A DNA stretch of 64,000 bases, taken from Virgibacillus necropolis. Its GTDB lineage: Bacteria; Bacillota; Bacilli; Bacillales; Amphibacillaceae. The notes beneath the pieces were generated by a model. It saw only the letters and a list, made by a program, of their open reading frames with translations, did not search any database and was not told where the DNA came from. How positions within the stretch are numbered: the stretch's first letter is position 1; the number at the start of each line of letters is the position of its first letter. This document shows positions 1 through 64,000 of this stretch, one piece after another. Where the stretch lies: contig NZ_CP022437.1 of the NCBI RefSeq assembly GCF_002224365.1, forward strand, positions 2,728,001 to 2,792,000, in the 5' to 3' direction. Both the position numbers and the translations under genes were made by a program.

Positions 1-583
1 ATGTGAATAATGGCATTCTCATATATGTCATACCAGGTGCACGCATGTTAACGATAGTTACCAAAAAGTTAATACCACCGATTAACGTTCCAGCCCCGGC
101 AATTTGGAGTCCTATTACATAAAAATCGACACCATGTCCAGGTGATGTGGTAGAAAGCGGTGCATAAGAAGTCCAACCTGCATCTGGAGCTCCTCCTAAA
201 AACCAACTACAGTTTAAAATAAGTCCTCCAAACAAGAATAACCAAAATCCTAATGAATTAATAAATGGAAACGCAACATCACGTGCACCAATTTGCAAGG
301 GAATTATTGCGTTCATTAGAGCAAATATTAACGGCATGGCTGCTAAAAAAATCATTGTTGTTCCATGCATTGTCAATACTTCGTTATACAAACCATTACT
401 TAAAAACTCACTATTTGGTTTGACTAACTGAATACGAATTAACATAGCTTCTAATCCACCGACTAGGAAGAAAAAACCACCGCCGAACAAGTATAAATGT
501 GCAACTTTCTTATGATCAACAGTTGTTAAATAATCCCAAAGTACAGCTCCGAAGCCTCTCTTATGAGTAGCTGCATTACTCAC
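1..583 (-). CDS. ctaD: Cytochrome c oxidase subunit I (CtaD), 3' part outside window
   Basis: Catalytic heme-copper subunit of the caa3 oxidase. About 194 N-terminal codons are present; the gene runs off the left edge. The translation starts MSNAATHKRGFGAV, then LWDYLTTVDHKK and the helix I region with MHGTTMIFLAAMP, whose His is a low-spin heme a ligand in the family. A GTG start at 583 is preceded by GGGAGG eight bases upstream. It lies 49 bp downstream of ctaC on the same strand, so ctaB-ctaC-ctaD read as one operon, the usual Bacillus order. Confidence 0.95.
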   Translation of the reverse strand, partial: MSNAATHKRGFGAVLWDYLTTVDHKKVAHLYLFGGGFFFLVGGLEAMLIRIQLVKPNSEFLSNGLYNEVLTMHGTTMIFLAAMPLIFALMNAIIPLQIGARDVAFPFINSLGFWLFLFGGLILNCSWFLGGAPDAGWTSYAPLSTTSPGHGVDFYVIGLQIAGAGTLIGGINFLVTIVNMRAPGMTYMRMPLFT

Positions 584-632
584 TACTTTAACCTCCCTCA
601 TACGTCTTTCACTTTTATTAAATTAAGTTTTT

Positions 633-1685
633 CTATTTACCTGCGTCTTCAGGTGTTATACTAGACGGCTTTAATTGCATTAAATAGTCGGCAATTTTAC
701 TTGCTTCCTCTTCAGATAAGTCAGGATATTTGCCTGTCATTTTATTACCAGGTTTAATGGATTCTGGGTCCATAATCCAGCTAATAAGGTTTTCTTTGTT
801 ATAATCCAAAATTCCAGCAACCTGAGTACGTTCGCCGAAATTGGTTAGGTTAGGCCCTACTTGAACTGGTGAAGAGCCAATAGCATGACAACCCATGCAG
901 TTACTCTCCTGGAACAATGCTTGACCTTGTTGTGCGGTTTCACCTTCTGCTACTGCTTCAGGGTCAACGTTTTTCATGTCTTCCACCCATTGATCAAATT
1001 CTTCTGGGCTTACTGCAATAATTTTAAAATCCATTAAAGCATGTGAAGGTCCACATAATTCGGCACATTTACCATAGTAAACGCCTTCCTCATACGCTTC
1101 TATAAACATCGTATTTTCATTTTCAGGATTTACGTCCATTTTACCAGATATAGCTGGTACCCAGAATGAGTGAATAACATCAGACGATTTCATGTTAAGA
1201 TACACTCTTTCACCGGTAGGAATATATAAATCTTGACTAGTTTGAATCTCTTCACCTTCGTAATTAAAATGCCACCAGTATTGATTACCAGTAACTTCAA
1301 CATTAAGGCTTTTGCTCGCTTCTGATTGATCTGCTAAATCAAATGTAGCAGTTACTGTAGGAACAGCAATAATAATTAATAAAACGATTGGAATAACTGT
1401 CCAAATTGTTTCAAGTGTTTTATTCCCTTCAACCTGTTTTGGGATAAAATCTTTTTGTCCTTTCTTTTTGCGGAAACGCACTAAGACTGTAACATATAAA
1501 ATCATTACAATTATTAGGACAAATAACATAATAACTGCTGTCAGGATAATTAAATCTAATGATTTTTCTGCTCCATATCCTTTAGGTATTAATGCACTTA
1601 GATTTTCCTGACCACATCCAGAAAGAATAAGCGCTAATGAGCCAAATAAAGTTAAAGCTCTGAATTTTCCCATCCAACCTTTCAT
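633..1685 (-). CDS. ctaC: Cytochrome c oxidase subunit II with fused cytochrome c (CtaC)
   Basis: Subunit II of the caa3 oxidase, 350 aa, taking electrons from cytochrome c through CuA. It begins as a lipoprotein signal with lipobox LSGC, then two membrane helices. The CuA ligands are in CAELCGPSHALM (about 207-218), and a C-terminal cytochrome c domain carries CMGCH (about 263-267), the mark of caa3 rather than aa3 enzymes. The ATG at 1685 is chosen because GAGAGG precedes it and the signal peptide starts there; an open frame upstream to 1742 has no ribosome site. A SCO1-type protein that could load its copper is at 45502-46080. Confidence 0.95.
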   Translation of the reverse strand: MKGWMGKFRALTLFGSLALILSGCGQENLSALIPKGYGAEKSLDLIILTAVIMLFVLIIVMILYVTVLVRFRKKKGQKDFIPKQVEGNKTLETIWTVIPIVLLIIIAVPTVTATFDLADQSEASKSLNVEVTGNQYWWHFNYEGEEIQTSQDLYIPTGERVYLNMKSSDVIHSFWVPAISGKMDVNPENENTMFIEAYEEGVYYGKCAELCGPSHALMDFKIIAVSPEEFDQWVEDMKNVDPEAVAEGETAQQGQALFQESNCMGCHAIGSSPVQVGPNLTNFGERTQVAGILDYNKENLISWIMDPESIKPGNKMTGKYPDLSEEEASKIADYLMQLKPSSITPEDAGK

Positions 1686-1759
1686 ATAATCATACCTCTC
1701 TTTCTCTTGTTCTTCCTTATATAATTTTGTGATTAAGGACATTTACCGAAATTCATTAC

Positions 1760-2701
1760 TTAACTAAAGGGGAAATCAAATGTTACAACAACCATCATTA
1801 AAAATAAAATAGTTAAATAGTTCAACGAATAAATAAACATCATATTTGCCCATTTCAGGTCATTTTTCATAAAAAAACCGCTAATACCAAGCGACAACCA
1901 ACCAACATTTAATAGCGTTGCAATAACGATGAAAGTTGTTCCAAGCTGCGCTAAGTAAAATGGTAATGGCAATAGGCATGCTGTGTAAACGACCATTTGG
2001 CGTTTTGTAAATTCAAAACCATGTACGACTGGAAGCATAGGGATACCGGCAGCTTTGTATTCTTCACACTTTTTCATTGCTAAAGCAAGAAAGTGTGGTG
2101 TCTGCCAAATGAACATGATTAAGAATAATACAATTGCCGCAATATGAAGATTTGGATTAATTGCTGCCCACCCAATTAATGGTGGCATTGCACCAGAAAA
2201 ACTACCAATTACTGTATTTAGTGTATATCTACGTTTTGACCACATCGTATATAAAACAACATAAGTAAACCAGCCAAAGAAACCGAAAACGGCTGCTTGA
2301 TATGTAGTTAGTAACAAAAGGATTATACCTATCCCTGTTGTAGAAATACCAAGTATCAAGACATGATTTAAAGCGATAGTCCCCGTTACGGTAGGTCTCG
2401 TCTTTGTACGAGACATAACAGGATCAATATCGCGATCATACCAATTATTAAGTATACAACCACCAGCAATAACTAAAGCAGTACCAGCCATTGTTAACAA
2501 AAAGATATCCCAATTTTGAACGAAAGAAGCATTGGTAAAATAAAGAGCTAACCAAAATCCTGCAAACGTAGTTATAAGGTTAGAATTCACAATGCCTACT
2601 TTTACAAGGGCTTTTAAATCTGCAAACAATGTCATATTTTTGTTTTCTGATGTAGCAACATTTCCTATCATTCGTGAAGAAGTTGTCTCCACCTTATCCA
2701 T
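1760..2701 (-). CDS. ctaB: Protoheme IX farnesyltransferase (heme O synthase, CtaB)
   Basis: Membrane prenyltransferase of the UbiA family, 313 aa, adding a farnesyl group to heme B to make heme O, the precursor of heme A. The Asp-rich motif [15 protein letters not shown], which binds Mg-prenyl diphosphate, is present near residue 85, and about nine hydrophobic segments follow. The start at 2701 (MDKVETTSS) has AAGGGGGG upstream; the longer reading frame is unlikely. It is first in the ctaBCD direction and divergent from ctaA, which uses its product. Confidence 0.93.
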
Positions 2702-3207
2702 TCCATATATCCCCCCTTCATCTTCCCAACATAAAGGCACAAAATTATATAGAACATATGATGGAAGGATAGCGTTACTACTTACTATCTCCAAAAGTAT
2801 CCTATGTATTACCTTAATTGTATCACGAATTTGTATTACAATCTATTTACTATATAAGTATATTTCATTTTTAGACAATATATATGTGACAAAAATGTGA
2901 AGTCTGACTAAAAATAAAACACAAAGCATACCAGCCTTCTTACATAGTATAATGTACCTTACAGTATCCCCATTAAGCTAGACTTTATAATGGATTACTT
3001 AACAAAATATTCCCCCTACACTATTTCTAGCAAACAACAGATAACAATGCAAGCGTTTTTTATTTTTTAATAATAAAATGGATTGTTACACGTGATAATA
3101 TGACAATTGTGTGGAAGAATGGATTTTTGTGTCGTTTTTAATTGCTTTGTATAATAAAGTAGTATTATTATGAAGCTACATAAAGACAAAAAAGTGAGGC
3201 ATTTTCT
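2702..3207. other. Divergent ctaB/ctaA intergenic region, 506 bp
   Basis: No open frame here looks coding. It must hold the promoters of ctaB (leftward) and ctaA (rightward). The ctaA promoter is clear at 3127-3155. For ctaB there is only a TACAAT -10-like hexamer near 2816 with no good -35. In B. subtilis the corresponding region is controlled by ResD; I could not pick out a ResD site by eye. Confidence 0.6.
3127..3155 (+). promoter_or_regulatory. Sigma-A-type promoter of ctaA
   Basis: TTGTGT at 3127-3132, a 17-base spacer, and a perfect TATAAT at 3150-3155, about 50 bases before the ctaA start codon. Confidence 0.6.
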
Positions 3208-4161
3208 ATGATTAAATTGTTAAAGTGGCTATCCGTACTTGCTACGATAGGCATGGTTTTTGTATTAATTGGTGGGGCTTTAGTTACCAAAACAGAATCA
3301 GGTGCTGGGTGTGGATCCAGTTGGCCATTATGCGAGGGACAATTTCTTCCCGACGAAATAACTCCAGAACTCGTAATTGAGCTCAGTCACCGTTTGGTTA
3401 CCGGTGGTGTTGGTTTTGTTGTTCTCGCCTTATCTGTACTAGCATGGAGAAAAATTGGTCATATTAGAGAAGTGAAATTTTTATCTTTTATGTCTATTTT
3501 CTTTTTAGTAGCACAAGCATTAATTGGTGCGGCAGCTGTTAAATGGGGGCAATCCGACTTTGTATTAGCTGCGCACTTTGGAATCTCTTTAATCTCTTTT
3601 GCTTCCGTGTTCCTGTTAACATTACTTGTGTTTGAAATTGATAAAAAGTTTGATGCTAGTTCACTTCTTATTAAAAAGAAGCATCGAATTGAAATATACG
3701 CTCTTACGATCTATACACTAATCGTAGTCTACACTGGCGCACTGGTCAGGCACGTAGAGGCAAGTCTCGTGTGTGGAGATTGGCCATTTTGTACAAATGG
3801 AGCACCGCTTCAGCTTTCCTCTTTCAGGTTCGACCAATGGGTGCACATGGGACACAGACTAGCCGCTGGTTTGTTATTTATCTGGACTATCGTTCTATTT
3901 ATAAAAATGGTGAAAAATTATCGCCACAATAAAATTATGGTTTGGGGTTGGACTGTAACTGCCGGACTTATTACCTTACAAGTATTCTTTGGAGCAATGA
4001 TTATTTTCACATTATTAAATCTAGGGATAGCACTTATGCATGCGTTTATTATTTCCTGTTATTTTGCCATGTTAAGCTATTTCATTTTACTATCAAATAG
4101 AAGTGCAAAATATGAAAAAATAAATTCCATTAGAAAAACTCGTCATTCCCCTCGTCCTTAA
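3208..4161 (+). CDS. ctaA: Heme A synthase (CtaA)
   Basis: Membrane monooxygenase, 317 aa, converting heme O to heme A for the caa3 oxidase. It has eight predicted helices in two similar halves. Each half has a Cys pair in an outer loop (GAGCGSSWPLCEG about 31-43; VCGDWPFC in the second half), typical of Gram-positive CtaA. Conserved heme His residues lie in LSHRLV, AAHFGIS, MGHRLAAG and LMHAF. GAGG precedes the ATG. It is divergent from ctaBCD and ends at a terminator shared with pyc. Confidence 0.94.
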   Translation: MIKLLKWLSVLATIGMVFVLIGGALVTKTESGAGCGSSWPLCEGQFLPDEITPELVIELSHRLVTGGVGFVVLALSVLAWRKIGHIREVKFLSFMSIFFLVAQALIGAAAVKWGQSDFVLAAHFGISLISFASVFLLTLLVFEIDKKFDASSLLIKKKHRIEIYALTIYTLIVVYTGALVRHVEASLVCGDWPFCTNGAPLQLSSFRFDQWVHMGHRLAAGLLFIWTIVLFIKMVKNYRHNKIMVWGWTVTAGLITLQVFFGAMIIFTLLNLGIALMHAFIISCYFAMLSYFILLSNRSAKYEKINSIRKTRHSPRP

Positions 4162-4227
4162 TAGCGAATGGCGAAGTTTTTCTTATACCGGCGTTTCCTT
4201 AAAACTTATTTACTTACCTTACGTGCA

Positions 4228-4269
4228 AAAAAGTAGTAGAAATCATGAAGATTTCTACTACTTTTTTTT
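4228..4269. terminator. Bidirectional terminator between ctaA and pyc
   Basis: A 12-bp perfect stem (GTAGTAGAAATC at 4233-4244 with its complement at 4250-4261) and a 5-base loop, flanked by A-rich and T-rich runs. It serves the convergent ctaA and pyc. Confidence 0.85.
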
Positions 4270-7200
4270 ATTCAAATTCTATTAGTAGGTCATCTACCTT
4301 GATAGCTTCCCCGTTACTAACGTGAATTGCTTTGATCACACCATCAAATGGTGCTTGAACAGTTGTTTCCATTTTCATTGCCTCCGTAATAAGAAGGTAA
4401 TCACCTTTTTTAACTTTATCACCTTTTTCACTGATTACGTTCAACACCGTACCAGGCATAGTAGCACCTATATGTTTTGCATTAGCCTTGTCCGCTTTTG
4501 GTTTTGTAACCAATTTTGACTTTACATTTTCATCCTTCACAACTACTTCACGTGACTGTCCATTAAGCTCGAAATAGACAACACGGGTTCCATCAGGGTG
4601 AGCCTCCGATATGGAAACTAATTTTACAATTAATGTTTTCCCCTGTTCAATCTCTACCTCTATTTGTTCACCTAATCTCATTCCATATAAAAACGTTGGT
4701 GTATCTAACACCGACATATCCCCGTATGTTTCTTGAAAACGATGATGATCCATAAACACTTTAGGATATAATGCGTGAGAAATCATATCGAAACTTGTTA
4801 CCTGTCGATCCAGCTTTTTAAATAATGTTGACTTTAATGAATCGAAGTCAATTGGCTCCAGCAATTCACCTGGACGAACTGTTATAGCTTTTTTCCCCTT
4901 TAGTATAATTCGTTGTAATTCCTTAGGAAAACCTTGGTATGGTTGCCCAATATACCCTTGTGCAAATTCAATTACAGAGTCAGGAAAATCAATTGTTTCC
5001 CCTCGCTCATAAATATCATCTTCAGTTAAATTATTTTGGACCATAAATAAAGTCATGTCCCCAACAACCTTAGAAGATGGAGTAACTTTAATGACATCTC
5101 CGAACATAAGGTTCACCTTATTAAACATCGTTTTAACTTCATTCCAACGTTCTTCAAGTCCTACAGCTTTTGCTTGTTGTTTTAAGTTGCTATATTGACC
5201 ACCAGGCATTTCATGGTAATAAACCTCTGTGTGCGGTGACTTCATACCACTTTCAAAATCTTGATAATATCCACGAATTTCTTCCCAATAGTGGGATAGC
5301 TTTTCGTAAGAATCTACATTTATTTTAGGTTGACGTTTATTACCCTCTAAAGCATGATAAAGTGTTTGTGCACTTGGTTGTGATGTTAACCCAGCCATTG
5401 GTCCATTAGCTACATCAACTACATCAACACCTGCCTCGATTGCTCGTGCATACATATAAATACCATTTCCACTTGTATCATGTGTATGCAAATGAACAGG
5501 AATTGTAAGTGACTCTTTTAATGTAGAAATTAGTTGATAAGCTGCTTCAGGTTTTAATAAGCCAGCCATATCCTTAATACCAAGAATATGTGCACCTGCC
5601 TGTTCTAATTCTTTTGCTAAATTTTTATAGTAGTCAAGATCATATTTTGTACGACCTTTATCTAGAATGTCTCCTGTATAACACATGGAAGCCTCAGCAA
5701 TTTTATTAGATTCGCGAACAGATTGTATGGCTAAATTCATACCTTCAACCCAGTTTAGACTATCAAAAATTCTGAAAACATCTATTCCAGCTGATGCGCT
5801 TTTTTCAACAAATTCTTTAATCAAATTATCTGGATAGTTTTTATATCCAACAGCATTACTAGAACGAAGAAGCATTTGAAACAATACATTTGGCATTTTT
5901 TCACGTAATTTCAAAAGTCGTTGCCACGGACTTTCTTTTAAGAATCGATAGGCAACATCAAACGTTGCTCCTCCCCACATTTCAACAGAGAATAATTCAG
6001 GTAATAGACGTGAAGTAGGTTCTGCAATTTGCAATAAATCCTTGGTTCGGACACGTGTTGCAAGCAATGATTGATGTGCATCCCGAAATGTTGTATCTGT
6101 TAATAAAACATCTTCCTGATCGAGAAGCCATGAAGCAAGTCCTTCAGGTCCATTTTTATCAAGGATTTGCTTCGTACCACTTGGTACTTCTTGTAGTTTG
6201 TCCACCTTTGGTATTGGCGGAGTGATAAACAATGGTTTTTTCTTTTTATTAAGACCTTCAAATCCATTAACAGTGGTGTGCCCAATGTAGGACAACATTT
6301 TAGTTCCACGGTCTTTTCGTTTTGGAAAAACAAATAACTCCGGCGTTTGATCAATAAATGTAGTACTGTATTCACCAGATAAGAAATTGGTGTGACGAAT
6401 TACATTTTCTAAAAATGGAATATTGGTTTTAATACCACGAATTCGAAATTCTTTTAAATTACGAACCATTTTATTAGCTGCTTGATCAAAAGTTAATGCC
6501 CAGGTAGATACTTTTACTAACAAAGAATCATAGTGTGGAGAAATTTCCGCACCTTGAAAACCGTTACCAGCATCTAAACGAACGCCAAATCCACCGCCAG
6601 TACGATAAGCCATAATTTTTCCTGTGTCTGGCATAAAGTTGTTTAATGGGTCCTCTGTCGTTACTCGTGATTGAATAGCATAACCGTTTATTTTTATATC
6701 TGCTTGAGCAGGAATTCCAATCGAATGGTCGTGAATATCCATACCCTCTGCAATTTTAATTTGCGTCTGAACAATATCGATGCCAGTTATAAGCTCAGTA
6801 ATTGTATGTTCAACTTGTACACGTGGATTAACTTCAATAAAATAAAAATCACTATCAGTAACCAAAAATTCAACTGTACCGGCATTAATGTAGTGAATAT
6901 TTTTCATTAATTCAACTGCTGCATCACATATTTCTAAACGTAATGAATCAGGTAGCGATACACTTGGAGCAACCTCCACCACTTTTTGGTGACGCCTCTG
7001 AACAGAACAATCCCGCTCAAATAAGTGAACAACGTTTCCTTTACTATCACCTATAATTTGCACTTCAATATGTTTCGGATTTTCGATTAATTTTTCTACA
7101 TAAACCTCGTCATTACCAAAAGCTGCCTTTGCCTCTGACTTCGCTCGGTCATAAGCTTCTGAAAGTCCGCTTTCACTACGAACAATTCTCATTCCTCGGC

Positions 7201-7711
7201 CACCACCGCCAAGAGAAGCCTTAATTATAATCGGATACCCCGCTTTTTCACCAAAAACTCTTACCTCGTCAAGCGTCGATACAGGGCCATCCGTACCAGG
7301 AATTACTGGTAAACCAGCTTTGATTGCTTGAGCTCTAGCCTTAACCTTATCTCCAAACATGTTTAGGTGTTCACTAGTAGGACCAATAAAAATTAGACCT
7401 TCTTCTTCACAGCGTCTGGCGAAATGAATGTTTTCTGATAAAAATCCATATCCAGGATGTATTGCATCCACTCCAACGTTTTTTGCTACCTCAATAATTC
7501 CTTCAATATCTAAATATGCATCAATTGGTTTTTTCCCCTCACCAATTAGATATGCTTCGTCTGCCTTATAACGATGGTAGGATCCTGAGTCTTCTTTTGA
7601 ATAGATTGCAACGGTTCGTATATCTAGTTCTGTACAGGCCCGAAATACCCGAATTGCGATCTCGCCTCTATTTGCCACTAAAACTTTTTGTATTGATTTT
7701 GACTGGACCAT
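4268..7711 (-). CDS. pyc: Pyruvate carboxylase
   Basis: Biotin enzyme, 1147 aa, carboxylating pyruvate to oxaloacetate (anaplerosis). Domains in order: biotin carboxylase with ATP-grasp glycine loop GGGGRGMR (about 1-460), carboxyltransferase TIM barrel with DTTFRDAHQSL (from about 540), and C-terminal biotinyl domain with ITEAMKME, whose central Lys carries biotin. The length is normal for bacterial single-chain Pyc. GAGGAGG precedes the ATG at 7711. Its first 34 bases overlap the end of ftsW, so the two are probably cotranscribed. In B. subtilis the enzyme is bound by DarB, whose gene is also in this window. Confidence 0.97.
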   Translation of the reverse strand: MVQSKSIQKVLVANRGEIAIRVFRACTELDIRTVAIYSKEDSGSYHRYKADEAYLIGEGKKPIDAYLDIEGIIEVAKNVGVDAIHPGYGFLSENIHFARRCEEEGLIFIGPTSEHLNMFGDKVKARAQAIKAGLPVIPGTDGPVSTLDEVRVFGEKAGYPIIIKASLGGGGRGMRIVRSESGLSEAYDRAKSEAKAAFGNDEVYVEKLIENPKHIEVQIIGDSKGNVVHLFERDCSVQRRHQKVVEVAPSVSLPDSLRLEICDAAVELMKNIHYINAGTVEFLVTDSDFYFIEVNPRVQVEHTITELITGIDIVQTQIKIAEGMDIHDHSIGIPAQADIKINGYAIQSRVTTEDPLNNFMPDTGKIMAYRTGGGFGVRLDAGNGFQGAEISPHYDSLLVKVSTWALTFDQAANKMVRNLKEFRIRGIKTNIPFLENVIRHTNFLSGEYSTTFIDQTPELFVFPKRKDRGTKMLSYIGHTTVNGFEGLNKKKKPLFITPPIPKVDKLQEVPSGTKQILDKNGPEGLASWLLDQEDVLLTDTTFRDAHQSLLATRVRTKDLLQIAEPTSRLLPELFSVEMWGGATFDVAYRFLKESPWQRLLKLREKMPNVLFQMLLRSSNAVGYKNYPDNLIKEFVEKSASAGIDVFRIFDSLNWVEGMNLAIQSVRESNKIAEASMCYTGDILDKGRTKYDLDYYKNLAKELEQAGAHILGIKDMAGLLKPEAAYQLISTLKESLTIPVHLHTHDTSGNGIYMYARAIEAGVDVVDVANGPMAGLTSQPSAQTLYHALEGNKRQPKINVDSYEKLSHYWEEIRGYYQDFESGMKSPHTEVYYHEMPGGQYSNLKQQAKAVGLEERWNEVKTMFNKVNLMFGDVIKVTPSSKVVGDMTLFMVQNNLTEDDIYERGETIDFPDSVIEFAQGYIGQPYQGFPKELQRIILKGKKAITVRPGELLEPIDFDSLKSTLFKKLDRQVTSFDMISHALYPKVFMDHHRFQETYGDMSVLDTPTFLYGMRLGEQIEVEIEQGKTLIVKLVSISEAHPDGTRVVYFELNGQSREVVVKDENVKSKLVTKPKADKANAKHIGATMPGTVLNVISEKGDKVKKGDYLLITEAMKMETTVQAPFDGVIKAIHVSNGEAIKVDDLLIEFE

Positions 7712-8880
7712 GAACTTCCTCCTCTAGTAAATGTCTGATTATGATTTGTGTTTTGATTAACGCTAACTGGTTCTTCTTCTTTTTCCTTAACCGATTTTGC
7801 AATGTTATTTAAAATTCCCATGGAAGTCATCATTACCAAAAGCGACGAGCCTCCATAACTGATAAATGGTAAAGGAACACCAGTGATCGGTAAGAGTCCA
7901 CTAATTGCACCCAGATTAATAAATGCTTGTACACCTACCATTGATGAAATTCCAATTGCAAGTAATGCTCCAAAGCTATCCTCACATTTTCTAGCGATAA
8001 AAATCCCCCGTAAGACAATGATTGCTAACATGCCTATCACGATAATTACCCCGATAAATCCAAGTTCTTCAGCGATAACCGCCATAATAAAATCTGTATG
8101 AGGTTCAAGCAAATAACCAAGTTTTTGAACACTATGGCCTAAGCCTTCACCAGTAATTCCACCCACTCCAATTGCTAAATAGGACTGAATTAAGTGATAT
8201 CCATCACTATTCGGGGTTTCAAACGGTTGATATGCACCTGTAAACCTAGCAAGGCGCTCATCTGTTACCATTTGAGGGGCTGCCAATGCAATTACGATTA
8301 GTCCAAGCAAAATAAGGATAGTTAAATGTCGAAACTTAATACCAGAACTAAAAATCACAGAACAGGCAATTAAAAAAATGATTGCTGCTGTACCAATATC
8401 TGGCTGTAATAAGATTAACCCCAAAACAATTCCTGTCATAATTAATGGCGGCACTACACCCGTTTTGAAATCATTTATGTATGATTGTTTTTTCGAGTAA
8501 ATACTTGCTAAGTACATGATCAGTCCGACTTTTGCAAATTCTGCAGGTTGTAAACTAACAGGTCCAAAGTCGAACCAAGATTTAGCGTTATTTACTGTAT
8601 TTCCAAAAATTAATACACCAATTAGTAATAACAAAATAACTAAAATAATAATTTTCATTAATTTTTGGTAATACTTATAAGGGAATGTGCTGCAAACAAT
8701 AAAACCAATCATACTAAGAACAAACCATTGAATTTGTTTATAAAAGTAATGTGTACTTTCAAATCCTTCCATAACAGCAATAACCATACTGGCACTGTAG
8801 ATCATGACAATACCAAAACCCGCTAAAAGTATTGGCGTAATCATAAGTGTAAAATCGTATTTTTTTAATTTCTGTATCAT
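7678..8880 (-). CDS. ftsW: Peptidoglycan glycosyltransferase FtsW/RodA (SEDS family)
   Basis: Polytopic SEDS protein, 400 aa, polymerising lipid II at the septum together with a class B penicillin-binding protein. It has about ten membrane helices and the signatures EPHTDFIMAVIAEELGF in the large outer loop and PLPFISYGGSS near the end. FtsW rather than RodA is chosen because it directly precedes pyc, as in B. subtilis. The last 34 bases overlap the pyc start. Confidence 0.9.
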   Translation of the reverse strand: MIQKLKKYDFTLMITPILLAGFGIVMIYSASMVIAVMEGFESTHYFYKQIQWFVLSMIGFIVCSTFPYKYYQKLMKIIILVILLLLIGVLIFGNTVNNAKSWFDFGPVSLQPAEFAKVGLIMYLASIYSKKQSYINDFKTGVVPPLIMTGIVLGLILLQPDIGTAAIIFLIACSVIFSSGIKFRHLTILILLGLIVIALAAPQMVTDERLARFTGAYQPFETPNSDGYHLIQSYLAIGVGGITGEGLGHSVQKLGYLLEPHTDFIMAVIAEELGFIGVIIVIGMLAIIVLRGIFIARKCEDSFGALLAIGISSMVGVQAFINLGAISGLLPITGVPLPFISYGGSSLLVMMTSMGILNNIAKSVKEKEEEPVSVNQNTNHNQTFTRGGSSWSSQNQYKKF

Positions 8881-9039
8881 CGTACTTCTCCCTATTTATG
8901 TAATTAAGCAATGGCGAAATACAGATTTCTAGTAGTATAACATAATAAAGTTATAATGTAATCCATTTTTCTGAAATCTTATTCCTCAGATTGCTTCCCC
9001 ATTTATCTAATTGTACCATTTATTTACTACCAATTTTAA

Positions 9040-9076
9040 TTAAAAAAACTTTGCCAAATTCATGTCGGCAAAGTTT
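9040..9076 (-). terminator. Terminator of ylaN
   Basis: Stem AACTTTGCC (9047-9055) with GGCAAAGTT (9067-9075) and an 11-base loop, followed on the minus strand by seven T. It separates ylaN from ftsW. Confidence 0.8.
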
Positions 9077-9111
9077 TGCTTGAGCTTAAGACCATACACA
9101 AAACAATTTTG

Positions 9112-9396
9112 TTAAATTGAACCCTGTGCTGTTTCATGCAATATATTTAGTTGCCTCTCTAGATTTTCAAGAAGTGATTTTCCTTCATCTTCACTGATTA
9201 AATCCAGACGCACTGCAAAATCAATCTCTCTTGAAAGACCAAACATCTGTGTATCTAATACCTCTTCATATAAGGGGCATTGGGGCATCATTAAATTATC
9301 GATTTGTACCTCGATAAGCTTTAAAATTTTATCCGCGTCAGCCTTAAGAAGGGCATGCGCTTTTTCACGATGATTTACAGTCACCTCAGGAATCAA
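9112..9396 (-). CDS. ylaN: YlaN, Fur-associated conserved protein (UPF0358)
   Basis: Small soluble helical protein of 94 aa, recognised by its whole sequence (core [19 protein letters not shown] and [14 protein letters not shown]). In B. subtilis YlaN works with Fur in iron sensing and is needed for growth under low iron. The start is TTG at 9396, with GGAGGG six bases upstream; there is no nearby ATG that fits. It has its own terminator and lies upstream of ftsW, as in B. subtilis. Confidence 0.9.
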
Positions 9397-9602
9397 TTGA
9401 ATCCCTCCAATTTAAAAGACTATCTTATTAGTTTATATTATCGTTCCATACGATAAAATGCAAACAAAATTAATAAAAATATCCATTTTATTTAACTTAT
9501 ACAAAGGCATATTTAAAATGTTTATGATAAAATAAATATCGTGAAAAACATCATTTGAAACTATTGCTTTTTATACACAATTTGAAAGGTGGAAAAATAT
9601 AT

Positions 9603-10094
9603 ATGATCGTACCAATTATCGGTAACATTACATACTCTATTACACTCGACCCAACTGTCTGGATTTTTGATGATCGCAAAATTGAATTTGAAAAAGCGTT
9701 TGATAATGTTTCAAATCAACTTGACGAAGATGATGAATTAGAAAATGCATCTAAACGATGGAATAGAGCAGTATATCAACAAAATATAAATCCTCCAATA
9801 AATAAAAGTATTTCTAAACTTGAGGGTAAAAAAATTCTAGAAGGATCGTACGTCATGCCTATAGCAACATTTGTAGCGCATGCGGAAGCAAAAGACGACG
9901 CAAAAACCGCTACACTTGTTGTAGAAACAGGTGAAGATGTAACCATTTCATTAAATGAATTAAATAATTCCTATTTGCTGTTTGCGGTTGACGGGAAACC
10001 ATTAAAAGAAGACGGGCCAGTCCACCTCTATCACCAGGATGGTTCAAACAAAGACAATCCAATAAAGTACATTAAAAAAATTGTCATTAACTAA
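9603..10094 (+). CDS. ylaL: YlaL-like conserved protein
   Basis: Soluble protein of 163 aa with no signal peptide or membrane helix. The N-terminal third has a conserved-looking ITYSITLDPTVWIFDDRKI, followed by an acidic stretch. By position (next to ylaN, near ylaJ) and sequence feel it matches YlaL, whose function is unknown. The ATG at 9603 follows AAGGTGG; the frame is open further upstream without a ribosome site. Relative to B. subtilis, glsA2 between ylaL and ylaN and phoH beyond it are missing here. Confidence 0.7.
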   Translation: MIVPIIGNITYSITLDPTVWIFDDRKIEFEKAFDNVSNQLDEDDELENASKRWNRAVYQQNINPPINKSISKLEGKKILEGSYVMPIATFVAHAEAKDDAKTATLVVETGEDVTISLNELNNSYLLFAVDGKPLKEDGPVHLYHQDGSNKDNPIKYIKKIVIN

Positions 10095-10111
10095 ATAGTA
10101 TCGCGCCTCCT

Positions 10112-10145
10112 AAAGCTGTTGCTAATCATGCAACAGCTTTTTTGT
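10112..10145 (+). terminator. Terminator of the ylaL-like gene
   Basis: Stem AAAGCTGTTGC/GCAACAGCTTT (10112-10122 and 10130-10140) with a 7-base loop and a T run. Confidence 0.85.
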
Positions 10146-10206
10146 ATAATTTAGCAATGAAAAACAAAATATAAACATAGTACATTTCTTTTTAATAAAA
10201 GAGGTC

Positions 10207-10348
10207 GTTCAAAAAGTCATCAAATGATAAACGGCGAATTTCTTCGTTGCTTAGTTTTTCCGGTCCTCACGTATTAAAAGCATACGTTCCGGTCCTCAAA
10301 ATCTTCGCGCCATGAACTTCTTGTTTCTAATTCGCCGACTTTTTGAAC
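10207..10348 (-). repeat. Family 1 intergenic repeat, short form (142 bp)
   Basis: Bounded by GTTCAAAAAGTC and its inverse. On the minus strand it carries two direct copies of GAGGACCGGAA around a small hairpin (ACGTAT...ATACGT). It matches the copies at 39723-39926 and 53206-53411 along most of its length but lacks their roughly 65-bp inner hairpin module. It sits between the ylaL terminator and the ylaJ ribosome site and has no coding frame. Confidence 0.85.
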
Positions 10349-10378
10349 ACACAATAAAAGGAGAAGGAGGCACGACAA

Positions 10379-10984
10379 ATGAAACTAGGTATTCTTCCAG
10401 GAATATGTTTTTTAATCACTTGTTTTATTATCAGTGGATGTCAATCTGATAATGAAGATATATCCATGTCTGACGAGAAAACGAATGATCGTATTATCCA
10501 GGTGGAGGATTCAGACCCCGCCAAAAAACAATCATTAAGCAATAGAGAAATTGCTGATCACTTGGCATCCATTGCTGCTGGTGTTGAAAACGTAAATAAT
10601 GCTACAGCAGTTGTTGCTGGTCCTTATGCAGTTGTTGGCATTGATGTTGATAAGGACTTAGATCGTTCTAGGGTCGGAACCATTAAGTTCACTGTATTAG
10701 AAGCGCTGCAACATGATCCATACGGAAAAACAGCTGTTGTTGTTGCTGATGGCGATGTTATGGAAAGACTACGTCAGATGAGAAATAAAATGGAACAAGG
10801 TTATCCAGTACACGGTGTAGTAGATGAATTATCAGCAATTGTTGGTAGATACATGCCAGATTTTCCGATTAATGAAAACCAACCTAAAGAACCAGATCAA
10901 AACAAAGAAGTTCTACCAAAAGAAGATGAGAAAAAACTAGATGATATTGAAGAAGAACAATCAAATCATCATAATAAAGAATAA
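10379..10984 (+). CDS. ylaJ: YhcN/YlaJ family sporulation lipoprotein
   Basis: Lipoprotein of 201 aa: signal with lipobox ISGC (Cys about 21), an acidic linker, then the YhcN/YlaJ domain (about 58-160) with NREIADHLA, NNATAVVAGPYAVVGIDVD and YPVHGVVDELS, and an acidic Lys/Glu tail. Family members are spore or forespore membrane proteins. AGAAGGAGG precedes the ATG. It is followed by a terminator shared with the opposing small gene. A second, more divergent member is in the spoVA cluster at 60947. Confidence 0.88.
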   Translation: MKLGILPGICFLITCFIISGCQSDNEDISMSDEKTNDRIIQVEDSDPAKKQSLSNREIADHLASIAAGVENVNNATAVVAGPYAVVGIDVDKDLDRSRVGTIKFTVLEALQHDPYGKTAVVVADGDVMERLRQMRNKMEQGYPVHGVVDELSAIVGRYMPDFPINENQPKEPDQNKEVLPKEDEKKLDDIEEEQSNHHNKE

Positions 10985-11018
10985 AAAGGTAGATATCAAG
11001 TCGTTACTCCATGTAATT

Positions 11019-11063
11019 AAAAAAAGTTTCCTGATTATCATAAAATAATCAGGAAACTTTTTT
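11019..11063. terminator. Bidirectional terminator after ylaJ
   Basis: Long stem AAAAAGTTTCCTGATTAT paired with its complement at 11045-11063, loop of 6 bases. The stop codon of the opposing gene (11062-11064) touches the stem. Confidence 0.88.
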
Positions 11064-11361
11064 AACTTGTAGTTGTTGTTTTGTCTTTCTCTTCTTTGAT
11101 TTCATTGTAGTAATTGACACCGAATTGAGATCCCTCTGACACCATCTTAGCGTTTTCAAGCTGTGAACGGTCGTTATTTTCAACTTGATCTGGAATACCA
11201 GCATCATCTAATGTTGTTTCTTTATTTCTATTTTTAATTTTTGATGTAGTATTTTTCACTGTTGTTTTTAACTTGTCACGTTTATCTTTATCCTTTAATA
11301 CAAATCCTGCAACACTCGCGCCAACAGCACCTACACCAGAAAGCAAATATCTTTTTTTCAT
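11062..11361 (-). CDS. Small protein with N-terminal membrane anchor, function unknown
   Basis: 99 aa. A short hydrophobic N-terminus (YLLSGVGAVGASVAGFVL) could anchor it in the membrane; the rest is charged and rich in Lys, Thr and Asn (KTTVKNTTSKIKNRNKETT) and looks disordered. GAAAGGG precedes the ATG. It faces ylaJ across a shared terminator. I do not recognise the family; the pattern resembles small Bacillus proteins of the YtxH kind, but that is only a resemblance. Confidence 0.7.
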   Translation of the reverse strand: MKKRYLLSGVGAVGASVAGFVLKDKDKRDKLKTTVKNTTSKIKNRNKETTLDDAGIPDQVENNDRSQLENAKMVSEGSQFGVNYYNEIKEEKDKTTTTS

Positions 11362-11496
11362 CTAATCGCCCTTTCATTTGTTATATAATTTATATCTTCC
11401 CCACTTATTTTTTAATCAAACATACAATAATTGTATCTTCAATCAAATTGTTTCCTATGTTATACTTATAATTAAAGCCCAATTTGAGGTGAAACT

Positions 11497-11700
11497 ATGC
11501 AAGTTAAATGTGTAATTTGTGATCAAATAGAATCTATCGATGATCATTCTCTTCAAGCTAAACGATTGAGGAATCGTCGAATTTATATGTATTTATGCAA
11601 ACCATGCCATAAGCGCATTGATGAAAAGACTAAGGAAAGACATGCCTCTGGTAATTTTCGTTTATACAGAAAGCCAAAACAAAAAGAAGATCTACTATGA
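11497..11700 (+). CDS. ylaI: YlaI zinc-finger-like protein (DUF2197)
   Basis: 67 aa. Two Cys pairs, CVIC (5-8) and CKPC (about 34-37), form a probable zinc ribbon; the C-terminus is basic (RLYRKPKQKED). It matches YlaI of B. subtilis in size, motif and place next to ylaH. Function unknown. GAGGTG precedes the ATG and a strong terminator follows at once. Confidence 0.88.
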   Translation: MQVKCVICDQIESIDDHSLQAKRLRNRRIYMYLCKPCHKRIDEKTKERHASGNFRLYRKPKQKEDLL

Positions 11701-11701
11701 T

Positions 11702-11735
11702 AAATACCCACTCGATTTCGAGTGGGTATTTATTT
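11702..11735 (+). terminator. Terminator of ylaI
   Basis: 14-bp perfect stem AAATACCCACTCGA with its complement at 11718-11731, nearly no loop, followed by a short T-rich tail. Confidence 0.8.
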
Positions 11736-11820
11736 GCAGATAGGAAAGTATAAAAACTTTCTAACTGCATAAGTGCAACTAAGGCCGTCGCTAAAAGGCT
11801 TGCGACAGCCAAGTTTTCTA
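11736..11820 (-). repeat. Family 3 intergenic repeat (copy a)
   Basis: Read on the minus strand: TAGAAAACTTGGC, a GC-rich fold, CCTTAGTTGCACTTATGCAG, then a hairpin with GCAG...CTGC ends. It closely matches 40853-40941 and, less well, 17594-17680. It begins directly after the ylaH stop codon. A reading frame through it at 11630-11812 is spurious. Confidence 0.8.
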
Positions 11821-11821
11821 A

Positions 11822-12121
11822 TCATTGCACATTCTGTTTTCTTTTTCTTTCCTGATGTAATCGTAACCGATATATCCCAAGTACGAATGATATAATGATT
11901 AAACTCTCCGTTATAGGCAATCCAAAAATACTAAAAATTGTTAATATATATGTCCCAACTGCTAGCATAATATATACAAAAATGGTTTTCAATAATGGTA
12001 ACTGCCTTGCAAAGCCTAATTTAAATGCGATTGAACCAAAAACAAGATTCAGTACATATAGTATTGTAAATATATGATCCGTTCCATATTGTGATAAGAC
12101 AAATTCAAAAATTGCACTCAT
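11822..12121 (-). CDS. ylaH: YlaH-like membrane protein
   Basis: 99 aa, three predicted membrane helices (about 15-32, 45-60, 65-85) and a basic C-terminus (RLRLHQERKRKQ). Matches YlaH of B. subtilis in size, topology and position. Function unknown. The ATG at 12121 follows GGGGGATACAA; a longer frame begins at 12160 without a ribosome site. Confidence 0.85.
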   Translation of the reverse strand: MSAIFEFVLSQYGTDHIFTILYVLNLVFGSIAFKLGFARQLPLLKTIFVYIMLAVGTYILTIFSIFGLPITESLIIISFVLGIYRLRLHQERKRKQNVQ

Positions 12122-12297
12122 TTGTATCCCCCGTTGATGATAAATTAATATGTACAGCACATTGGCTCTCTATTTATCATACTAAATCTTTGCCAACCAC
12201 GCTAGTTAGAATGTATGTTCGCCTATAAGATAAACATTTTGAATAAACAAAAGGAATGATATATACTAATTGATGTACTTAAATTTGAGGTGAAGAC

Positions 12298-12468
12298 ATG
12301 AATAAAATAAATTACCCTATGCTGCTATTGGCTATTATAGTAATTCTAGCATTTTTCTCTGTTGGAGTTGGAATTGCACTTCGAAATATTTGGTTGGTAT
12401 TATTCTTTATATTACTTGGCTTTGCAATCATGGGTTACGGGCTAACTTTAAAACGAAAAAGAAAGTGA
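12298..12468 (+). CDS. ylaF: YlaF-like small membrane protein (DUF5325 type)
   Basis: 56 aa with two adjacent hydrophobic segments (MLLLAIIVILAFFSVGVGIA and WLVLFFILLGFAIMGYGL) and a basic tail (KRKRK). Size, topology and place between ylaH and suhB match YlaF of B. subtilis. TTGAGGTG precedes the ATG. The stop codon lies inside the stem of the terminator it shares with suhB. Confidence 0.82.
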   Translation: MNKINYPMLLLAIIVILAFFSVGVGIALRNIWLVLFFILLGFAIMGYGLTLKRKRK

Positions 12469-12493
12469 CTTCAAGTTAAGAAGTCACTTTTTT
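12461..12493. terminator. Bidirectional terminator between ylaF and suhB
   Basis: Stem AAAGTGACTTC/GAAGTCACTTT with a 7-base loop and A/T flanks. The TGA stops of both genes are formed by the two stem arms. Confidence 0.85.
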
Positions 12494-13293
12494 CCTTTTA
12501 CTATATAATCTTTAATAATCGTCTCTTGAATAGAAGGATGGCAAACAAGAATGGAGTTAGTTTCAACCATGTTTACATTCTCTCCACTTACATTTGTTGT
12601 TACACCACCAACTTCATTAACAATAATTATTCCTGCAGCTATATCCCATGGAGATAATCTCATGGTTAAATAACCATCAATAATACCTTCAGCTACGTAA
12701 GCGAATTCCAAAGCGGCTGAGCCATATGTACGTGTCCCTCTTACTGTACGAACTAATTGTTGCATCACCTTTTCATCAACAAGCCGATTTTCACAGAGCC
12801 AAAAATGATTTAAGCCAATTATTGCGTTATTAAATTCAATATGTTCTTCTAAATTAGGTATTTTTGCCCCGTTCTTATAGGCACCTTCTCCTTTAATGGC
12901 ACTATATAATACATCATCCATTACATTATAAATAAAGCCAACTTCGCCTACCCCATCGTGATAAATTCCAATCGATATTGCAAAGTTTCTCTTTTGATGT
13001 ACAAAATTCATTGTTCCATCAATTGGATCGACAATCCAAACTGTGCCATCTAATGATTTAACATCATCACCAAACCCCTCTTCACTTAACAGTAAATGAT
13101 CCGGATATTCTGATTTAATTTTATTCACAAAAAACTTCTCGGTTTCTTTATCCATTGTAGTTACAAGATCATTTGCATTGGATTTCGTGTCCACAATTAA
13201 CGGATCATTAATCTTTTCACGAATTATTTTACCTGCTTCAAGGATCCATTGTTTTGCGTTACTAAAAATTTTATTACGATTTAGTTCAGTCAT
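12484..13293 (-). CDS. suhB: Inositol-1-monophosphatase family protein (SuhB/YktC)
   Basis: Mg-dependent phosphatase, 269 aa, expected to hydrolyse inositol monophosphates and perhaps related sugar phosphates. Metal-binding motifs are present: LLSEEGFGDD (about 70) and WIVDPIDGTMNFVHQ (about 86-100), and the C-terminal WDIAAGIIIVNEVGG. GGTGGGGG precedes the ATG. Same neighbourhood as yktC in B. subtilis. Confidence 0.93.
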   Translation of the reverse strand: MTELNRNKIFSNAKQWILEAGKIIREKINDPLIVDTKSNANDLVTTMDKETEKFFVNKIKSEYPDHLLLSEEGFGDDVKSLDGTVWIVDPIDGTMNFVHQKRNFAISIGIYHDGVGEVGFIYNVMDDVLYSAIKGEGAYKNGAKIPNLEEHIEFNNAIIGLNHFWLCENRLVDEKVMQQLVRTVRGTRTYGSAALEFAYVAEGIIDGYLTMRLSPWDIAAGIIIVNEVGGVTTNVSGENVNMVETNSILVCHPSIQETIIKDYIVKGKK

Positions 13294-13335
13294 TATTAAT
13301 CCCCCACCTTTTTATCTCTTTCTATCTTATCAAAT

Positions 13336-13381
13336 TAAAAAACCGACCACCAACTATAGTGACTTTAGGTGTGGTCAGTTT
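13336..13381 (-). terminator. Terminator of ykzI
   Basis: Minus-strand stem AACTGACCAC...GTGGTCGGTT around a 20-base loop, followed by a run of T before suhB. Confidence 0.7.
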
Positions 13382-13392
13382 ACGGGGATGAA

Positions 13393-13584
13393 TTATTCAT
13401 TTTCAATTGAATTGAGCTGGATCCTTAGTTGTTCCAATCGCTCTTTTGCTTTTATTATCTCTACCTTATCATTTGCTTGTAATGCATCAAATAACGATAC
13501 AAGTTCATAGTCAATTTCCATTCGGATTACAGGTATCTTTTCTTGTGCTTCTTTTCGCCTCAGTGCTTCCATAACATATTTCAT
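13393..13584 (-). CDS. ykzI: YkzI-like small protein
   Basis: 63 aa, soluble, strongly charged and helical, with a heptad-like C-terminus (KAKERLEQLRIQLNSIENE) that could form a coiled coil. By size and position between suhB and yktB it fits YkzI of B. subtilis; function unknown. The ATG at 13584 is taken because AAAGG sits eight bases upstream; ATG at 13593 is the alternative. Confidence 0.65.
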   Translation of the reverse strand: MKYVMEALRRKEAQEKIPVIRMEIDYELVSLFDALQANDKVEIIKAKERLEQLRIQLNSIENE

Positions 13585-13716
13585 TTTTTTCATCCTTTCA
13601 GATGCTTTTATTATATATATGATATCCAGCAAAAATTGGTTAATAATTTTTATTATTATTTTAAATTTATTCCCCTATAGCGATAATCGTAAACCTATGT
13701 ATATAAAGTATCTTTC

Positions 13717-13745
13717 TTGACTGTATGTGTATTTTCCTTAATAAT
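13717..13745 (+). promoter_or_regulatory. Sigma-A-type promoter of yktB
   Basis: TTGACT at 13717-13722, 17-base spacer, AATAAT at 13740-13745. The -10 overlaps a Fur-box-like sequence. Confidence 0.55.
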
Positions 13746-13756
13746 AACTATTATCA
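13742..13756 (+). promoter_or_regulatory. Fur-box-like inverted repeat at yktB
   Basis: TAATAACTATTATCA matches 12 of the 14 specified bases of the 7-1-7 Fur consensus TGATAATNATTATCA. It covers the -10 and start-point area of the yktB promoter, where a repressor would block transcription. Confidence 0.4.
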
Positions 13757-13786
13757 ATAACTTACGAACAAAAAAGGGGACTAGTC

Positions 13787-14419
13787 ATGGCATTTAGAGG
13801 ATTTGCTAAGAAAGACTTTCAAACATTTACGATTAATGGATTAGATAACAGAATGGAAGCTATAAGGGAACGCATTCAACCAAAGTTCCAAACAATTGGC
13901 GATGCATTGATAGATGATTTGTCCACTCTTACGGGGTATGAAATGAATTTGCATATCGCACAGCATGCTAGACGAACCGTTAACCCGCCAAATGATACCT
14001 GGATGGCTTTTTGTCATAACAAGCGTGGATATAAACAACATCCACATTTTCAGATTGGCTTATTCGATGATCATTTATTCGTTTGGCTAGCATATATCTA
14101 CGAGCTTCCAAATAAAAAAGAAATGGCTGAATCATTCTTGCATCACATAGATGATATCGAAAATACTATTCCAACTAACTATGTAGTATCGCTTGACCAT
14201 ATGAAAAAAGATGCTACTACTCTAAAAGATTTAGACCTAAAAAAATCACTTGAACGGTTTCGTGACGTTAAAAAAGCAGAATTTCTAATTGGTAAACACT
14301 TCCCTGCAGATGAAGCCATACTCAAGGACGGAAAGGCTTTTTTAAATGATGTTAAAAATACGTTTGAAACATTAACACCAATTTACAAATTATCGATGTC
14401 TGAAGCTCTAATTAAATAA
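13787..14419 (+). CDS. yktB: YktB, UPF0637 / DUF1054 protein
   Basis: 210 aa soluble protein recognised by its start (GFAKKDFQTFTINGLDNRMEAI) and the centre (FQIGLFDDHLFVWLAYIYELPNK). The family is confined to Bacilli; structures exist but no function is established. AAGGGG precedes the ATG. It faces yktA across a strong bidirectional terminator. Its promoter carries a Fur-box-like sequence. Confidence 0.9.
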   Translation: MAFRGFAKKDFQTFTINGLDNRMEAIRERIQPKFQTIGDALIDDLSTLTGYEMNLHIAQHARRTVNPPNDTWMAFCHNKRGYKQHPHFQIGLFDDHLFVWLAYIYELPNKKEMAESFLHHIDDIENTIPTNYVVSLDHMKKDATTLKDLDLKKSLERFRDVKKAEFLIGKHFPADEAILKDGKAFLNDVKNTFETLTPIYKLSMSEALIK

Positions 14420-14450
14420 GATGGTTGGTATTAACCAACCATCTTATTTT
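14417..14450. terminator. Bidirectional terminator between yktB and yktA
   Basis: Stem TAAGATGGTTGGT with its complement (14417-14446), 4-base loop, then TTTTT on the plus strand. Confidence 0.85.
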
Positions 14451-14699
14451 TCATTTTACTTCTTTTGCCTGTTTAATGACTGGAAAAACTTTATAGCCAG
14501 AAGCAGTTTCAAATTCTTTGAAATAGGTTTTCTCTTCACTTTTAGACGGTACGATTTCTTTAAAACGGGTATACGCCCCTAGGATTTCGTTATCATCAGC
14601 TGTCTGTTCATAATATTTTTCAATAACACTAAAAAAATGAACAACATCAATAATTTCTTGCTTTGACCATAGTTCATTTAATGGATAGTGGTAATCCAT
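14451..14699 (-). CDS. yktA: YktA, UPF0223 protein
   Basis: 82 aa helical protein with family features NELWSKQEIIDVVHFF and ILGAYTRFKEIVPSKSEEK. Function unknown. The ATG at 14699 follows GAGGTG with a 9-base gap. It starts 15 bp downstream of the flavoprotein gene and is probably cotranscribed with it. Confidence 0.9.
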   Translation of the reverse strand: MDYHYPLNELWSKQEIIDVVHFFSVIEKYYEQTADDNEILGAYTRFKEIVPSKSEEKTYFKEFETASGYKVFPVIKQAKEVK

Positions 14700-14714
14700 T
14701 GCATTTTCACCTCG

Positions 14715-15671
14715 TTACATCAATTTTTGCCTTACTAATTCCGCATCCTTGATCATGGTTGATAATAATTCACTAACAGTTGGAATATCATGAATTCTTG
14801 CAGTAATTTGACCTGCCCAACCGAATCCTTTTTCATTATTTCCATCATAAATATAATCTTTGTTTGCTTCCCCACTTATATATGGCTTTAATGTTTCAAA
14901 ATTAGCGAGATTCGCTTCTAGATCTAGTATTTGTTCAGTCCATGCGTTTTTTAATGCACGCGCAGGCATACCAAGCGAACGTTTAATAACCACGGTAGCA
15001 TTTTCATCTGCATCCACCAAAGCTTGTTTGTATGATGGATGTGCATCCATACATTCTTTTGTAGCGATAAACCTTGTTCCCATTTCCACGCCTTCAGCAC
15101 CTAGCGCAAGAGCGGCCATCATGCTCTTACCATCCCCTATTCCACCTGATGCTATAACTGGAATAGAAACATGTTCTACTACCTGAGGTGTAAGTATGAA
15201 CGTTCCAACATCACTACGCCCTAGATGACCTCCACCCTCTTGACCAACAACCATAACTGCATCAGCACCCAATTCTTCTGCTTTTTCTGCTTGTCGTCTA
15301 GCTGCAACCAGTACCAGTTTTTTAATCGGATGATGTTCAACCATATCCAGAACACCTTTAGGGTTTCCACCCGTAACTGATATAACGGGTACTTGTTCCT
15401 CTATTGCCACTTGTACCATATGTTCAAATGGGCGTCCATGTTGTCCAATGGCAAAATTAACGCCAAAGGGTTTATCTGTTAATGACTTTACCTTCTGAAT
15501 CTCCTCGCGTAATCTTGTTTCATTCGGTAAACTCATTGCAGTGATTTGTCCGAGCCCTCCTGCATTTGAAACCGCAGCTGCAAGATCAGCATAAGCTAGA
15601 TACGCGAGTCCTCCTTGGATAATTGGGTATTCAATATCTAATAAGTCTGTTATCCTAGTTTTCCATTTCAT
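14715..15671 (-). CDS. Nitronate monooxygenase-like FMN protein
   Basis: 318 aa TIM-barrel flavoprotein of the NMO/2-nitropropane dioxygenase and FabK superfamily. Visible motifs: PIIQGGLAYLA near the N-terminus, VVGQEGGGHLGR (FMN loop and catalytic-type His), PVIASGGIGDG and GAEGVEMGTRF (phosphate-binding glycines). It probably detoxifies nitronates using FMN and oxygen; an enoyl-ACP reductase role is less likely but cannot be excluded by eye. AAGGGGA precedes the ATG. Confidence 0.85.
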   Translation of the reverse strand: MKWKTRITDLLDIEYPIIQGGLAYLAYADLAAAVSNAGGLGQITAMSLPNETRLREEIQKVKSLTDKPFGVNFAIGQHGRPFEHMVQVAIEEQVPVISVTGGNPKGVLDMVEHHPIKKLVLVAARRQAEKAEELGADAVMVVGQEGGGHLGRSDVGTFILTPQVVEHVSIPVIASGGIGDGKSMMAALALGAEGVEMGTRFIATKECMDAHPSYKQALVDADENATVVIKRSLGMPARALKNAWTEQILDLEANLANFETLKPYISGEANKDYIYDGNNEKGFGWAGQITARIHDIPTVSELLSTMIKDAELVRQKLM

Positions 15672-15815
15672 CGTTTAATCCCCTTTTTAAAAGTTATGTA
15701 TATCTGTAATGCTAGCATAATTTGAATAATTATGGCTACTTAGCAGACTAGATTTTTACACTATTTTTTGCTATACTACGTTGGATATTTTAAAACGTAA
15801 TATGGAGTGCTGACA

Positions 15816-17288
15816 ATGAATGACCAATCACAAACACCATTATTCAATGGATTATTAAATCATATAGAAAAAAGACCAATGCAATTTCACATTCCTGGAC
15901 ACAAACAAGGAAAAGCAGTTGAGGAAGAATTTCGAAACTTTATGGGAGAGAATGCGTTTAAAATAGATCTTATTAATATTGAACCACTAGATGATCTACA
16001 TCACCCACATGGCATGATTAGGGATGCCCATGTACTTGCAGCAGAAGCATTTGGAGCAGATTATACATACTTTTCTGTTCAAGGAACTAGTGGTGCGATT
16101 ATGACAATGGTATTAAGTGTATGTAGTCCTGGGGATAAAATAATTGTACCGAGAAATGTTCATAAATCGGTAACTTCAGCAATCATTTTTTCAGGAGCAA
16201 CACCTATTTTTATTCATCCAGAACTGGATCATAGATTGGGGATTTCCCATGGTATTACCCCCACCGCGGTCCGACATGCATTAGAAGTGCACCCTGATGC
16301 GAAAGCGGTATTAGTCATTAACCCAACATATTTTGGAATTGTCGCTGATCTGCAGGAAATAGTAGAAGTTTCTCATAGCTATGATATACCAGTATTAGTG
16401 GATGAGGCTCACGGTGTTCACATTCACTTCCATGACAAACTACCTCTTTCATCCATGCAGGCAGGTGCTGACTTGGCCGCTACAAGTGTTCATAAATTGG
16501 GAGGTTCCCTTACGCAAAGCTCTGTCCTGAATTTGAAAGGAAACAGGGTGTCACATGAACGCGTCCAAACTGTGATGTCAATGTTGACGACTACATCTAC
16601 CTCCTATATATTATTGGCTTCTTTGGATGTTGCTAGAAAACGACTAGCTACAAGTGGGTTCGAATTAGTTGAATACGCAATAAATCTAGCAAACCGGGCT
16701 CGACATGCAATAAACAAAATCCCCCACTTATATTGTGTTGGAAACGAAATTGTAGGTAGTGAAGCAATATATGACTTTGATCCAACGAAATTAATTATAT
16801 CAGTAAAAGATCTAGGAATTACTGGCTACGATGCAGAAGTTTGGCTACGAGAAAACTACGCAATCGAAGTAGAATTATCCGACTTATACAACCTTCTTTG
16901 CATCATTACACCAGGTGACACTATGGAAACGGTACATGTCTTAGAAACCGCATTAAACCAAATGGCTAAGGATAGATTAAACCACCGTGCTGCAAAGGAA
17001 ATAACAGTATCTGTACCGGAAATACCCTTACTTGCCCTATCACCACGTGATGCATTTTATGCCGAAACGGAAGTAATTTCTTTTTCAAAATCAGCTGGAA
17101 GAATTAGTGCAGAATCAATTATGGTGTACCCACCTGGAATACCTATTTTCATTCCAGGAGAAATAATAACAGAGGAAAACATAGCATACATTCATAAAAA
17201 TATAAATAACGGTCTACCTGTACAGGGTTTACAAGATGAATCCTTAGAGAACATACACGTTATTAAAGAACATCGGCCGTTTAAATAA
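15816..17288 (+). CDS. speA: Arginine decarboxylase (SpeA, Orn/Lys/Arg decarboxylase fold type I)
   Basis: PLP enzyme, 490 aa, giving agmatine for polyamine synthesis. Motifs: FHIPGHKQGK at the start, VQGTSGAIM, VLVDEAHGVH, and ATSVHKLGGSLTQ, whose Lys forms the Schiff base; the C-terminal domain has VYPPGIPIFIPGE. The size is that of the short Bacillus SpeA, not the large E. coli forms. The ATG at 15816 is preferred to the GTG at 15807 because GGAG is eight bases before it. As in B. subtilis, SR1 lies directly downstream on the opposite strand. Confidence 0.9.
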   Translation: MNDQSQTPLFNGLLNHIEKRPMQFHIPGHKQGKAVEEEFRNFMGENAFKIDLINIEPLDDLHHPHGMIRDAHVLAAEAFGADYTYFSVQGTSGAIMTMVLSVCSPGDKIIVPRNVHKSVTSAIIFSGATPIFIHPELDHRLGISHGITPTAVRHALEVHPDAKAVLVINPTYFGIVADLQEIVEVSHSYDIPVLVDEAHGVHIHFHDKLPLSSMQAGADLAATSVHKLGGSLTQSSVLNLKGNRVSHERVQTVMSMLTTTSTSYILLASLDVARKRLATSGFELVEYAINLANRARHAINKIPHLYCVGNEIVGSEAIYDFDPTKLIISVKDLGITGYDAEVWLRENYAIEVELSDLYNLLCIITPGDTMETVHVLETALNQMAKDRLNHRAAKEITVSVPEIPLLALSPRDAFYAETEVISFSKSAGRISAESIMVYPPGIPIFIPGEIITEENIAYIHKNINNGLPVQGLQDESLENIHVIKEHRPFK

Positions 17289-17314
17289 ATTACTATTAAC
17301 TTTTTCCTAATACT

Positions 17315-17356
17315 AAAAAAGGAGTTGCATTTTATATTATGCAACTCCTTTTTTAC
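17315..17356. terminator. Bidirectional terminator of speA and the SR1-like RNA
   Basis: 16-bp stem AAAAAAGGAGTTGCAT with its complement and an 8-base loop. It is symmetrical, so it can end transcripts from both sides. Confidence 0.9.
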
Positions 17357-17359
17357 TAT

Positions 17360-17458
17360 TTATTTACAAGTCGGACAAGCGCCATAAAGGGTTGTTACTT
17401 TTTCATCATCAAATTGTTCAATAATTTGTTGACAGTCTTGACAAATGATAGTTCCCAT
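17360..17458 (-). CDS. sr1P: SR1P, GapA-binding peptide
   Basis: 32-aa peptide starting MGTIICQDCQQIIEQF and continuing DDEKVTTLYG, with CQDC and CPTC pairs. This matches the conserved start and the DEKVTTLYG core of B. subtilis SR1P, which binds glyceraldehyde-3-phosphate dehydrogenase GapA and promotes its contact with RNase J1. AAGGAG lies nine bases before the ATG. The C-terminus ends at the second Cys pair and is shorter than the 39-aa B. subtilis form. The Cys pairs could bind a metal; that is inference. Confidence 0.88.
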   Translation of the reverse strand: MGTIICQDCQQIIEQFDDEKVTTLYGACPTCK

Positions 17459-17499
17459 TCAGCCCAACTCCTTCAAAATTATTATGATTTCGTATAATC

Positions 17500-17528
17500 A
17501 TTATAATGTGTCACATTAATAAATTCAA
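17500..17528 (-). promoter_or_regulatory. SR1 promoter with 15-bp palindromic operator
   Basis: Minus strand: TTGAAT (17523-17528), a 17-base spacer and TATAAT (17500-17505). The spacer and the edge of the -10 carry a perfect palindrome TAATGTG-T-CACATTA (17504-17518). In B. subtilis the SR1 promoter is repressed by CcpN, and the plus-strand TGTGTCACATT agrees at all but one position with the CcpN consensus I recall (TRTGHYATAYW). Confidence 0.65.
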
Positions 17529-17593
17529 CCTTTAATTAGTATAACTTATTCATTTATAATACATACTATTGTTTTATACAATAAATAGTTCAT

Positions 17594-17680
17594 TAGAAAA
17601 CGTGACATTAGCCAAACCTTTGGGCGAGTGCCTAGTTGGTACTTATGCAGAAAGAAATATGGATATATTTTCTTTACTGC
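17594..17680 (+). repeat. Family 3 intergenic repeat (copy b, divergent)
   Basis: TTAGAAAACGTG, GCCAAACCTTTGGGC, CCTAGTTGGTACTTATGCAG and a terminal hairpin with GCAG...CTGC ends, parallel to copies at 11736-11820 and 40853-40941 but more diverged. It runs into the terminator of the deacetylase gene. An open frame across it (17569-17763) is not coding. Confidence 0.65.
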
Positions 17681-17681
17681 T

Positions 17682-17711
17682 AAAAAAACAGACACCCAAG
17701 TATGAGTGTCC
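17682..17711 (-). terminator. Probable terminator of the deacetylase gene
   Basis: Minus-strand hairpin with GACAC/GTGTC arms (17691-17695, 17706-17710) followed by seven T. Confidence 0.5.
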
Positions 17712-17723
17712 TATCGGTGTCCA

Positions 17724-18635
17724 TTATTTTGTTTTAATTGCATGTGGATCAACAATTTCATAACCTTGATCACGAAGGCCTAATACGATGTTTTTCAGAG
17801 CCTTAGCTGTCCATTCCCGGTCATGCATTAAAAGATTAGCACCTGGCTTAAGTAGACTGTACGTAATGTCAATTTCTGGAGCTTTACCTGTAACCATTGC
17901 TTCAGTTAGTTTTTTAGCATCCATGTAGGGTTCAAAGTAATCATATCCGTATGACCAATTCATTAATATCATACCTTCTTCATGTGCAAGTCGTTTCGTA
18001 TAATCTGTATTTGCTCCATTGGGGGCACGGAAAAATAGTGGCTTTTCACCGATTATTTCTTCTACTGTATTATTAAGCTGAAGAATTTCTTCCTTTTGTT
18101 CTTCCTGTGATATATCAGGTAAAAATGGATGGCTATATGTATGGTTACCAATCATAAAACCCATGTCATGAATCTTTTTCAACTTCTTCTTCTCCTCAGG
18201 CGTATCTAAAAAGTGACCATTAACAAAGAAGATTGCACCTGCATCTAATTCTTTTAATGTATTTGCCATTTCCACTGCATATTTATCTGGTGCATCGTCA
18301 ATTGTAAGCAATACAACTTTTTCATTTATAGATTCATTCAATGGTTGAACTGACCAATTTTTTTGGTTAATTTTATATTTTGGTTCTGTAATTGCAGGTG
18401 CAGTAGAGGCGACCTCTTCTTCTTCTTCTTCTTTTTCTTTATCTTTTTCTGTCTTCCCTGTTTTTTCTTCTTGTTTATTTTTATTCTCCTGCGATTCTTC
18501 TTTTTCCTTTTCTTGATCTTTATCTTTTTCTTCCTTCTGATTTTCTGAATCTCCACTTACAGATGACTCTTCACTCGAGCATGCACTCATAAGCGCAACA
18601 AGCAATAACAAACAAATAATAGCTAATTTTTTCAA
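17724..18635 (-). CDS. Polysaccharide deacetylase lipoprotein (NodB domain)
   Basis: 303 aa. Lipoprotein signal with lipobox LMSAC (Cys about 19), a low-complexity Lys/Glu linker (about 25-75), then a NodB domain with LLTIDDAP (metal Asp pair), GNHTYSHP (metal His pair), FFRAPNG and LLMHD. It probably removes acetyl groups from peptidoglycan or another wall glycan at the outer membrane face; the substrate is not shown. The start is TTG at 18635 with AGGGGG eight bases upstream. The repetitive linker makes frameshift errors likely, but the frame is open throughout. Confidence 0.88.
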   Translation of the reverse strand: MKKLAIICLLLLVALMSACSSEESSVSGDSENQKEEKDKDQEKEKEESQENKNKQEEKTGKTEKDKEKEEEEEEVASTAPAITEPKYKINQKNWSVQPLNESINEKVVLLTIDDAPDKYAVEMANTLKELDAGAIFFVNGHFLDTPEEKKKLKKIHDMGFMIGNHTYSHPFLPDISQEEQKEEILQLNNTVEEIIGEKPLFFRAPNGANTDYTKRLAHEEGMILMNWSYGYDYFEPYMDAKKLTEAMVTGKAPEIDITYSLLKPGANLLMHDREWTAKALKNIVLGLRDQGYEIVDPHAIKTK

Positions 18636-18926
18636 AACCGTTTCCCCCTAAGATGTATATCATCATTCTATTATAGCGAATAATGACGACATTTCGCTAT
18701 AGGTTTTCTGAATTTTTTTCTATTTACTGTGGTAGATTAAGTTTACAGTAGTGGATAATGGGTACATAAATAAAGGCGAAATATGGAAAATAGAATTTTA
18801 TTTCTATTATCGGAGATAGTAAGTACAATAGTTGAACTTTAATTTCCAATATGTTTTAATTATTTATTGTGCATAAAACTATGTCTCAGGTAATAGAACC
18901 AATAATTTAGAAAGGAAGTTTAACCT

Positions 18927-20447
18927 ATGAATAAAGTGACACGTGTTTTTTATATATCAGCAGTAGTTGCGGTTTTATTCATCATCTGGGGAATTATTCC
19001 TAAGGATGTATTACCAAATGGAAACCTTAATGATGTAACAGCTGGTATCCAAAGTTTTATCGTAGATAGATTCGGTTGGTTCTATTTGTTAAGCGCAACT
19101 GGATTTTTACTTTTTGCTTTTTATCTTATATTTTCTAAGTACGGTAATATAAGACTTGGAAAACCAGGCGACAAGCCAGAGTATTCCTACATATCATGGT
19201 TTGCTATGCTATTTAGTGCTGGTATGGGAATAGGGTTAGTGTTCTGGGGTGCCGCTGAACCACTTTCACACTTCCATACACCGCCATTTGGTGAAGCAGG
19301 GACCGCAGAAACAGCAAAAACAGCCTTACAATATAGTTTCTTCCACTGGGGCTTACATCCATGGGCGATATATGCAACAATTGCTCTAGCATTAGCGTAC
19401 TTTAAATTCAGAAAGCAGTCATCTGGTTTAGTGAGCGCTATTCTCGAGCCACTCTTTGGTAATAAGATGAAGGGTCCATGGGGTACATTAATCGATTTTA
19501 TCGTTGTATTTGCAACAGTATTTGGTGTAGCAACATCACTTGGTTTCGGTGCAATACAAATAAGTGGTGGACTATCATTTGTATTTGGATGGGATCAAAC
19601 AATTACTATGCAAATGATCATCATTTTAATTGTAACTGTTTTATATTTAATCTCAGCCATGACAGGGTTAAATAAGGGAATTAAATATTTAAGTAACGCG
19701 AATATAGCTTTGGCAATATTGCTTATGCTATTTTTACTATTTGCAGGTCCTACAAACTTTATCATGAACTTATTTACGAATACGTTTGGTAGCTATATTC
19801 AAAACCTTCCAGGCATGAGCTTTAGAATGACTCCGTTTGATACGGAAGATACTTGGATTAAAGACTGGACCATTTTCTACTGGGCATGGTGGCTTGCATG
19901 GGCCCCATTCGTAGGTACATTTATCGCTCGCGTTTCTCGTGGCAGAACTATTAGAGAATTTGTGCTTGGTGTTTTATTAGTTCCAACTATTTTTGGTGCT
20001 CTTTGGTTCGCTGTTTTCGGTGGATCAGCTATCCATCTCGAATTTTTCCAAGATAAGAACATTATGCAGTATGTCAATGATCTTGGTACAGAAGCGGCAT
20101 TGTTCGCGGTATTAGCAGAATTCCCATTCGGAACGACAATGTCAATTATTGCGATTCTGTTAATCAGTACATTCTTTATTACATCTGCAGATTCAGCGAC
20201 ATTTGTATTAGGAATGCAAACAACAGGTGGTAGTTTATATCCACCAAATAGTGTCAAACTAGTATGGGGTCTACTCCAATCAGGTGCTGCTGCTGTACTA
20301 CTATGGCAAGGTGGTTTACAGGCATTACAAACAGCCTCCATTATTGCGGCCTTGCCATTTACGATCATCATGATATTGATTGTATTTTCCATGCTAAAAG
20401 CATTTCGAGAAGAAGGTAAACAAGCTGATTTAAGAAGAAAAAAATAA
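18927..20447 (+). CDS. BCCT-family transporter (glycine betaine/choline/carnitine type)
   Basis: 506 aa, twelve predicted helices. BCCT signatures are clear: SAGMGIGLVFWGAAEPLSH (about 97-115) and the tryptophan-rich TIFYWAWWLAWAPFVGTF with RVSRGRTIREF. The closest B. subtilis type is OpuD, a Na+-coupled glycine betaine importer for osmoprotection. The short C-terminus (KAFREEGKQADLRRKK) is basic. GAAAGGAAG precedes the ATG. It stands alone, ending at a very long palindrome. Confidence 0.92.
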   Translation: MNKVTRVFYISAVVAVLFIIWGIIPKDVLPNGNLNDVTAGIQSFIVDRFGWFYLLSATGFLLFAFYLIFSKYGNIRLGKPGDKPEYSYISWFAMLFSAGMGIGLVFWGAAEPLSHFHTPPFGEAGTAETAKTALQYSFFHWGLHPWAIYATIALALAYFKFRKQSSGLVSAILEPLFGNKMKGPWGTLIDFIVVFATVFGVATSLGFGAIQISGGLSFVFGWDQTITMQMIIILIVTVLYLISAMTGLNKGIKYLSNANIALAILLMLFLLFAGPTNFIMNLFTNTFGSYIQNLPGMSFRMTPFDTEDTWIKDWTIFYWAWWLAWAPFVGTFIARVSRGRTIREFVLGVLLVPTIFGALWFAVFGGSAIHLEFFQDKNIMQYVNDLGTEAALFAVLAEFPFGTTMSIIAILLISTFFITSADSATFVLGMQTTGGSLYPPNSVKLVWGLLQSGAAAVLLWQGGLQALQTASIIAALPFTIIMILIVFSMLKAFREEGKQADLRRKK

Positions 20448-20507
20448 AAATGTAAAAAGAGAGCTACGTAAGTCAATAAATAGTTCACTTTTAATAGAGG
20501 GAACCTG

Positions 20508-20565
20508 AATTAACAAGAAAAGGATACTAAATCGCATGCGATTTAGTATCCTTTTCTTGTTAATT
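20508..20565. terminator. 58-bp perfect palindrome after the BCCT gene
   Basis: Every base from 20508 to 20536 pairs with 20537 to 20565, centre GCATGC, no loop. The arms contain AAGAAAAGGATACTAAATCG. It lies about 60 bp after the BCCT stop, with T-rich ends in both directions, so it can act as a terminator, but it is far longer than needed. Confidence 0.7.
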
Positions 20566-20667
20566 TAGATGTATTGTAGCTGCTCCAGAGCTATTTAAGA
20601 TGTAATCGATGAAATAAATAAAACCATTAGAGCATCTGCACTTTATCTGAATGGATCCGTTTCAAAA

Positions 20668-21050
20668 TTGATATATAATGCGACGTAACATGCCGCTCCG
20701 GAAATACACTACGAAGTGACTGCTGATTGTTTTCCGCTGCGGGCAGTCGCGCACCTTAGGGCGGCTGGTGAGCCTCCCGCAGGAGTCGACTGCCCTCCGC
20801 TCCAAACAACTGCCATAAATTGCTGGCTACCTGTGTGATATAAGCAATTAAATAAGTTGAAATTGTTAAGCTTAACCCTAGAGAAGGAAATCCACGTAAA
20901 CTCCTGCGGGAACAGCGAAGACGATGGGACCCCGCAGTGAGCGGTCTTTGCGATCGAGGAGGCTCAGCGCGAGCCCGCGGAAAGCGAAGTGGATTTCCGG
21001 AACGGTTGTCCAACCACCAAAACCAGCACTTACGTCGCAGTTTATATCAA
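20668..21050. repeat. GC-rich palindromic element with terminal inverted repeats
   Basis: Ends are inverted: TTGATATATAATGCGACGTAA at the left and the near-complement of it (ACTTACGTCGCAGTTTATATCAA region) at the right. Inside are two GC-rich folds, one with GGAAATCCAC/GTGGATTTCC arms and the shared core CTCCTGCGGGAACAGC...GACCCCGCAG...GAGGAGGCTC. The same core appears in the family 2 copies. Base composition is well above the AT-rich surroundings. Frames at 20756-21013 and 20937-21119 are artefacts of this repeat. Confidence 0.7.
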
Positions 21051-21221
21051 CTATTAAATAATATTCAGCTCAGTTTGCACTGTTATTTACGATTTTCTAT
21101 CCAAGTACTGAACTACTAGTTCTCTGATCCAATTCTCTTATTTCTATAACAGACCCTTACTATCTACTGATTTATTGACCTAACGAATAACCTTATTTAA
21201 ACAATTCACTATTAGATGCAG

Positions 21222-21262
21222 AAAACGCTTGGAAAAGTTATACCTTTCCAAGCGTTTTTATC
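21222..21262. terminator. Terminator of the pdh operon
   Basis: Stem AAAACGCTTGGAAA (from 21222) with its complement and a short loop; works for pdhD on the minus strand and could stop plus-strand readthrough. Confidence 0.8.
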
Positions 21263-21300
21263 GGTAAAATAATTAATTTGAGTAAATGAACTTTATTTAA

Positions 21301-22710
21301 TTATTTCATCATATGAATTGGAGTACCCATAGCCACTTCTGCAGCTTCCATCGTAATTTCTCCAAGACTAGGATGTGCATGGATAGTTAATGCAATATCT
21401 TCAGCAGTCATACCAGCTTCGATAGCTAAACCTAATTCAGCGATCATGTCACTAGCATTCGGTCCTGCAATTTGTGCCCCAATAACTAATCCATCTTCTT
21501 CTCTAGTAATTAATTTTAGGAATCCATCACTATCATTAAGAGATAGCGCACGACCATTTGCGGCAAATGGGAATTTAGAAGCTTTCGCCTTATATCCAGC
21601 ATCTTTCGCTTCTTTTTCCGTGTAACCTACTGAAGCTAACTCAGGATCAGAGAATACAACAGCAGGAATGCCTATATAATCGATTTCAGCTTTTTCGCCA
21701 CTAATTGCTTCAGCAGCAATTTTTCCTTCATAGGATGCTTTATGTGCTAGTGGAAGCCCAGCAACAATGTCGCCGATTGCATAAATATTATCAATGTTTG
21801 TACGGCATTGCTTATCAATTTTTATAAGTCCTTTGTCATCCAACTCAATTCCAACTTGTTCTAAGCCCAACTCTTCTGTGTTTGGACGACGGCCTACTGT
21901 AACCAATACATAATCCGCTTCTACTGTCTCTTCTTTACCTTTTGATTCATATGTTACCTTAACACCATCTTTTGATTCTTCAACGCCTTTAGCCATAGCC
22001 TCCGTAACGATAGAGACGTCCTTCTTCTTCAAGCGTTTCTTCACAACCTGAGTCATTTGTTTTTCAAAACCGCCAAGAATATCTTTTGTACCTTCTAGAA
22101 TAACGATTTCAGTTCCAAAGTTAGCATACGCAGAACCCAGTTCAGTTCCGATATATCCTCCACCAATGACTACCATCTTCTTAGGGATTTCTTTTAAATT
22201 CAATGCCCCAGTTGAATCAAGTACCCGATCTGAAAACTTGAAGCTTGGAATTTCAATTGGAGATGATCCAGTAGCAATCACACAATTGTTAAACGTGTAA
22301 GTTTGAGAATTTTTCTCATCCATTACTTTAACTGTATTCTTATCTACAAAATATACTTCTCCACCTACAATATCTACTTTATTACCTTTAAGTAATCCTT
22401 CAACACCAGAAGTAAGTTTATTTACGACCTTACCCTTCCATTCCTGAACCTTTGAGAAATCAACAGAAACATTTTCCGTTTTAATGCCAAGCTCTTCGTT
22501 ACCATGAGCATGTTCAGTAAGGTGACCTGCTTGAATCATCGCTTTAGATGGAATACATCCAACATTTAAACAAACCCCACCTAAAGTACCTTTTTCAACA
22601 ATTGTAACCTTTTGTCCTAGTTGTGCAGCGCGGATGGCAGCTACATAGCCACCAGGTCCTGCGCCAACTACTAATGTGTCTAATTCGATTGGAAAATCTC
22701 CTACTACCAT
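21301..22710 (-). CDS. pdhD: Dihydrolipoyl dehydrogenase (E3)
   Basis: FAD enzyme, 469 aa, reoxidising lipoamide of the pyruvate dehydrogenase complex and probably of other 2-oxo acid complexes. FAD motif [19 protein letters not shown], redox disulfide [16 protein letters not shown] motif [13 protein letters not shown], and catalytic HAHPSLGE at the C-terminal interface. GGAGG lies inside the last codons of pdhC, three bases upstream, so translation is probably coupled. Confidence 0.97.
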
Positions 22711-22713
22711 AAT

Positions 22714-24054
22714 TTACGCCTCCATCATAATTAATTGTGGATCGTTCAGTAAACGTTTAATCTGATTTAATGCTAATTGAGCAGTTGCACCATCAACAAT
22801 TCGGTGATCAAAGCTCAATGATAAAGCTAGTACCGGAGCGATAACAATTTCTCCATCACGGACTACAGGTTTCTCAGCGATTCGGCCAATACCCAATATT
22901 GCTGCTTCTGGATAGTTAAGAACGGGTGTAAACCACTGTCCTCCAGCTGAACCAATGTTAGTGATTGTACTTGTCGCACCTTTCATCTCATCAGATGCAA
23001 GTTTACCATTACGTGCTTTTTCTGCCAATTCATTTACCTCTTGTGAGATGGCAAAAATTGATTTTCGATCAGCGTCTTTTACTACTGGTACCAATAAACC
23101 TTTATCCGTATCTGCTGCAATTCCAACATTATAATAATGTTTGTAGATAATCTCATCTGTTTCATCATCTACTGCTGCACCTAAGATTGGATATTTCTTT
23201 AATGTAGATACAAGCGCTTTAGCAACATATGGTAGATACGTCAATTTGATATCTTGTTCCGCAGCAACTGCCTTAAACTTCTTACGATGTGCAACCAATT
23301 CCGTTACATCTATTTCATCCATTAATGTAACGTGTGGCGCTTTCGTTTTAGAGTTAACCATTGCTTTTGCGATTGATTTACGAATACCACTCATTTTCTC
23401 CCGAGTTTCTGGGTATTCACCTTTTGGAGCTGACGTTTCTTTAGAAGCAGACATTTTCTCTTTTTGTTCTTCTCTATCATCGGATGCTTCTTGTGGTTCT
23501 GCTTTTTGATCACCACTTAAGTGATTGTCAACGTCCTCTTTAAGAACACGACCATTCTTACCAGAACCATTAACTTCTTGGATAGTTACATCATTATCTC
23601 GAGCATATTTTCTAACAGACGGCATTGCAATTACTCGCTTATCGTCAGATGATGATTCTTGCTTGTCCTTATTAGACGTTTCTTTATCCTCTTTTTTATC
23701 ATCTTTATTGGCTTTAGATGATTCGTCAGACTTTTCTTGTTTCTCTTCTTTTGGTTCTTCCTTTGGCTCTTCTTTTTCATCCGACTTAGATTCTTCCTCT
23801 GGTTCATCTTCATAACCTTCTGCATCAAGTGTGATAAGTGTATCACCCACTATCGCCACAGTACCTTCGTCAACATGAACCTTTGTAACTGTTCCATCGA
23901 CCGGAGAAGGGATTTCAACAACTGCTTTATCATTTTGAACTTCGCAAAGCACGTCATCTTCTTTTATTTCATCGCCTTCTTTAACAAACCATTTAACAAT
24001 TTCACCTTCGTGAATTCCTTCACCAATATCGGGCATTTTAAAATTATATGCCAT
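22714..24054 (-). CDS. pdhC: Dihydrolipoamide acetyltransferase (E2)
   Basis: 446 aa core of pyruvate dehydrogenase. One lipoyl domain (1-78) with the modified Lys at about 43 in QNDKAVVEI, an unusually acidic Glu/Lys/Ser linker (about 80-140), a peripheral subunit-binding domain (about 143-178, [12 protein letters not shown]), a second charged linker, and the catalytic domain ending with [12 protein letters not shown] (His and Asp of the active site). GGGAGG precedes the ATG. Confidence 0.97.
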
Positions 24055-24077
24055 AATTACTACCTCCCATCCTTTTA

Positions 24078-25055
24078 TTAAAAGTTGATTACTTCATTAA
24101 CCTTATCTACGATGTCTTTATGATTTGGTAGCCAAACTTCTTCTGCTTGTGAGAATGCATAAACCGTATCTGGTGCTGTAACACGTAAAATCGGTGCTTC
24201 AAGATGTAGGATTGCACGCTCTTGTATTTCAGAAATAACATGTGCTGCTACTCCTGCTTGACGTTGAGCCTCTTGTACAAATACAACACGATTTGTTTTC
24301 TTAACAGATTCTATGATTGTATCAATATCAATTGGAGATACTGTACGTAAGTCAATTACTTCAGCGTCAACACCATTTTTCTCTAATTCTTCTGCTGCTT
24401 TTAATGAAGCATGTACCATTGCACCATATGTGATTACTGTTACATCGCTACCTTCTCGTTTTACATCTGCCTTGCCAAGTTCAATAGTATACTCTTCCTC
24501 TGGTACTTCTCCACGGAATGAGCGGTATAATTTCATATGTTCCAAAAATAGAACTGGATCATTATCACGAATTGCTGCAATTAAAAGTCCTTTCGCATCA
24601 TGCGGTGTTGACGGAATAACAACCTTAATACCTGGTTGTTGGGCGATTAATCCTTCCAGTGAATCAGCATGTAATTCCGGGGTATGAACGCCACCACCAA
24701 ATGGCGAACGAATGGTAATCGGTGCGGTTTTAGATCCGCCTGAACGATAGCGCATACGGGCCATTTGACCATTAATTGAATCCATTGCTTCATAGACAAA
24801 GCCGAAGAACTGAATTTCTGGCACAGGACGATATCCCTGTAACGCCAGTCCTATTGATAATCCGCCGATACCTGATTCAGCAAGTGGTGTATCAAATACA
24901 CGTTCCTCACCAAACTCATCCTGTAAACCTTCAGTAGCACGGAATACTCCACCGTTTAATCCTACATCTTCACCATACACAAGCACGTTTTCGTCGTTCT
25001 TAAGTTCCGTGCGCATCGCGTCGGTGATTGCTTGAATCATTGTCATTTGTGCCAT
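24078..25055 (-). CDS. pdhB: Pyruvate dehydrogenase E1 beta
   Basis: 325 aa, pairs with PdhA to bind ThDP and decarboxylate pyruvate. Features: [21 protein letters not shown] near the start, [12 protein letters not shown], and [11 protein letters not shown]. Separated from pdhA by three bases and followed by pdhC after 23 bases. GGAG lies inside the end of pdhA. Confidence 0.97.
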
Positions 25056-25058
25056 GAT

Positions 25059-26682
<1,624 letters not shown>

Positions 26683-26716
26683 AAAAAAATGCTAAACCCT
26701 ATTCAGGATTTAGCAC
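26683..26716 (-). terminator. Terminator of ykyA
   Basis: Minus-strand stem TGCTAAATCC...GGGTTTAGCA (one mismatch) followed by seven T. Confidence 0.8.
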
Positions 26717-26738
26717 TTCTTCCTTATCTGCTTTTATC

Positions 26739-27413
26739 TTATTTCTCTTTTTTTTCCTTTTCGTAATTCACTTCAATATTAGCTGACTCATAAAATTCTT
26801 TTTTCAGTTGATTGTACTTCTCTGTAAATGTATTGAAGTTTTCATTTGCTTCTAAGACTTTTTTATAACTATCATTAATTTTTTTAATGTGCTCAGTCAA
26901 CGTTTCCTGTTTTAAATCTTCTTCTTGAAGCATCTTATATAGTTCTTTTTCCAATTTAAGTGATTCCGTATAGGCATCATTCAGTTTGTCATACGCATCA
27001 AATCGATCCATCATGACATCATACATTTTAGTTGCCCTGTCTTTTGCCTTCTTCTCTTCAAGATCCTCTATCAAACCCTCTATTTTTTTGAACTCTTCCT
27101 TTGAAGCGTCGATACTTTCTTTCTCTAGTTTAATCTTTTCCTTACGCTTTTCAATTACACTAATTGCTTCTTGTGAAATCGATTTTATTTTATCAAACTC
27201 GTCCATGCTTAAATCAATAATTTGGCTATAAAGTTCTTGCTCTTTTTTCTCTAACTTAACAATATCATCTTGTTGCTTCTCAAACGCTTCTTCAAGTGTT
27301 ACTGCTTCTTCCAAATGATCATATATCTTTTCAGATGTAGATGCACCGCTACATGCGGATAATAGTGCAATTACACTTAGTAATATAATGATGGCTAATT
27401 TTCTGTACAACAA
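26739..27413 (-). CDS. ykyA: YkyA-like cell-wall-binding lipoprotein
   Basis: About 224 aa. Lipoprotein signal with lipobox LLSAC, then an almost wholly helical, Lys/Glu-rich coiled-coil region to the end (for example KQQDDIVKLEKKEQELYSQI). Position between pdhA and def matches ykyA of B. subtilis; the role is unknown, and wall binding is a family label. Start taken as TTG at 27413, ten bases after GGAGG; TTG at 27410 is equally possible. An upstream in-frame ATG at 27452 has no ribosome site. Confidence 0.8.
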   Translation of the reverse strand: MLYRKLAIIILLSVIALLSACSGASTSEKIYDHLEEAVTLEEAFEKQQDDIVKLEKKEQELYSQIIDLSMDEFDKIKSISQEAISVIEKRKEKIKLEKESIDASKEEFKKIEGLIEDLEEKKAKDRATKMYDVMMDRFDAYDKLNDAYTESLKLEKELYKMLQEEDLKQETLTEHIKKINDSYKKVLEANENFNTFTEKYNQLKKEFYESANIEVNYEKEKKEK

Positions 27414-27597
27414 TTTGTCGCTTCCTCCTTCTACTTTTACACAAAACGTCATATAAGAATCTATTTTTTATATGTAGTAGTATATCATATATATGAACAT
27501 GAAAAATATGATATTTGTAACTATATTATATTTGTGAATTTTAACTACTATTTATGTTAAAATAAAAAATTATGTACAATTTAGGAGTGAGCGCCCC

Positions 27598-28149
27598 ATG
27601 TTAACAATGAAAGACATCGTACGAGAAGGACATCCTGCATTACGTGACGTTGCAAAGGATGTACCAATACCACCAACAAATGAAGAACAAGAACTATTAG
27701 AAGACATGCTAATATTCCTTAAAAATAGTCAGGATGATGAGATAGCACGTGAATATGAATTACGTGCAGGTGTTGGCCTGGCTGCAACACAACTGGGTGT
27801 TTCAAAGCGAATGATTGCTATCCATTTTGAAGATGCAAATGGGAAAAAATATAGCTATGGATTATTCAATCCGAGAATTGTCAGCCATTCTGTTGAAAAA
27901 GCGTACTTAACCAGCGGCGAAGGATGTCTTTCTGTTGATCGTAGTGTGGAAGGTTATGTTCCGAGACACGCACGAATTACGTTGAAAGCGACTGATCTTG
28001 AAGGAAATGAAATAAAGTTAAGACTACGTGATTACGCGGCTATCGTTTTCCAGCATGAGGTTGATCATCTAAACGGTGTTATGTTTTATGATCACATCAA
28101 TAAAGATAATCCACTATTAGCACCTGATGATGCAAAGGCTATAGATTAG
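27598..28149 (+). CDS. def: Peptide deformylase
   Basis: 183 aa metalloenzyme removing the formyl group from new proteins. The three motifs are complete: GVGLAATQ (G-x-GLAAxQ), EGCLSV with the Cys metal ligand, and QHEVDHLNG with the two His ligands and catalytic Glu. The 12-residue insertion between motifs is of the Gram-positive type 2 (YkrB). TAGGAG precedes the ATG. Confidence 0.96.
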
Positions 28150-28196
28150 AAGTAAATACAAAAACGATTGAATAATTTTATATTTTAGTGCTAATT

Positions 28197-28232
28197 AAAG
28201 CTGCCTTGTACAAAAATAAGGGCAGCTTTTTG
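28197..28232 (+). terminator. Terminator of def
   Basis: Stem AAAGCTGCC/GGCAGCTTT with a 15-base loop and a T run. Confidence 0.75.
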
Positions 28233-28452
28233 TATAAAATTTGAATAAGATTCTTCTAAAGGTGAAAAATAGTTAAACAATAACTTTGCTTTAAACCCTA
28301 CAATTAAGGCCAATAAAAATGTTTTTTCATATAAATCATGGTTTTTTATTTCAATATTTATCAAACAGTACTATACTATAGATAAGAGGGATTGGATCGG
28401 TAGAACGTTTATGTTGCTTTCTGAAGATGAATGAGAGGAGATGCAAGGGATC

Positions 28453-28551
28453 ATGTTGAAACGCCTAAAAGAAAAGCTGAAGAAGCGTTGGAAGGATTTT
28501 TTAGGCCGTGGACGAGTACCAACTAGTTATAGGAAAGACTATCATAAATAA
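28453..28551 (+). CDS. Possible small basic protein, 32 aa
   Basis: Frame ATG to TAA in the 580-bp gap between def and rpoY, starting MLKRLKEKLKKRWKDFLGRG and ending in a Tyr/Lys-rich tail. It is strongly cationic and would make an amphipathic helix. AAGGGATC precedes the ATG closely and AGGAG a little further. Nothing else in the gap looks coding. I do not recognise the family; it could be a real small protein or chance. Confidence 0.4.
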   Translation: MLKRLKEKLKKRWKDFLGRGRVPTSYRKDYHK

Positions 28552-28812
28552 AACCAATCACACATTAGGCTACGGACGGTTTTTAAACTTATTTTGGTTG
28601 ACGAGCGGACTAACAGGAGGAATAACGGGAGTGAAATTAATATTTTACTTTCCAGTTATTCCTTATATAAGTAAGTGAAGCAGCTGCCTGTCCATCGCCA
28701 GCTTTATTAAATAATGTTAAAAATTATCCATGCTTAGGAATTATTGTTTTTCAGAACTTGTGGATGCAATTATTCTTATATTAAAAAACAAGAAATCGAT
28801 AGGAGAGATGAA

Positions 28813-29022
28813 ATGATTTACAAAGTATATTATCAGGAATCGAAGATGGAGATTCCTGTACGGGAACGAACAAAGGGCCTTTATGTTGAGGCGGAAACAG
28901 AAGAAGAAGTGCGCAATAAATTAGTGAATCGTGACTATAATATTGAATTCATCCAACAATTAAACGATGCACATTTAGCGTATGAAAAGAAATCAGATAA
29001 TTTCACAGTGGAGAACGTATAA
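28813..29022 (+). CDS. rpoY: RNA polymerase epsilon subunit (YkzG)
   Basis: 69 aa, DUF1447. Sequence [17 protein letters not shown] and [15 protein letters not shown] are typical; in B. subtilis it binds the polymerase core and its structure resembles the phage inhibitor Gp2. The ATG at 28813 follows AGGAGAG; the frame is open upstream but without a ribosome site. It is coupled to rnjA (3-base gap), the conserved pair in Bacilli. Confidence 0.95.
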
Positions 29023-29025
29023 CCC

Positions 29026-30693
29026 ATGAAATTTGTAAAGAATGATCAAACAGCAGTATTTTCATTGGGTGGATTAGGAGAAATTGGAAAGAACACATAC
29101 GCTGTCCAATTTCAGGATGAAATTATATTAATCGATGCAGGAATTAAATTTCCTGAGGATGAACTATTAGGAATTGATTACGTAATTCCCGATTATACCT
29201 ATTTAATACAAAACCAAGATAAAATTAAGGGCCTTATTGTCACACATGGTCATGAAGACCATATTGGCGGAATTCCTTACCTTTTACGCGAGATTAATAT
29301 ACCTATCTATGCAGGTAAGCTGGCACTTGGATTAATACGAAATAAATTAGATGAGCATGGTTTATTACGCAAAGCAAAATTACACCCGATACAAGAAGAC
29401 GATATAATTAAATTCCGAAAAACGTCTGTATCCTTTTTCCGCACTACACATAGTATTCCGGATTCTTATGGGGTAGTTGTTAAAACACCACCTGGTAATA
29501 TTGTGCATACTGGAGATTTCAAATTTGACTTTACACCAGTTGGCGAACCAGCCAACATTGCCAAGATGGCTGAAATTGGTAAAGAAGGCGTGTTATGTCT
29601 TCTCTCTGATAGCACGAACAGTGAAGTTCCAGGATTTACAATGTCTGAACGTGTCGTTGGTAGCAACATTAACGATATATTTGGTCGGGTAAATGGCAGA
29701 TTAATATTCGCTACATTTGCATCAAATATATATAGATTGCAACAGGTTATCGAATCAGCTGTAAAGTATAATCGTAAAGTTGCGGTCTTTGGACGTAGTA
29801 TGGAATCATCCATAGCTATTGGGCAAGAATTAGGATATATCAATGCACCAAAGGAAACGTTTATTGATGCACATCAAATCAACCGTCTTCCAGCACATGA
29901 AATAGTAATACTTTGTACAGGCTCTCAAGGTGAACCAATGGCAGCATTATCACGAATTGCTAATGGAACACATAGACAGATTCAGACAATTCCTGGTGAT
30001 ACAGTTGTATTTTCATCGTCACCGATTCCAGGTAATAATGTAAGTGTTAGTCGTATCATCAACAAGTTATACCGTGCTGGATCTGATGTAATCCATGGCC
30101 CATTAAGTAATATTCATACATCAGGACATGGAAGTCAAGAAGAACAAAAACTTATGCTCCGTTTAATTAGACCTAAATACTTTATGCCAATCCATGGTGA
30201 GTATCGTATGTTAAAAGAACACACAAAACTCGCAGAAGCATGTGAGGTAAAACCTGAAAACTGTTTTATTATGGATATTGGTGATGTATTAGCGCTAGGC
30301 AAGGATAATGCAATGGTTGCAGGCAAAATACCTTCAGGATCGGTTTATGTCGATGGTAGTGGGATTGGAGATATCGGTAACATTGTGCTACGCGACAGAC
30401 GAATACTTTCAGAAGAAGGTCTTGTAATCGTAGTTGTAAGCATCGATATGAAGGAGTTCAAGATCTCTGCTGGACCTGATATCATTTCACGTGGATTCGT
30501 ATACATGCGTGAGTCAGAGGACCTTATTAACGAAGCCCAAAAGCTCGTTTCCACTCACCTAAATAAAGTGATGGAAAGAAGAACTACACAGTGGTCTGAA
30601 ATTAAAAATGAAATTACGGATACAATCGCACCATTCTTATTTGAAAAGACAAAACGTCGACCAATGGTATTACCAATTATTATGGAAGTGTAA
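29026..30693 (+). CDS. rnjA: Ribonuclease J1
   Basis: 555 aa metallo-beta-lactamase/beta-CASP nuclease with endo- and 5'-3' exonuclease activity, central to mRNA decay and rRNA 5' maturation. Metal motif [10 protein letters not shown] (about 73-82), FGRSMESS of the beta-CASP domain, SSSPIPGN, and [10 protein letters not shown]. The length matches B. subtilis RNase J1 (YkqC). In B. subtilis SR1P and GapA modulate this enzyme; an SR1P gene is at 17360. Confidence 0.97.
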
Positions 30694-30694
30694 C

Positions 30695-30733
30695 TAAAAA
30701 ACGGAAGCGCCAAGTATGGCGCTTCCGTTTTTC
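30695..30733 (+). terminator. Terminator of rnjA
   Basis: GC-rich stem AAAACGGAAGCGCC with its complement, 5-base loop, T run. Confidence 0.9.
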
Positions 30734-30744
30734 CTATTATTTGT

Positions 30745-31152
30745 CTGGCTCCAGCGCCTACCCCCTCGAGGTCTTAGGTCTAGCCTCTCTGTGGTATAAA
30801 GCACGAGGCCACTGAAAAAGTGTTGGATTTTCAAAATTCAACTTTTCACCTTAACTTAGCATCTCGAATATACGGAGACTCCTCGAAAAAGAAAAGCACT
30901 TTTTCTTCGTGCGATGCCTTTTCTGGGAAGCCTTCCTTATCCTGCGGGAAGCAAGAGATCGGCGAGACCCCGCAGGACGGCAGTCCGAGGAGGCTCGCCA
31001 CTCGCCCTAAAGTGCGCGCAGTATATTCGAAGATGCGATGGTAGATCCACATATTTTGTACTATATTTAACTTTTTCAGCAGCCTCATAATGCACCACAT
31101 AGAGGCTCGACTTAAGCTTTTCGGGGGTGGTCAAGACGCTTGCGCTTTTCTT
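30745..31152. repeat. Family 4 repeat split by a family 2 insertion
   Basis: Left part 30745-30806 starts CTGGCTCCAGCGCC and right part 31085-31152 ends GACGCTTGCGCTTTTCTT. Read together the two parts form one palindrome (CGAGGTCTTAGGTCTAGCCTCTCTGTGGT against ACCACATAGAGGCTCGACTTAAG...GGGGGTGG, here quoted in pieces). The family 2 element lies exactly in its loop. An uninterrupted relative follows at 31211-31356. Confidence 0.7.
30807..31084 (+). repeat. Family 2 repeat, plus orientation (278 bp)
   Basis: Begins GGCCACTGAAAAAGT and ends ACTTTTTCAGCAGCC. The inside has TCTCGAATATACGGAGACTCC, a GC-rich core with TCCTGCGGGAAGCAAGAGATC and GAGACCCCGCAGGACGGC, and ATATTCGAAGATGCGATGG. It matches 35125-35340 in opposite orientation but has about 60 extra bases near 30885-30945. 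Frames of 74-84 codons inside are spurious. Confidence 0.85.
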
Positions 31153-31210
31153 AAAAATAAAAGAAAGCATAAAATTTGGCTCTATTAAGCTTACTTATAT
31201 CAACGGTCAT

Positions 31211-31356
31211 GTCCAGCTCCAGCGCCCAGCAACTAGCAAACTTCACACTCCTCCACTACGATAAGTCAACATCGGTTCGTACCTCACCGTGTTTCCTTTA
31301 TCTCATTGCGGAGTGTTCCAGTTTGTACGTTGCTAAACGGGCGCTTGCGCTTTTCT
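31211..31356. repeat. Family 4 repeat, uninterrupted
   Basis: Starts GTCCAGCTCCAGCGCC and ends GGGCGCTTGCGCTTTTCTT, with inner arms GTTGCTAAACG / CAGCAACTAGC and CACTCCTCCACTACG / GGAGTGTTCCAG. It ends a few bases before the ydaP stop codon and may act as its terminator region. Confidence 0.65.
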
Positions 31357-31358
31357 TA

Positions 31359-33080
31359 TTATATTAAACGTCGTACCGTTTTTTTCACATCTGGAAATTC
31401 TACTTTACCGTTCGTAAAAAATTCTTTTACTAAATACTCACTATAATTAACCGCTTGATCATATGTGATTTGACCTGGCAATGGTGCAATGTCTTCTATA
31501 ACCACATCAATAATAGCTGGTTTTCTTGACATAAAAGCTTGTTTCATGGTTGTTTCCATCTCTTCATGACTTTCTATGCGGAAGCCTTCCCCGCCACAGG
31601 CTTTAGCGAAATCTGCAAAATTAACTGCTCCTAAGTCTGTTTCATAGTTCAAATTCCCCTTAGTCTGCTGTTCATACTTTATCATGCCAATCATGCTATT
31701 ATTCAGTACAACAACTTTGATTGGCATATCATATTTAACCGCAGTGATAAAGTCATGCATAACCATTGAAAATCCTCCATCACCACATATCGCAACAACT
31801 TGTTTATCTGGATATGCCAGGTGCCCTGCAATTGCTCCTGGCAAACCAGACCCCATGGATGCTAACCCGCCAGATATTATAAACTTCTGATTTGTAATTG
31901 AAAAAAAACGAGTAGTCCAGACAGTCACATTTCCTACATCACACGAAATAATAGCATCCTTCTCCATATTTTTTTCCAGCTCGTACATAACCTGTGGTCC
32001 GTGAATTGGATCTGCTGTATCTTTCTTTAGTTCTAGCATATGAGTATGCCATCTTTTCATTTTTTCTTGATATTTTTTAAGAAATTCATCCGATGTAGAC
32101 GTGGATACCAATGACGTTAATCTAGGTAAAATATGTTTAGCATCACCACATAACCCTTCTGTTATTGGATAAATCTTTCCAACATCATCTTGTTTTATTT
32201 CTATTTGAATGGCATTTACATCGTCGGGTAAATAGTCCCTATATGGAAAAGCCGTACCAATCAATAAAAGTAAATCTGTATCCATTACTGCCTCATAAGC
32301 AGGTTTCGTCCCTATTTGTCCGTGCTGACCTAAGTTCAATTCATGATAATCTGGAATAGTCCCCTTACCTAATAAGCTTAGAACAATTGGTGCGTTAATT
32401 TTTTCTGCAAAGTCCACCAATTCATTTCCGGCATCTCGTGCACCCTTCCCAGCTAAAATGACAGGTTTTTTCGCCTTGTTCAACAGACTAACTGCTCGTT
32501 CCATCGTATCTTGATCTGGTGTGATGGTAGGATGGACTAGTGTTCGGCTTGTTTTCATTTTGTTATTCTTTTGCTTAACAGCAAACAAATCGTCAGGGAC
32601 AATTAGGACTGACACTCCTTTTTGTGTATATGCTTCTCGAACCGCCATATTTAGCATATCTGGAAGTTGCTCCGCTGCTTCAACCCTCCGATTAAAAACA
32701 CCTACTCCATCAAACATACGCTCTAAATTTATTTCCTGATGAGCATCAGTACCTACTGAAGTACTTGGGACTTGCCCCACAATCGCAAGAACTGGTACTT
32801 TATCTTTTTTGGCATCGTATAAACCATTGAGCAAGTGCACAGCTCCAGGACCAGCAATAGATAAACATACACCTAGCTTCCCTGTTAATTTTGCATAGGA
32901 CGATGCTGCTAATGCACCTACCTCTTCATGCCTAATTTGGATAAAATCAATGTCGTTCTCCCTCTTACGCAAGTCATCAATGAATTCATTAATAGAGTTA
33001 CCAGGCATGCCGTAGATATGGTCGACATCCCATTGTATTAATTGTTCAATTAAAAGTTCACCTGTACGTTTTTCAAACAA
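31359..33080 (-). CDS. ydaP: Pyruvate oxidase-like ThDP enzyme (YdaP)
   Basis: 573 aa, three-domain ThDP flavoenzyme of the acetolactate synthase/pyruvate oxidase superfamily. Catalytic Glu in IRHEEVGALAASSYAKLTG (about 50), FAD/structural middle domain, and ThDP motif GDGGFSMVMHDFITA with VLNNS. It probably converts pyruvate to acetate plus CO2 with electrons passed to quinone or oxygen; YdaP of B. subtilis is a general stress protein. The start is TTG at 33080 with GGTGGAG just upstream. It does not carry the regulatory subunit expected of acetolactate synthase. Confidence 0.88.
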   Translation of the reverse strand: MFEKRTGELLIEQLIQWDVDHIYGMPGNSINEFIDDLRKRENDIDFIQIRHEEVGALAASSYAKLTGKLGVCLSIAGPGAVHLLNGLYDAKKDKVPVLAIVGQVPSTSVGTDAHQEINLERMFDGVGVFNRRVEAAEQLPDMLNMAVREAYTQKGVSVLIVPDDLFAVKQKNNKMKTSRTLVHPTITPDQDTMERAVSLLNKAKKPVILAGKGARDAGNELVDFAEKINAPIVLSLLGKGTIPDYHELNLGQHGQIGTKPAYEAVMDTDLLLLIGTAFPYRDYLPDDVNAIQIEIKQDDVGKIYPITEGLCGDAKHILPRLTSLVSTSTSDEFLKKYQEKMKRWHTHMLELKKDTADPIHGPQVMYELEKNMEKDAIISCDVGNVTVWTTRFFSITNQKFIISGGLASMGSGLPGAIAGHLAYPDKQVVAICGDGGFSMVMHDFITAVKYDMPIKVVVLNNSMIGMIKYEQQTKGNLNYETDLGAVNFADFAKACGGEGFRIESHEEMETTMKQAFMSRKPAIIDVVIEDIAPLPGQITYDQAVNYSEYLVKEFFTNGKVEFPDVKKTVRRLI

Positions 33081-33147
33081 ATTTCTCCACCCTTTCCTCG
33101 AATTTCTATGTAACCGATCTACTAAATACTATTACCTTAAAGGCAAT

Positions 33148-33178
33148 TAAAAAAACCTGTATTTGTAAATACAGGTTT
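33148..33178 (-). terminator. Terminator of ktrC
   Basis: Perfect stem AACCTGTATTT/AAATACAGGTT with a tiny loop, followed by T run on the minus strand. Confidence 0.85.
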
Positions 33179-33189
33179 AAGCTTCACTA

Positions 33190-33858
33190 TTAATTTCCAT
33201 CGATAACTAGCTGTTTTTCGAATCTAGAAATATCTTTATCAGATCCAATTACAATTAATATATCATTTTCACGAAATGTATCGTCTGCACGTGGCGACAC
33301 ATTGATATCTTTACCTCGTTTTATCGCAACAACGTTACAGCCATAATTTGCCCGGATATCAAGTTCAATCATCGTTTTTCCGAGCATCTTCTCTCCAACT
33401 TTTACCTCAACAATGCTATGATCATCGGATAGTTCTAAGTAGTCCAGAATATTGCTTGAAATGATGTTATGTGCAATTCTTTTTCCCATATCTCGTTCTG
33501 GATGAACTACCTGATCAGCACCAATCTTGTTTAGGATTTTCTCATGGTAATCATTTTGCGCTTTAACTGTAATTTTCTTAATACCTAAATCTGTAAGTAC
33601 GACAGTAGTTAAAATACTCGCCTGAATATTATCACCTATCGCGACGATCACATGATCAATATTTTTAATTCCTAGTTCCTTCATGGTTACTTCATCAGTA
33701 GAATCTGCAATAACTGCATGTGATGCGATATTTTTAAACTCATTGACCTTATCCTCATCATTGTCTATAGCCAAAACCTGCATTCCTTCTTCACTTAGTT
33801 CACGACAGATACTTCCACCAAAACGCCCTAATCCAATTACAGCAAATTCCCGTTTCAT
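33190..33858 (-). CDS. ktrC: Ktr potassium uptake regulatory subunit (KtrC)
   Basis: 222 aa cytoplasmic gating ring of a Ktr K+ channel. N-terminal RCK domain with Rossmann VIGLGRFGGSICREL and acidic AIDNDED (nucleotide ribose site), C-terminal RCK_C domain (about 135-222), the c-di-AMP-binding part in this family. ATG at 33858 follows GGAGG. In B. subtilis the ktrC (ykqB) gene sits near rnjA as here. The pore partner KtrD is encoded at 55737-57101. Confidence 0.92.
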   Translation of the reverse strand: MKREFAVIGLGRFGGSICRELSEEGMQVLAIDNDEDKVNEFKNIASHAVIADSTDEVTMKELGIKNIDHVIVAIGDNIQASILTTVVLTDLGIKKITVKAQNDYHEKILNKIGADQVVHPERDMGKRIAHNIISSNILDYLELSDDHSIVEVKVGEKMLGKTMIELDIRANYGCNVVAIKRGKDINVSPRADDTFRENDILIVIGSDKDISRFEKQLVIDGN

Positions 33859-33928
33859 TCTATATCCTCCACCATTCACATACTTTTCATAAGTTTACCA
33901 TATTACATGAAGAAGGAAAATATATAGA

Positions 33929-34942
33929 TTATTTCTTACCCTTAACGTAGTCTGCGTCAAATAAAAACATTTTCATTAATAAGATTAAAGACGGAACTAG
34001 TAAACAAAGTCCAGCAATAAAGGCGACAATCAGAGCTATTCCCATTGATTCTTGTGTGGCATTCTCATAAATAGTAATGTATGGATCCAATATATATGGT
34101 AGATGGCCTTTTCCATATCCAAAAAAAGCGAAGAAAAACTGTAGCATTACGGATATAAATGCTAGTCCATAATGCTTTTCTTGGAAAATTAACAACATGG
34201 CAATCATAAAGAACCCAACGGATAAACCAAACATCCACCAAAGATCAAGCATATTTTCATAATGTCGCTCGTTATGCTGACTCAATGCTATAAACGTCGT
34301 TAAACTAGCGATGATTGTCGGCACACTCCAAAACAGTGCATATCCCCGTACAATCTTTAATGCTGGTTTATCATTTGCACGTGCTGCGTAAAAGGTTAAA
34401 AAAGTAGAACTAATATACAATACGGAAACAATCGCTAAAAATACAACACTCCAAGAATAAGGACTTGTTAATAATTCTGTAACCCGAAGTGATACCGTAC
34501 CATTCGTTTCGATGATGAACCCGCCTTCTGATAATGTTAAGGCTATCGATAAGGATGCCGGTATAAGTAGTCCAGTAGCACCATATAAAAACATATAAAG
34601 ATTGCTTCTTTTCGAACCATAATTTTCAAAGGCATAAAATGAACCACGAATAGCGAGCAAAATAATCGCTATACTGCCAGGAATTAACAATGCGGTACCA
34701 TAATAATAGGCTGTGTCTGGGAAGAATCCTACCAATCCTACGAAGAAAAATACAAAAAATACATTTGTAACCTCCCACACAGGTGATAAGTACCTTGATA
34801 TTAGTTGATTAATGATATGATCCTTTTTTGTAATTTTGGCATAGTATGCAAAGAAACCTGCACCAAAATCAATAGATGCTACAATTAAGTATCCATACAA
34901 AAAGAACCATAGCACGGTTATTCCAATGATTTCATAGCTCAT
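33929..34942 (-). CDS. CydB-like membrane protein without CydA partner
   Basis: 337 aa, about eight to nine helices, same layout as cytochrome bd subunit II (start VLWFFLYGYLIVASIDFGAGFF, then SPVWEVTNVFFVFFF). In typical CydB the second motif reads GPxWDGNEVWL, so this copy lacks the usual Asp-Gly-Asn-Glu. No cydA is adjacent on either side; the upstream neighbour is the yknUV operon. It may pair with a CydA encoded elsewhere or have another role. AAGGATG precedes the ATG. Confidence 0.7.
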   Translation of the reverse strand: MSYEIIGITVLWFFLYGYLIVASIDFGAGFFAYYAKITKKDHIINQLISRYLSPVWEVTNVFFVFFFVGLVGFFPDTAYYYGTALLIPGSIAIILLAIRGSFYAFENYGSKRSNLYMFLYGATGLLIPASLSIALTLSEGGFIIETNGTVSLRVTELLTSPYSWSVVFLAIVSVLYISSTFLTFYAARANDKPALKIVRGYALFWSVPTIIASLTTFIALSQHNERHYENMLDLWWMFGLSVGFFMIAMLLIFQEKHYGLAFISVMLQFFFAFFGYGKGHLPYILDPYITIYENATQESMGIALIVAFIAGLCLLVPSLILLMKMFLFDADYVKGKK

Positions 34943-35096
34943 TATTCATCATCCTTTTTAAAGTTGGATCTGGCTTAAATTTTATTATGCTCAATACTGA
35001 ACAAGTGTAAGTATTAGTATGTTTCATTTCTATTATTACACTCATAGTATATACCCTTTCTCCAAAAAAATCATTAAATGAAAATGACAGTTATAT

Positions 35097-35128
35097 GACA
35101 AAAAACAGCCCCATTTTTTAATGGGGCC
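35097..35128 (-). terminator. Terminator of the yknUV operon
   Basis: Minus-strand stem GCCCCATT/AATGGGGC with a T run after it. A family 2 repeat lies between it and the yknV stop codon. Confidence 0.75.
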
Positions 35129-35340
35129 GCTGAAAAAGTTAAATATAGTACAAAATAGGTGGATCTACCATCGCATCTTCGAATATACTACGCTTTCCGC
35201 GGGCGAGTGGCGAGCCTCCTCGGACTGCCGTCCTGCGGGGTCTCACCGATCTCTTGCTTCCCGCTGGAGTCTCCGTATATTCGAGATGCTAAGTTAAGGT
35301 GAAAAGTTAAACTTTTAAATCCACCACTTTTTCAGTGGCC
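35125..35340 (-). repeat. Family 2 repeat, minus orientation (216 bp)
   Basis: Inverse of the element at 30807-31084: GGCCGCTGAAAAAGTTAAATA at the left and CCACTTTTTCAGTGGCC at the right. The core GACTGCCGTCCTGCGGGGTCTC is shared. The two copies face each other around ydaP, ktrC and the CydB-like gene. Confidence 0.85.
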
Positions 35341-35399
35341 ACTTTTTAACAGGACTGGTTTTTGTATTTTAGAGTCTATCCAGGTTGGCTTGATTGCCA

Positions 35400-37229
35400 C
35401 TAAATCACATCTAACATTTGAAATTGTGATTTGACTAGGTCAAAGTATTCACCTTTAGATTCCATAAGCCACTGATGGCTTCCGTACTCTAGAATTTTAC
35501 CATGTTCAAGCACATAAATTGTATCCGACCCTCGAATTGTTGAAAGCCGATGAGCAATAATAATGGCAGTTCTTCCTTTTAACAATTTTTTTAGAGCAGC
35601 TTGAATTTGTACTTCTGTTTCTGTATCAATACTAGCTGTAGCTTCATCTAAAATTAAAATTCTAGGATTCGCGAGAAGCGCACGAGCAAATGATAGAAGC
35701 TGTCGTTCACCTGCTGAAAGGATATTACCGCGTTCCTCTACTTCTGTTTCATAGCCATCAGCAAGACGCTTGATAAACTCATCAGCACCAACCACTTTTG
35801 CTGCTTCCATAACTTCTTCATCAGTCGCAGTCGGTTGGCCAAATCGAATATTTTCCATAATTGTTCCAGAAAAAATAAATGTATCCTGCAAGACGACACT
35901 AATCTGCTGTCGTAGCGTGTTTAAGCGTACATCACGCAGATTATGACCGTCAATTTTCACTGTCCCGTTTGTAGGATCATAAAAGCGACTAATCAGGTTA
36001 GCTATAGTAGACTTACCACTACCTGTATGCCCCACAAGTGCGATTGTTTGACCTTCTTTAATATCTAAGGATATTTCATGAAGCGCTACACGATCAGCAT
36101 CGTAAGAGAACTGAACCTTATCAAATTCAATATGGCCTTTCATATCCGTAAATTCATAGGCATTATCTTTTTCATCTACATTTGGCTGCTCATCGAGAAA
36201 TTCAAATATTCGCTCTGATGCTGCCATCGCCATAAGTAACTGATTATACATCTGGCCAAGACGCGAAATTGGTTCCCAAAACATCCCTATGAGGAATGCA
36301 AATGATACGAAGATACCAATGTCAATCACACCATTAATAATTAAATAAGCACCAAACGTGATTAAAATAATTGTCCCAATCGCATTACTCATTTCTACAA
36401 ATGGACGGAATAAGGCACTTTTCTTTGTCGCCGTTCGCCAGCTTTCAAAGTTGTCAAAATTAATCCCATTGAAAAACTCAGCATTCTCTTTTTCCTGTGA
36501 AAATGATTGCGTAATACGGATTCCCTGGATACTTTCATTTAAATGGGAATTCAACCTGGATTGTTGAATTCGTACATCTTGCCAAGAACGACGTATATTA
36601 CGACGTAACTTAGTCGAGATATAGAACATAATCGGTAAAATTATCATGATCGCTAGTGCCAGCTCTGGACTTAATACGAACAAAATAACGACGATTCCAA
36701 CAAGCGTTACAACATCCATTAAGAGGTTGATAATACCATTTGTGAAAAGTTCCTGTAAGGAATTAATATCATTCATGATTCTAACTAAAATAGATCCCGC
36801 AGACCTAGAATCAAAAAATCGGTGTGATAGTCGCTGCACATGTGAAAATAGGTGTTGCCGTAAATCATAAATAACATTTTGCCCTAAAATATTTACCCAT
36901 TTTATTCGATATATGTTACCTACATAGTTTAATAAATAAAGCACACCGATTATAACTACCAAATAAGTTAGCAGGCCATAGTCCTGATTACCAATTGCAA
37001 CATCGATTGCTACTTTACCAATTAATATTGGAACAGCCAAACGAACTAAGGTAGAAACTAACATTGCGATAATTGCACCCGGTAAATACGTTTTTGAATA
37101 CGGTTTTAAATACTCAAGCAATCTCAACATCTGTTTCCAGTTAAACTGTTTCTCGATTGCTTGATCGACAGTATAATGAAATCGTTTCAAGTGACGACTT
37201 TTTTTAACTTGTTCTGTTGATTTAGCCAA
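35400..37229 (-). CDS. yknV: ABC exporter half-transporter (YknV type)
   Basis: 609 aa: six-helix transmembrane domain (about 40-330) and ATPase domain with Walker A GHTGSGKST, Walker B ILILDEATASID with intact catalytic Glu, and switch His IIAHRLS. Its signature motif is LSAGERQ instead of LSGGQ, so it supplies the degenerate signature. It follows yknU after 14 bp and starts with TTG at 37229 after AAGGGGGG. The pair matches YknU/YknV of B. subtilis (585 and 604 aa); the substrate is unknown. Confidence 0.88.
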   Translation of the reverse strand: MAKSTEQVKKSRHLKRFHYTVDQAIEKQFNWKQMLRLLEYLKPYSKTYLPGAIIAMLVSTLVRLAVPILIGKVAIDVAIGNQDYGLLTYLVVIIGVLYLLNYVGNIYRIKWVNILGQNVIYDLRQHLFSHVQRLSHRFFDSRSAGSILVRIMNDINSLQELFTNGIINLLMDVVTLVGIVVILFVLSPELALAIMIILPIMFYISTKLRRNIRRSWQDVRIQQSRLNSHLNESIQGIRITQSFSQEKENAEFFNGINFDNFESWRTATKKSALFRPFVEMSNAIGTIILITFGAYLIINGVIDIGIFVSFAFLIGMFWEPISRLGQMYNQLLMAMAASERIFEFLDEQPNVDEKDNAYEFTDMKGHIEFDKVQFSYDADRVALHEISLDIKEGQTIALVGHTGSGKSTIANLISRFYDPTNGTVKIDGHNLRDVRLNTLRQQISVVLQDTFIFSGTIMENIRFGQPTATDEEVMEAAKVVGADEFIKRLADGYETEVEERGNILSAGERQLLSFARALLANPRILILDEATASIDTETEVQIQAALKKLLKGRTAIIIAHRLSTIRGSDTIYVLEHGKILEYGSHQWLMESKGEYFDLVKSQFQMLDVI

Positions 37230-37243
37230 TTTTATCCCCCCTT

Positions 37244-38995
37244 TTATTGGTTCGCTACACCCATAATCGCATCACGATCTTGATATTGAATATCATAAAT
37301 CCTTTGATAAGTTCCATGATTATGAATTAACGAATCATGCGTACCCCGCTCAACGACTTCTCCTTCTTCTAATACTACTATTTCATCAGCATGCTTAAGA
37401 GAAGATATACGGTGTGCAATGATAAATGTTGTGCGTCCCTTCATCACTTCTTTTAACGCCTTTTGAATTTTGAATTCAGTTTCCATATCTACTGCTGAAG
37501 TAGCATCGTCAAGCACAAGAATACTAGGGTTAATACAAATAGCCCGCGCAATTGCAATACGTTGCTTTTGTCCGCCAGACAATCCCATTCCGCGTTCGCC
37601 AAGCATCGTGTCATAACCAGCTGGCATTTCCATAATAAAGTCATGTGCCTGTGCGCGTTTCGCCGCATCAATAATCTGCTCATCCTTTAAGTTTGGATTA
37701 CCATAAGCAATATTTTCCCGAATACTAGTTGAAAATAAGAATGATTCCTGTAAAACAAATCCAATGTGACTTCTGAGCGATTTTAGCTTATAGTCTGCTG
37801 CTGGTAACCCGTCAACCAATACGTCACCTTTTTCCGGCTCATAAAACCTTGTGATTAGCTGGGTAATACTTGTTTTACCAGATCCAGTTGCACCGATTAA
37901 TCCAACGACTTTACCTGGAGGTGCATCAAAGCTAATGTCCTTAAGAGCAGAATCATCATTCTCGGTATAAGTCAGTGTCACGTCATTGAAGGTTACATGA
38001 CCTTTAATTGGAACATCTATTGCATGGTTCTTTTCGACGACATCTTCTTTTGCATCCAAAATTTCAATTAAACGTTCTCCTGATGCTTTCGATTGTGAGA
38101 ATAGATTAATAACAAATCCTAGATTCATCAAGGGTCCCAAAATGTACCAAACTAAACTGAAGAATGCGACCAATTCACCTAAATTAAGTCTTCCCTGGAT
38201 AACTAAATAACCACCAAATGCAAGTAAAGCAACAGCGCATATATTCCCGATAAACTCCATTAACGGAAAAAACTTTGCCCAAATATCCGACGTTTTCAGG
38301 TAATGCTGACGATAATTATCATTATTTGATGAGAATCTACCAATTTCAAAATCCTCACGAGATAATGATTTTACTGTTGTCATACCACTAATATTTTCTT
38401 GAACCCGCGTATTTAAATTTCCAAATGATTTTCGTATCCCTCTAAATGCAGGGTGAACACGTTTATCAAACTGATACACGACAATACCCAGAAACGGCAT
38501 AGCAGCCATTGTAACTATCGTAAGTGGTACAGAATAAAAAAACATCACACCTAGGCTTAATACAATTAGAAGTGTAATACGAATAAGTTCCGAAAATCCA
38601 ACTGACAGAAAGAAACGAAATCCTTCCACGTCTGCAGTCAATCTTGACATTAAATCGCCAGTCTTAGCATTATCGTAATATTTGAATGACAAAACCTGTA
38701 GTTTTTCATACAATGCATCCCTTAGTGTATAAACAGATCGAATACCAAATAGCTCCCCTAAGTATTGGTGGAAATAGGTTGCAAAGGCTTTAACAATCAT
38801 CAGAATTAAAAATGCTGATGCTATATAAGGAATTAGTGAGTAGCGCTCTTGTATAAATACCTCATCTATCGTTTTTTGCAATACAATTGGATATACAAGC
38901 GTAATTGCAGTTACTAAAATTAAAAAAACTACTGAAGTAAAGAAATATTTCTTAAAAGGCCAATAAAATTGCTTAAGCTTTTTAAATGTATCCAT
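37244..38995 (-). CDS. yknU: ABC exporter half-transporter (YknU type)
   Basis: 583 aa: six-helix domain, then ATPase with Walker A GATGSGKTS, full signature LSGGQKQR, and Walker B ILVLDDATSAVD, where Asp replaces the catalytic Glu. Together with YknV it should form a heterodimer with one working site (YknV Walker, YknU signature) and one degenerate site. GAGGAGGAGG lies before the ATG. Confidence 0.88.
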   Translation of the reverse strand: MDTFKKLKQFYWPFKKYFFTSVVFLILVTAITLVYPIVLQKTIDEVFIQERYSLIPYIASAFLILMIVKAFATYFHQYLGELFGIRSVYTLRDALYEKLQVLSFKYYDNAKTGDLMSRLTADVEGFRFFLSVGFSELIRITLLIVLSLGVMFFYSVPLTIVTMAAMPFLGIVVYQFDKRVHPAFRGIRKSFGNLNTRVQENISGMTTVKSLSREDFEIGRFSSNNDNYRQHYLKTSDIWAKFFPLMEFIGNICAVALLAFGGYLVIQGRLNLGELVAFFSLVWYILGPLMNLGFVINLFSQSKASGERLIEILDAKEDVVEKNHAIDVPIKGHVTFNDVTLTYTENDDSALKDISFDAPPGKVVGLIGATGSGKTSITQLITRFYEPEKGDVLVDGLPAADYKLKSLRSHIGFVLQESFLFSTSIRENIAYGNPNLKDEQIIDAAKRAQAHDFIMEMPAGYDTMLGERGMGLSGGQKQRIAIARAICINPSILVLDDATSAVDMETEFKIQKALKEVMKGRTTFIIAHRISSLKHADEIVVLEEGEVVERGTHDSLIHNHGTYQRIYDIQYQDRDAIMGVANQ

Positions 38996-39110
38996 AAGTT
39001 TCCTCCTCCTCTAATGTTTTCCGTAATTACTAATATAACGGGTTTCGAAATAAATATCTACTGCTTTTACTCAATTTTTTAAAATTTTTCATAATTATAT
39101 TTTTGAACAG

Positions 39111-39150
39111 AAAAAAGCACTTCTACAATCGCTTTGTAGAAGTGCTTTTA
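39111..39150 (-). terminator. Terminator of ykuV
   Basis: 14-bp stem AAAGCACTTCTACAA with its complement and a 4-base loop, T run on the minus strand. Confidence 0.88.
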
Positions 39151-39159
39151 CTATTATAT

Positions 39160-39612
39160 CTATTTCTCTGTAGTTCCGAGTACTCGATTAACACGCTTAC
39201 GAAGCATCTTCATGCCCCCGCCACCTGCTTGAAAATGCCTTAACTTACCTTCTGAATCAAAAACATAGTAAGCAGGTACGTATTGATTTTCAAATGCATC
39301 AGTTAATTTGTGATCATTATCCACAAAAATTGGTTGCGTGATATCATGTTCATCTGCTACTTCCTTGATTTGATTTAAGTCTAAATCTTTTTCAGAACGG
39401 GGCATATGAACAGCTATAACATTTAATTCATCTTTATATTCATCTCGGAATTCATTTACATTAGGCATTGCTTCTTTACATAATCCACAGCTAACGGACC
39501 AAAAGTGAATTAAAGTTGGTTTATTTCCAATTAAATCACTTTTACTAATCTCCTTGCTATTGAACCATTTTGTTGCCCCGTCGAGTTCTGGCATTTGTGC
39601 ACGTAATCGCAT
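39160..39612 (-). CDS. ykuV: Thiol-disulfide oxidoreductase (YkuV)
   Basis: 150 aa thioredoxin-fold protein without a signal peptide or membrane anchor, so cytoplasmic. Active site SVSCGLCKEAMPN (CxxC about 44-47) and cis-Pro region VPAYYVFD. It matches YkuV of B. subtilis (148 aa). The ATG at 39612 follows GGAGG by eight bases; the longer frame from 39627 overlaps that site. A terminator separates it from ykuU. Confidence 0.9.
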   Translation of the reverse strand: MRLRAQMPELDGATKWFNSKEISKSDLIGNKPTLIHFWSVSCGLCKEAMPNVNEFRDEYKDELNVIAVHMPRSEKDLDLNQIKEVADEHDITQPIFVDNDHKLTDAFENQYVPAYYVFDSEGKLRHFQAGGGGMKMLRKRVNRVLGTTEK

Positions 39613-39639
39613 AAGTTCTACCTCCAATGTTGTCTTACT

Positions 39640-39680
39640 AAAAAAAGCTGACTCAGCAATCCTTATTAAAGAGTCAGCTA
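39640..39680 (-). terminator. Terminator of ykuU
   Basis: Stem AGCTGACTC/GAGTCAGCT with a 16-base loop, followed by T run on the minus strand. It is about 250 bp past the ykuU stop because a family 1 repeat lies between. Confidence 0.75.
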
Positions 39681-39722
39681 ATATTATTTTATAAGATACG
39701 CTAAATTACTATTAAAGTGTTT

Positions 39723-39926
39723 GTTCAAAAAGGTGCCGAATTAGAAACAAGAAGTTCAAGGCGGCGAAGTCCCCGAGACTGGACTTGCACAGGATGTGCT
39801 GACTTCTACGTTGCCCACAGGACGTGGGCAATTTTAGTAGAAGTTCCTCTAGTTACTACTACATGAGGACCGTAGAGACAAGCCAACGAAGAAATTCGTA
39901 GTTTATCATTTGGTGACTTTTTGAAC
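39723..39926 (+). repeat. Family 1 intergenic repeat, long form (copy B, 204 bp)
   Basis: GTTCAAAAAGG to CTTTTTGAAC. Contains an inner two-step hairpin: ACTTCTAC/GTAGAAGT (39802-39809, 39837-39844) enclosing GCCCAC/GTGGGC (39813-39818, 39824-39829). It starts seven bases from the ykuU stop codon. A frame at 39806-40015 across it is spurious. Confidence 0.85.
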
Positions 39927-39932
39927 ATCCTC

Positions 39933-40475
39933 TTAAAGTGTTTCTTGCCCTGGTTTCCAGTTTGCTGGACAAAGACCACCAGTTTGAAGAGCTTGTAGTA
40001 CGCGTAATGTTTCATCTACATCACGGCCAATATTGTTATGGAAAACAGTTTGGTATTGAAGTTCACCTTCTGGATTGATAATGAACAATCCACGTAAAGC
40101 TACACCCTCATCTTCAATTAACACACCATAATCTTGTGAAACAACATGGTTAGTGTCAGCAGCTAACGGATAGAGTAATTCACCTAACCCATTGTCGTCG
40201 CGCGATGTATTAATCCATGCTTTATGTGTATGGATAGTATCAGTTGATACACCAATTACTTCTGCATCTAAATCCTCAAATTCATCATATCGATCTGACA
40301 TTGCAGTTATTTCTGTAGGACATACGAATGTAAAGTCCATTGGATAAAAGAAAAGAACTGTCCATTTATCCTCTTTCATATTCTCTTCTAAATTTACTTT
40401 CCCAAATTCTTTATTTGGCATTACAGCATCCATTGTAAAACGTGGTGCTTGTTTACCTACCATTCTTTCTGCCAT
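39933..40475 (-). CDS. ykuU: 2-Cys peroxiredoxin (YkuU, AhpC/Prx type)
   Basis: 180 aa peroxidase. Peroxidatic Cys in PMDFTFVCPTEI (about 52), resolving Cys in TGGLCPANWK near the C-terminus, GVLIEDEGVALRG in the middle. It probably reduces hydroperoxides with a thioredoxin-like partner; the adjacent YkuV is a candidate. ATG at 40475 follows GGAGGG; a longer frame begins at 40493. Confidence 0.93.
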   Translation of the reverse strand: MAERMVGKQAPRFTMDAVMPNKEFGKVNLEENMKEDKWTVLFFYPMDFTFVCPTEITAMSDRYDEFEDLDAEVIGVSTDTIHTHKAWINTSRDDNGLGELLYPLAADTNHVVSQDYGVLIEDEGVALRGLFIINPEGELQYQTVFHNNIGRDVDETLRVLQALQTGGLCPANWKPGQETL

Positions 40476-40712
40476 AGATAATCCCTCCAACATTTATATT
40501 AAATTATATCCATTTACGATTATAGGCAACCTCTTAATTTTAGTCAATATTAAATAATAATTAATTTAAAAAGGATCGTTTACCCGTCACATATCAGTCA
40601 CTTTTTTACTTCACGCTTTACATAAGTATAACCAGATATAACAGCTCTAAAACAAGGGGTGCACAACTAATACCGTAACATTCAATTGCAATTGATGTCC
40701 ATTATAAAGGTT

Positions 40713-40752
40713 GTTTAAAAAGTCTCCAAATGATAAACAGCGACTTTTTGAA
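40713..40752 (+). repeat. Family 1 remnant made of the two ends only (40 bp)
   Basis: GTTTAAAAAGTCTCCAAATG, then ATAAACAGCGACTTTTTGAA: the outer ends of family 1 joined without the interior. Located in the ykuU/ykuT divergent region. Confidence 0.6.
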
Positions 40753-40852
40753 TAAGCGCTTATAATGAAATTCACCTAACCTAAAAAGGATATTATTTGA
40801 ATTGCTTTTAAGCTTTCGATAAGATAAACAACGAATATAGTACAACCCTCTA

Positions 40853-40941
40853 TTAGAAAACTTGGTTTATCGCCAAGCCTTAGTGGCGAAAGCCTTAGTT
40901 GCACTTATGCAGTAAGAAAGGATTTATACTTTCTTAACTGC
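40853..40941 (+). repeat. Family 3 intergenic repeat (copy c)
   Basis: TTAGAAAACTTGG, hairpin CTTGG...CCAAG, GGCGAAAGCCTTAGTTGCAC, and terminal hairpin GCAGTAAGAAAG...CTTTCTTAACTGC. It ends two to three bases before the AAGGAG of ykuT, so it would be the 5' leader of that mRNA if the promoter is upstream. Confidence 0.8.
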
Positions 40942-40959
40942 AAAAAAAGGAGACTTTAC

Positions 40960-41802
40960 ATGGATATTTTCAAAGAAGGACTAAATTTTGATATAGGTGG
41001 AATTTTGTCTATTGCATTACCAGTTGTATTAAAGATCCTATTATTAATAATTGCATTTATTGTTTTTGTACCGATCGGCAAGAAAGTTATTGAAAAAACA
41101 ATACAAAAGGCAGGAAAAAGTGAAAAGCTATCACCAGGTCGTGTCAAAACATTAGAGAAATTACTAGTAAATGTATTTTCCTATGTGATGATATTCGTTT
41201 TCTTTGTCATGTTGTTTGCAATCTTTGCCATCCCTATCGCTCCACTTCTAGCTGGAGCTGGAATTGTTGGACTAGCAATCGGATTTGGTGCACAAGGCCT
41301 TGTAAGTGACGTCGTTACAGGATTTTTCATTCTATTGGAGCGTCAAATGGAAATCGATGATTATGTCACCTCTGGCGGCTATGACGGAATTGTTGAGGAA
41401 GTAGGATTCAGAACTACGAAAATACGCAGTTTTGACGGCACACTAAACTTTGTTCCAAATCGATTACTAGAAGGAGTTGCTAACCATTCACGCGGAAACA
41501 TGCGTGCATTAGTTGATATTGGAATTAGTTATGAAGACAATATTGACGAGGCAATAGCTGTATTAGAGCGAGTATGTGCTGAATTTCAAGAAGATGAACG
41601 TTTTAAAGATGGCCCTAATGCATTAGGTGTTCAAGGGATAGGGGCGTCAGATATTGTACTACGAGTTGTTGGTCAAACCGAAAATGGATTACAATTTGCA
41701 TGTGAACGTGATATGCGCAAACGTATCAAACTAGCCTTTGATGAGGCTGGAGTTGATATTCCATATCCACATCAAGTGAATGTGGAAAAAATGACTAAAT
41801 AA
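40960..41802 (+). CDS. ykuT: Small-conductance mechanosensitive channel (YkuT, MscS family)
   Basis: 280 aa. Three N-terminal helices; pore helix with small-residue pattern AGAGIVGLAIGFGAQGLV, then the beta domain (DYVTSGGYDGIVEEVGFRTTKIR) and the C-terminal alpha/beta domain. It releases solutes on hypo-osmotic shock. AAGGAG lies nine bases before the ATG. It fits a salt-adapted cell with the BCCT carrier at 18927. Confidence 0.92.
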   Translation: MDIFKEGLNFDIGGILSIALPVVLKILLLIIAFIVFVPIGKKVIEKTIQKAGKSEKLSPGRVKTLEKLLVNVFSYVMIFVFFVMLFAIFAIPIAPLLAGAGIVGLAIGFGAQGLVSDVVTGFFILLERQMEIDDYVTSGGYDGIVEEVGFRTTKIRSFDGTLNFVPNRLLEGVANHSRGNMRALVDIGISYEDNIDEAIAVLERVCAEFQEDERFKDGPNALGVQGIGASDIVLRVVGQTENGLQFACERDMRKRIKLAFDEAGVDIPYPHQVNVEKMTK

Positions 41803-41839
41803 AAACAAAAACCCAGTTTAAGCTGGGTTTTTGTTTTTA
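41801..41839. terminator. Bidirectional terminator between ykuT and ykuS
   Basis: Stem AAAAACAAAAACCCAG with its complement, 6-base loop. Confidence 0.88.
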
Positions 41840-42082
41840 TTATTGAAGCTTTTCTTCAACCATCTGGCAGACATCTTTCGCGTTATAACCATCTGCATTA
41901 ATAACTGGTCCAGCAATACTAGCTGTGGACATTCCCATTACATTTTTATCTTGACCAGAGATAACACAGCAATCACATTGACCTGCATCCTCTTCAGAGT
42001 GTAAATCTACTACTTGGTGACCTTTTTCCTTTAGTGCTTCTTTAACATCTGTAAGTGTTCCTTCAACGCCGATTCGCGCCAT
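41840..42082 (-). CDS. ykuS: YkuS, UPF0180 protein
   Basis: 80 aa: [25 protein letters not shown], then [17 protein letters not shown]. The family is known from Bacilli without an established role. The CDCC Cys cluster is visible. ATG at 42082 is taken because GGAGG is eight bases upstream; the ATG six bases earlier is too close to it. Confidence 0.9.
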
Positions 42083-42151
42083 ACCCATTACCTCCTCTAT
42101 TACATTAAAAAATTACTCTTATGTAGTTTTTACAAAAAGTAAAAAGGTATA

Positions 42152-42192
42152 CAAAAAAGTAATGAGATAGTAAAGCTTCACCTCATCACTTA
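42152..42192 (-). terminator. Terminator of the MFS gene
   Basis: Minus-strand stem AAGTGATGAG/CTCATTACTT (one mismatch) followed by TTTTTT; overlaps the stop codon. Confidence 0.7.
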
Positions 42193-43671
42193 ATCGTTTT
42201 CTTTTTTAGGAAGAAATGTTATCAAAACAAAGGCTATAACGGATAGGATTAGCAATCCTGTATAAACATAATGTAGACCAGATGTTAGTCCATCCTGCAA
42301 CACGCTTTTTACTTGTTCAGATAGAGCGTTTTGTTGATTCGGGGCTAACAGTTGATTAGCTGCATCAACGGATACTTTATCCTCAATTTCGTTTGTAGTG
42401 ATATATGCTTTTATTCGATTATTTAGTATCCCGCCAAGCAACGCAGCTCCTACTGCACTACCCAGCGAACGCATAAACATATTAGCCGCAGTAGCAATTC
42501 CTCTTTTCTCCCAGCTTACTGTACTCTGAATCGCTACAATAAATGAAGTACTAGTCATACCCATTCCGATTCCAATAAAGAAGGAACCTATTCCAGCCCA
42601 AATTGGACCCATCTCAGGAGATAACATAAAAAAGAAGGTTGCGCCAATAATTAACGCAATTCCCCCGATTAAGGAAGTCGATCGGTAACCAATAACCAAA
42701 AGTAGTCTACCAGCAATAACTGATGAGATTGGCCATCCAATCGACATTGTAGTCAGCGTAAAACCTGCCACGGTTGCAGATTGACCCATAACACCTTGAA
42801 CAAATGCTGGTAGATAACTTGATACTCCAATTAATATCATGCCTGTTAGTAACGTTATGATATTTGCTACACTTATCAACTTATACTTCCAAATGTCAAA
42901 AGGCATCATCGGCGCTTTAGATCGTTTTTCATGAAAAATAAAGAAAATGAACCCGCCAATTGCAAGAAAAAGTAAAAAAATCATTAATGGTGAGCTCCAA
43001 GGAATTCCTATTCCACCTTCAACCAATATAAACATAAAAGAACATACAGTAATCAGTATCAAAATTGACCCGCCATAATCAATTGATCTTTTCTTTTTTT
43101 CAATATCTTCATGTAAAAACAAAATAATTCCAAGCATAGCTAATAATCCTAGGGGAATATTCATCCAAAAAATATATCTCCAGCTTAATAAATCAATAAA
43201 CATACCACCGAGGAGCGGGCCTGATACTGCAGATATTCCCCAAACACTAGCTAAATAGCCCTGTATTTTGGCTCTTTCCTTTTTGTCATATATATCACCC
43301 ACAATTGTCGTCGCAATTGGCATCACCGCACCTGCACCTAGACCCTGGACAAATCGTGATATAATTAACATGAGCATGGATGTACTCAGCCCACAACATA
43401 TGGAACCAATTATAAATATACTGACACCAACTACAAATATTGGTTTTCTTCCAAAAATATCAGATAGCTTACCGAATATTAAAACGGTGGCAGCATTTGT
43501 TAATAGATAAGCAGAAAACACCCAACTATATAACGAAAACCCACCCAAATCTGCTACAATGCTAGGAATCGCCGTAGCAACAATCGTCCCTTCAATCGCG
43601 GCTAAAAACATGCCAAGCATGACCGAGGCCAATATTAATGGTCGCTTCAATTCTTTCGTATTATGTATCAT
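42190..43671 (-). CDS. MFS drug exporter, DHA2 (14-helix) family
   Basis: 493 aa, about 14 helices. Motif A FGKLSDIFGRKPIF in loop 2-3, motif C GISAVSGPLLGGMF in helix 5 (the antiporter motif), and LDGTIV-like EGTIVATAIPSI in helix 1. Probably a proton-coupled multidrug exporter; substrate unknown. The start is uncertain: no strong ribosome site precedes the ATG at 43671 or the GTG at 43680. Confidence 0.85.
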   Translation of the reverse strand: MIHNTKELKRPLILASVMLGMFLAAIEGTIVATAIPSIVADLGGFSLYSWVFSAYLLTNAATVLIFGKLSDIFGRKPIFVVGVSIFIIGSICCGLSTSMLMLIISRFVQGLGAGAVMPIATTIVGDIYDKKERAKIQGYLASVWGISAVSGPLLGGMFIDLLSWRYIFWMNIPLGLLAMLGIILFLHEDIEKKKRSIDYGGSILILITVCSFMFILVEGGIGIPWSSPLMIFLLFLAIGGFIFFIFHEKRSKAPMMPFDIWKYKLISVANIITLLTGMILIGVSSYLPAFVQGVMGQSATVAGFTLTTMSIGWPISSVIAGRLLLVIGYRSTSLIGGIALIIGATFFFMLSPEMGPIWAGIGSFFIGIGMGMTSTSFIVAIQSTVSWEKRGIATAANMFMRSLGSAVGAALLGGILNNRIKAYITTNEIEDKVSVDAANQLLAPNQQNALSEQVKSVLQDGLTSGLHYVYTGLLILSVIAFVLITFLPKKEND

Positions 43672-43700
43672 TGATATCACTGCTTTTTCTATAAATTAAT

Positions 43701-43736
43701 AAAAACGCCCTTGTCATGAATGAAATGGCAAGGGGT
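43701..43736 (-). terminator. Terminator of darB
   Basis: Minus-strand stem CCCTTGCCAT...ATGACAAGGG with GTTTTTATT after it. Confidence 0.7.
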
Positions 43737-43750
43737 ATGGCAATTATTTT

Positions 43751-44200
43751 TTAGTTTGTTTGTTTTTTGGTATAAATATCTCTGCTGACTTGTTTTAAAA
43801 TTGCGCGTCTAGTCACTATTCCATCAAAATAACCTTCCTGATCCGCTACACATAAAAATGGATAATCGATAACTGCTTTTAATACATTTAAAAATGTGTC
43901 GTTCTTTTCCAAACATGGAATATCCCTATTCATTACTTCCTCTACACGCATAGTAGATAGTTTTTCAAATTCAATCCGTTCAAGCCCTAATATCTGATTC
44001 AGTATGACTGTTTTACCAATCGTACCAACCAATTTATACGATGAGTCTAGAACAGGAATAGCAGAATATCCTGATTTCACTAATACAAGTAATGCATGTT
44101 CAAGTGGATTATTCAACTGCACATGTGCTACTTTTTCAGAAGAAATCAGTAAATCATTAACAATAATATCCGTTAATTGCTTATCTTTCAATGTGCCCAT
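43751..44200 (-). CDS. darB: CBS-domain protein DarB (YkuL), c-di-AMP receptor
   Basis: 149 aa with two CBS motifs (about 18-75 and 85-142). In B. subtilis DarB binds c-di-AMP; in its free form it binds Rel and pyruvate carboxylase. Sequence match over the start (LTDIIVNDLLISSEKVAHVQ) and GYSAIPVLD supports YkuL. GAGGAG precedes the ATG. The potassium channel subunits KtrC and KtrD and Pyc are encoded in the same window. Confidence 0.88.
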   Translation of the reverse strand: MGTLKDKQLTDIIVNDLLISSEKVAHVQLNNPLEHALLVLVKSGYSAIPVLDSSYKLVGTIGKTVILNQILGLERIEFEKLSTMRVEEVMNRDIPCLEKNDTFLNVLKAVIDYPFLCVADQEGYFDGIVTRRAILKQVSRDIYTKKQTN

Positions 44201-44563
44201 TTAAAAACACTCCTCTTTACTAATCAAAATGTTGGAGGGATTTATTCACCTAAAAGGAGTAAATCATCGTTATCTACATAACTAGCTTACCATAATTAGG
44301 ATGGATAAACATTATTTTTTCACTTTAAAATGCACGATGAGTTAATACCTTTATATGATATAACATGAACATATGCTTGCACTTTTTAGTTAAAATGTAT
44401 GATATATTAACAAAATGGTTCACCTGAAACGTCTAGTGACTAGGAAACAGATAATTTAGACAAGTGCATCCTATTACGAATTTTTTACATCTATTAACAC
44501 GTCATGTTGAATGTGAAAATACATGATATAATGCTAGTATCAGTTTTAGAAAGGTTTGACCAC
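44201..44563. other. Divergent darB/ykuE intergenic region, 363 bp
   Basis: No coding frame. A TATAAT at 44527-44532 lies about 35 bases before the ykuE start; the only -35-like TTGAAT is 14 bases from it, shorter than usual. AT-rich otherwise; no repeat seen. Confidence 0.5.
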
Positions 44564-45409
44564 ATGAATAGAAGATCATTTTTAAAAAAATCATTTGGTA
44601 GTCTTTTAGCATTCCTCGGTTTAAGTGGTGGAACCTATTATTATGCCCGTGAAATTGAACCGAGTTTACTAGATATCCACCAAGAAATTATTTCTTCAGC
44701 TAAAGTTACATCTGAATTCAATCACTTTAAAATCATTCAGTTTTCTGATACACATATAGGGTTTCATTATTCGCTTGAACAATTAGAAGAATTAGTGCAA
44801 ACCATTAACAATCAAAAACCCGACCTGATTGTCTTTACGGGAGATTTAGTTGATGCTCCAAATGACTATAATTGGAATACTACATTGATTCGTATTTTAG
44901 GATCACTAGATGCAAAGTACGGTAAATACTGGATATATGGGAACCATGACCATGGAGGATATGGAACCAATATAGTGAAAAATGTAATGGATCAGGCTGG
45001 CTTCAATTTACTTCAAAATCAACATACTACTATTAAAAAAGGGCAAGAATCTTTTGTTTTAGCTGGAATTGATGATGTTATGCTAGGTAATCCAAACCTG
45101 GAAAAAACGTTAAACCAAATAGACCCTTCCCTATTCACACTATTACTAGCACATGAACCAGATTTTGCTGATAAAACGATTAATTATCCCGTGGATGTGC
45201 AGTTATCTGGTCATAGTCACGGTGGCCAAGTACGGTTACCTATTATCGGCCATTTATATACACCATTATATGCTCAAAAATATGTGAATGGAAAATATCA
45301 AGTGGATCATTTAACTTTATATGTTACAAAAGGTATAGGAACAACAAGATTACCCTATCGTTTTCTATGTAAACCAGAAATATATGTGTATACATTACAA
45401 AGCAACTAG
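44564..45409 (+). CDS. ykuE: Tat-exported metallophosphoesterase (YkuE)
   Basis: 281 aa. Twin-arginine signal NRRSFLKKS followed by SLLAFLGLSGG. Calcineurin-like metal motifs in order: FSDTHIG, FTGDLVD, YGNHDHG, LLAHEPDF, SGHSHGGQVRLP. YkuE of B. subtilis is a wall-bound Tat substrate of this family. ATG at 44564 follows AAAGG; the upstream extension from 44504 runs through the promoter. In B. subtilis it is exported by a dedicated TatAyCy pair; no tat genes are in this window. Confidence 0.9.
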   Translation: MNRRSFLKKSFGSLLAFLGLSGGTYYYAREIEPSLLDIHQEIISSAKVTSEFNHFKIIQFSDTHIGFHYSLEQLEELVQTINNQKPDLIVFTGDLVDAPNDYNWNTTLIRILGSLDAKYGKYWIYGNHDHGGYGTNIVKNVMDQAGFNLLQNQHTTIKKGQESFVLAGIDDVMLGNPNLEKTLNQIDPSLFTLLLAHEPDFADKTINYPVDVQLSGHSHGGQVRLPIIGHLYTPLYAQKYVNGKYQVDHLTLYVTKGIGTTRLPYRFLCKPEIYVYTLQSN

Positions 45410-45501
45410 CAATAAATTCCATGTGTAACACTTTATCTATAGTTTTTTCAATTGAAACATGCTACGCTAGATACGATTTTGTTAATATGGAGGTTACATA
45501 T

Positions 45502-46080
45502 ATGGTGAAAAGGATTAAATTAGCTTTTCCGATAGTAATGCTAGTTCTTATACTAACAGCCTGTGGCGAGGAATTTGAAGGGAATATTACTTCTGACGTA
45601 CAAGATTTCGCATTTACAAATCAGGATGGTGAAAAAGTAACTCAAAATAGTCTCGAAGGAAACTTTTGGGTGGCCAACTTTATATTTACAAATTGTGACA
45701 CGGTCTGCCCACCAATGACAGCAAATATGGCTAGGCTACAGGAAAAACTTAAAGAAGCTGGACTTGAAGATGTGCAATTGGTTTCATTCAGTATCGACCC
45801 TGAACGTGATACGAAAGCCGCATTAAAAGAATTTGGTAAAGCGCATGGAGCATCTTTTGACAATTGGCATTTCCTTACGGGGTATGACTTTCAAACAGTT
45901 AAAGAACTCTCTATCAAGTCATTTAAATCAGCACTAGAAGAATTACCTGACTCTGATCAATTTATGCATGGCACTAGATTTTTCCTTGTATCACCAGAAG
46001 GAACTGCTATTAATTATTATACAGGAACTGAAGCAGCAGAAATGGACAAGATTGTAGAAGACATTAAAAAAATAAAGTAA
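45502..46080 (+). CDS. SCO1/SenC-family copper chaperone lipoprotein
   Basis: 192 aa. Lipobox LTAC (Cys about 21), thioredoxin fold with copper site FTNCDTVCPPMT (CxxxC) and distant His in FMHGTRFF. Such proteins deliver copper to the CuA site of subunit II; CtaC is encoded at 633-1685. GGAGG lies eight bases before the ATG at 45502. The B. subtilis relative is YpmQ (BsSco). Confidence 0.92.
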   Translation: MVKRIKLAFPIVMLVLILTACGEEFEGNITSDVQDFAFTNQDGEKVTQNSLEGNFWVANFIFTNCDTVCPPMTANMARLQEKLKEAGLEDVQLVSFSIDPERDTKAALKEFGKAHGASFDNWHFLTGYDFQTVKELSIKSFKSALEELPDSDQFMHGTRFFLVSPEGTAINYYTGTEAAEMDKIVEDIKKIK

Positions 46081-46203
46081 TACTAAACAGAAGCTGGATT
46101 TTAATTCTAGTTTCTTTTTCTTTGCGCTCACTTATTGTAAATGGACAAGCTTTGCGATACTATAGAATTGACATAATAATTCACAGGAAAGGAGGACAAA
46201 ACG

Positions 46204-46689
46204 ATGAATCAAGCAAAACCTACTTCTGTAGCTGAACTCGCAATGGCATTGTATACCATTAATAGACATGCAAAAACAGCTCCAGAACCAAAGCATTTAT
46301 ATTTCATTAAAAAGGAAACAATTAAAAAATTGTTATCAGAAAATCAAGCCAAAAAGATTGGACTTCACTTTTCTGACCATCCGAAATTCAGTAATCAACA
46401 CTCTACGTTACTCGTAAAAGTTGATAACTACTATTTTCATATACCTCCAGAAAAAAATGACTTTAATCAGCTTGAACACTTAGGTACTTTGGATCAATCA
46501 TACCGAAACCCTCAAACAAAAATGTCATTATCACAAGCAAAAAAAGTAGTTTATCGATACATTAACTTTACACCGAAACCCGAAAAGAAGTCTAAAAACA
46601 AGAAATACACTTCTTCCTACTATACGCCTTCATCCTTAGGGAAAATGGAATGGCCACCAACAAAGCCTTATCGAAAATTTGAAACATAA
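46204..46689 (+). CDS. ykyB: YkyB family protein
   Basis: 161 aa soluble basic protein (AMALYTINRHAKTAPEPKHLY, HFSDHPKFSNQHSTLLVKV, Lys-rich C-terminal third). Recognised as YkyB, a Bacillus-group protein found near ykuC-ykuE; function unknown. AAAGGAGG precedes the ATG. Confidence 0.88.
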   Translation: MNQAKPTSVAELAMALYTINRHAKTAPEPKHLYFIKKETIKKLLSENQAKKIGLHFSDHPKFSNQHSTLLVKVDNYYFHIPPEKNDFNQLEHLGTLDQSYRNPQTKMSLSQAKKVVYRYINFTPKPEKKSKNKKYTSSYYTPSSLGKMEWPPTKPYRKFET

Positions 46690-46723
46690 GGTAAGAGTAA
46701 GTGCAACGACATTAAAAATTATT

Positions 46724-46757
46724 AAAAGCCACAGCATGTAAATGTTGTGGTTTTTTT
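46724..46757 (+). terminator. Terminator of ykyB
   Basis: Stem CCACAGCAT/ATGTTGTGG (one G-T pair) followed by seven T. Confidence 0.82.
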
Positions 46758-46811
46758 AATGTTTCATTTTTCTCTTCGAAAGGAACTAGTATACCAAAAG
46801 GAGGCGCAACC

Positions 46812-47033
46812 ATGTTAGAATTAAAAGATTTTGTCTATGAACTACACCGTTATGCGGATCAAACACACATATTAAAGGATAAATATGAAAAACTTTCCGA
46901 AGCAGAAAAAGCGATGGTCGTAAAGCACGCCCCCATAAACCAACCAACACCAGAGGAACACTATGAGTTGGTTTATCGTTGGTTAGAAAAAGTGCAGTCA
47001 GAAGTTGGTGTAGTTGAAAAAGAAGAACGCTAA
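46812..47033 (+). CDS. Small soluble protein, function unknown
   Basis: 73 aa, mostly helical and charged (LKDFVYELHRYADQTHILKDKYEKL, ELVYRWLEKVQSE). AAAAGGAGG at a good distance from the ATG and its own terminator make it a confident gene. No Cys, no membrane segment. I do not recognise the family. Confidence 0.8.
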   Translation: MLELKDFVYELHRYADQTHILKDKYEKLSEAEKAMVVKHAPINQPTPEEHYELVYRWLEKVQSEVGVVEKEER

Positions 47034-47042
47034 TACACTAGG

Positions 47043-47076
47043 AAACCCCGTCAAATAAAATTGACGGGGTTTTGTT
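47043..47076. terminator. Bidirectional terminator after the 73-aa gene
   Basis: GC-rich stem AAACCCCGTCAA/TTGACGGGGTTT with a 6-base loop. Confidence 0.88.
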
Positions 47077-47408
47077 TAAACATTCTTCATGAATACATTT
47101 TGAAAAATAAAATGTAATAACCGTACAATAACTAAGATACCACCAAAAACTGCCATACATAGTAATGTAATCTTTATAAGATATAGATAATCTGTTTGAA
47201 AAAATAGGAACCCTATTAAAATCGAACAGATCAATATAATAAAGCTACACATAATGTAACTTAATATACGATCTTGCTTTAACGTCACAAACCAATGGAT
47301 TACTGGCTTTATAGAAAGATAACAAATTAACATTCCAATCACAATCAATGTCATTAATCCATATGGGCTATTTTTCATGAAAGATAATAACCATACTAGT
47401 TGTTCCAT
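47076..47408 (-). CDS. Small membrane protein, function unknown
   Basis: 110 aa with three hydrophobic helices (about 17-35, 50-70, 78-98) and little else. ATG at 47408 is preferred (GGGGAAGGG upstream); the frame is open to 47450. No recognised family. Confidence 0.65.
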   Translation of the reverse strand: MEQLVWLLSFMKNSPYGLMTLIVIGMLICYLSIKPVIHWFVTLKQDRILSYIMCSFIILICSILIGFLFFQTDYLYLIKITLLCMAVFGGILVIVRLLHFIFQNVFMKNV

Positions 47409-47534
47409 TATACCCTTCCCCACCCTTTCAATTACCTTTATTATCCCCACATTTAGTTATCTCTAACCTTTTCGTTAATTAAATACTGATAATTTGATAT
47501 AATGAGTACCTGTATAGGGCTGAACGGAGGAGGA

Positions 47535-48452
47535 ATGGTAACCTTGAATAGCGCTTATCTATTTATTATGCTTGGTGCTGCACTTTGGGGCACAATTGGG
47601 TGGTTCGTTAAAAACTTGTATGCCTTCGGGTTCACCCCAATGGAAGTAGTGACATTGCGGGTGTTAACAACAGCTATTATCTTGCTAACCTATATTCTGA
47701 TTAAATCACCTGAAAAGTTATTACTACACTCTATTAAAGATGTTAAATATTTCATAGGAACTGGAATTGTAAGTATTATATTTTTTAATTATTGTTTGTT
47801 TACAACGATTGAATTGTCAACAATCCCGTTTGCAACTGCATTACTTTACACTGCACCAGCATTTGTAACCATCCTTTCTCTCATTTTATTCAAAGAAAAA
47901 TTAACGAGAGTTAAACTAATTGCACTATTAATCACGCTTTTTGGTACTTGTTTAATTGTTGGAATCATACCTCTTAATACGGAAACCCTTCAATTGAACA
48001 GCATTCTTTTTGGGCTTGGATCCGGGATAGGTTATGCGCTTTATAGTATTTTCAGCAAATACGCTTTGAAAAAATATACGAGTCTAAGTATTACAGTCTA
48101 CACTTTTATCGTAGCAAGTATAGCCTTGCTGCCCTTTTTTCCATATGCGACAAAGATTCACTTATTAATGGATCCTGCTGTCTTATTCTATTCATTTGGA
48201 TTAGGTCTCTTACCTACCGCATTCGCTTATATTATTTACACGTATGGCTTACACCAAACAGAAGCTTCTAGGGCATCTATTCTTTCGACGATTGAGCCTG
48301 TGGTTGCAACCTTTATTGGTATCATTGTATTTAATGAAGCTTTTTCCCATATTCAAATGGTTGGAATGGCTTGTATTATCGGTGCCATAATGTTAATTCA
48401 GCTTTTCACAACAAAAAAGAAAATTTCGCATGCAAAAAATGGAGTGATATAA
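47535..48452 (+). CDS. EamA/DMT-family transporter
   Basis: 305 aa, ten helices in two EamA repeats; typical features GAALWGTIGWFVKN, ALLYTAPAFVTILS and ASILSTIEPVVATFIG. Probably exports or imports a small metabolite; substrate not inferable. GGAGGAGG is close to the ATG at 47535 and ten bases before a TTG at 47544, so either may be the start. Confidence 0.85.
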   Translation: MVTLNSAYLFIMLGAALWGTIGWFVKNLYAFGFTPMEVVTLRVLTTAIILLTYILIKSPEKLLLHSIKDVKYFIGTGIVSIIFFNYCLFTTIELSTIPFATALLYTAPAFVTILSLILFKEKLTRVKLIALLITLFGTCLIVGIIPLNTETLQLNSILFGLGSGIGYALYSIFSKYALKKYTSLSITVYTFIVASIALLPFFPYATKIHLLMDPAVLFYSFGLGLLPTAFAYIIYTYGLHQTEASRASILSTIEPVVATFIGIIVFNEAFSHIQMVGMACIIGAIMLIQLFTTKKKISHAKNGVI

Positions 48453-48467
48453 TTTCTATCACTCCAT
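48433..48467 (-). terminator. Terminator of the FbpB-like gene
   Basis: Stem ATGGAGTGATA/TATCACTCCAT with a 7-base loop; six T follow on the minus strand. It overlaps the 3' end of the EamA gene. Confidence 0.8.
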
Positions 48468-48498
48468 TCTCTAATCAATCCTCGGTACTGCTTCAAGC

Positions 48499-48657
48499 CT
48501 AATCATAAAAAGAAAATCGTCTTGGTTTTTTTTGTTCCTTTTTAGTCTGTTTATTTTCAAGTCGAATTTCTATTTGCGATAACTCTTTCTCATCTGATAA
48601 CAATTCTTGCTTATATTGCTTTACAAGATCTTCAAAGTTCTGAGTCTTCGGACGCAT
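48499..48657 (-). CDS. FbpB-like small basic protein (Fur-regulated basic protein family)
   Basis: 52 aa: MRPKTQNFEDLVKQYKQELL, acidic-basic helix KELSQIEIRLENKQ, basic tail. The pattern (FxDLVxxxKxELLxDxxxLxxIExRLExK) is that of the Fur_reg_FbpB family, small proteins that assist or act like RNA chaperones in the iron-sparing response of B. subtilis. AAAGGAG precedes the ATG. Its promoter shows no Fur box, so iron control is not supported here. Confidence 0.7.
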   Translation of the reverse strand: MRPKTQNFEDLVKQYKQELLSDEKELSQIEIRLENKQTKKEQKKPRRFSFYD

Positions 48658-48686
48658 ATCCTCACTCCTTTTACTATATTAACTTC

Positions 48687-48716
48687 ATTATACCCTATTT
48701 TCTTTGAATGAATCAA
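48687..48716 (-). promoter_or_regulatory. Sigma-A-type promoter of the FbpB-like gene
   Basis: Minus strand TTGATT (48711-48716), 18-base spacer, TATAAT (48687-48692), about 30 bases before the start codon. Confidence 0.6.
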
Positions 48717-49001
48717 AATTATTTGAACATTTTGTGAAGAATTAATTAATTTTATGGTTAGATTAGAAATTATACATGTTTAATCCTTTGATTTGGGTAT
48801 TCTATTAATTGAAAAGATAAAGTGAGTTATAAGGCCCGGTACTGGAGGTTTTACGAAGGGGGGTAAATCGATAAGAGTTTTTATACACGGTTGGCATATA
48901 CATTGTACTTAACGAATAGTTGAAAGGGATTATCCACAATTTATTTTAGCATCAGGATATATCCCAGACACAAAATTTGCTATACTCTATGAATAGAGTT
49001 C
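48717..49001. other. Intergenic stretch between the FbpB-like and Spo0E-like genes
   Basis: No convincing gene. It holds an inverted repeat GGGATTATCC (48926-48935) / GGATATATCCC (48955-48965) and a small perfect one, ACTCTAT-GA-ATAGAGT, near 48984-48999, just after the Spo0E-like stop codon. A strong ribosome-site-like AAGGGGGG near 48860 is not followed by a usable start codon. Confidence 0.4.
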
Positions 49002-49181
49002 TTATTTCTTCTTTTTGTTTACTTCTTTTCGCTGGATACTATCATATAAATTTAATAATTTATCAAGCTCTTGACTGATCATAATAGATTCTCGGCTTGT
49101 AAACCCTTTTTTTAAGGCAACCTTGGTCATCTCGTTACGCAAAAATTCAATTCTTTTTAGCAGTTGCTCTATTGTACTCAT
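49002..49181 (-). CDS. Spo0E-like aspartyl-phosphate phosphatase
   Basis: 59 aa helical hairpin: IEQLLKRIEFLRNEMTKVAL, then GFTSRESIMISQELDKLLNLY with the family signature SQELD. Members dephosphorylate Spo0A~P or act on related targets and so delay sporulation. The frame crosses a run of seven A without a shift. GAGGAGG is 16 bases from the ATG at 49181, longer than usual, and no other start codon fits, so the N-terminus is less certain than the family. Confidence 0.82.
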   Translation of the reverse strand: MSTIEQLLKRIEFLRNEMTKVALKKGFTSRESIMISQELDKLLNLYDSIQRKEVNKKKK

Positions 49182-49357
49182 TTCAGTTAAATGGTTACCT
49201 CCTCTTACACATAGCTGTTATAACCTTAGCACGTACGTTCATGTTTGCCAAGTTTTGCATTAATTAGATCTATCTGTTTTTTACAATTAATGCAAAAGAC
49301 TATAATTTTTTTTTTCAAGATGATACCTTTATTATATTGAACAGGTGGGTGATTAAT

Positions 49358-49702
49358 TTGTATTTCAAGAGAAATGAAGCATTTCGTTTTTCATTTAGCA
49401 AACCAATTCCTGGTAAACTGATTGAATCAACTAATAACTGTACACCAATAAATGTTACCATATTAGATGTTAGTAAGAATGGTGCAAAAGTTTACTGTGA
49501 GGATAATACTCAATTGCATAGTGGAAATCAAATCAAATTATCCTTCATGATTGATGATATATCATTTGATGCATTGGGCACAATAAGTTGGAGGAAGCCT
49601 GCGAAAACATCTTATGAAATGGGGATACATTTAATCACAGATGATACGTATCACACCACCATGATTCAATCGCTTAAGAAACTAAAGAGAATGAACTCAT
49701 AA
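49358..49702 (+). CDS. PilZ-domain protein
   Basis: 114 aa single PilZ domain: N-terminal Arg-containing FKRNEAFRFSF and the (D/N)xSxxG motif in LDVSKNGAKVY, followed by beta strands ending MGIHLI. This is the c-di-GMP-binding signature, though the Arg spacing (R-x4-R) differs by one from the usual R-x3-R, so binding needs testing. TTG at 49358 is chosen, nine bases after AGGTGG. A GGDEF/EAL protein is encoded at 53749. Confidence 0.8.
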   Translation: MYFKRNEAFRFSFSKPIPGKLIESTNNCTPINVTILDVSKNGAKVYCEDNTQLHSGNQIKLSFMIDDISFDALGTISWRKPAKTSYEMGIHLITDDTYHTTMIQSLKKLKRMNS

Positions 49703-49772
49703 CTACTATTATATTCTAGTATCCAATGCATAATATGTTACGATTAACTGTATGGGATTTAGTAAGGAAAGG

Positions 49773-50306
49773 ATGTCCAAGTTGGTTAAGCATAAAAAGA
49801 AAAATGAATGGTTAGAGTGGGGAAAGGCAATATTTATAGCAATATTATTAGCATTTTTTCTGCGTACATTCGTTTTCGCAACCTCAATCGTTGAGGGTGA
49901 GAGCATGATTCCTACTCTCGAAGATGGAGAACGTGTAATTTTCAACAAATTTATTTATCTAGTTGACGAGCCAGAACGTGGTGATGTTGTTATCATCAAA
50001 CGCCCAATTAAAAATTATGTGAAACGAGTAATTGGTTTGCCTGGGGAAACAGTGAAATTTCAAGATCATCAATTATACATTAATGGCGAAAAGTATGAAG
50101 AAACGTTTATAAGTGAGGAAGCTTTAAATCACACAGGAAATTTTGGTCCAATAGAGGTTCCAGAAGATAGCTATTTCGTTATGGGAGATAACAGAGCTAT
50201 CAGTAAGGACAGTAGAAATGGATTAGGGTTTATTAATGCCGATGACATTGTAGGGAGATCTGAACTCGTCATATACCCATTTGATGAATGGACCATGATT
50301 AAATAA
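49773..50306 (+). CDS. Type I signal peptidase (SipS/SipT type)
   Basis: About 177 aa. One N-terminal membrane helix (AIFIAILLAFFLRTFVF), catalytic Ser in EGESMIPTL and Lys in KNYVKRVIGLPGE, GDNRAISKDSR box. Removes signal peptides of secreted proteins at the outer membrane face. Start uncertain: ATG at 49773 directly after AAGGAAAGG, ATG at 49752 or TTG at 49782. Confidence 0.93.
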   Translation: MSKLVKHKKKNEWLEWGKAIFIAILLAFFLRTFVFATSIVEGESMIPTLEDGERVIFNKFIYLVDEPERGDVVIIKRPIKNYVKRVIGLPGETVKFQDHQLYINGEKYEETFISEEALNHTGNFGPIEVPEDSYFVMGDNRAISKDSRNGLGFINADDIVGRSELVIYPFDEWTMIK

Positions 50307-50312
50307 ATACTA

Positions 50313-50344
50313 GGGGCAGACTGGAACAATTGTCTGGCCCTTTG
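50313..50344 (+). terminator. Probable terminator of the signal peptidase gene
   Basis: Stem GGGGCAGAC/GTCTGGCCC (one mismatch) with a 10-base loop and TTT after it. Confidence 0.6.
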
Positions 50345-50432
50345 TTATGTCTAATTCAGCGCTCAGTGTGCCACCAATCTCCCCATTGCGGGAACACTTC
50401 CGTGCAAGCATGATTTCCTTAATCTTTTTTTA

Positions 50433-50522
50433 TTACTTTTCATTATCTAAAATACAGTATCCAATGTTTAGAGCAAGAATTGCAAAACAAATCACACCTA
50501 ATGCTATTTCCATTGCAGTCAT
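50433..50522 (-). CDS. Possible single-helix membrane peptide, 29 aa
   Basis: MTAMEIALGVICFAILALNI then GYCILDNEK: one clean membrane helix with a short charged tail. GAGGAGG is just before the ATG at 50522 (gap of three bases to the last G, six to the first GAGG). An unusual number of helix-only peptides of this kind occur in Bacilli; I do not recognise this one. Confidence 0.5.
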   Translation of the reverse strand: MTAMEIALGVICFAILALNIGYCILDNEK

Positions 50523-50699
50523 GCACCTCCTCAGCTTGATGTATCTACGTATTTAACTATACAAGTGTATTATGTACTAAAGTAGACAACTAATGTAATG
50601 CTTCTCTACTATCATACCAATTTCCCAACCCTAAATAAAGCAAAAATATGTTAAAATGAAAAAGAAAAACAGGGCGATTAGCATCGATTGAAATCGAAT

Positions 50700-50763
50700 G
50701 GGAGATATTGTTGTAGAAATTTTGGAGAGCAGCTATTATTATCCAAAATTGTCGCTATCTCCC
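50700..50763 (+). promoter_or_regulatory. Structured leader-like inverted repeat upstream of the zinc-ribbon gene
   Basis: Outer stem GGGAGATA (50700-50707) with TATCTCCC (50756-50763); inner stem AATTTTGGA (50718-50726) with TCCAAAATT (50742-50750); both are perfect, separated by an internal loop of 10 and 5 bases. There is no T run, so it is not a simple terminator. It lies about 60 bases before the start of the zinc-ribbon gene. Confidence 0.5.
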
Positions 50764-50821
50764 CCATCATTAAACTTTAAAACGCTACATCTCAACACCA
50801 TAGACGAAAGAGGTGACAGTT

Positions 50822-51985
50822 TTGTTTCACTGTCCTTATTGTGGTACTAAAGTACAAGATAATGAATCCTATTGTATAAAATGTGGAAAACGATTACCAG
50901 AAGATATACATAATCGATTGCATCTCTCAAAAGGATCGAAAAAATTTTGGTTTCTTCCCTTAGCAATCCTTTTTTTATTAGCCCTATCCATTGGTGTTTT
51001 TTATTTATTTTTGGAAAATCAAACTGCACAAGCAAAAGAGTTATATTCCGATGGTGAGAAGAACGCCCAAAAAGGGAATTTTGAGAAGGCCAAGGACCTT
51101 TTTGAGCAGGCGTTAGAGCAAAAAGAAAATTTTCCTCAAGCCTCAAATGCAATTGAATTTATGGATATAGCAATTATCATTCAGTCTAAACTTGATAACG
51201 CAGCAAAAGAACTCGCAAAGTTAGAATATCAAGAAGCGCTTAACGGTATTGTTGAAACGGAATCATCCTTAAAAAATTACAATGGATCCGTAGTGAAAAA
51301 ACTAGTTAATGAAATCGTTTTGACACGAAACACTATTAAAATTGAGCAATTAAAAAGTCAATTACAGAAAAAACCTACTAATGATGAATTAAAAGTTTTA
51401 CTTTGGGAAGCAGAATCCATTAAAAGTAATGAAGCTGAAAAAATTACAAGTAATATACGGAATCAAATAATAGACTATACTTACTCCAAAGCAAGTGAAC
51501 AGCTTAATAAACACCATTTTTCTGATGCGCAAACTCTCGTTAATGATGGTTTAATCTATGCTCCAGATTCTAAAAAACTAAAAAGCCTGCAAACAGCAAT
51601 AGATAATGAAAAAATTGCATTTGAAACTGCTCAACAACGCCGTATTGAATCAGCTATTAGTACTGCTGAAAAAGAACGAAAACAAAACAAAAATGATGCT
51701 GTCGAACTAGTGGATGTCAAACTTCTTAATGACGAACAAGGAAAGCTCGTTGTTAAAGGTGAAGTAAAAAGTATTGCAACGATACCAATCAATACCATCC
51801 TAGTTGAGTATGACCTACTAACAAAGGAAGGCGAAAAATTCAAATCAAATGAGGTCTATGTATTCCCAGATACACTTTATCCAAATGAGGCCGGTGAATT
51901 TGAATTTACCCACTTCGATATAACGAATAAAGCGAAGGAACTAAAAGTAGAGGTAACTAAAACTAAATGGTATACAGATAAATAA
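50822..51985 (+). CDS. Zinc-ribbon membrane protein with TPR-like extracytoplasmic part
   Basis: 387 aa. Zinc ribbon CPYCG...CIKCG (about 4-22), a single membrane helix (about 45-65), then a helical region with TPR-like FEKAKDLFEQALEQ and coiled coil, and a C-terminal beta domain (about 290-387). The layout resembles zinc-ribbon anchored proteins such as TcaA. TTG at 50822 is chosen because AGAGGTG lies six bases upstream. It is followed after 28 bp by a trypsin-like protease gene, so a joint role at the membrane is likely. Exact function unknown. Confidence 0.78.
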   Translation: MFHCPYCGTKVQDNESYCIKCGKRLPEDIHNRLHLSKGSKKFWFLPLAILFLLALSIGVFYLFLENQTAQAKELYSDGEKNAQKGNFEKAKDLFEQALEQKENFPQASNAIEFMDIAIIIQSKLDNAAKELAKLEYQEALNGIVETESSLKNYNGSVVKKLVNEIVLTRNTIKIEQLKSQLQKKPTNDELKVLLWEAESIKSNEAEKITSNIRNQIIDYTYSKASEQLNKHHFSDAQTLVNDGLIYAPDSKKLKSLQTAIDNEKIAFETAQQRRIESAISTAEKERKQNKNDAVELVDVKLLNDEQGKLVVKGEVKSIATIPINTILVEYDLLTKEGEKFKSNEVYVFPDTLYPNEAGEFEFTHFDITNKAKELKVEVTKTKWYTDK

Positions 51986-52013
51986 TACGCATACTAATTG
52001 GGGTGAACTTTCG

Positions 52014-53153
52014 TTGAAAAGGAATAAATATATACCAACTGCTATTACGGTATTCATTGTTATTATTGGTGGAATTAGTATTTTTGCAATGTATAACCAA
52101 TGGTATGCTACCGAGGCATCCGTCAGTAATTCGGGAATAAATAAAATCAATAATTCACCTCAAACATTAAACCTTAAATCAATCATTCATAAAGCCGAAA
52201 AAAACGTAATGCAGATTGAAGGTGAAAATGGAGATACTAAAATTACTGGTTCAGGTTTTTTGTATAATGAAAAGGGAGATATTATTACAAATGCACATGT
52301 TGTAAAAGATGCCGATGTCATTAATGTACGAACATCAAATGCACGCGTTTATCCTGCTGCCATTGTCGGCATTAGTGAAGAAACAGATATTGCCGTAATA
52401 CGGGTTCCACAAATGGCTAATCAATCCCCCATTCAAATTGAGAAAGAAATTAAAGCAGATATTGGCGATGAGGTAATAGCACTAGGAAGTCCTCATGGTT
52501 TTCAAAACACCGTAACACTTGGCATAATATCTGGTACCGAACGCAACTTCTCTGTCGATGGATATGATTATGAAAACGTTTATCAAATTTCTGCTCAAAT
52601 AACACATGGTAATAGTGGTGGTCCGCTGATAGACCGAACAACTGGTAAAGTTATTGGCATAAATTCAGTGGGTACTAAAGACGGAACGATTGGGTTTAGT
52701 ATTCCGCTAGCTAATGTAATCGATCAAATCGAGCGATGGTCTAATGAGGCACAAACGGATAACTTAGACTTTTCAACCTCGTCAAAAATCATAAACAATA
52801 TTAATGAAGATGCATTCAAAGAAGATGCAGAGTATTTAATTAATTATTTTCTGGATAGCATTTTAATTCGAGATTACATAAGTGCCTATACCATTTTGGG
52901 GAGTGAGATGCAGGGGCAAAACTCCTACTCTGCTTTTAGAGAACAATATATACATGTCATAAACTTAAACTTTAATGATTTTACAACGACCTTAACTGAT
53001 AACAATCAGGTGGAAACAACTGTAAAAGTGGATTATTCAATTAAACAACCAAATGAAGAAAAAGTATCTAAAGCAACTGCTACATACAACTTTATAGTTG
53101 GATATGAAAATGACCAGTTAAAAATACTAAACATATCAAAAGTTGAAAAGTAA
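52014..53153 (+). CDS. Membrane-anchored trypsin-like serine protease (HtrA-like, no PDZ)
   Basis: 379 aa. N-terminal membrane anchor (about 8-28), then a chymotrypsin fold with His in ITNAHVVKDAD, Asp in EETDIAVIRV and Ser in ITHGNSGGPL. Instead of the PDZ domain of HtrA proteins there is a C-terminal domain of about 110 residues (EDAEYLINYFLDSILIRDY onward) that looks NTF2-like. TTG start at 52014 with GGGGTG upstream. Probably one operon with the zinc-ribbon gene. Confidence 0.85.
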   Translation: MKRNKYIPTAITVFIVIIGGISIFAMYNQWYATEASVSNSGINKINNSPQTLNLKSIIHKAEKNVMQIEGENGDTKITGSGFLYNEKGDIITNAHVVKDADVINVRTSNARVYPAAIVGISEETDIAVIRVPQMANQSPIQIEKEIKADIGDEVIALGSPHGFQNTVTLGIISGTERNFSVDGYDYENVYQISAQITHGNSGGPLIDRTTGKVIGINSVGTKDGTIGFSIPLANVIDQIERWSNEAQTDNLDFSTSSKIINNINEDAFKEDAEYLINYFLDSILIRDYISAYTILGSEMQGQNSYSAFREQYIHVINLNFNDFTTTLTDNNQVETTVKVDYSIKQPNEEKVSKATATYNFIVGYENDQLKILNISKVEK

Positions 53154-53155
53154 AG

Positions 53156-53195
53156 AAAAAAACGCTAACCATAATTTATTGGTTAGCGTTTTTCT
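53156..53195 (+). terminator. Terminator of the protease gene
   Basis: Stem AAAAACGCTAACCA with its complement, 7-base loop, T run. Confidence 0.88.
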
Positions 53196-53205
53196 TTAAG
53201 TGTGT

Positions 53206-53411
53206 GTTCAAAAAGTCGTCAAATTAAAAATAAGAAGGTCGAGGCACGAGAGTTTTGAGGACCGGACTTGCGCGTGTTTGTGCTGACTTCTACGTTGTCC
53301 ACAGGACGTGGACGGTTTTAGTAGAAGTTCCACTATGCCCTTAATACGTGAGGACCAGAAAAACCGAGTAACGAAGAGATTCGCCATTTATCATTTGGTG
53401 ACTTTTTGAAC
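53206..53411 (+). repeat. Family 1 intergenic repeat, long form (copy C, 206 bp)
   Basis: GTTCAAAAAGTC to GACTTTTTGAAC. Inner hairpin ACTTCTAC/GTAGAAGT (53286-53293, 53321-53328) enclosing GTCCAC/GTGGAC (53297-53302, 53308-53313). It starts a few bases after the protease terminator. Confidence 0.85.
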
Positions 53412-53545
53412 TTCCTCTATAATTCCTCTATATCCAGAAAATGTGCTTTTATCTCTAATTATTAGTAAAAAATGATTAAAACGTCCATACATTTCGATTC
53501 GACTTACATATAGTATAAATGTAAACGTCTAGGAGGTGAAGTAGT

Positions 53546-53683
53546 ATGTCATATGGATATGGTGGATGTGGTGGTTATGGAAACCAAGTACAAGGAGCTT
53601 ATCATAACAACGGAAGTTCATTCGCGTTAATTGTTGTTCTTTTTATACTTCTAATCATTGTAGGTACAGCTTTTTACTGCTAA
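53546..53683 (+). CDS. YjcZ-family small sporulation-type membrane protein
   Basis: 45 aa: Gly/Tyr-rich start (MSYGYGGCGGYG), then one helix FALIVVLFILLIIVGTAFYC ending at the C-terminus. This is the YjcZ/YoyG family pattern, often linked with sporulation in Bacilli. AGGAGG lies nine bases before the ATG, and a strong terminator follows. Confidence 0.85.
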   Translation: MSYGYGGCGGYGNQVQGAYHNNGSSFALIVVLFILLIIVGTAFYC

Positions 53684-53701
53684 TTTTAAGAAAGTATATA
53701 G

Positions 53702-53750
53702 AAAGCAAACATCAACTTCTTTTATTGAGTTGGTGTTTGCTTTTAATTTT
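53702..53750. terminator. Bidirectional terminator after the YjcZ-like gene
   Basis: Stem AAAGCAAACATCAACT with its near-complement (one G-T pair), 10-base loop. Confidence 0.82.
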
Positions 53751-55707
53751 ATTGCACTTGGAAAAATTTAGTTAATTGTGCTGGTGGTAATGGTTTGCTG
53801 AAATAAAACCCCTGTACCTCATCACATTTTTCACTCTCTAAAAAAGAAAGCTGTTCAATCGTTTCTACCCCTTCTGCTATAACTTTCATATTTAAAGAAT
53901 GGGACATGTGAATGATTGATTTCACGATAGCTTGATTTTGTTTCTGGTTATCATCCATAAACATCTTATCAATTTTTAATTTTGTAACAGGAAATATACT
54001 TAAATACCTTAATGAGGAATAACCAGTACCGAAATCATCAATGGATACCAATACTCCTAATTTTCGTAGCCGCTTCATTGTATGAATAATGTAATCTTCA
54101 TTACTCATCGCCATACTCTCCGTGATCTCAAGTTCCAGGTATCTTGCATCTAATCCTGTTTGTTCGAGTATACTTTCAATGTTTTCTACTAATCCTTTTT
54201 GGTTAAACTGCTTTGCAGATAAATTAACACCCACAATTACAGGTTCATATCCCTTATCCTGCCATGCTTTATTTTGTTTACATGCCTCTTTTAAAACCCA
54301 TTCTCCAATATCAATAATCAGTCCCGTTTTTTCAGCAAGTGAGATAAATTCATCTGGAGGAATATAACCATTTACAGGATGGTTCCATCGAAGTAAAGCC
54401 TCTATCCCGACAATCTTACCTGACCCCAGATCTTTTTGTGGCTGATAATGTAGCTCAAATTGTTCATGTGCTAATGCTTTTCTTAGTTCACTTTCCATTG
54501 TTAACATATTTTTAAAGTTCTCAGAAATGGATGGTTCAAATAATTTATAACTGCTTCGGTGATGTTCTTTAGTCACATACATCGCGGAATCAGCATGCTT
54601 AATTAGATCATGTTCGGTTAAGCCATTTTGAGGAAAAACGCTTATACCAATACTGATGGAAATAAAAAGCTCATAGCCATCTATTTTTACTGGTTTTTCA
54701 AATTCAGAGATTACTTCTTCCGCAAGTTTAATGGCATCATGTTTATTTTTTGTATGCTTTTGTAAGATTAAGAATTCATCTCCGCTCGTCCGTGCAATAA
54801 ATGTATCAGTTTGTAGGAATGACTTAAGCTTTTCCCCACAAACCTTTAATAACTTATCACCAAATTCATAGCCAAGTGTGTCGTTAATTTCCTTGAAATA
54901 ATCCAAGTCGATAAAATAAACAGCTAGCATCTCATTCGCTTTTTTTGCCTCCGTAAGAGCTTCCTTTAGAACTTTCATAAAAAAGTTCCGATTTGGCAGA
55001 TCGGTTAATTCATCATAAAAAGCCATAAACTCTATTCGCCGTTCATTTTCTACTCGTTCTGTTATATCCTTAATGATAGCTACACGAATGATAGCTCCAA
55101 AATTATTATAAGGCTGTTCAATCATTTCAAGGTGAAACGTACTACCGTTTTTCCTCATTCCTGTATAAATCATTGATTCCGAAAAATCTTTATACATGAC
55201 TTGATTTAATTCATAGTCTTTATACTCACGAACTAGTTCAGTAAGGTTCATTTTTGTAATAGTTTCTTTTTCATATCCGAACATATTAACAAAGGTTTGA
55301 TCACAATCTAGAACTTTATCCTCGTTGTATATGACCATTCCTTCTTCACTGTCGTGTGTCAATTGTTTGATGTATGTTTTTACCTCTTCCGTTTTATCTT
55401 GAATGGATAAATCACTCATTATTAAGCAATACAAGGAATCATCGATACGAACTGACTTTACCTCTACTAACTTCCCATCCTCTTTCTTTAGTTCCATTAG
55501 TAAATGCTTTTCTTTATCTTCCATCAATAATGCAAAGTCCATATAATGAAAAATTGATAAATCATCTCTATCGCTAATGGCAAGTAATGAAAAAGCTGCA
55601 TTATTTCCTTTAATGATTGTTCCTTGGTCATCAACAAACAGTATTGCATCTTTTAAATGTATAAAAACGCCATCATGGATCGGAAATTCTATTTTTTCTT
55701 TAGACAT
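53749..55707 (-). CDS. PAS-GGDEF-EAL protein, probable c-di-GMP phosphodiesterase
   Basis: 652 aa, no membrane helix seen. Two PAS-like regions (about 10-100 and 105-215), GGDEF domain with RTSGDEF (Gly to Ser in the first position, so cyclase activity is doubtful), and a complete EAL domain: GIEALLRW, LEITES, DDFGTGYSSLRYL, KIDKMF, EGVET, GFYFSKPL. Probably degrades c-di-GMP. ATG at 55707 follows GGAGGAG; the gene starts 29 bp after ktrD on the same strand and is likely cotranscribed. Confidence 0.9.
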   Translation of the reverse strand: MSKEKIEFPIHDGVFIHLKDAILFVDDQGTIIKGNNAAFSLLAISDRDDLSIFHYMDFALLMEDKEKHLLMELKKEDGKLVEVKSVRIDDSLYCLIMSDLSIQDKTEEVKTYIKQLTHDSEEGMVIYNEDKVLDCDQTFVNMFGYEKETITKMNLTELVREYKDYELNQVMYKDFSESMIYTGMRKNGSTFHLEMIEQPYNNFGAIIRVAIIKDITERVENERRIEFMAFYDELTDLPNRNFFMKVLKEALTEAKKANEMLAVYFIDLDYFKEINDTLGYEFGDKLLKVCGEKLKSFLQTDTFIARTSGDEFLILQKHTKNKHDAIKLAEEVISEFEKPVKIDGYELFISISIGISVFPQNGLTEHDLIKHADSAMYVTKEHHRSSYKLFEPSISENFKNMLTMESELRKALAHEQFELHYQPQKDLGSGKIVGIEALLRWNHPVNGYIPPDEFISLAEKTGLIIDIGEWVLKEACKQNKAWQDKGYEPVIVGVNLSAKQFNQKGLVENIESILEQTGLDARYLELEITESMAMSNEDYIIHTMKRLRKLGVLVSIDDFGTGYSSLRYLSIFPVTKLKIDKMFMDDNQKQNQAIVKSIIHMSHSLNMKVIAEGVETIEQLSFLESEKCDEVQGFYFSKPLPPAQLTKFFQVQ

Positions 55708-55736
55708 GTCATTCTCCTCCAAAGACTTCCGTTTCA

Positions 55737-57101
55737 TTATCCAATTATCATTCTTTCTTTTGGATAATGAAATTTTCCGCTTGATTTATTATTTTTAAAC
55801 ATGAACAAGAATGTAATGATCCCTACTCGTCCAATAAACATTAACATCATCAAAATAAATTTACTTAGTGTCGTTAACTCACTAGTAATCCCAAGGGACA
55901 ATCCGACCGTACCAAACGCAGAGGTGACTTCAAATAATATTTCTGATAAAGAATATGGCTCAACAATTGAAATGACAAGAATGGAACTGAACACAAATGC
56001 GATTGCCATCAATGATACGGTAACCGCCTTTAATAAATCCTCTTGGTGCACCTCTCGTTTAAATATTCGAATACTTACACCCCCACGAGCATATGTGAAA
56101 ATAAATATTAATACTAATGCAAAGGTTGTTGTTCGTATTCCACCACCCGCACTGCTTGGTGATGCTCCAATAAACATCAAAAACGACATAAATAAGTGGT
56201 TTTGTTCAGTTAATTGACTAACATCCATTGTTGCTAAACCACCACTTCTAGTTGTTACTGATTGGAACAAGGAATAGAATACTATTTCATGCCAAGACTT
56301 ATCATCAAAAAAGTTACCAGAATCTAAGAGACCTATAATTATGGCACCCACTACGATTAAAGCAAAAAACGTAAATGTTGTAACCTTCGTAAATAATGAG
56401 AAACGTAAGCTTTTACGAACCGCTTCTTTCGCAAACATATATTCTTTCACTTCAATTAATACCGGAAAACCAATCGCTCCAAATATGATTAATAACATGT
56501 TAATAAATTGTACGAAATAATCATCCTTAAACATGATTAAGGAGCTCCCGGTTATATCAAACCCACCATTAGTCGTAGCACTTATCGAACCAAAAAAACC
56601 ATGTAAATATGCTTCACCTATGGTAGGAAAATACTGAATGTAATATGTACCTAAAATAATAAAACCAATTAATTCAATCGTTAAAACAACAAGCATAATT
56701 TGTTTGATTAATCGAACCATGCCTGCAAATGACGTCTGGTTTTGATCTGTCATAATTAAGCGACGTTCTTTAAGACCAATTTTTTTACCTAGTATTATCC
56801 AAATAAAGGTACCCATTGCCATGACACCAACTGCACCAAATTGTAAAATAAATGCTAACAAAAAATAACCTGACGTATTAAATGTTTCAGATATACTTAT
56901 TGGTGTTAATCCTGTAACACTAATTGCACTTACTGCAATAAATAACAAGTCGATAAATGATGCATCTACGCCTTCTTCATGTGCAAAAGGCAGTGCCAGA
57001 ATAACAGTTGATACAACTATTGCCACACAATAGAAAAGCAGGATTAACTGCACTGGTGATAGTTTGTTTAACCATCCAAATTTAACTATATTTAAGAACA
57101 T
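55737..57101 (-). CDS. ktrD: Ktr potassium uptake pore subunit (KtrD/KtrB)
   Basis: 454 aa Trk/Ktr/HKT-type channel subunit with four pore repeats: SVTGLTP, ATTNGGFD, VTTRSGGLA and SAFGTVGLSLG, where the central Gly of each lines the filter. It pairs with a KtrC/KtrA ring; ktrC is at 33190. KtrD is preferred to KtrB because no ktrA is adjacent. ATG at 57101 follows AAGGAG; an extended frame begins at 57125. Confidence 0.92.
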   Translation of the reverse strand: MFLNIVKFGWLNKLSPVQLILLFYCVAIVVSTVILALPFAHEEGVDASFIDLLFIAVSAISVTGLTPISISETFNTSGYFLLAFILQFGAVGVMAMGTFIWIILGKKIGLKERRLIMTDQNQTSFAGMVRLIKQIMLVVLTIELIGFIILGTYYIQYFPTIGEAYLHGFFGSISATTNGGFDITGSSLIMFKDDYFVQFINMLLIIFGAIGFPVLIEVKEYMFAKEAVRKSLRFSLFTKVTTFTFFALIVVGAIIIGLLDSGNFFDDKSWHEIVFYSLFQSVTTRSGGLATMDVSQLTEQNHLFMSFLMFIGASPSSAGGGIRTTTFALVLIFIFTYARGGVSIRIFKREVHQEDLLKAVTVSLMAIAFVFSSILVISIVEPYSLSEILFEVTSAFGTVGLSLGITSELTTLSKFILMMLMFIGRVGIITFLFMFKNNKSSGKFHYPKERMIIG

Positions 57102-57258
57102 AAAGCGGCTCCTTATTATCTTCATTGATTATATCGGTAGGATTGATCAAAAACTTAAACTCATTATAGCAGGCATATAAAGGATTTGCTCGCATAATCG
57201 ACAATTATTTCTATAAATCGTTATTCATAGTAAATTTAAACCAAATTTCGGACAATAT

Positions 57259-57291
57259 AACAGGGTTAGTAGACTGTCTACTAACCCTGTT
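57259..57291 (-). terminator. Perfect inverted repeat at the end of ywpF
   Basis: AACAGGGTTAGTAGAC and its complement around a single base; contains the ywpF stop codon. T-rich but no long T run follows, so terminator activity is probable rather than certain. Confidence 0.6.
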
Positions 57292-57700
57292 CAATCAATT
57301 CTTTAAACTTCCTGTATAGCGATTCACCTTGATACCCCTCTTCAATTAGCTTCTTTAACATTTCTTTAACAATGCCTTTTCGTTGGTCAACGATGGTCCC
57401 CATAAATATGACATTTATTCGGTCACCAATTTCGTTGATTGACAAAATAGAAGTAATAAACGATGCTGGCGTATTCGTTTCTTTCGTAATCTTTACTTGG
57501 AGCACAACGGTGTCGCCCTCTTCTTTGAGATTATGAAAAACTTCAAAATTATCTTTCTCCATAAAGGCTTCTATAACCCAGCGATCCTGCTCATCCTCCC
57601 GATTTATTACAAGACCATCCAGTAACGGAATTTCATGCAGGATAATGTCATGATCATCATTTTCTACAATTTCTAAAGAACTTAATTTAAATGTTTTCAT
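57281..57700 (-). CDS. ywpF: YwpF-like protein
   Basis: 139 aa: MKTFKLSSLEIVENDD, EIPLLDGLVINREDEQDRWVIE. The start and this block match YwpF of B. subtilis as I remember it; no function is established. AGGAG precedes the ATG at 57700. Confidence 0.8.
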   Translation of the reverse strand: MKTFKLSSLEIVENDDHDIILHEIPLLDGLVINREDEQDRWVIEAFMEKDNFEVFHNLKEEGDTVVLQVKITKETNTPASFITSILSINEIGDRINVIFMGTIVDQRKGIVKEMLKKLIEEGYQGESLYRKFKELIEQG

Positions 57701-57774
57701 TTATCCATCTCCTGTCATATCACATTCTTTATCTGCCTATATAGCTCATTTCAATTTTTGTACGACTTGATTTT

Positions 57775-57918
57775 CTATTCCAGCCGCTCATCAGAATAGC
57801 GATCAGTTCGTATACACCAGATGAAGATTAAGTTATCTTTTATCCCCTCTAGATGCTTCCTCGTCAAAAATGGTAATCCTTCTTTGATTATATCAATAAT
57901 TTGTCTTTTTGAAATCAC
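57775..57918 (-). CDS. Possible small protein, 47 aa
   Basis: GTG to TAG frame between moeA and ywpF: MISKRQIIDIIKEGLPFLTR, then KHLEGIKDNLIFIWCIRTDR. Composition looks protein-like (a helix with alternating polar and hydrophobic residues). The ribosome site is weak (AGGA about 12 bases upstream). No family recognised. The rest of the gap holds nothing I can name. Confidence 0.35.
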   Translation of the reverse strand: MISKRQIIDIIKEGLPFLTRKHLEGIKDNLIFIWCIRTDRYSDERLE

Positions 57919-58043
57919 ATTATTTGCATCCTATCGATTTTGGTTTCCAACATCCATAAATTCACTATACCGGAAACTAACACCCTAATCCTGTCGAATT
58001 GATTAATTAATGTGATTTCCAGCACCTATAAAATCAGCTTCTT

Positions 58044-59312
58044 TTAAAAGGTGTCTTGGCCTTGATTTTCATCAAGCCACAATACATCGACTTGTGAACC
58101 TTTTGTAAACCCTCTAGTCCCTCCAGGAAGAACCATGAAACCATTTGTAGAGGCAAGTGATGTTACCACGTTAGATTTATCTATCCCTGCTAAACGAACA
58201 AATACCTGTCCATTTTCAATAAAAATTATTCCACGCACAAACCGAGTAAAGGGGTTAGGCTTAGGAAAGTCCTCAGCCAATCGGGCCTTTGTTCTTTTTA
58301 AAAATGGCGTTTCATTGAATAAAAACCGTTGTAATAGTGGTCTTACGAACAATTCGAAGCCAACATAACATGCAGAGGGATTTCCAGATAAGCCAAATAA
58401 AAGTTTGTCCCCTACCGTTGCAACGGTTGTAACGCTTCCTGGCCGCATTGCCACTTTATTAAATAAAACCTTCGCATGTAATTTCTCATAGATTGCAGGC
58501 ATTAAATCAAAGTCACCAACAGATACCCCACCAGTCGTAATGAGGAAATCCACTTTATCTAGTTTATCTTTAATTGATTTGTAGCTTGATTCAAATTCAT
58601 CAACAAGTTTTCCGAAATAATGCGGTTCACCACCAGCCCGTTTTATTTGCGACATGACCATATATGCATTAGAATTTCGTATCTTTCCTGGCTCAAGCTC
58701 CTCATCAACCTCTAGTAATTCTGTTCCTGTTGCAAAAATACCAACAACAGGCTTGTTCGTTACATGCACACTTTTATGTCCGAACGTTGCTAAAAGTGCT
58801 TTTACTCCAGGATTAATGACTGTTCCTTTAGCAACTAATTCAATACCCTGGTCAATTTCAGAACCTTTATGTACCACGTTCTCTTCTTGCTGCATCTTGC
58901 GCTTTAAAGAAATATAAGGTTTTCCGTCTCGTTCAAATTGCTTGCATATTTCAAACATCGCAACACAATCCGCTCCATCCGGGATTTGTGCACCAGTCAT
59001 TATCCGTGTAGCCTGATTCATTGTTAGCTTTTTCTTCGGAACATTCCCAGCCCCTATATGTTCAACAACCTCAAACTCAACGGGTTCTGTCGTAGATGCA
59101 TATTTGGTATCTCTGGAATGAAAAGCAAAGCCATCATAGGGTGATTTATCAAACGGTGGCACTGGATGCTTTGTGATAATTGGCTCCGCTAGCCTTCTCC
59201 CATCACATCTTTCAATTGATAAGAACTCTGATCCACCTGTTTTACTATACTCCATCACGTTGTTTACTGCTTCTTCCACTGGTACAGGCTTCCGCATAAC
59301 TACCATATTCAT
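58044..59312 (-). CDS. moeA: Molybdopterin molybdenumtransferase (MoeA)
   Basis: 422 aa, inserts molybdate into adenylylated molybdopterin. Motifs: PPFDKSPYDGFAF, RIMTGAQIPDGADCV, FATGTELLEVDEELEPGKIRNSN, TTGGVSVGDFDLM and LFGLSGNPSACYVGFE. ATG at 59312 is six bases after AAAAGG; ATG at 59306 is an alternative. No other molybdenum cofactor gene is in the window, unlike the B. subtilis mob/moe cluster next to yknUV. Confidence 0.94.
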   Translation of the reverse strand: MNMVVMRKPVPVEEAVNNVMEYSKTGGSEFLSIERCDGRRLAEPIITKHPVPPFDKSPYDGFAFHSRDTKYASTTEPVEFEVVEHIGAGNVPKKKLTMNQATRIMTGAQIPDGADCVAMFEICKQFERDGKPYISLKRKMQQEENVVHKGSEIDQGIELVAKGTVINPGVKALLATFGHKSVHVTNKPVVGIFATGTELLEVDEELEPGKIRNSNAYMVMSQIKRAGGEPHYFGKLVDEFESSYKSIKDKLDKVDFLITTGGVSVGDFDLMPAIYEKLHAKVLFNKVAMRPGSVTTVATVGDKLLFGLSGNPSACYVGFELFVRPLLQRFLFNETPFLKRTKARLAEDFPKPNPFTRFVRGIIFIENGQVFVRLAGIDKSNVVTSLASTNGFMVLPGGTRGFTKGSQVDVLWLDENQGQDTF

Positions 59313-59572
59313 CAAAATCCTTTTCAACTATATTTTTTCTATACACTTAGTTTAACAAATTTTTCTATTAAATAATATTTGATTCTCCAAAATAAAAATT
59401 GAAGGGTATTAGTTAATAACTACAATCATAGCCATAATGAAAATGATGACAACAAAAATGTTTAAAAACATCGCTTAATTGCGATCTTTTTTTGTAAATA
59501 TAGCCTTTTTTCTATTGATTACTAATGTATAATTAATTATATTCTAATAATTAGTTAAGTAGGAGAGCGTTC

Positions 59573-60277
59573 ATGAAAAAATGTATTTTATTATTCGGGT
59601 TACTACTACTATTAATAGCCTGTCAAAATGAAGAGCAAGTGATTGTAAAAAAGAAAAATGTAGCACCAACTACAAAAGAGAACCCCGAACTAGTTGAGCA
59701 ATCGAGCAAGGATGAAGTGGATGAAATGGTTGAATTTATCCTTCCAGAGGAAAAAGTAATGATAAATTTAGAAATGGTTCCTATTTTAAATGCATACTTA
59801 AGCGCAGCAAAAGATCGCGCCAAAGCAGTGGAATCCATGCATCTTAGACCAGTTCCGTATGACAATGGTCACCTATACCTACTTAAATTCTCATGCGTAA
59901 ATGAGTCATGTTCCTATTTATTGCTTAATAAAAATGAAGGAAATCAAGCATATCTTGTAGCAGATCTAGCGCAGTCAAGTAAAATAACGCTATCACCAGA
60001 TAGCACGAAAATACTTCTTCAATTTAATCGTGTTGATTCCACATTAAGTAATCTTGTCGTGATAAACATTCTAGAATGGGAACTCCTACCATTGAGAAAC
60101 GCGACAAACGAGATGGAATTATTGGACTACCGTTGGCCAATTCTTACTTCAGAATGGATTGATAACCAAACTGTTTCTATATCAATACCTGCCCTAGATG
60201 AACCTTCTTCCAACCTTCTTGCCGAGTGGAATGAATCAGGTGGTGCAACACAAGAAATTACTCTAACTACAAATTAA
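59573..60277 (+). CDS. Lipoprotein, function unknown
   Basis: 234 aa. Signal with lipobox LIAC (Cys about 17), a charged linker (about 20-60), then a beta-rich domain (HLYLLKFSCVNESCSYLLL, KITLSPDSTKILLQF, VVINILEWELLPL) that could be a propeller-like fragment. A CVNESC pair is visible. TAGGAGAG precedes the ATG, and a terminator follows. I do not recognise it. Confidence 0.75.
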   Translation: MKKCILLFGLLLLLIACQNEEQVIVKKKNVAPTTKENPELVEQSSKDEVDEMVEFILPEEKVMINLEMVPILNAYLSAAKDRAKAVESMHLRPVPYDNGHLYLLKFSCVNESCSYLLLNKNEGNQAYLVADLAQSSKITLSPDSTKILLQFNRVDSTLSNLVVINILEWELLPLRNATNEMELLDYRWPILTSEWIDNQTVSISIPALDEPSSNLLAEWNESGGATQEITLTTN

Positions 60278-60285
60278 TAAGCAGA

Positions 60286-60316
60286 TAAAAAAGCACCTAG
60301 CCAAGTGCTTTTTTTC
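60286..60316. terminator. Terminator after the lipoprotein gene
   Basis: AAAAAAGCAC...GTGCTTTTTTT with an 11-base loop; symmetrical. Confidence 0.75.
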
Positions 60317-60670
60317 TTATTCGAATACTAGCTCTTCAATGAGTTCTACTTCCTCGACAAAATCACTATTCATGGTGAACCTTTCTGCTACAACAAAGTA
60401 GTTTTTCCAAACCCATTCCAAACGTGCAAGAAAATAGAATGCCAATGACACTTATGGAGACTATAGATAATATTAATTATATTTTTTCACGATTCACCTC
60501 CATTCCCAAGCCACTATTTATGAAGGTAAAACATTGGTGAGTTTTATATAAGAATAAAACAATTCAGTTTTCTGTTTGAATTTTGATTAACATAAAAAGG
60601 AAATAAATAAAAAGCATAATAACGACAAAAAATACAATTCTAATAAGTGATACCGAAAGGAGGAATTCAA
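60317..60670. other. Intergenic region upstream of the spoVA cluster
   Basis: On the minus strand an 18-codon frame (60317-60373, MNSDFVEEVELIEELVFE) with AAAGG upstream ends exactly at the shared terminator, extendable to a GTG at 60451; too short to call. Near the cluster, CATAATA at 60615-60621 resembles the -10 of forespore sigma-G promoters, but I see no -35 at the right distance. Confidence 0.35.
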
Positions 60671-60877
60671 ATGACAGTTTCTAGTCAAGTTAAACAAACA
60701 ATTGCTGGATTAAAAAGTGCTCAAGCAAGTTTTGAACAATTTGCCTTACAGACAGAAAATAAACAAGCTCAACAATTATATGAGGGTGCAGCACAACAAA
60801 CAGATGCCATAGTGCAAAGTATTGAACCACGTATGCAGGAAATTGAACAGGAAGAACCACAATATAAAAACGTTTAA
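60671..60877 (+). CDS. DUF1657 protein (first copy)
   Basis: 68 aa helical protein: SSQVKQTIAGLKSAQASFEQFA, ending EQEEPQYKNV. First gene of the spoVA-type cluster. The second copy at 63287 shares the layout and the C-terminal QEEPQYK. DUF1657 proteins are typical of spoVA2mob-type operons; role unknown. AAAGGAGG precedes the ATG at 60671. Confidence 0.88.
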   Translation: MTVSSQVKQTIAGLKSAQASFEQFALQTENKQAQQLYEGAAQQTDAIVQSIEPRMQEIEQEEPQYKNV

Positions 60878-60946
60878 ACACATTAAAAGGGTTGAATAAT
60901 CTTCAACCCCCTACTACATAATCCTAACAAAGTAGGTGAAGATAAA

Positions 60947-61405
60947 TTGAAAATACAAAAGTTGTTTGTTCTAATCGTGCTATGTTTCTTGGTGGCTTGT
61001 AATACGAATTCAAATACGGAACCTCCAAAAGATCAAACGAAAGCCGAACCATCGAAGATAAGCACCTCTTTATTACCTGATCAATCCCCATCAAAAAAAG
61101 CAAAAAAAATGTTGCAGAAATACGATGAAACAACCAATATATATGCAGTTAATACGGATAAAACAATGTTAATTGCTTATAAAGTACACCACAATGATCG
61201 CTTAAAATTAGCTAAATTCGAAACAAAAGTAAAAAAGAAACTCAAGAAACAATTTGATGATTTTAAGCTGGAAGTCTCAACGGATCAAAAATTGGTAATG
61301 GAACTAAGCAAATTAGAAAATAGAGTATCTCAAAAAGAAATTGGCAATAAAAAGTTAAAAAAAGAAGTGAAACATCTAATTAAACTTTCACGCGATAAAA
61401 CTTAA
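60947..61405 (+). CDS. YhcN/YlaJ-like spore lipoprotein
   Basis: 152 aa. Lipobox LVAC (Cys about 18), Pro/Lys-rich linker, then a small Lys-rich domain (NIYAVNTDKTMLIAYKVHHND). Assigned to YhcN/YlaJ mainly by its place between DUF1657 and spoVAC; the domain is diverged from the copy at 10379. TTG start at 60947 with GTAGGTG upstream. Confidence 0.72.
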   Translation: MKIQKLFVLIVLCFLVACNTNSNTEPPKDQTKAEPSKISTSLLPDQSPSKKAKKMLQKYDETTNIYAVNTDKTMLIAYKVHHNDRLKLAKFETKVKKKLKKQFDDFKLEVSTDQKLVMELSKLENRVSQKEIGNKKLKKEVKHLIKLSRDKT

Positions 61406-61424
61406 ACGAAAGAGTGGGCACGTA

Positions 61425-61904
61425 ATGGCTGATAAAAAAAAGAAAAACTTACCTCCAAGTGCACAAGAATATCAAGCCTTTCAACAACAACGTGAGGTTA
61501 AAAGGCCAATAGTCAAAAATTGCATAAAAGCCTTCTTAGTAGGTGGATTAATCTGTTTTATTGGTCAGTTAATTACAACGTTTTATATTTATTTCTTTGA
61601 TTTCACCGATCAAACAGCGGGACATCCTACAGTTGCTACATTAATTTTCATTACCATGCTTTTAACTGGTTTTGGAGTATATGATCGAATTGGTCAATTT
61701 GCTGGTGCTGGATCAGCTGTTCCAGTAACCGGATTTGGTAATGCTGTTATTTCTGCATGTATTGAGCATCGTACAGAAGGATTTGTACTGGGTGTTGGTT
61801 CCAATATGTTCAAACTAGCAGGATCTGTCGTTTTATTTGGTGTATTTTCAGCATTTGTCGTTGCACTAATTAAAACGATTCTAATTCAATGGGGGGGATT
61901 ATAG
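61425..61904 (+). CDS. spoVAC: SpoVAC, spore inner membrane channel protein
   Basis: 159 aa. Charged N-terminus with KKKKNLPPSAQEYQAF, then four to five helices including AFLVGGLICFIGQLITTFYI and GSAVPVTGFGNAVISACIEHR. SpoVAC takes part in uptake of dipicolinic acid into the forespore and its release in germination, and behaves as a mechanosensitive channel in B. subtilis. The stop codon directly abuts the spoVAD start. Confidence 0.95.
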   Translation: MADKKKKNLPPSAQEYQAFQQQREVKRPIVKNCIKAFLVGGLICFIGQLITTFYIYFFDFTDQTAGHPTVATLIFITMLLTGFGVYDRIGQFAGAGSAVPVTGFGNAVISACIEHRTEGFVLGVGSNMFKLAGSVVLFGVFSAFVVALIKTILIQWGGL

Positions 61905-62921
61905 ATGTTACTCGGTCATCGAACTTGGGTCTTTGAAAATAAACCCGTCATTATTTCCACTGGTACTATCGGAGGTCCATTTGAGGCAAATGGGAGTATT
62001 CCGAATGATTTCGATTTACTCCATGATGATATGTGGCTTAAACAAGCTTCCTTTGAGAAAGCGCAACAAACTATGTTAGAAGAGGCTTGTCAGTTTGCCA
62101 TTAAAAATAGTTCAATTCAAAAAGAGCAGGTCGAGTTTTTTATCAGTGGCGATTTGATAAATCAAATTACACCGACAAGCTTTGCTGCAAAAGCGTTAGA
62201 TGTACCCTATTTCGGTCTATTTAGTGCTTGTGCTACTTCAATGGAAAGTCTTGCATTATCTGCCTTTTTGATAAATGGACAAGGGGCCAATTATATATTA
62301 AGTGGTAGTGCAAGTCACAATGCAGCAACAGAAAAACAGTTTCGTTATCCTACAGAATATGGTGGCCAAAAGCCACCTACCGCCCAATGGACGGTAACTG
62401 GGGCTGGTTGCGCATTAGTTGCTAAGGAAGGAAAAGGTCCAGTAATAACTTCCGCAACGATTGGAAAAGTAGTAGACATGGGAATGGCCGATCCGTTTAA
62501 TATGGGTGGTGCGATGGCCCCTGCTGCAGTGGATACATTAGAAACCCATTTAAGAGAACGGAATGTTGATCCTTCCTACTACGATTTAATCATAACTGGC
62601 GACCTTGGTCATGTCGGGCGAGAGGTTTCATTAGATCTCCTTAAAAAACAAGGTATCTCTATTTCAGAAGATCAGTATGTAGACTGTGGATTGACCATCT
62701 ACCGAGAAGGGCAACCTGTTCTAGCTGGGGCAAGTGGAGCCGGATGCTCATCTGTTGTCACGTACGGCCATTTCTTAAACAAAATGAAACGCGGAGAACT
62801 AAATCGTATTCTTGTAATTGCAACAGGTGCATTACATTCTACATTAAGTGTGCAGCAGAAGGATCCAATCCCCTGTATAGCGCACGCAGTCTCTATTGAA
62901 ACAGGAAGTGATAGTATATGA
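61905..62921 (+). CDS. spoVAD: SpoVAD, dipicolinic acid-binding protein
   Basis: 338 aa with a thiolase-like fold: [27 protein letters not shown], and [12 protein letters not shown]. SpoVAD binds dipicolinic acid on the spore inner membrane. GGGGGGA within the end of spoVAC is its ribosome site. Its last four bases overlap the spoVAE start (ATGA), so the genes are translationally coupled. Confidence 0.96.
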
Positions 62922-63268
62922 TTTTTTTCTGGGCATTTGTTATAGGTGGACTTATTTGTGTGATTGGGCAAATTATGTTTGATGTTTTTAAACTAACACC
63001 AGGACATACCTTGAGCATACTTGTTGTCGCTGGAGCAATCCTAGATGGCTTCGGGTTGTACGAACCACTAATAAATTTTGCTGGTGCTGGCGTAACGGTA
63101 CCGATTACGAATTTCGGAAACTCGTTGGTACATGGTGCGATGGCCGCAGCAGAAGAACACGGTATAATAGGCGTTGTAACAGGCATGTTCCAGGTTACTA
63201 GTTCAGGTATATCAGCTGCGATTATATTTGGCTTTATTGGTGCACTATTTTTTAAACCTAAAGGTTAA
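62918..63268 (+). CDS. spoVAE: SpoVAE (SpoVAEb type) membrane protein
   Basis: 116 aa with three to four helices ([39 protein letters not shown]) and [19 protein letters not shown]. It resembles SpoVAC in helices and in the PxTxFGN motif, as is usual for the family. Part of the dipicolinic acid channel. Confidence 0.94.
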
Positions 63269-63286
63269 GTAAGGAGACGAGCATTT

Positions 63287-63490
63287 ATGACTATTGGATC
63301 ACAGGTGAAAAGTTGTTTTTCTTCGTTAAAAAGCGCTGAAGCAACATTAATTTTATTGGCGAATAAAGCACAAGACCAGCAAACGAAGCAAGTATATGAA
63401 GAAGCAAAGATGATTGTAGACGAGGTGAAAAATGACTTACAGAAACAGGTTATTTATCTTGACCAGGAGGAACCACAATATAAAAGCTAG
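63287..63490 (+). CDS. DUF1657 protein (second copy)
   Basis: 67 aa: IGSQVKSCFSSLKSAEATLILL, ending DQEEPQYKS. Paralogue of the protein at 60671. AAGGAG precedes the ATG. Directly upstream of the DUF421 gene. Confidence 0.88.
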   Translation: MTIGSQVKSCFSSLKSAEATLILLANKAQDQQTKQVYEEAKMIVDEVKNDLQKQVIYLDQEEPQYKS

Positions 63491-63523
63491 TGAAATTCGG
63501 CTATTTTAGAAAGGATTTTTGGT

Positions 63524-64000
63524 ATGCCAGATTGGGTTACTATCATCATAAGATCGTTTATCTTACTTGTAGTACTTTTTTTTATTACAAAAGGGTTAGG
63601 CAAAAAGCAACTATCACAGATGAATATTTTTGAATATATAACAGGTATTGTTATTGGTAGTATTGTTGCGATGCATGCGGCAGATACTGAAACAAACTTC
63701 TTTCATGCTCTTGCTGCATTGTTAGTATGGTTTTTGATTCCACTTGCCGTTGAATTTCTCTCAGAGAAAAGTAAATCATTCCGAAACTTTGTCCAAGGTA
63801 GTAGTACAGTGTTCATTCAAGACGGTAAAATTATGGAGGATAACCTTAAGAAAGAACGTTTTACCACTGATGAGCTACTCGAAAAGCTCCGTTCCAACAA
63901 TATCTATAAGGCATCAGATGTTGAGTTCGCTGTACTTGAACCCTCTGGCAGCTTAAATGTGATGGAGAAAAAAGAAAACCAACCGATAACCGCAAAGGTT
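63524..64000 (+). CDS. DUF421 / YetF-like membrane protein, 3' part outside window
   Basis: 159 codons present, running off the right edge. N-terminal helices (IIIRSFILLVVLFFITKGLGKK, GIVIGSIVAMHA, ALLVWFLIPLAVEFL) and then the DUF421 soluble domain with STVFIQDGKIMEDNLKKER and SDVEFAVLEPSGSLNV. In spoVA2mob operons the corresponding gene codes for 2Duf (DUF421 plus DUF1657), a main determinant of spore heat resistance; whether a DUF1657 tail is present here cannot be seen. AAAGG precedes the ATG. Confidence 0.88.
   Translation, partial: MPDWVTIIIRSFILLVVLFFITKGLGKKQLSQMNIFEYITGIVIGSIVAMHAADTETNFFHALAALLVWFLIPLAVEFLSEKSKSFRNFVQGSSTVFIQDGKIMEDNLKKERFTTDELLEKLRSNNIYKASDVEFAVLEPSGSLNVMEKKENQPITAKV

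Follow-up and report, generated by a model that had tools for sequence, protein, structure and literature searches.

SR1 of Bacillus subtilis is a small RNA that acts both as a base-pairing regulator, blocking translation of ahrC, and as the mRNA of a peptide, SR1P. Reviews report that SR1P binds GapA and raises RNase J1 activity through GapA, and that the B. subtilis SR1P-GapA contact involves helices 1 and 14, with Lys332 being decisive (PMC8152036, PMC7430163). According to the first of these, nine SR1P homologues were tested; eight made up for the loss of sr1 in B. subtilis, and most of the nine bound the GapA of that species (PMC8152036). For the antisense function, one paper places the start of SR1-ahrC pairing in the left arm of the terminator (PMC8464778), and another describes conservation of the pairing with kinA mRNA as limited to nine Bacillus species (PMC8501984).

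We analysed a similar locus in Virgibacillus necropolis. The window, meaning the whole stretch of DNA analysed, spans 64,000 nucleotides (NZ_CP022437.1, positions 2,728,001 to 2,792,000), and coordinates below are positions within it. As in B. subtilis, CcpN-like boxes lie upstream of and overlap the promoter, the open reading frame carries the MGTI, CxxC and EKVTTLY motifs, and there is a terminator and a convergent speA gene. The two loci differ in the length of SR1P (39 amino acids in B. subtilis, 32 here) and in the sequence of the terminator arm. The peptide carries CPTC, whereas B. velezensis and its relatives have a C-terminus of the CCGQCQC type, and the ahrC pairing reported for B. 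subtilis SR1 was undetected here, in what is a weak test. Based on the Pfam and Rfam matches, the gene neighbourhood and the selection on the frame, the locus is very probably the orthologue of B. subtilis SR1. The gene is an expected, ordinary and well-conserved SR1/SR1P copy, and its value is comparative, for a Virgibacillus/Oceanobacillus-like clade.

The SR1P frame and the SR1 RNA

The SR1P coding frame (17360-17458, minus strand, stop codon included) encodes 32 amino acids, MGTIICQDCQQIIEQFDDEKVTTLYGACPTCK. The first-pass annotation had read this frame as SR1P (MGTIICQDC...DEKVTTLYG) and had proposed a search of SR1P homologues as a check; the frame reads as written there, and the profile search confirmed the assignment, with a match to Pfam PF13790 (SR1P) that scored 59.2 bits (cut-off 26; E 4.4e-16). 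A search of NCBIfam profiles with SR1P gave no match at E 0.01. A Shine-Dalgarno-like sequence, GAAGGAG (17468-17474, minus strand), lies 9 nt before the ATG; across 25 aligned sequences, that of the window among them, the second of its central Gs hardly varies.

To describe the clade, we used a set of 33 members, consisting of the window, 28 loci from its family and four named loci, two of which (L066 and L067) duplicate the contigs of L049 and L043; L063 was excluded, having been missed by the search pattern. Between pairs of these members, which are non-independent, single-base codon differences were synonymous in 4930 cases and nonsynonymous in 1419, giving an omega of about 0.076. Judged by these codon differences, the SR1P frame is under strong purifying selection.

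The surrounding RNA was likewise recognised as SR1, in agreement with the earlier reading. The Rfam family RF02376 (antisense_SR1) matched positions 17494-17314 over the full model (1-210), with 51.6 bits against a gathering score of 45, corresponding to a predicted transcript of 181 nt (17314-17494, minus strand). This RNA has a fold z score of -4.1, and none of 200 dinucleotide shuffles folded as well, with the terminator accounting for much of the effect. The Rfam match suggests an RNA start at 17494, the sixth base past the -10 element.

The locus had also been described as having its own promoter and a terminator shared with speA. The terminator (17314-17355) has a stem of 17 pairs, and two terminator-like sites were found in 17200-17760, where 0.2 were expected. 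The terminator is symmetric, with T-runs on either strand, and so is able to end speA transcripts as well; the speA stop codon is at 17288. The predicted sigma-A-type promoter, TTGAAT-17-TATAAT (17500-17528, minus strand), did not stand out in a scan, as three promoter-like sites were found in 17200-17760 and 3.4 were expected from shuffles; support for it comes from the -10 pattern, which is present in 31 of the 33 clade members, and from the CcpN-like boxes around it in most of them. A short RNA would be transcribed from its own promoter. The chance level of the promoter scan speaks for a chance open frame within an intergenic region holding a terminator. However, the Pfam and Rfam scores, the omega of about 0.08 and the order-wide spread of SR1P refute that explanation, and we give it next to no chance.

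Two other features of the RNA concern its folding. The terminator's right arm, CAACTCCTT (17327-17319, minus strand), can pair over 9 bases with the Shine-Dalgarno region of SR1P, AAGGAGTTG (17473-17465, minus strand); this complementarity may be due to chance and, by eye, is not common to a close relative (L050). A helix that joins the CPTC codons to the Shine-Dalgarno region in the fold of this SR1 was dropped, being absent from the consensus structure of 25 sequences.

CcpN-like boxes and the roles of the RNA

Two boxes resembling TRTGHYATAYW, the presumed consensus of the CcpN site, are present at the promoter, each with one mismatch: TGTGACACATT (17505-17515, minus strand) overlaps the -10 element, and TAAGTTATACT (17538-17548, minus strand) lies upstream of the -35 element. 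A literature search for this CcpN consensus found no source. Across the whole window such boxes occur at chance frequency (82 found, 80 expected), which counts against CcpN control. The position of these two boxes is conserved within the clade. Allowing one mismatch at most, 31 of the 33 clade members have the downstream box within the 80 nt that precede the start codon, compared with 8% of mononucleotide shuffles, and in 26 of those 31 it ends on the first base of the -10 element. The upstream box is present in 32 of 33 members (6.7% in mononucleotide shuffles), starting 41-43 nt before the -10 element in 27 of the 32. Exact matches are found in 20 (downstream) and 21 (upstream) of the 33.

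The genome also has ccpN, a gene for a 209-amino-acid protein that matches the NCBIfam equivalog NF053704 with 342.5 bits against 260 and precedes a Kinase-PPPase gene. Exact CcpN-like boxes, one on each strand, occur in the 300 nt upstream of a second GAPDH gene (locus L034), presumably gapB by its neighbours, and none were found upstream of gapA, which follows a DeoR-like repressor gene that is cggR by position. Because the two boxes are kept in most relatives and ccpN is present, expression of SR1 during gluconeogenesis is likely: SR1 would probably be repressed by CcpN while glucose is used and released in gluconeogenesis.

We next consider which role of the RNA the clade has kept. As its B. 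subtilis counterpart does, this SR1 RNA could also prevent translation of ahrC by base-pairing. The genome has an argR/ahrC gene, and two papers report that both SR1 functions are conserved in the homologues tested (PMC8501984, PMC8464778). However, pairing with ahrC, tested with duplexfold in 26 of 31 genomes (start-finding missed five ahrC genes), gave no signal: the mean z score was +0.28, and in the window 27 of 40 shuffles paired as well as the real sequence. This test is insensitive, since none of four B. subtilis-group controls stood out (z scores of +0.33, -0.96, -0.32 and -1.28). A longest-helix test of the same 26 genomes was similar, with 46 of 60 shuffles as good in the window and no other non-control genome below 7 of 60; it too is insensitive, as only two of the four controls stood out (48, 2, 1 and 46 of 60). 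In addition, the 3' part of SR1 has no sequence conservation in 25 aligned sequences: past the SR1P stop codon the RNA is unconserved except as a terminator, with compensatory changes. We consider an additional ahrC-blocking role rather unlikely here.

Since the 3' RNA is unconserved and ahrC pairing in B. subtilis is reported to begin in the left arm of the terminator, the mRNA role looks, from the alignment, better conserved here than the antisense role, and SR1 RNA in this clade would act mainly as the mRNA of SR1P. The clade keeps the peptide and the paired promoter boxes but not the 3' antisense part, a pattern that points to the mRNA role as the more general of the two.

GapA, RNase J1 and the four cysteines

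The analysis establishes the identity of the locus, the selection on its coding frame, and the architecture of its promoter, and shows that the genome has ccpN, gapA, rnjA and a second GAPDH gene. Judging by its homologues, the peptide would bind GapA, the GAPDH of glycolysis, and would raise the help that GapA gives to RNase J1; SR1P, GapA and RNase J1 would together couple RNA decay to carbon supply.

The peptide had been called an intact GapA-binding peptide, a claim that finds no support in the GapA of this genome. The B. subtilis numbering of Lys332 may or may not include the initial Met, so we looked at positions 332 and 333, counted from the C-terminus; in the GAPDH structure 1gd1, residue 332 is the K of SKGL. 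The GapA of the window genome ends in IKNQGL, with N and Q at 332 and 333 and a Lys at 331. By a hand tally, Lys is found at 332 or 333 in 22 of 27 SR1P-bearing genomes examined; those without it are the window genome, G302, G326, G343 and G411. Lys is also found at one of these positions in three of the four SR1P-less genomes for which GapA was seen (of nine such genomes). Thus, the residue does not track SR1P.

The missing Lys is one reason to ask whether SR1P acts here on a partner other than GapA, perhaps as a metal-binding or redox-sensitive module. A second is the cysteines. The first-pass annotation had presented the short C-terminus with a second Cys pair, CPTC, as features of this copy. 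Both are present, but they are traits of the clade: CPxC is found in 28 of the 33 clade peptides, whose lengths range from 32 to 38 amino acids. Among the 77 SR1P peptides found in loci, 70 have a C-terminal CxxC and the other seven C-x1-4-C; the pattern used to find them demanded the first CxxC, and many loci were best-scoring, so this sample is uninformative on loss of the first pair. In 18 members, three of the four cysteines are invariant and one is nearly so, placing them among the most conserved residues, and they are still present in five divergent members. These divergent SR1P-like proteins (L161-L165, from five family genomes) keep two Cys pairs, the second being Cx3C in four of the five. 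A third reason is that the predicted fold resembles a site in PerR described in a PDB title as a Zn(Cys)4 structural redox switch. On the other side, the remaining family signature, EKVTTLY, is kept, and the homologues mentioned above mostly compensated for the loss of sr1 (eight of nine) and for the most part bound the B. subtilis GapA (PMC8152036). We regard a different partner as quite improbable, and GapA remains the preferred one.

The predicted structure points to what the cysteines might do. The AlphaFold model of SR1P (pLDDT 84.6, pTM 0.44) has strands at residues 2-6, 12-16 and 22-26, the first and third each being followed by a CxxC. A Foldseek search with this model gave no match at E 0.001, and the first 30 matches were all Fur, PerR or Zur chains (TMq 0.52-0.68, best E 0.4). 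In VIA, Z was at most 2.6, over the C-terminal stretch that holds the Zn(Cys)4 site in Fur-family chains, with 13 of 16 rows being Fur-family and three ribosomal. The order strand-CxxC-strand-strand-CxxC is the same as in the Fur/PerR/Zur site, as is the sequence pattern IICxxC...LYGxCxxC. In contrast to those proteins, SR1P has no DNA-binding domain and about 18 fewer residues between the two Cys pairs.

Sequence profiles gave weaker indications. A PDB search with the single SR1P sequence returned nothing below E 0.6, and one with an 18-sequence SR1P profile picked up C. jejuni Fur in two entries at E 0.009, although the two stretches matched are each weak when taken singly. In hhalign, SR1P scored 70% against the three Fur-family proteins of the genome; against single proteins the values were 16.5% for PerR, 5% for Fpg and 0.1% for RNase J1, so that the like-for-like margin is modest. 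SR1P members matched several zinc-ribbon families in Pfam weakly (E 0.001-1), and Fur was not singled out, being absent among the best 25 of 26 families. The likeness is weaker with the SR1P of B. velezensis: the model headed by that sequence has three similar strands and a short C-terminal helix (pLDDT 78), but in Foldseek a ribosomal chain ranks first, and no Fur-family probability exceeds 0.3.

Overall, SR1P resembles the Zn(Cys)4 site of Fur, PerR and Zur in its four cysteines, its predicted fold and, weakly, its profile matches, a modest new structural idea. The peptide may take the form of a minimal zinc module with four cysteines; zinc binding is plausible, and descent from Fur is only a possibility. 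We propose tentatively, thinking it somewhat more doubtful than probable, that SR1P is a minimal Zn(Cys)4 module that stands on its own and is possibly a reduced relative of the C-terminal zinc site in Fur/PerR/Zur, in which zinc or thiolate oxidation would decide folding and GapA binding. If so, the link that SR1P makes from carbon to RNA decay would also read metal or redox state, and the CxxC-CxxC pattern offers a simple, testable idea about its chemistry. Our search of literature listings found no account of SR1P zinc or cysteine chemistry or of a likeness to zinc ribbons or Fur, which may be in print (Gimpel 2017; the 2012 homologue survey), and the word zinc is absent from the review PMC8152036.

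Gene neighbourhood and distribution

The convergent neighbour of SR1 is a speA-like Orn/Lys/Arg decarboxylase gene (15807-17288, plus strand; Pfam PF01276, E 1.8e-109). That speA is the same neighbour as in B. subtilis had been pointed out before, and is borne out: of 32 loci retrieved by searching for speA, 19 carry SR1P on the other strand, past the end of speA, including those of Virgibacillus, Oceanobacillus, Halobacillus, Thalassobacillus, Aeribacillus (1.8 kb away), Priestia, Neobacillus, Evansella, Alkalihalophilus, B. velezensis and B. siamensis. The other 13 speA loci do not have SR1P in this place. They comprise all five from Gracilibacillus, two from Paenibacillus, those of Chryseomicrobium, Tetzosporium and Chengkuizengella, two from bins of Tepidibacillus (on a contig of 4.3 kb) and Lachnospiraceae, and L094, where the speA match is cut short. 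The five Gracilibacillus loci (L069, L070, L071, L074 and L075) keep the speA-pdh neighbourhood, with SR1P undetected in each.

The order of genes in the neighbourhood is suhB-yktB-speA-(SR1)-pdhDCBA-def. The first-pass annotation had noted rnjA, encoding RNase J1, about 12 kb away and had connected it with SR1P. The position is right (29026-30693, about 11.5 kb from SR1P), but the connection is not upheld, since the arrangement speA-pdhDCBA-def-rnjA is also found at two loci where SR1P is undetected (L091 and L092, from Chryseomicrobium and Tetzosporium, the two loci whose fetched stretch reaches rnjA). We conclude that the order of these genes and the nearby rnjA are inherited gene order.

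A single copy of SR1P was found in its own 4.34 Mb genome. Across the order, it was found in 247 of 299 sampled genomes and in 103 of 117 genera; within the family, 94 of 146 genomes have it, 89 of them over the cut-off. Certain genomes of the family contain more than one SR1P match, with two or three each (G402, G426). PMC8152036 gives the range of SR1P as the order Bacillales, which fits the sampled distribution; a narrower range published in the same year is too narrow. Elsewhere in the window, on the minus strand, are two matches to the Rfam Bacillaceae-1 RNA (RF01690), at 39853-39786 and 53337-53269, scoring 65.3 and 45.5 bits, where the gathering score is 35.
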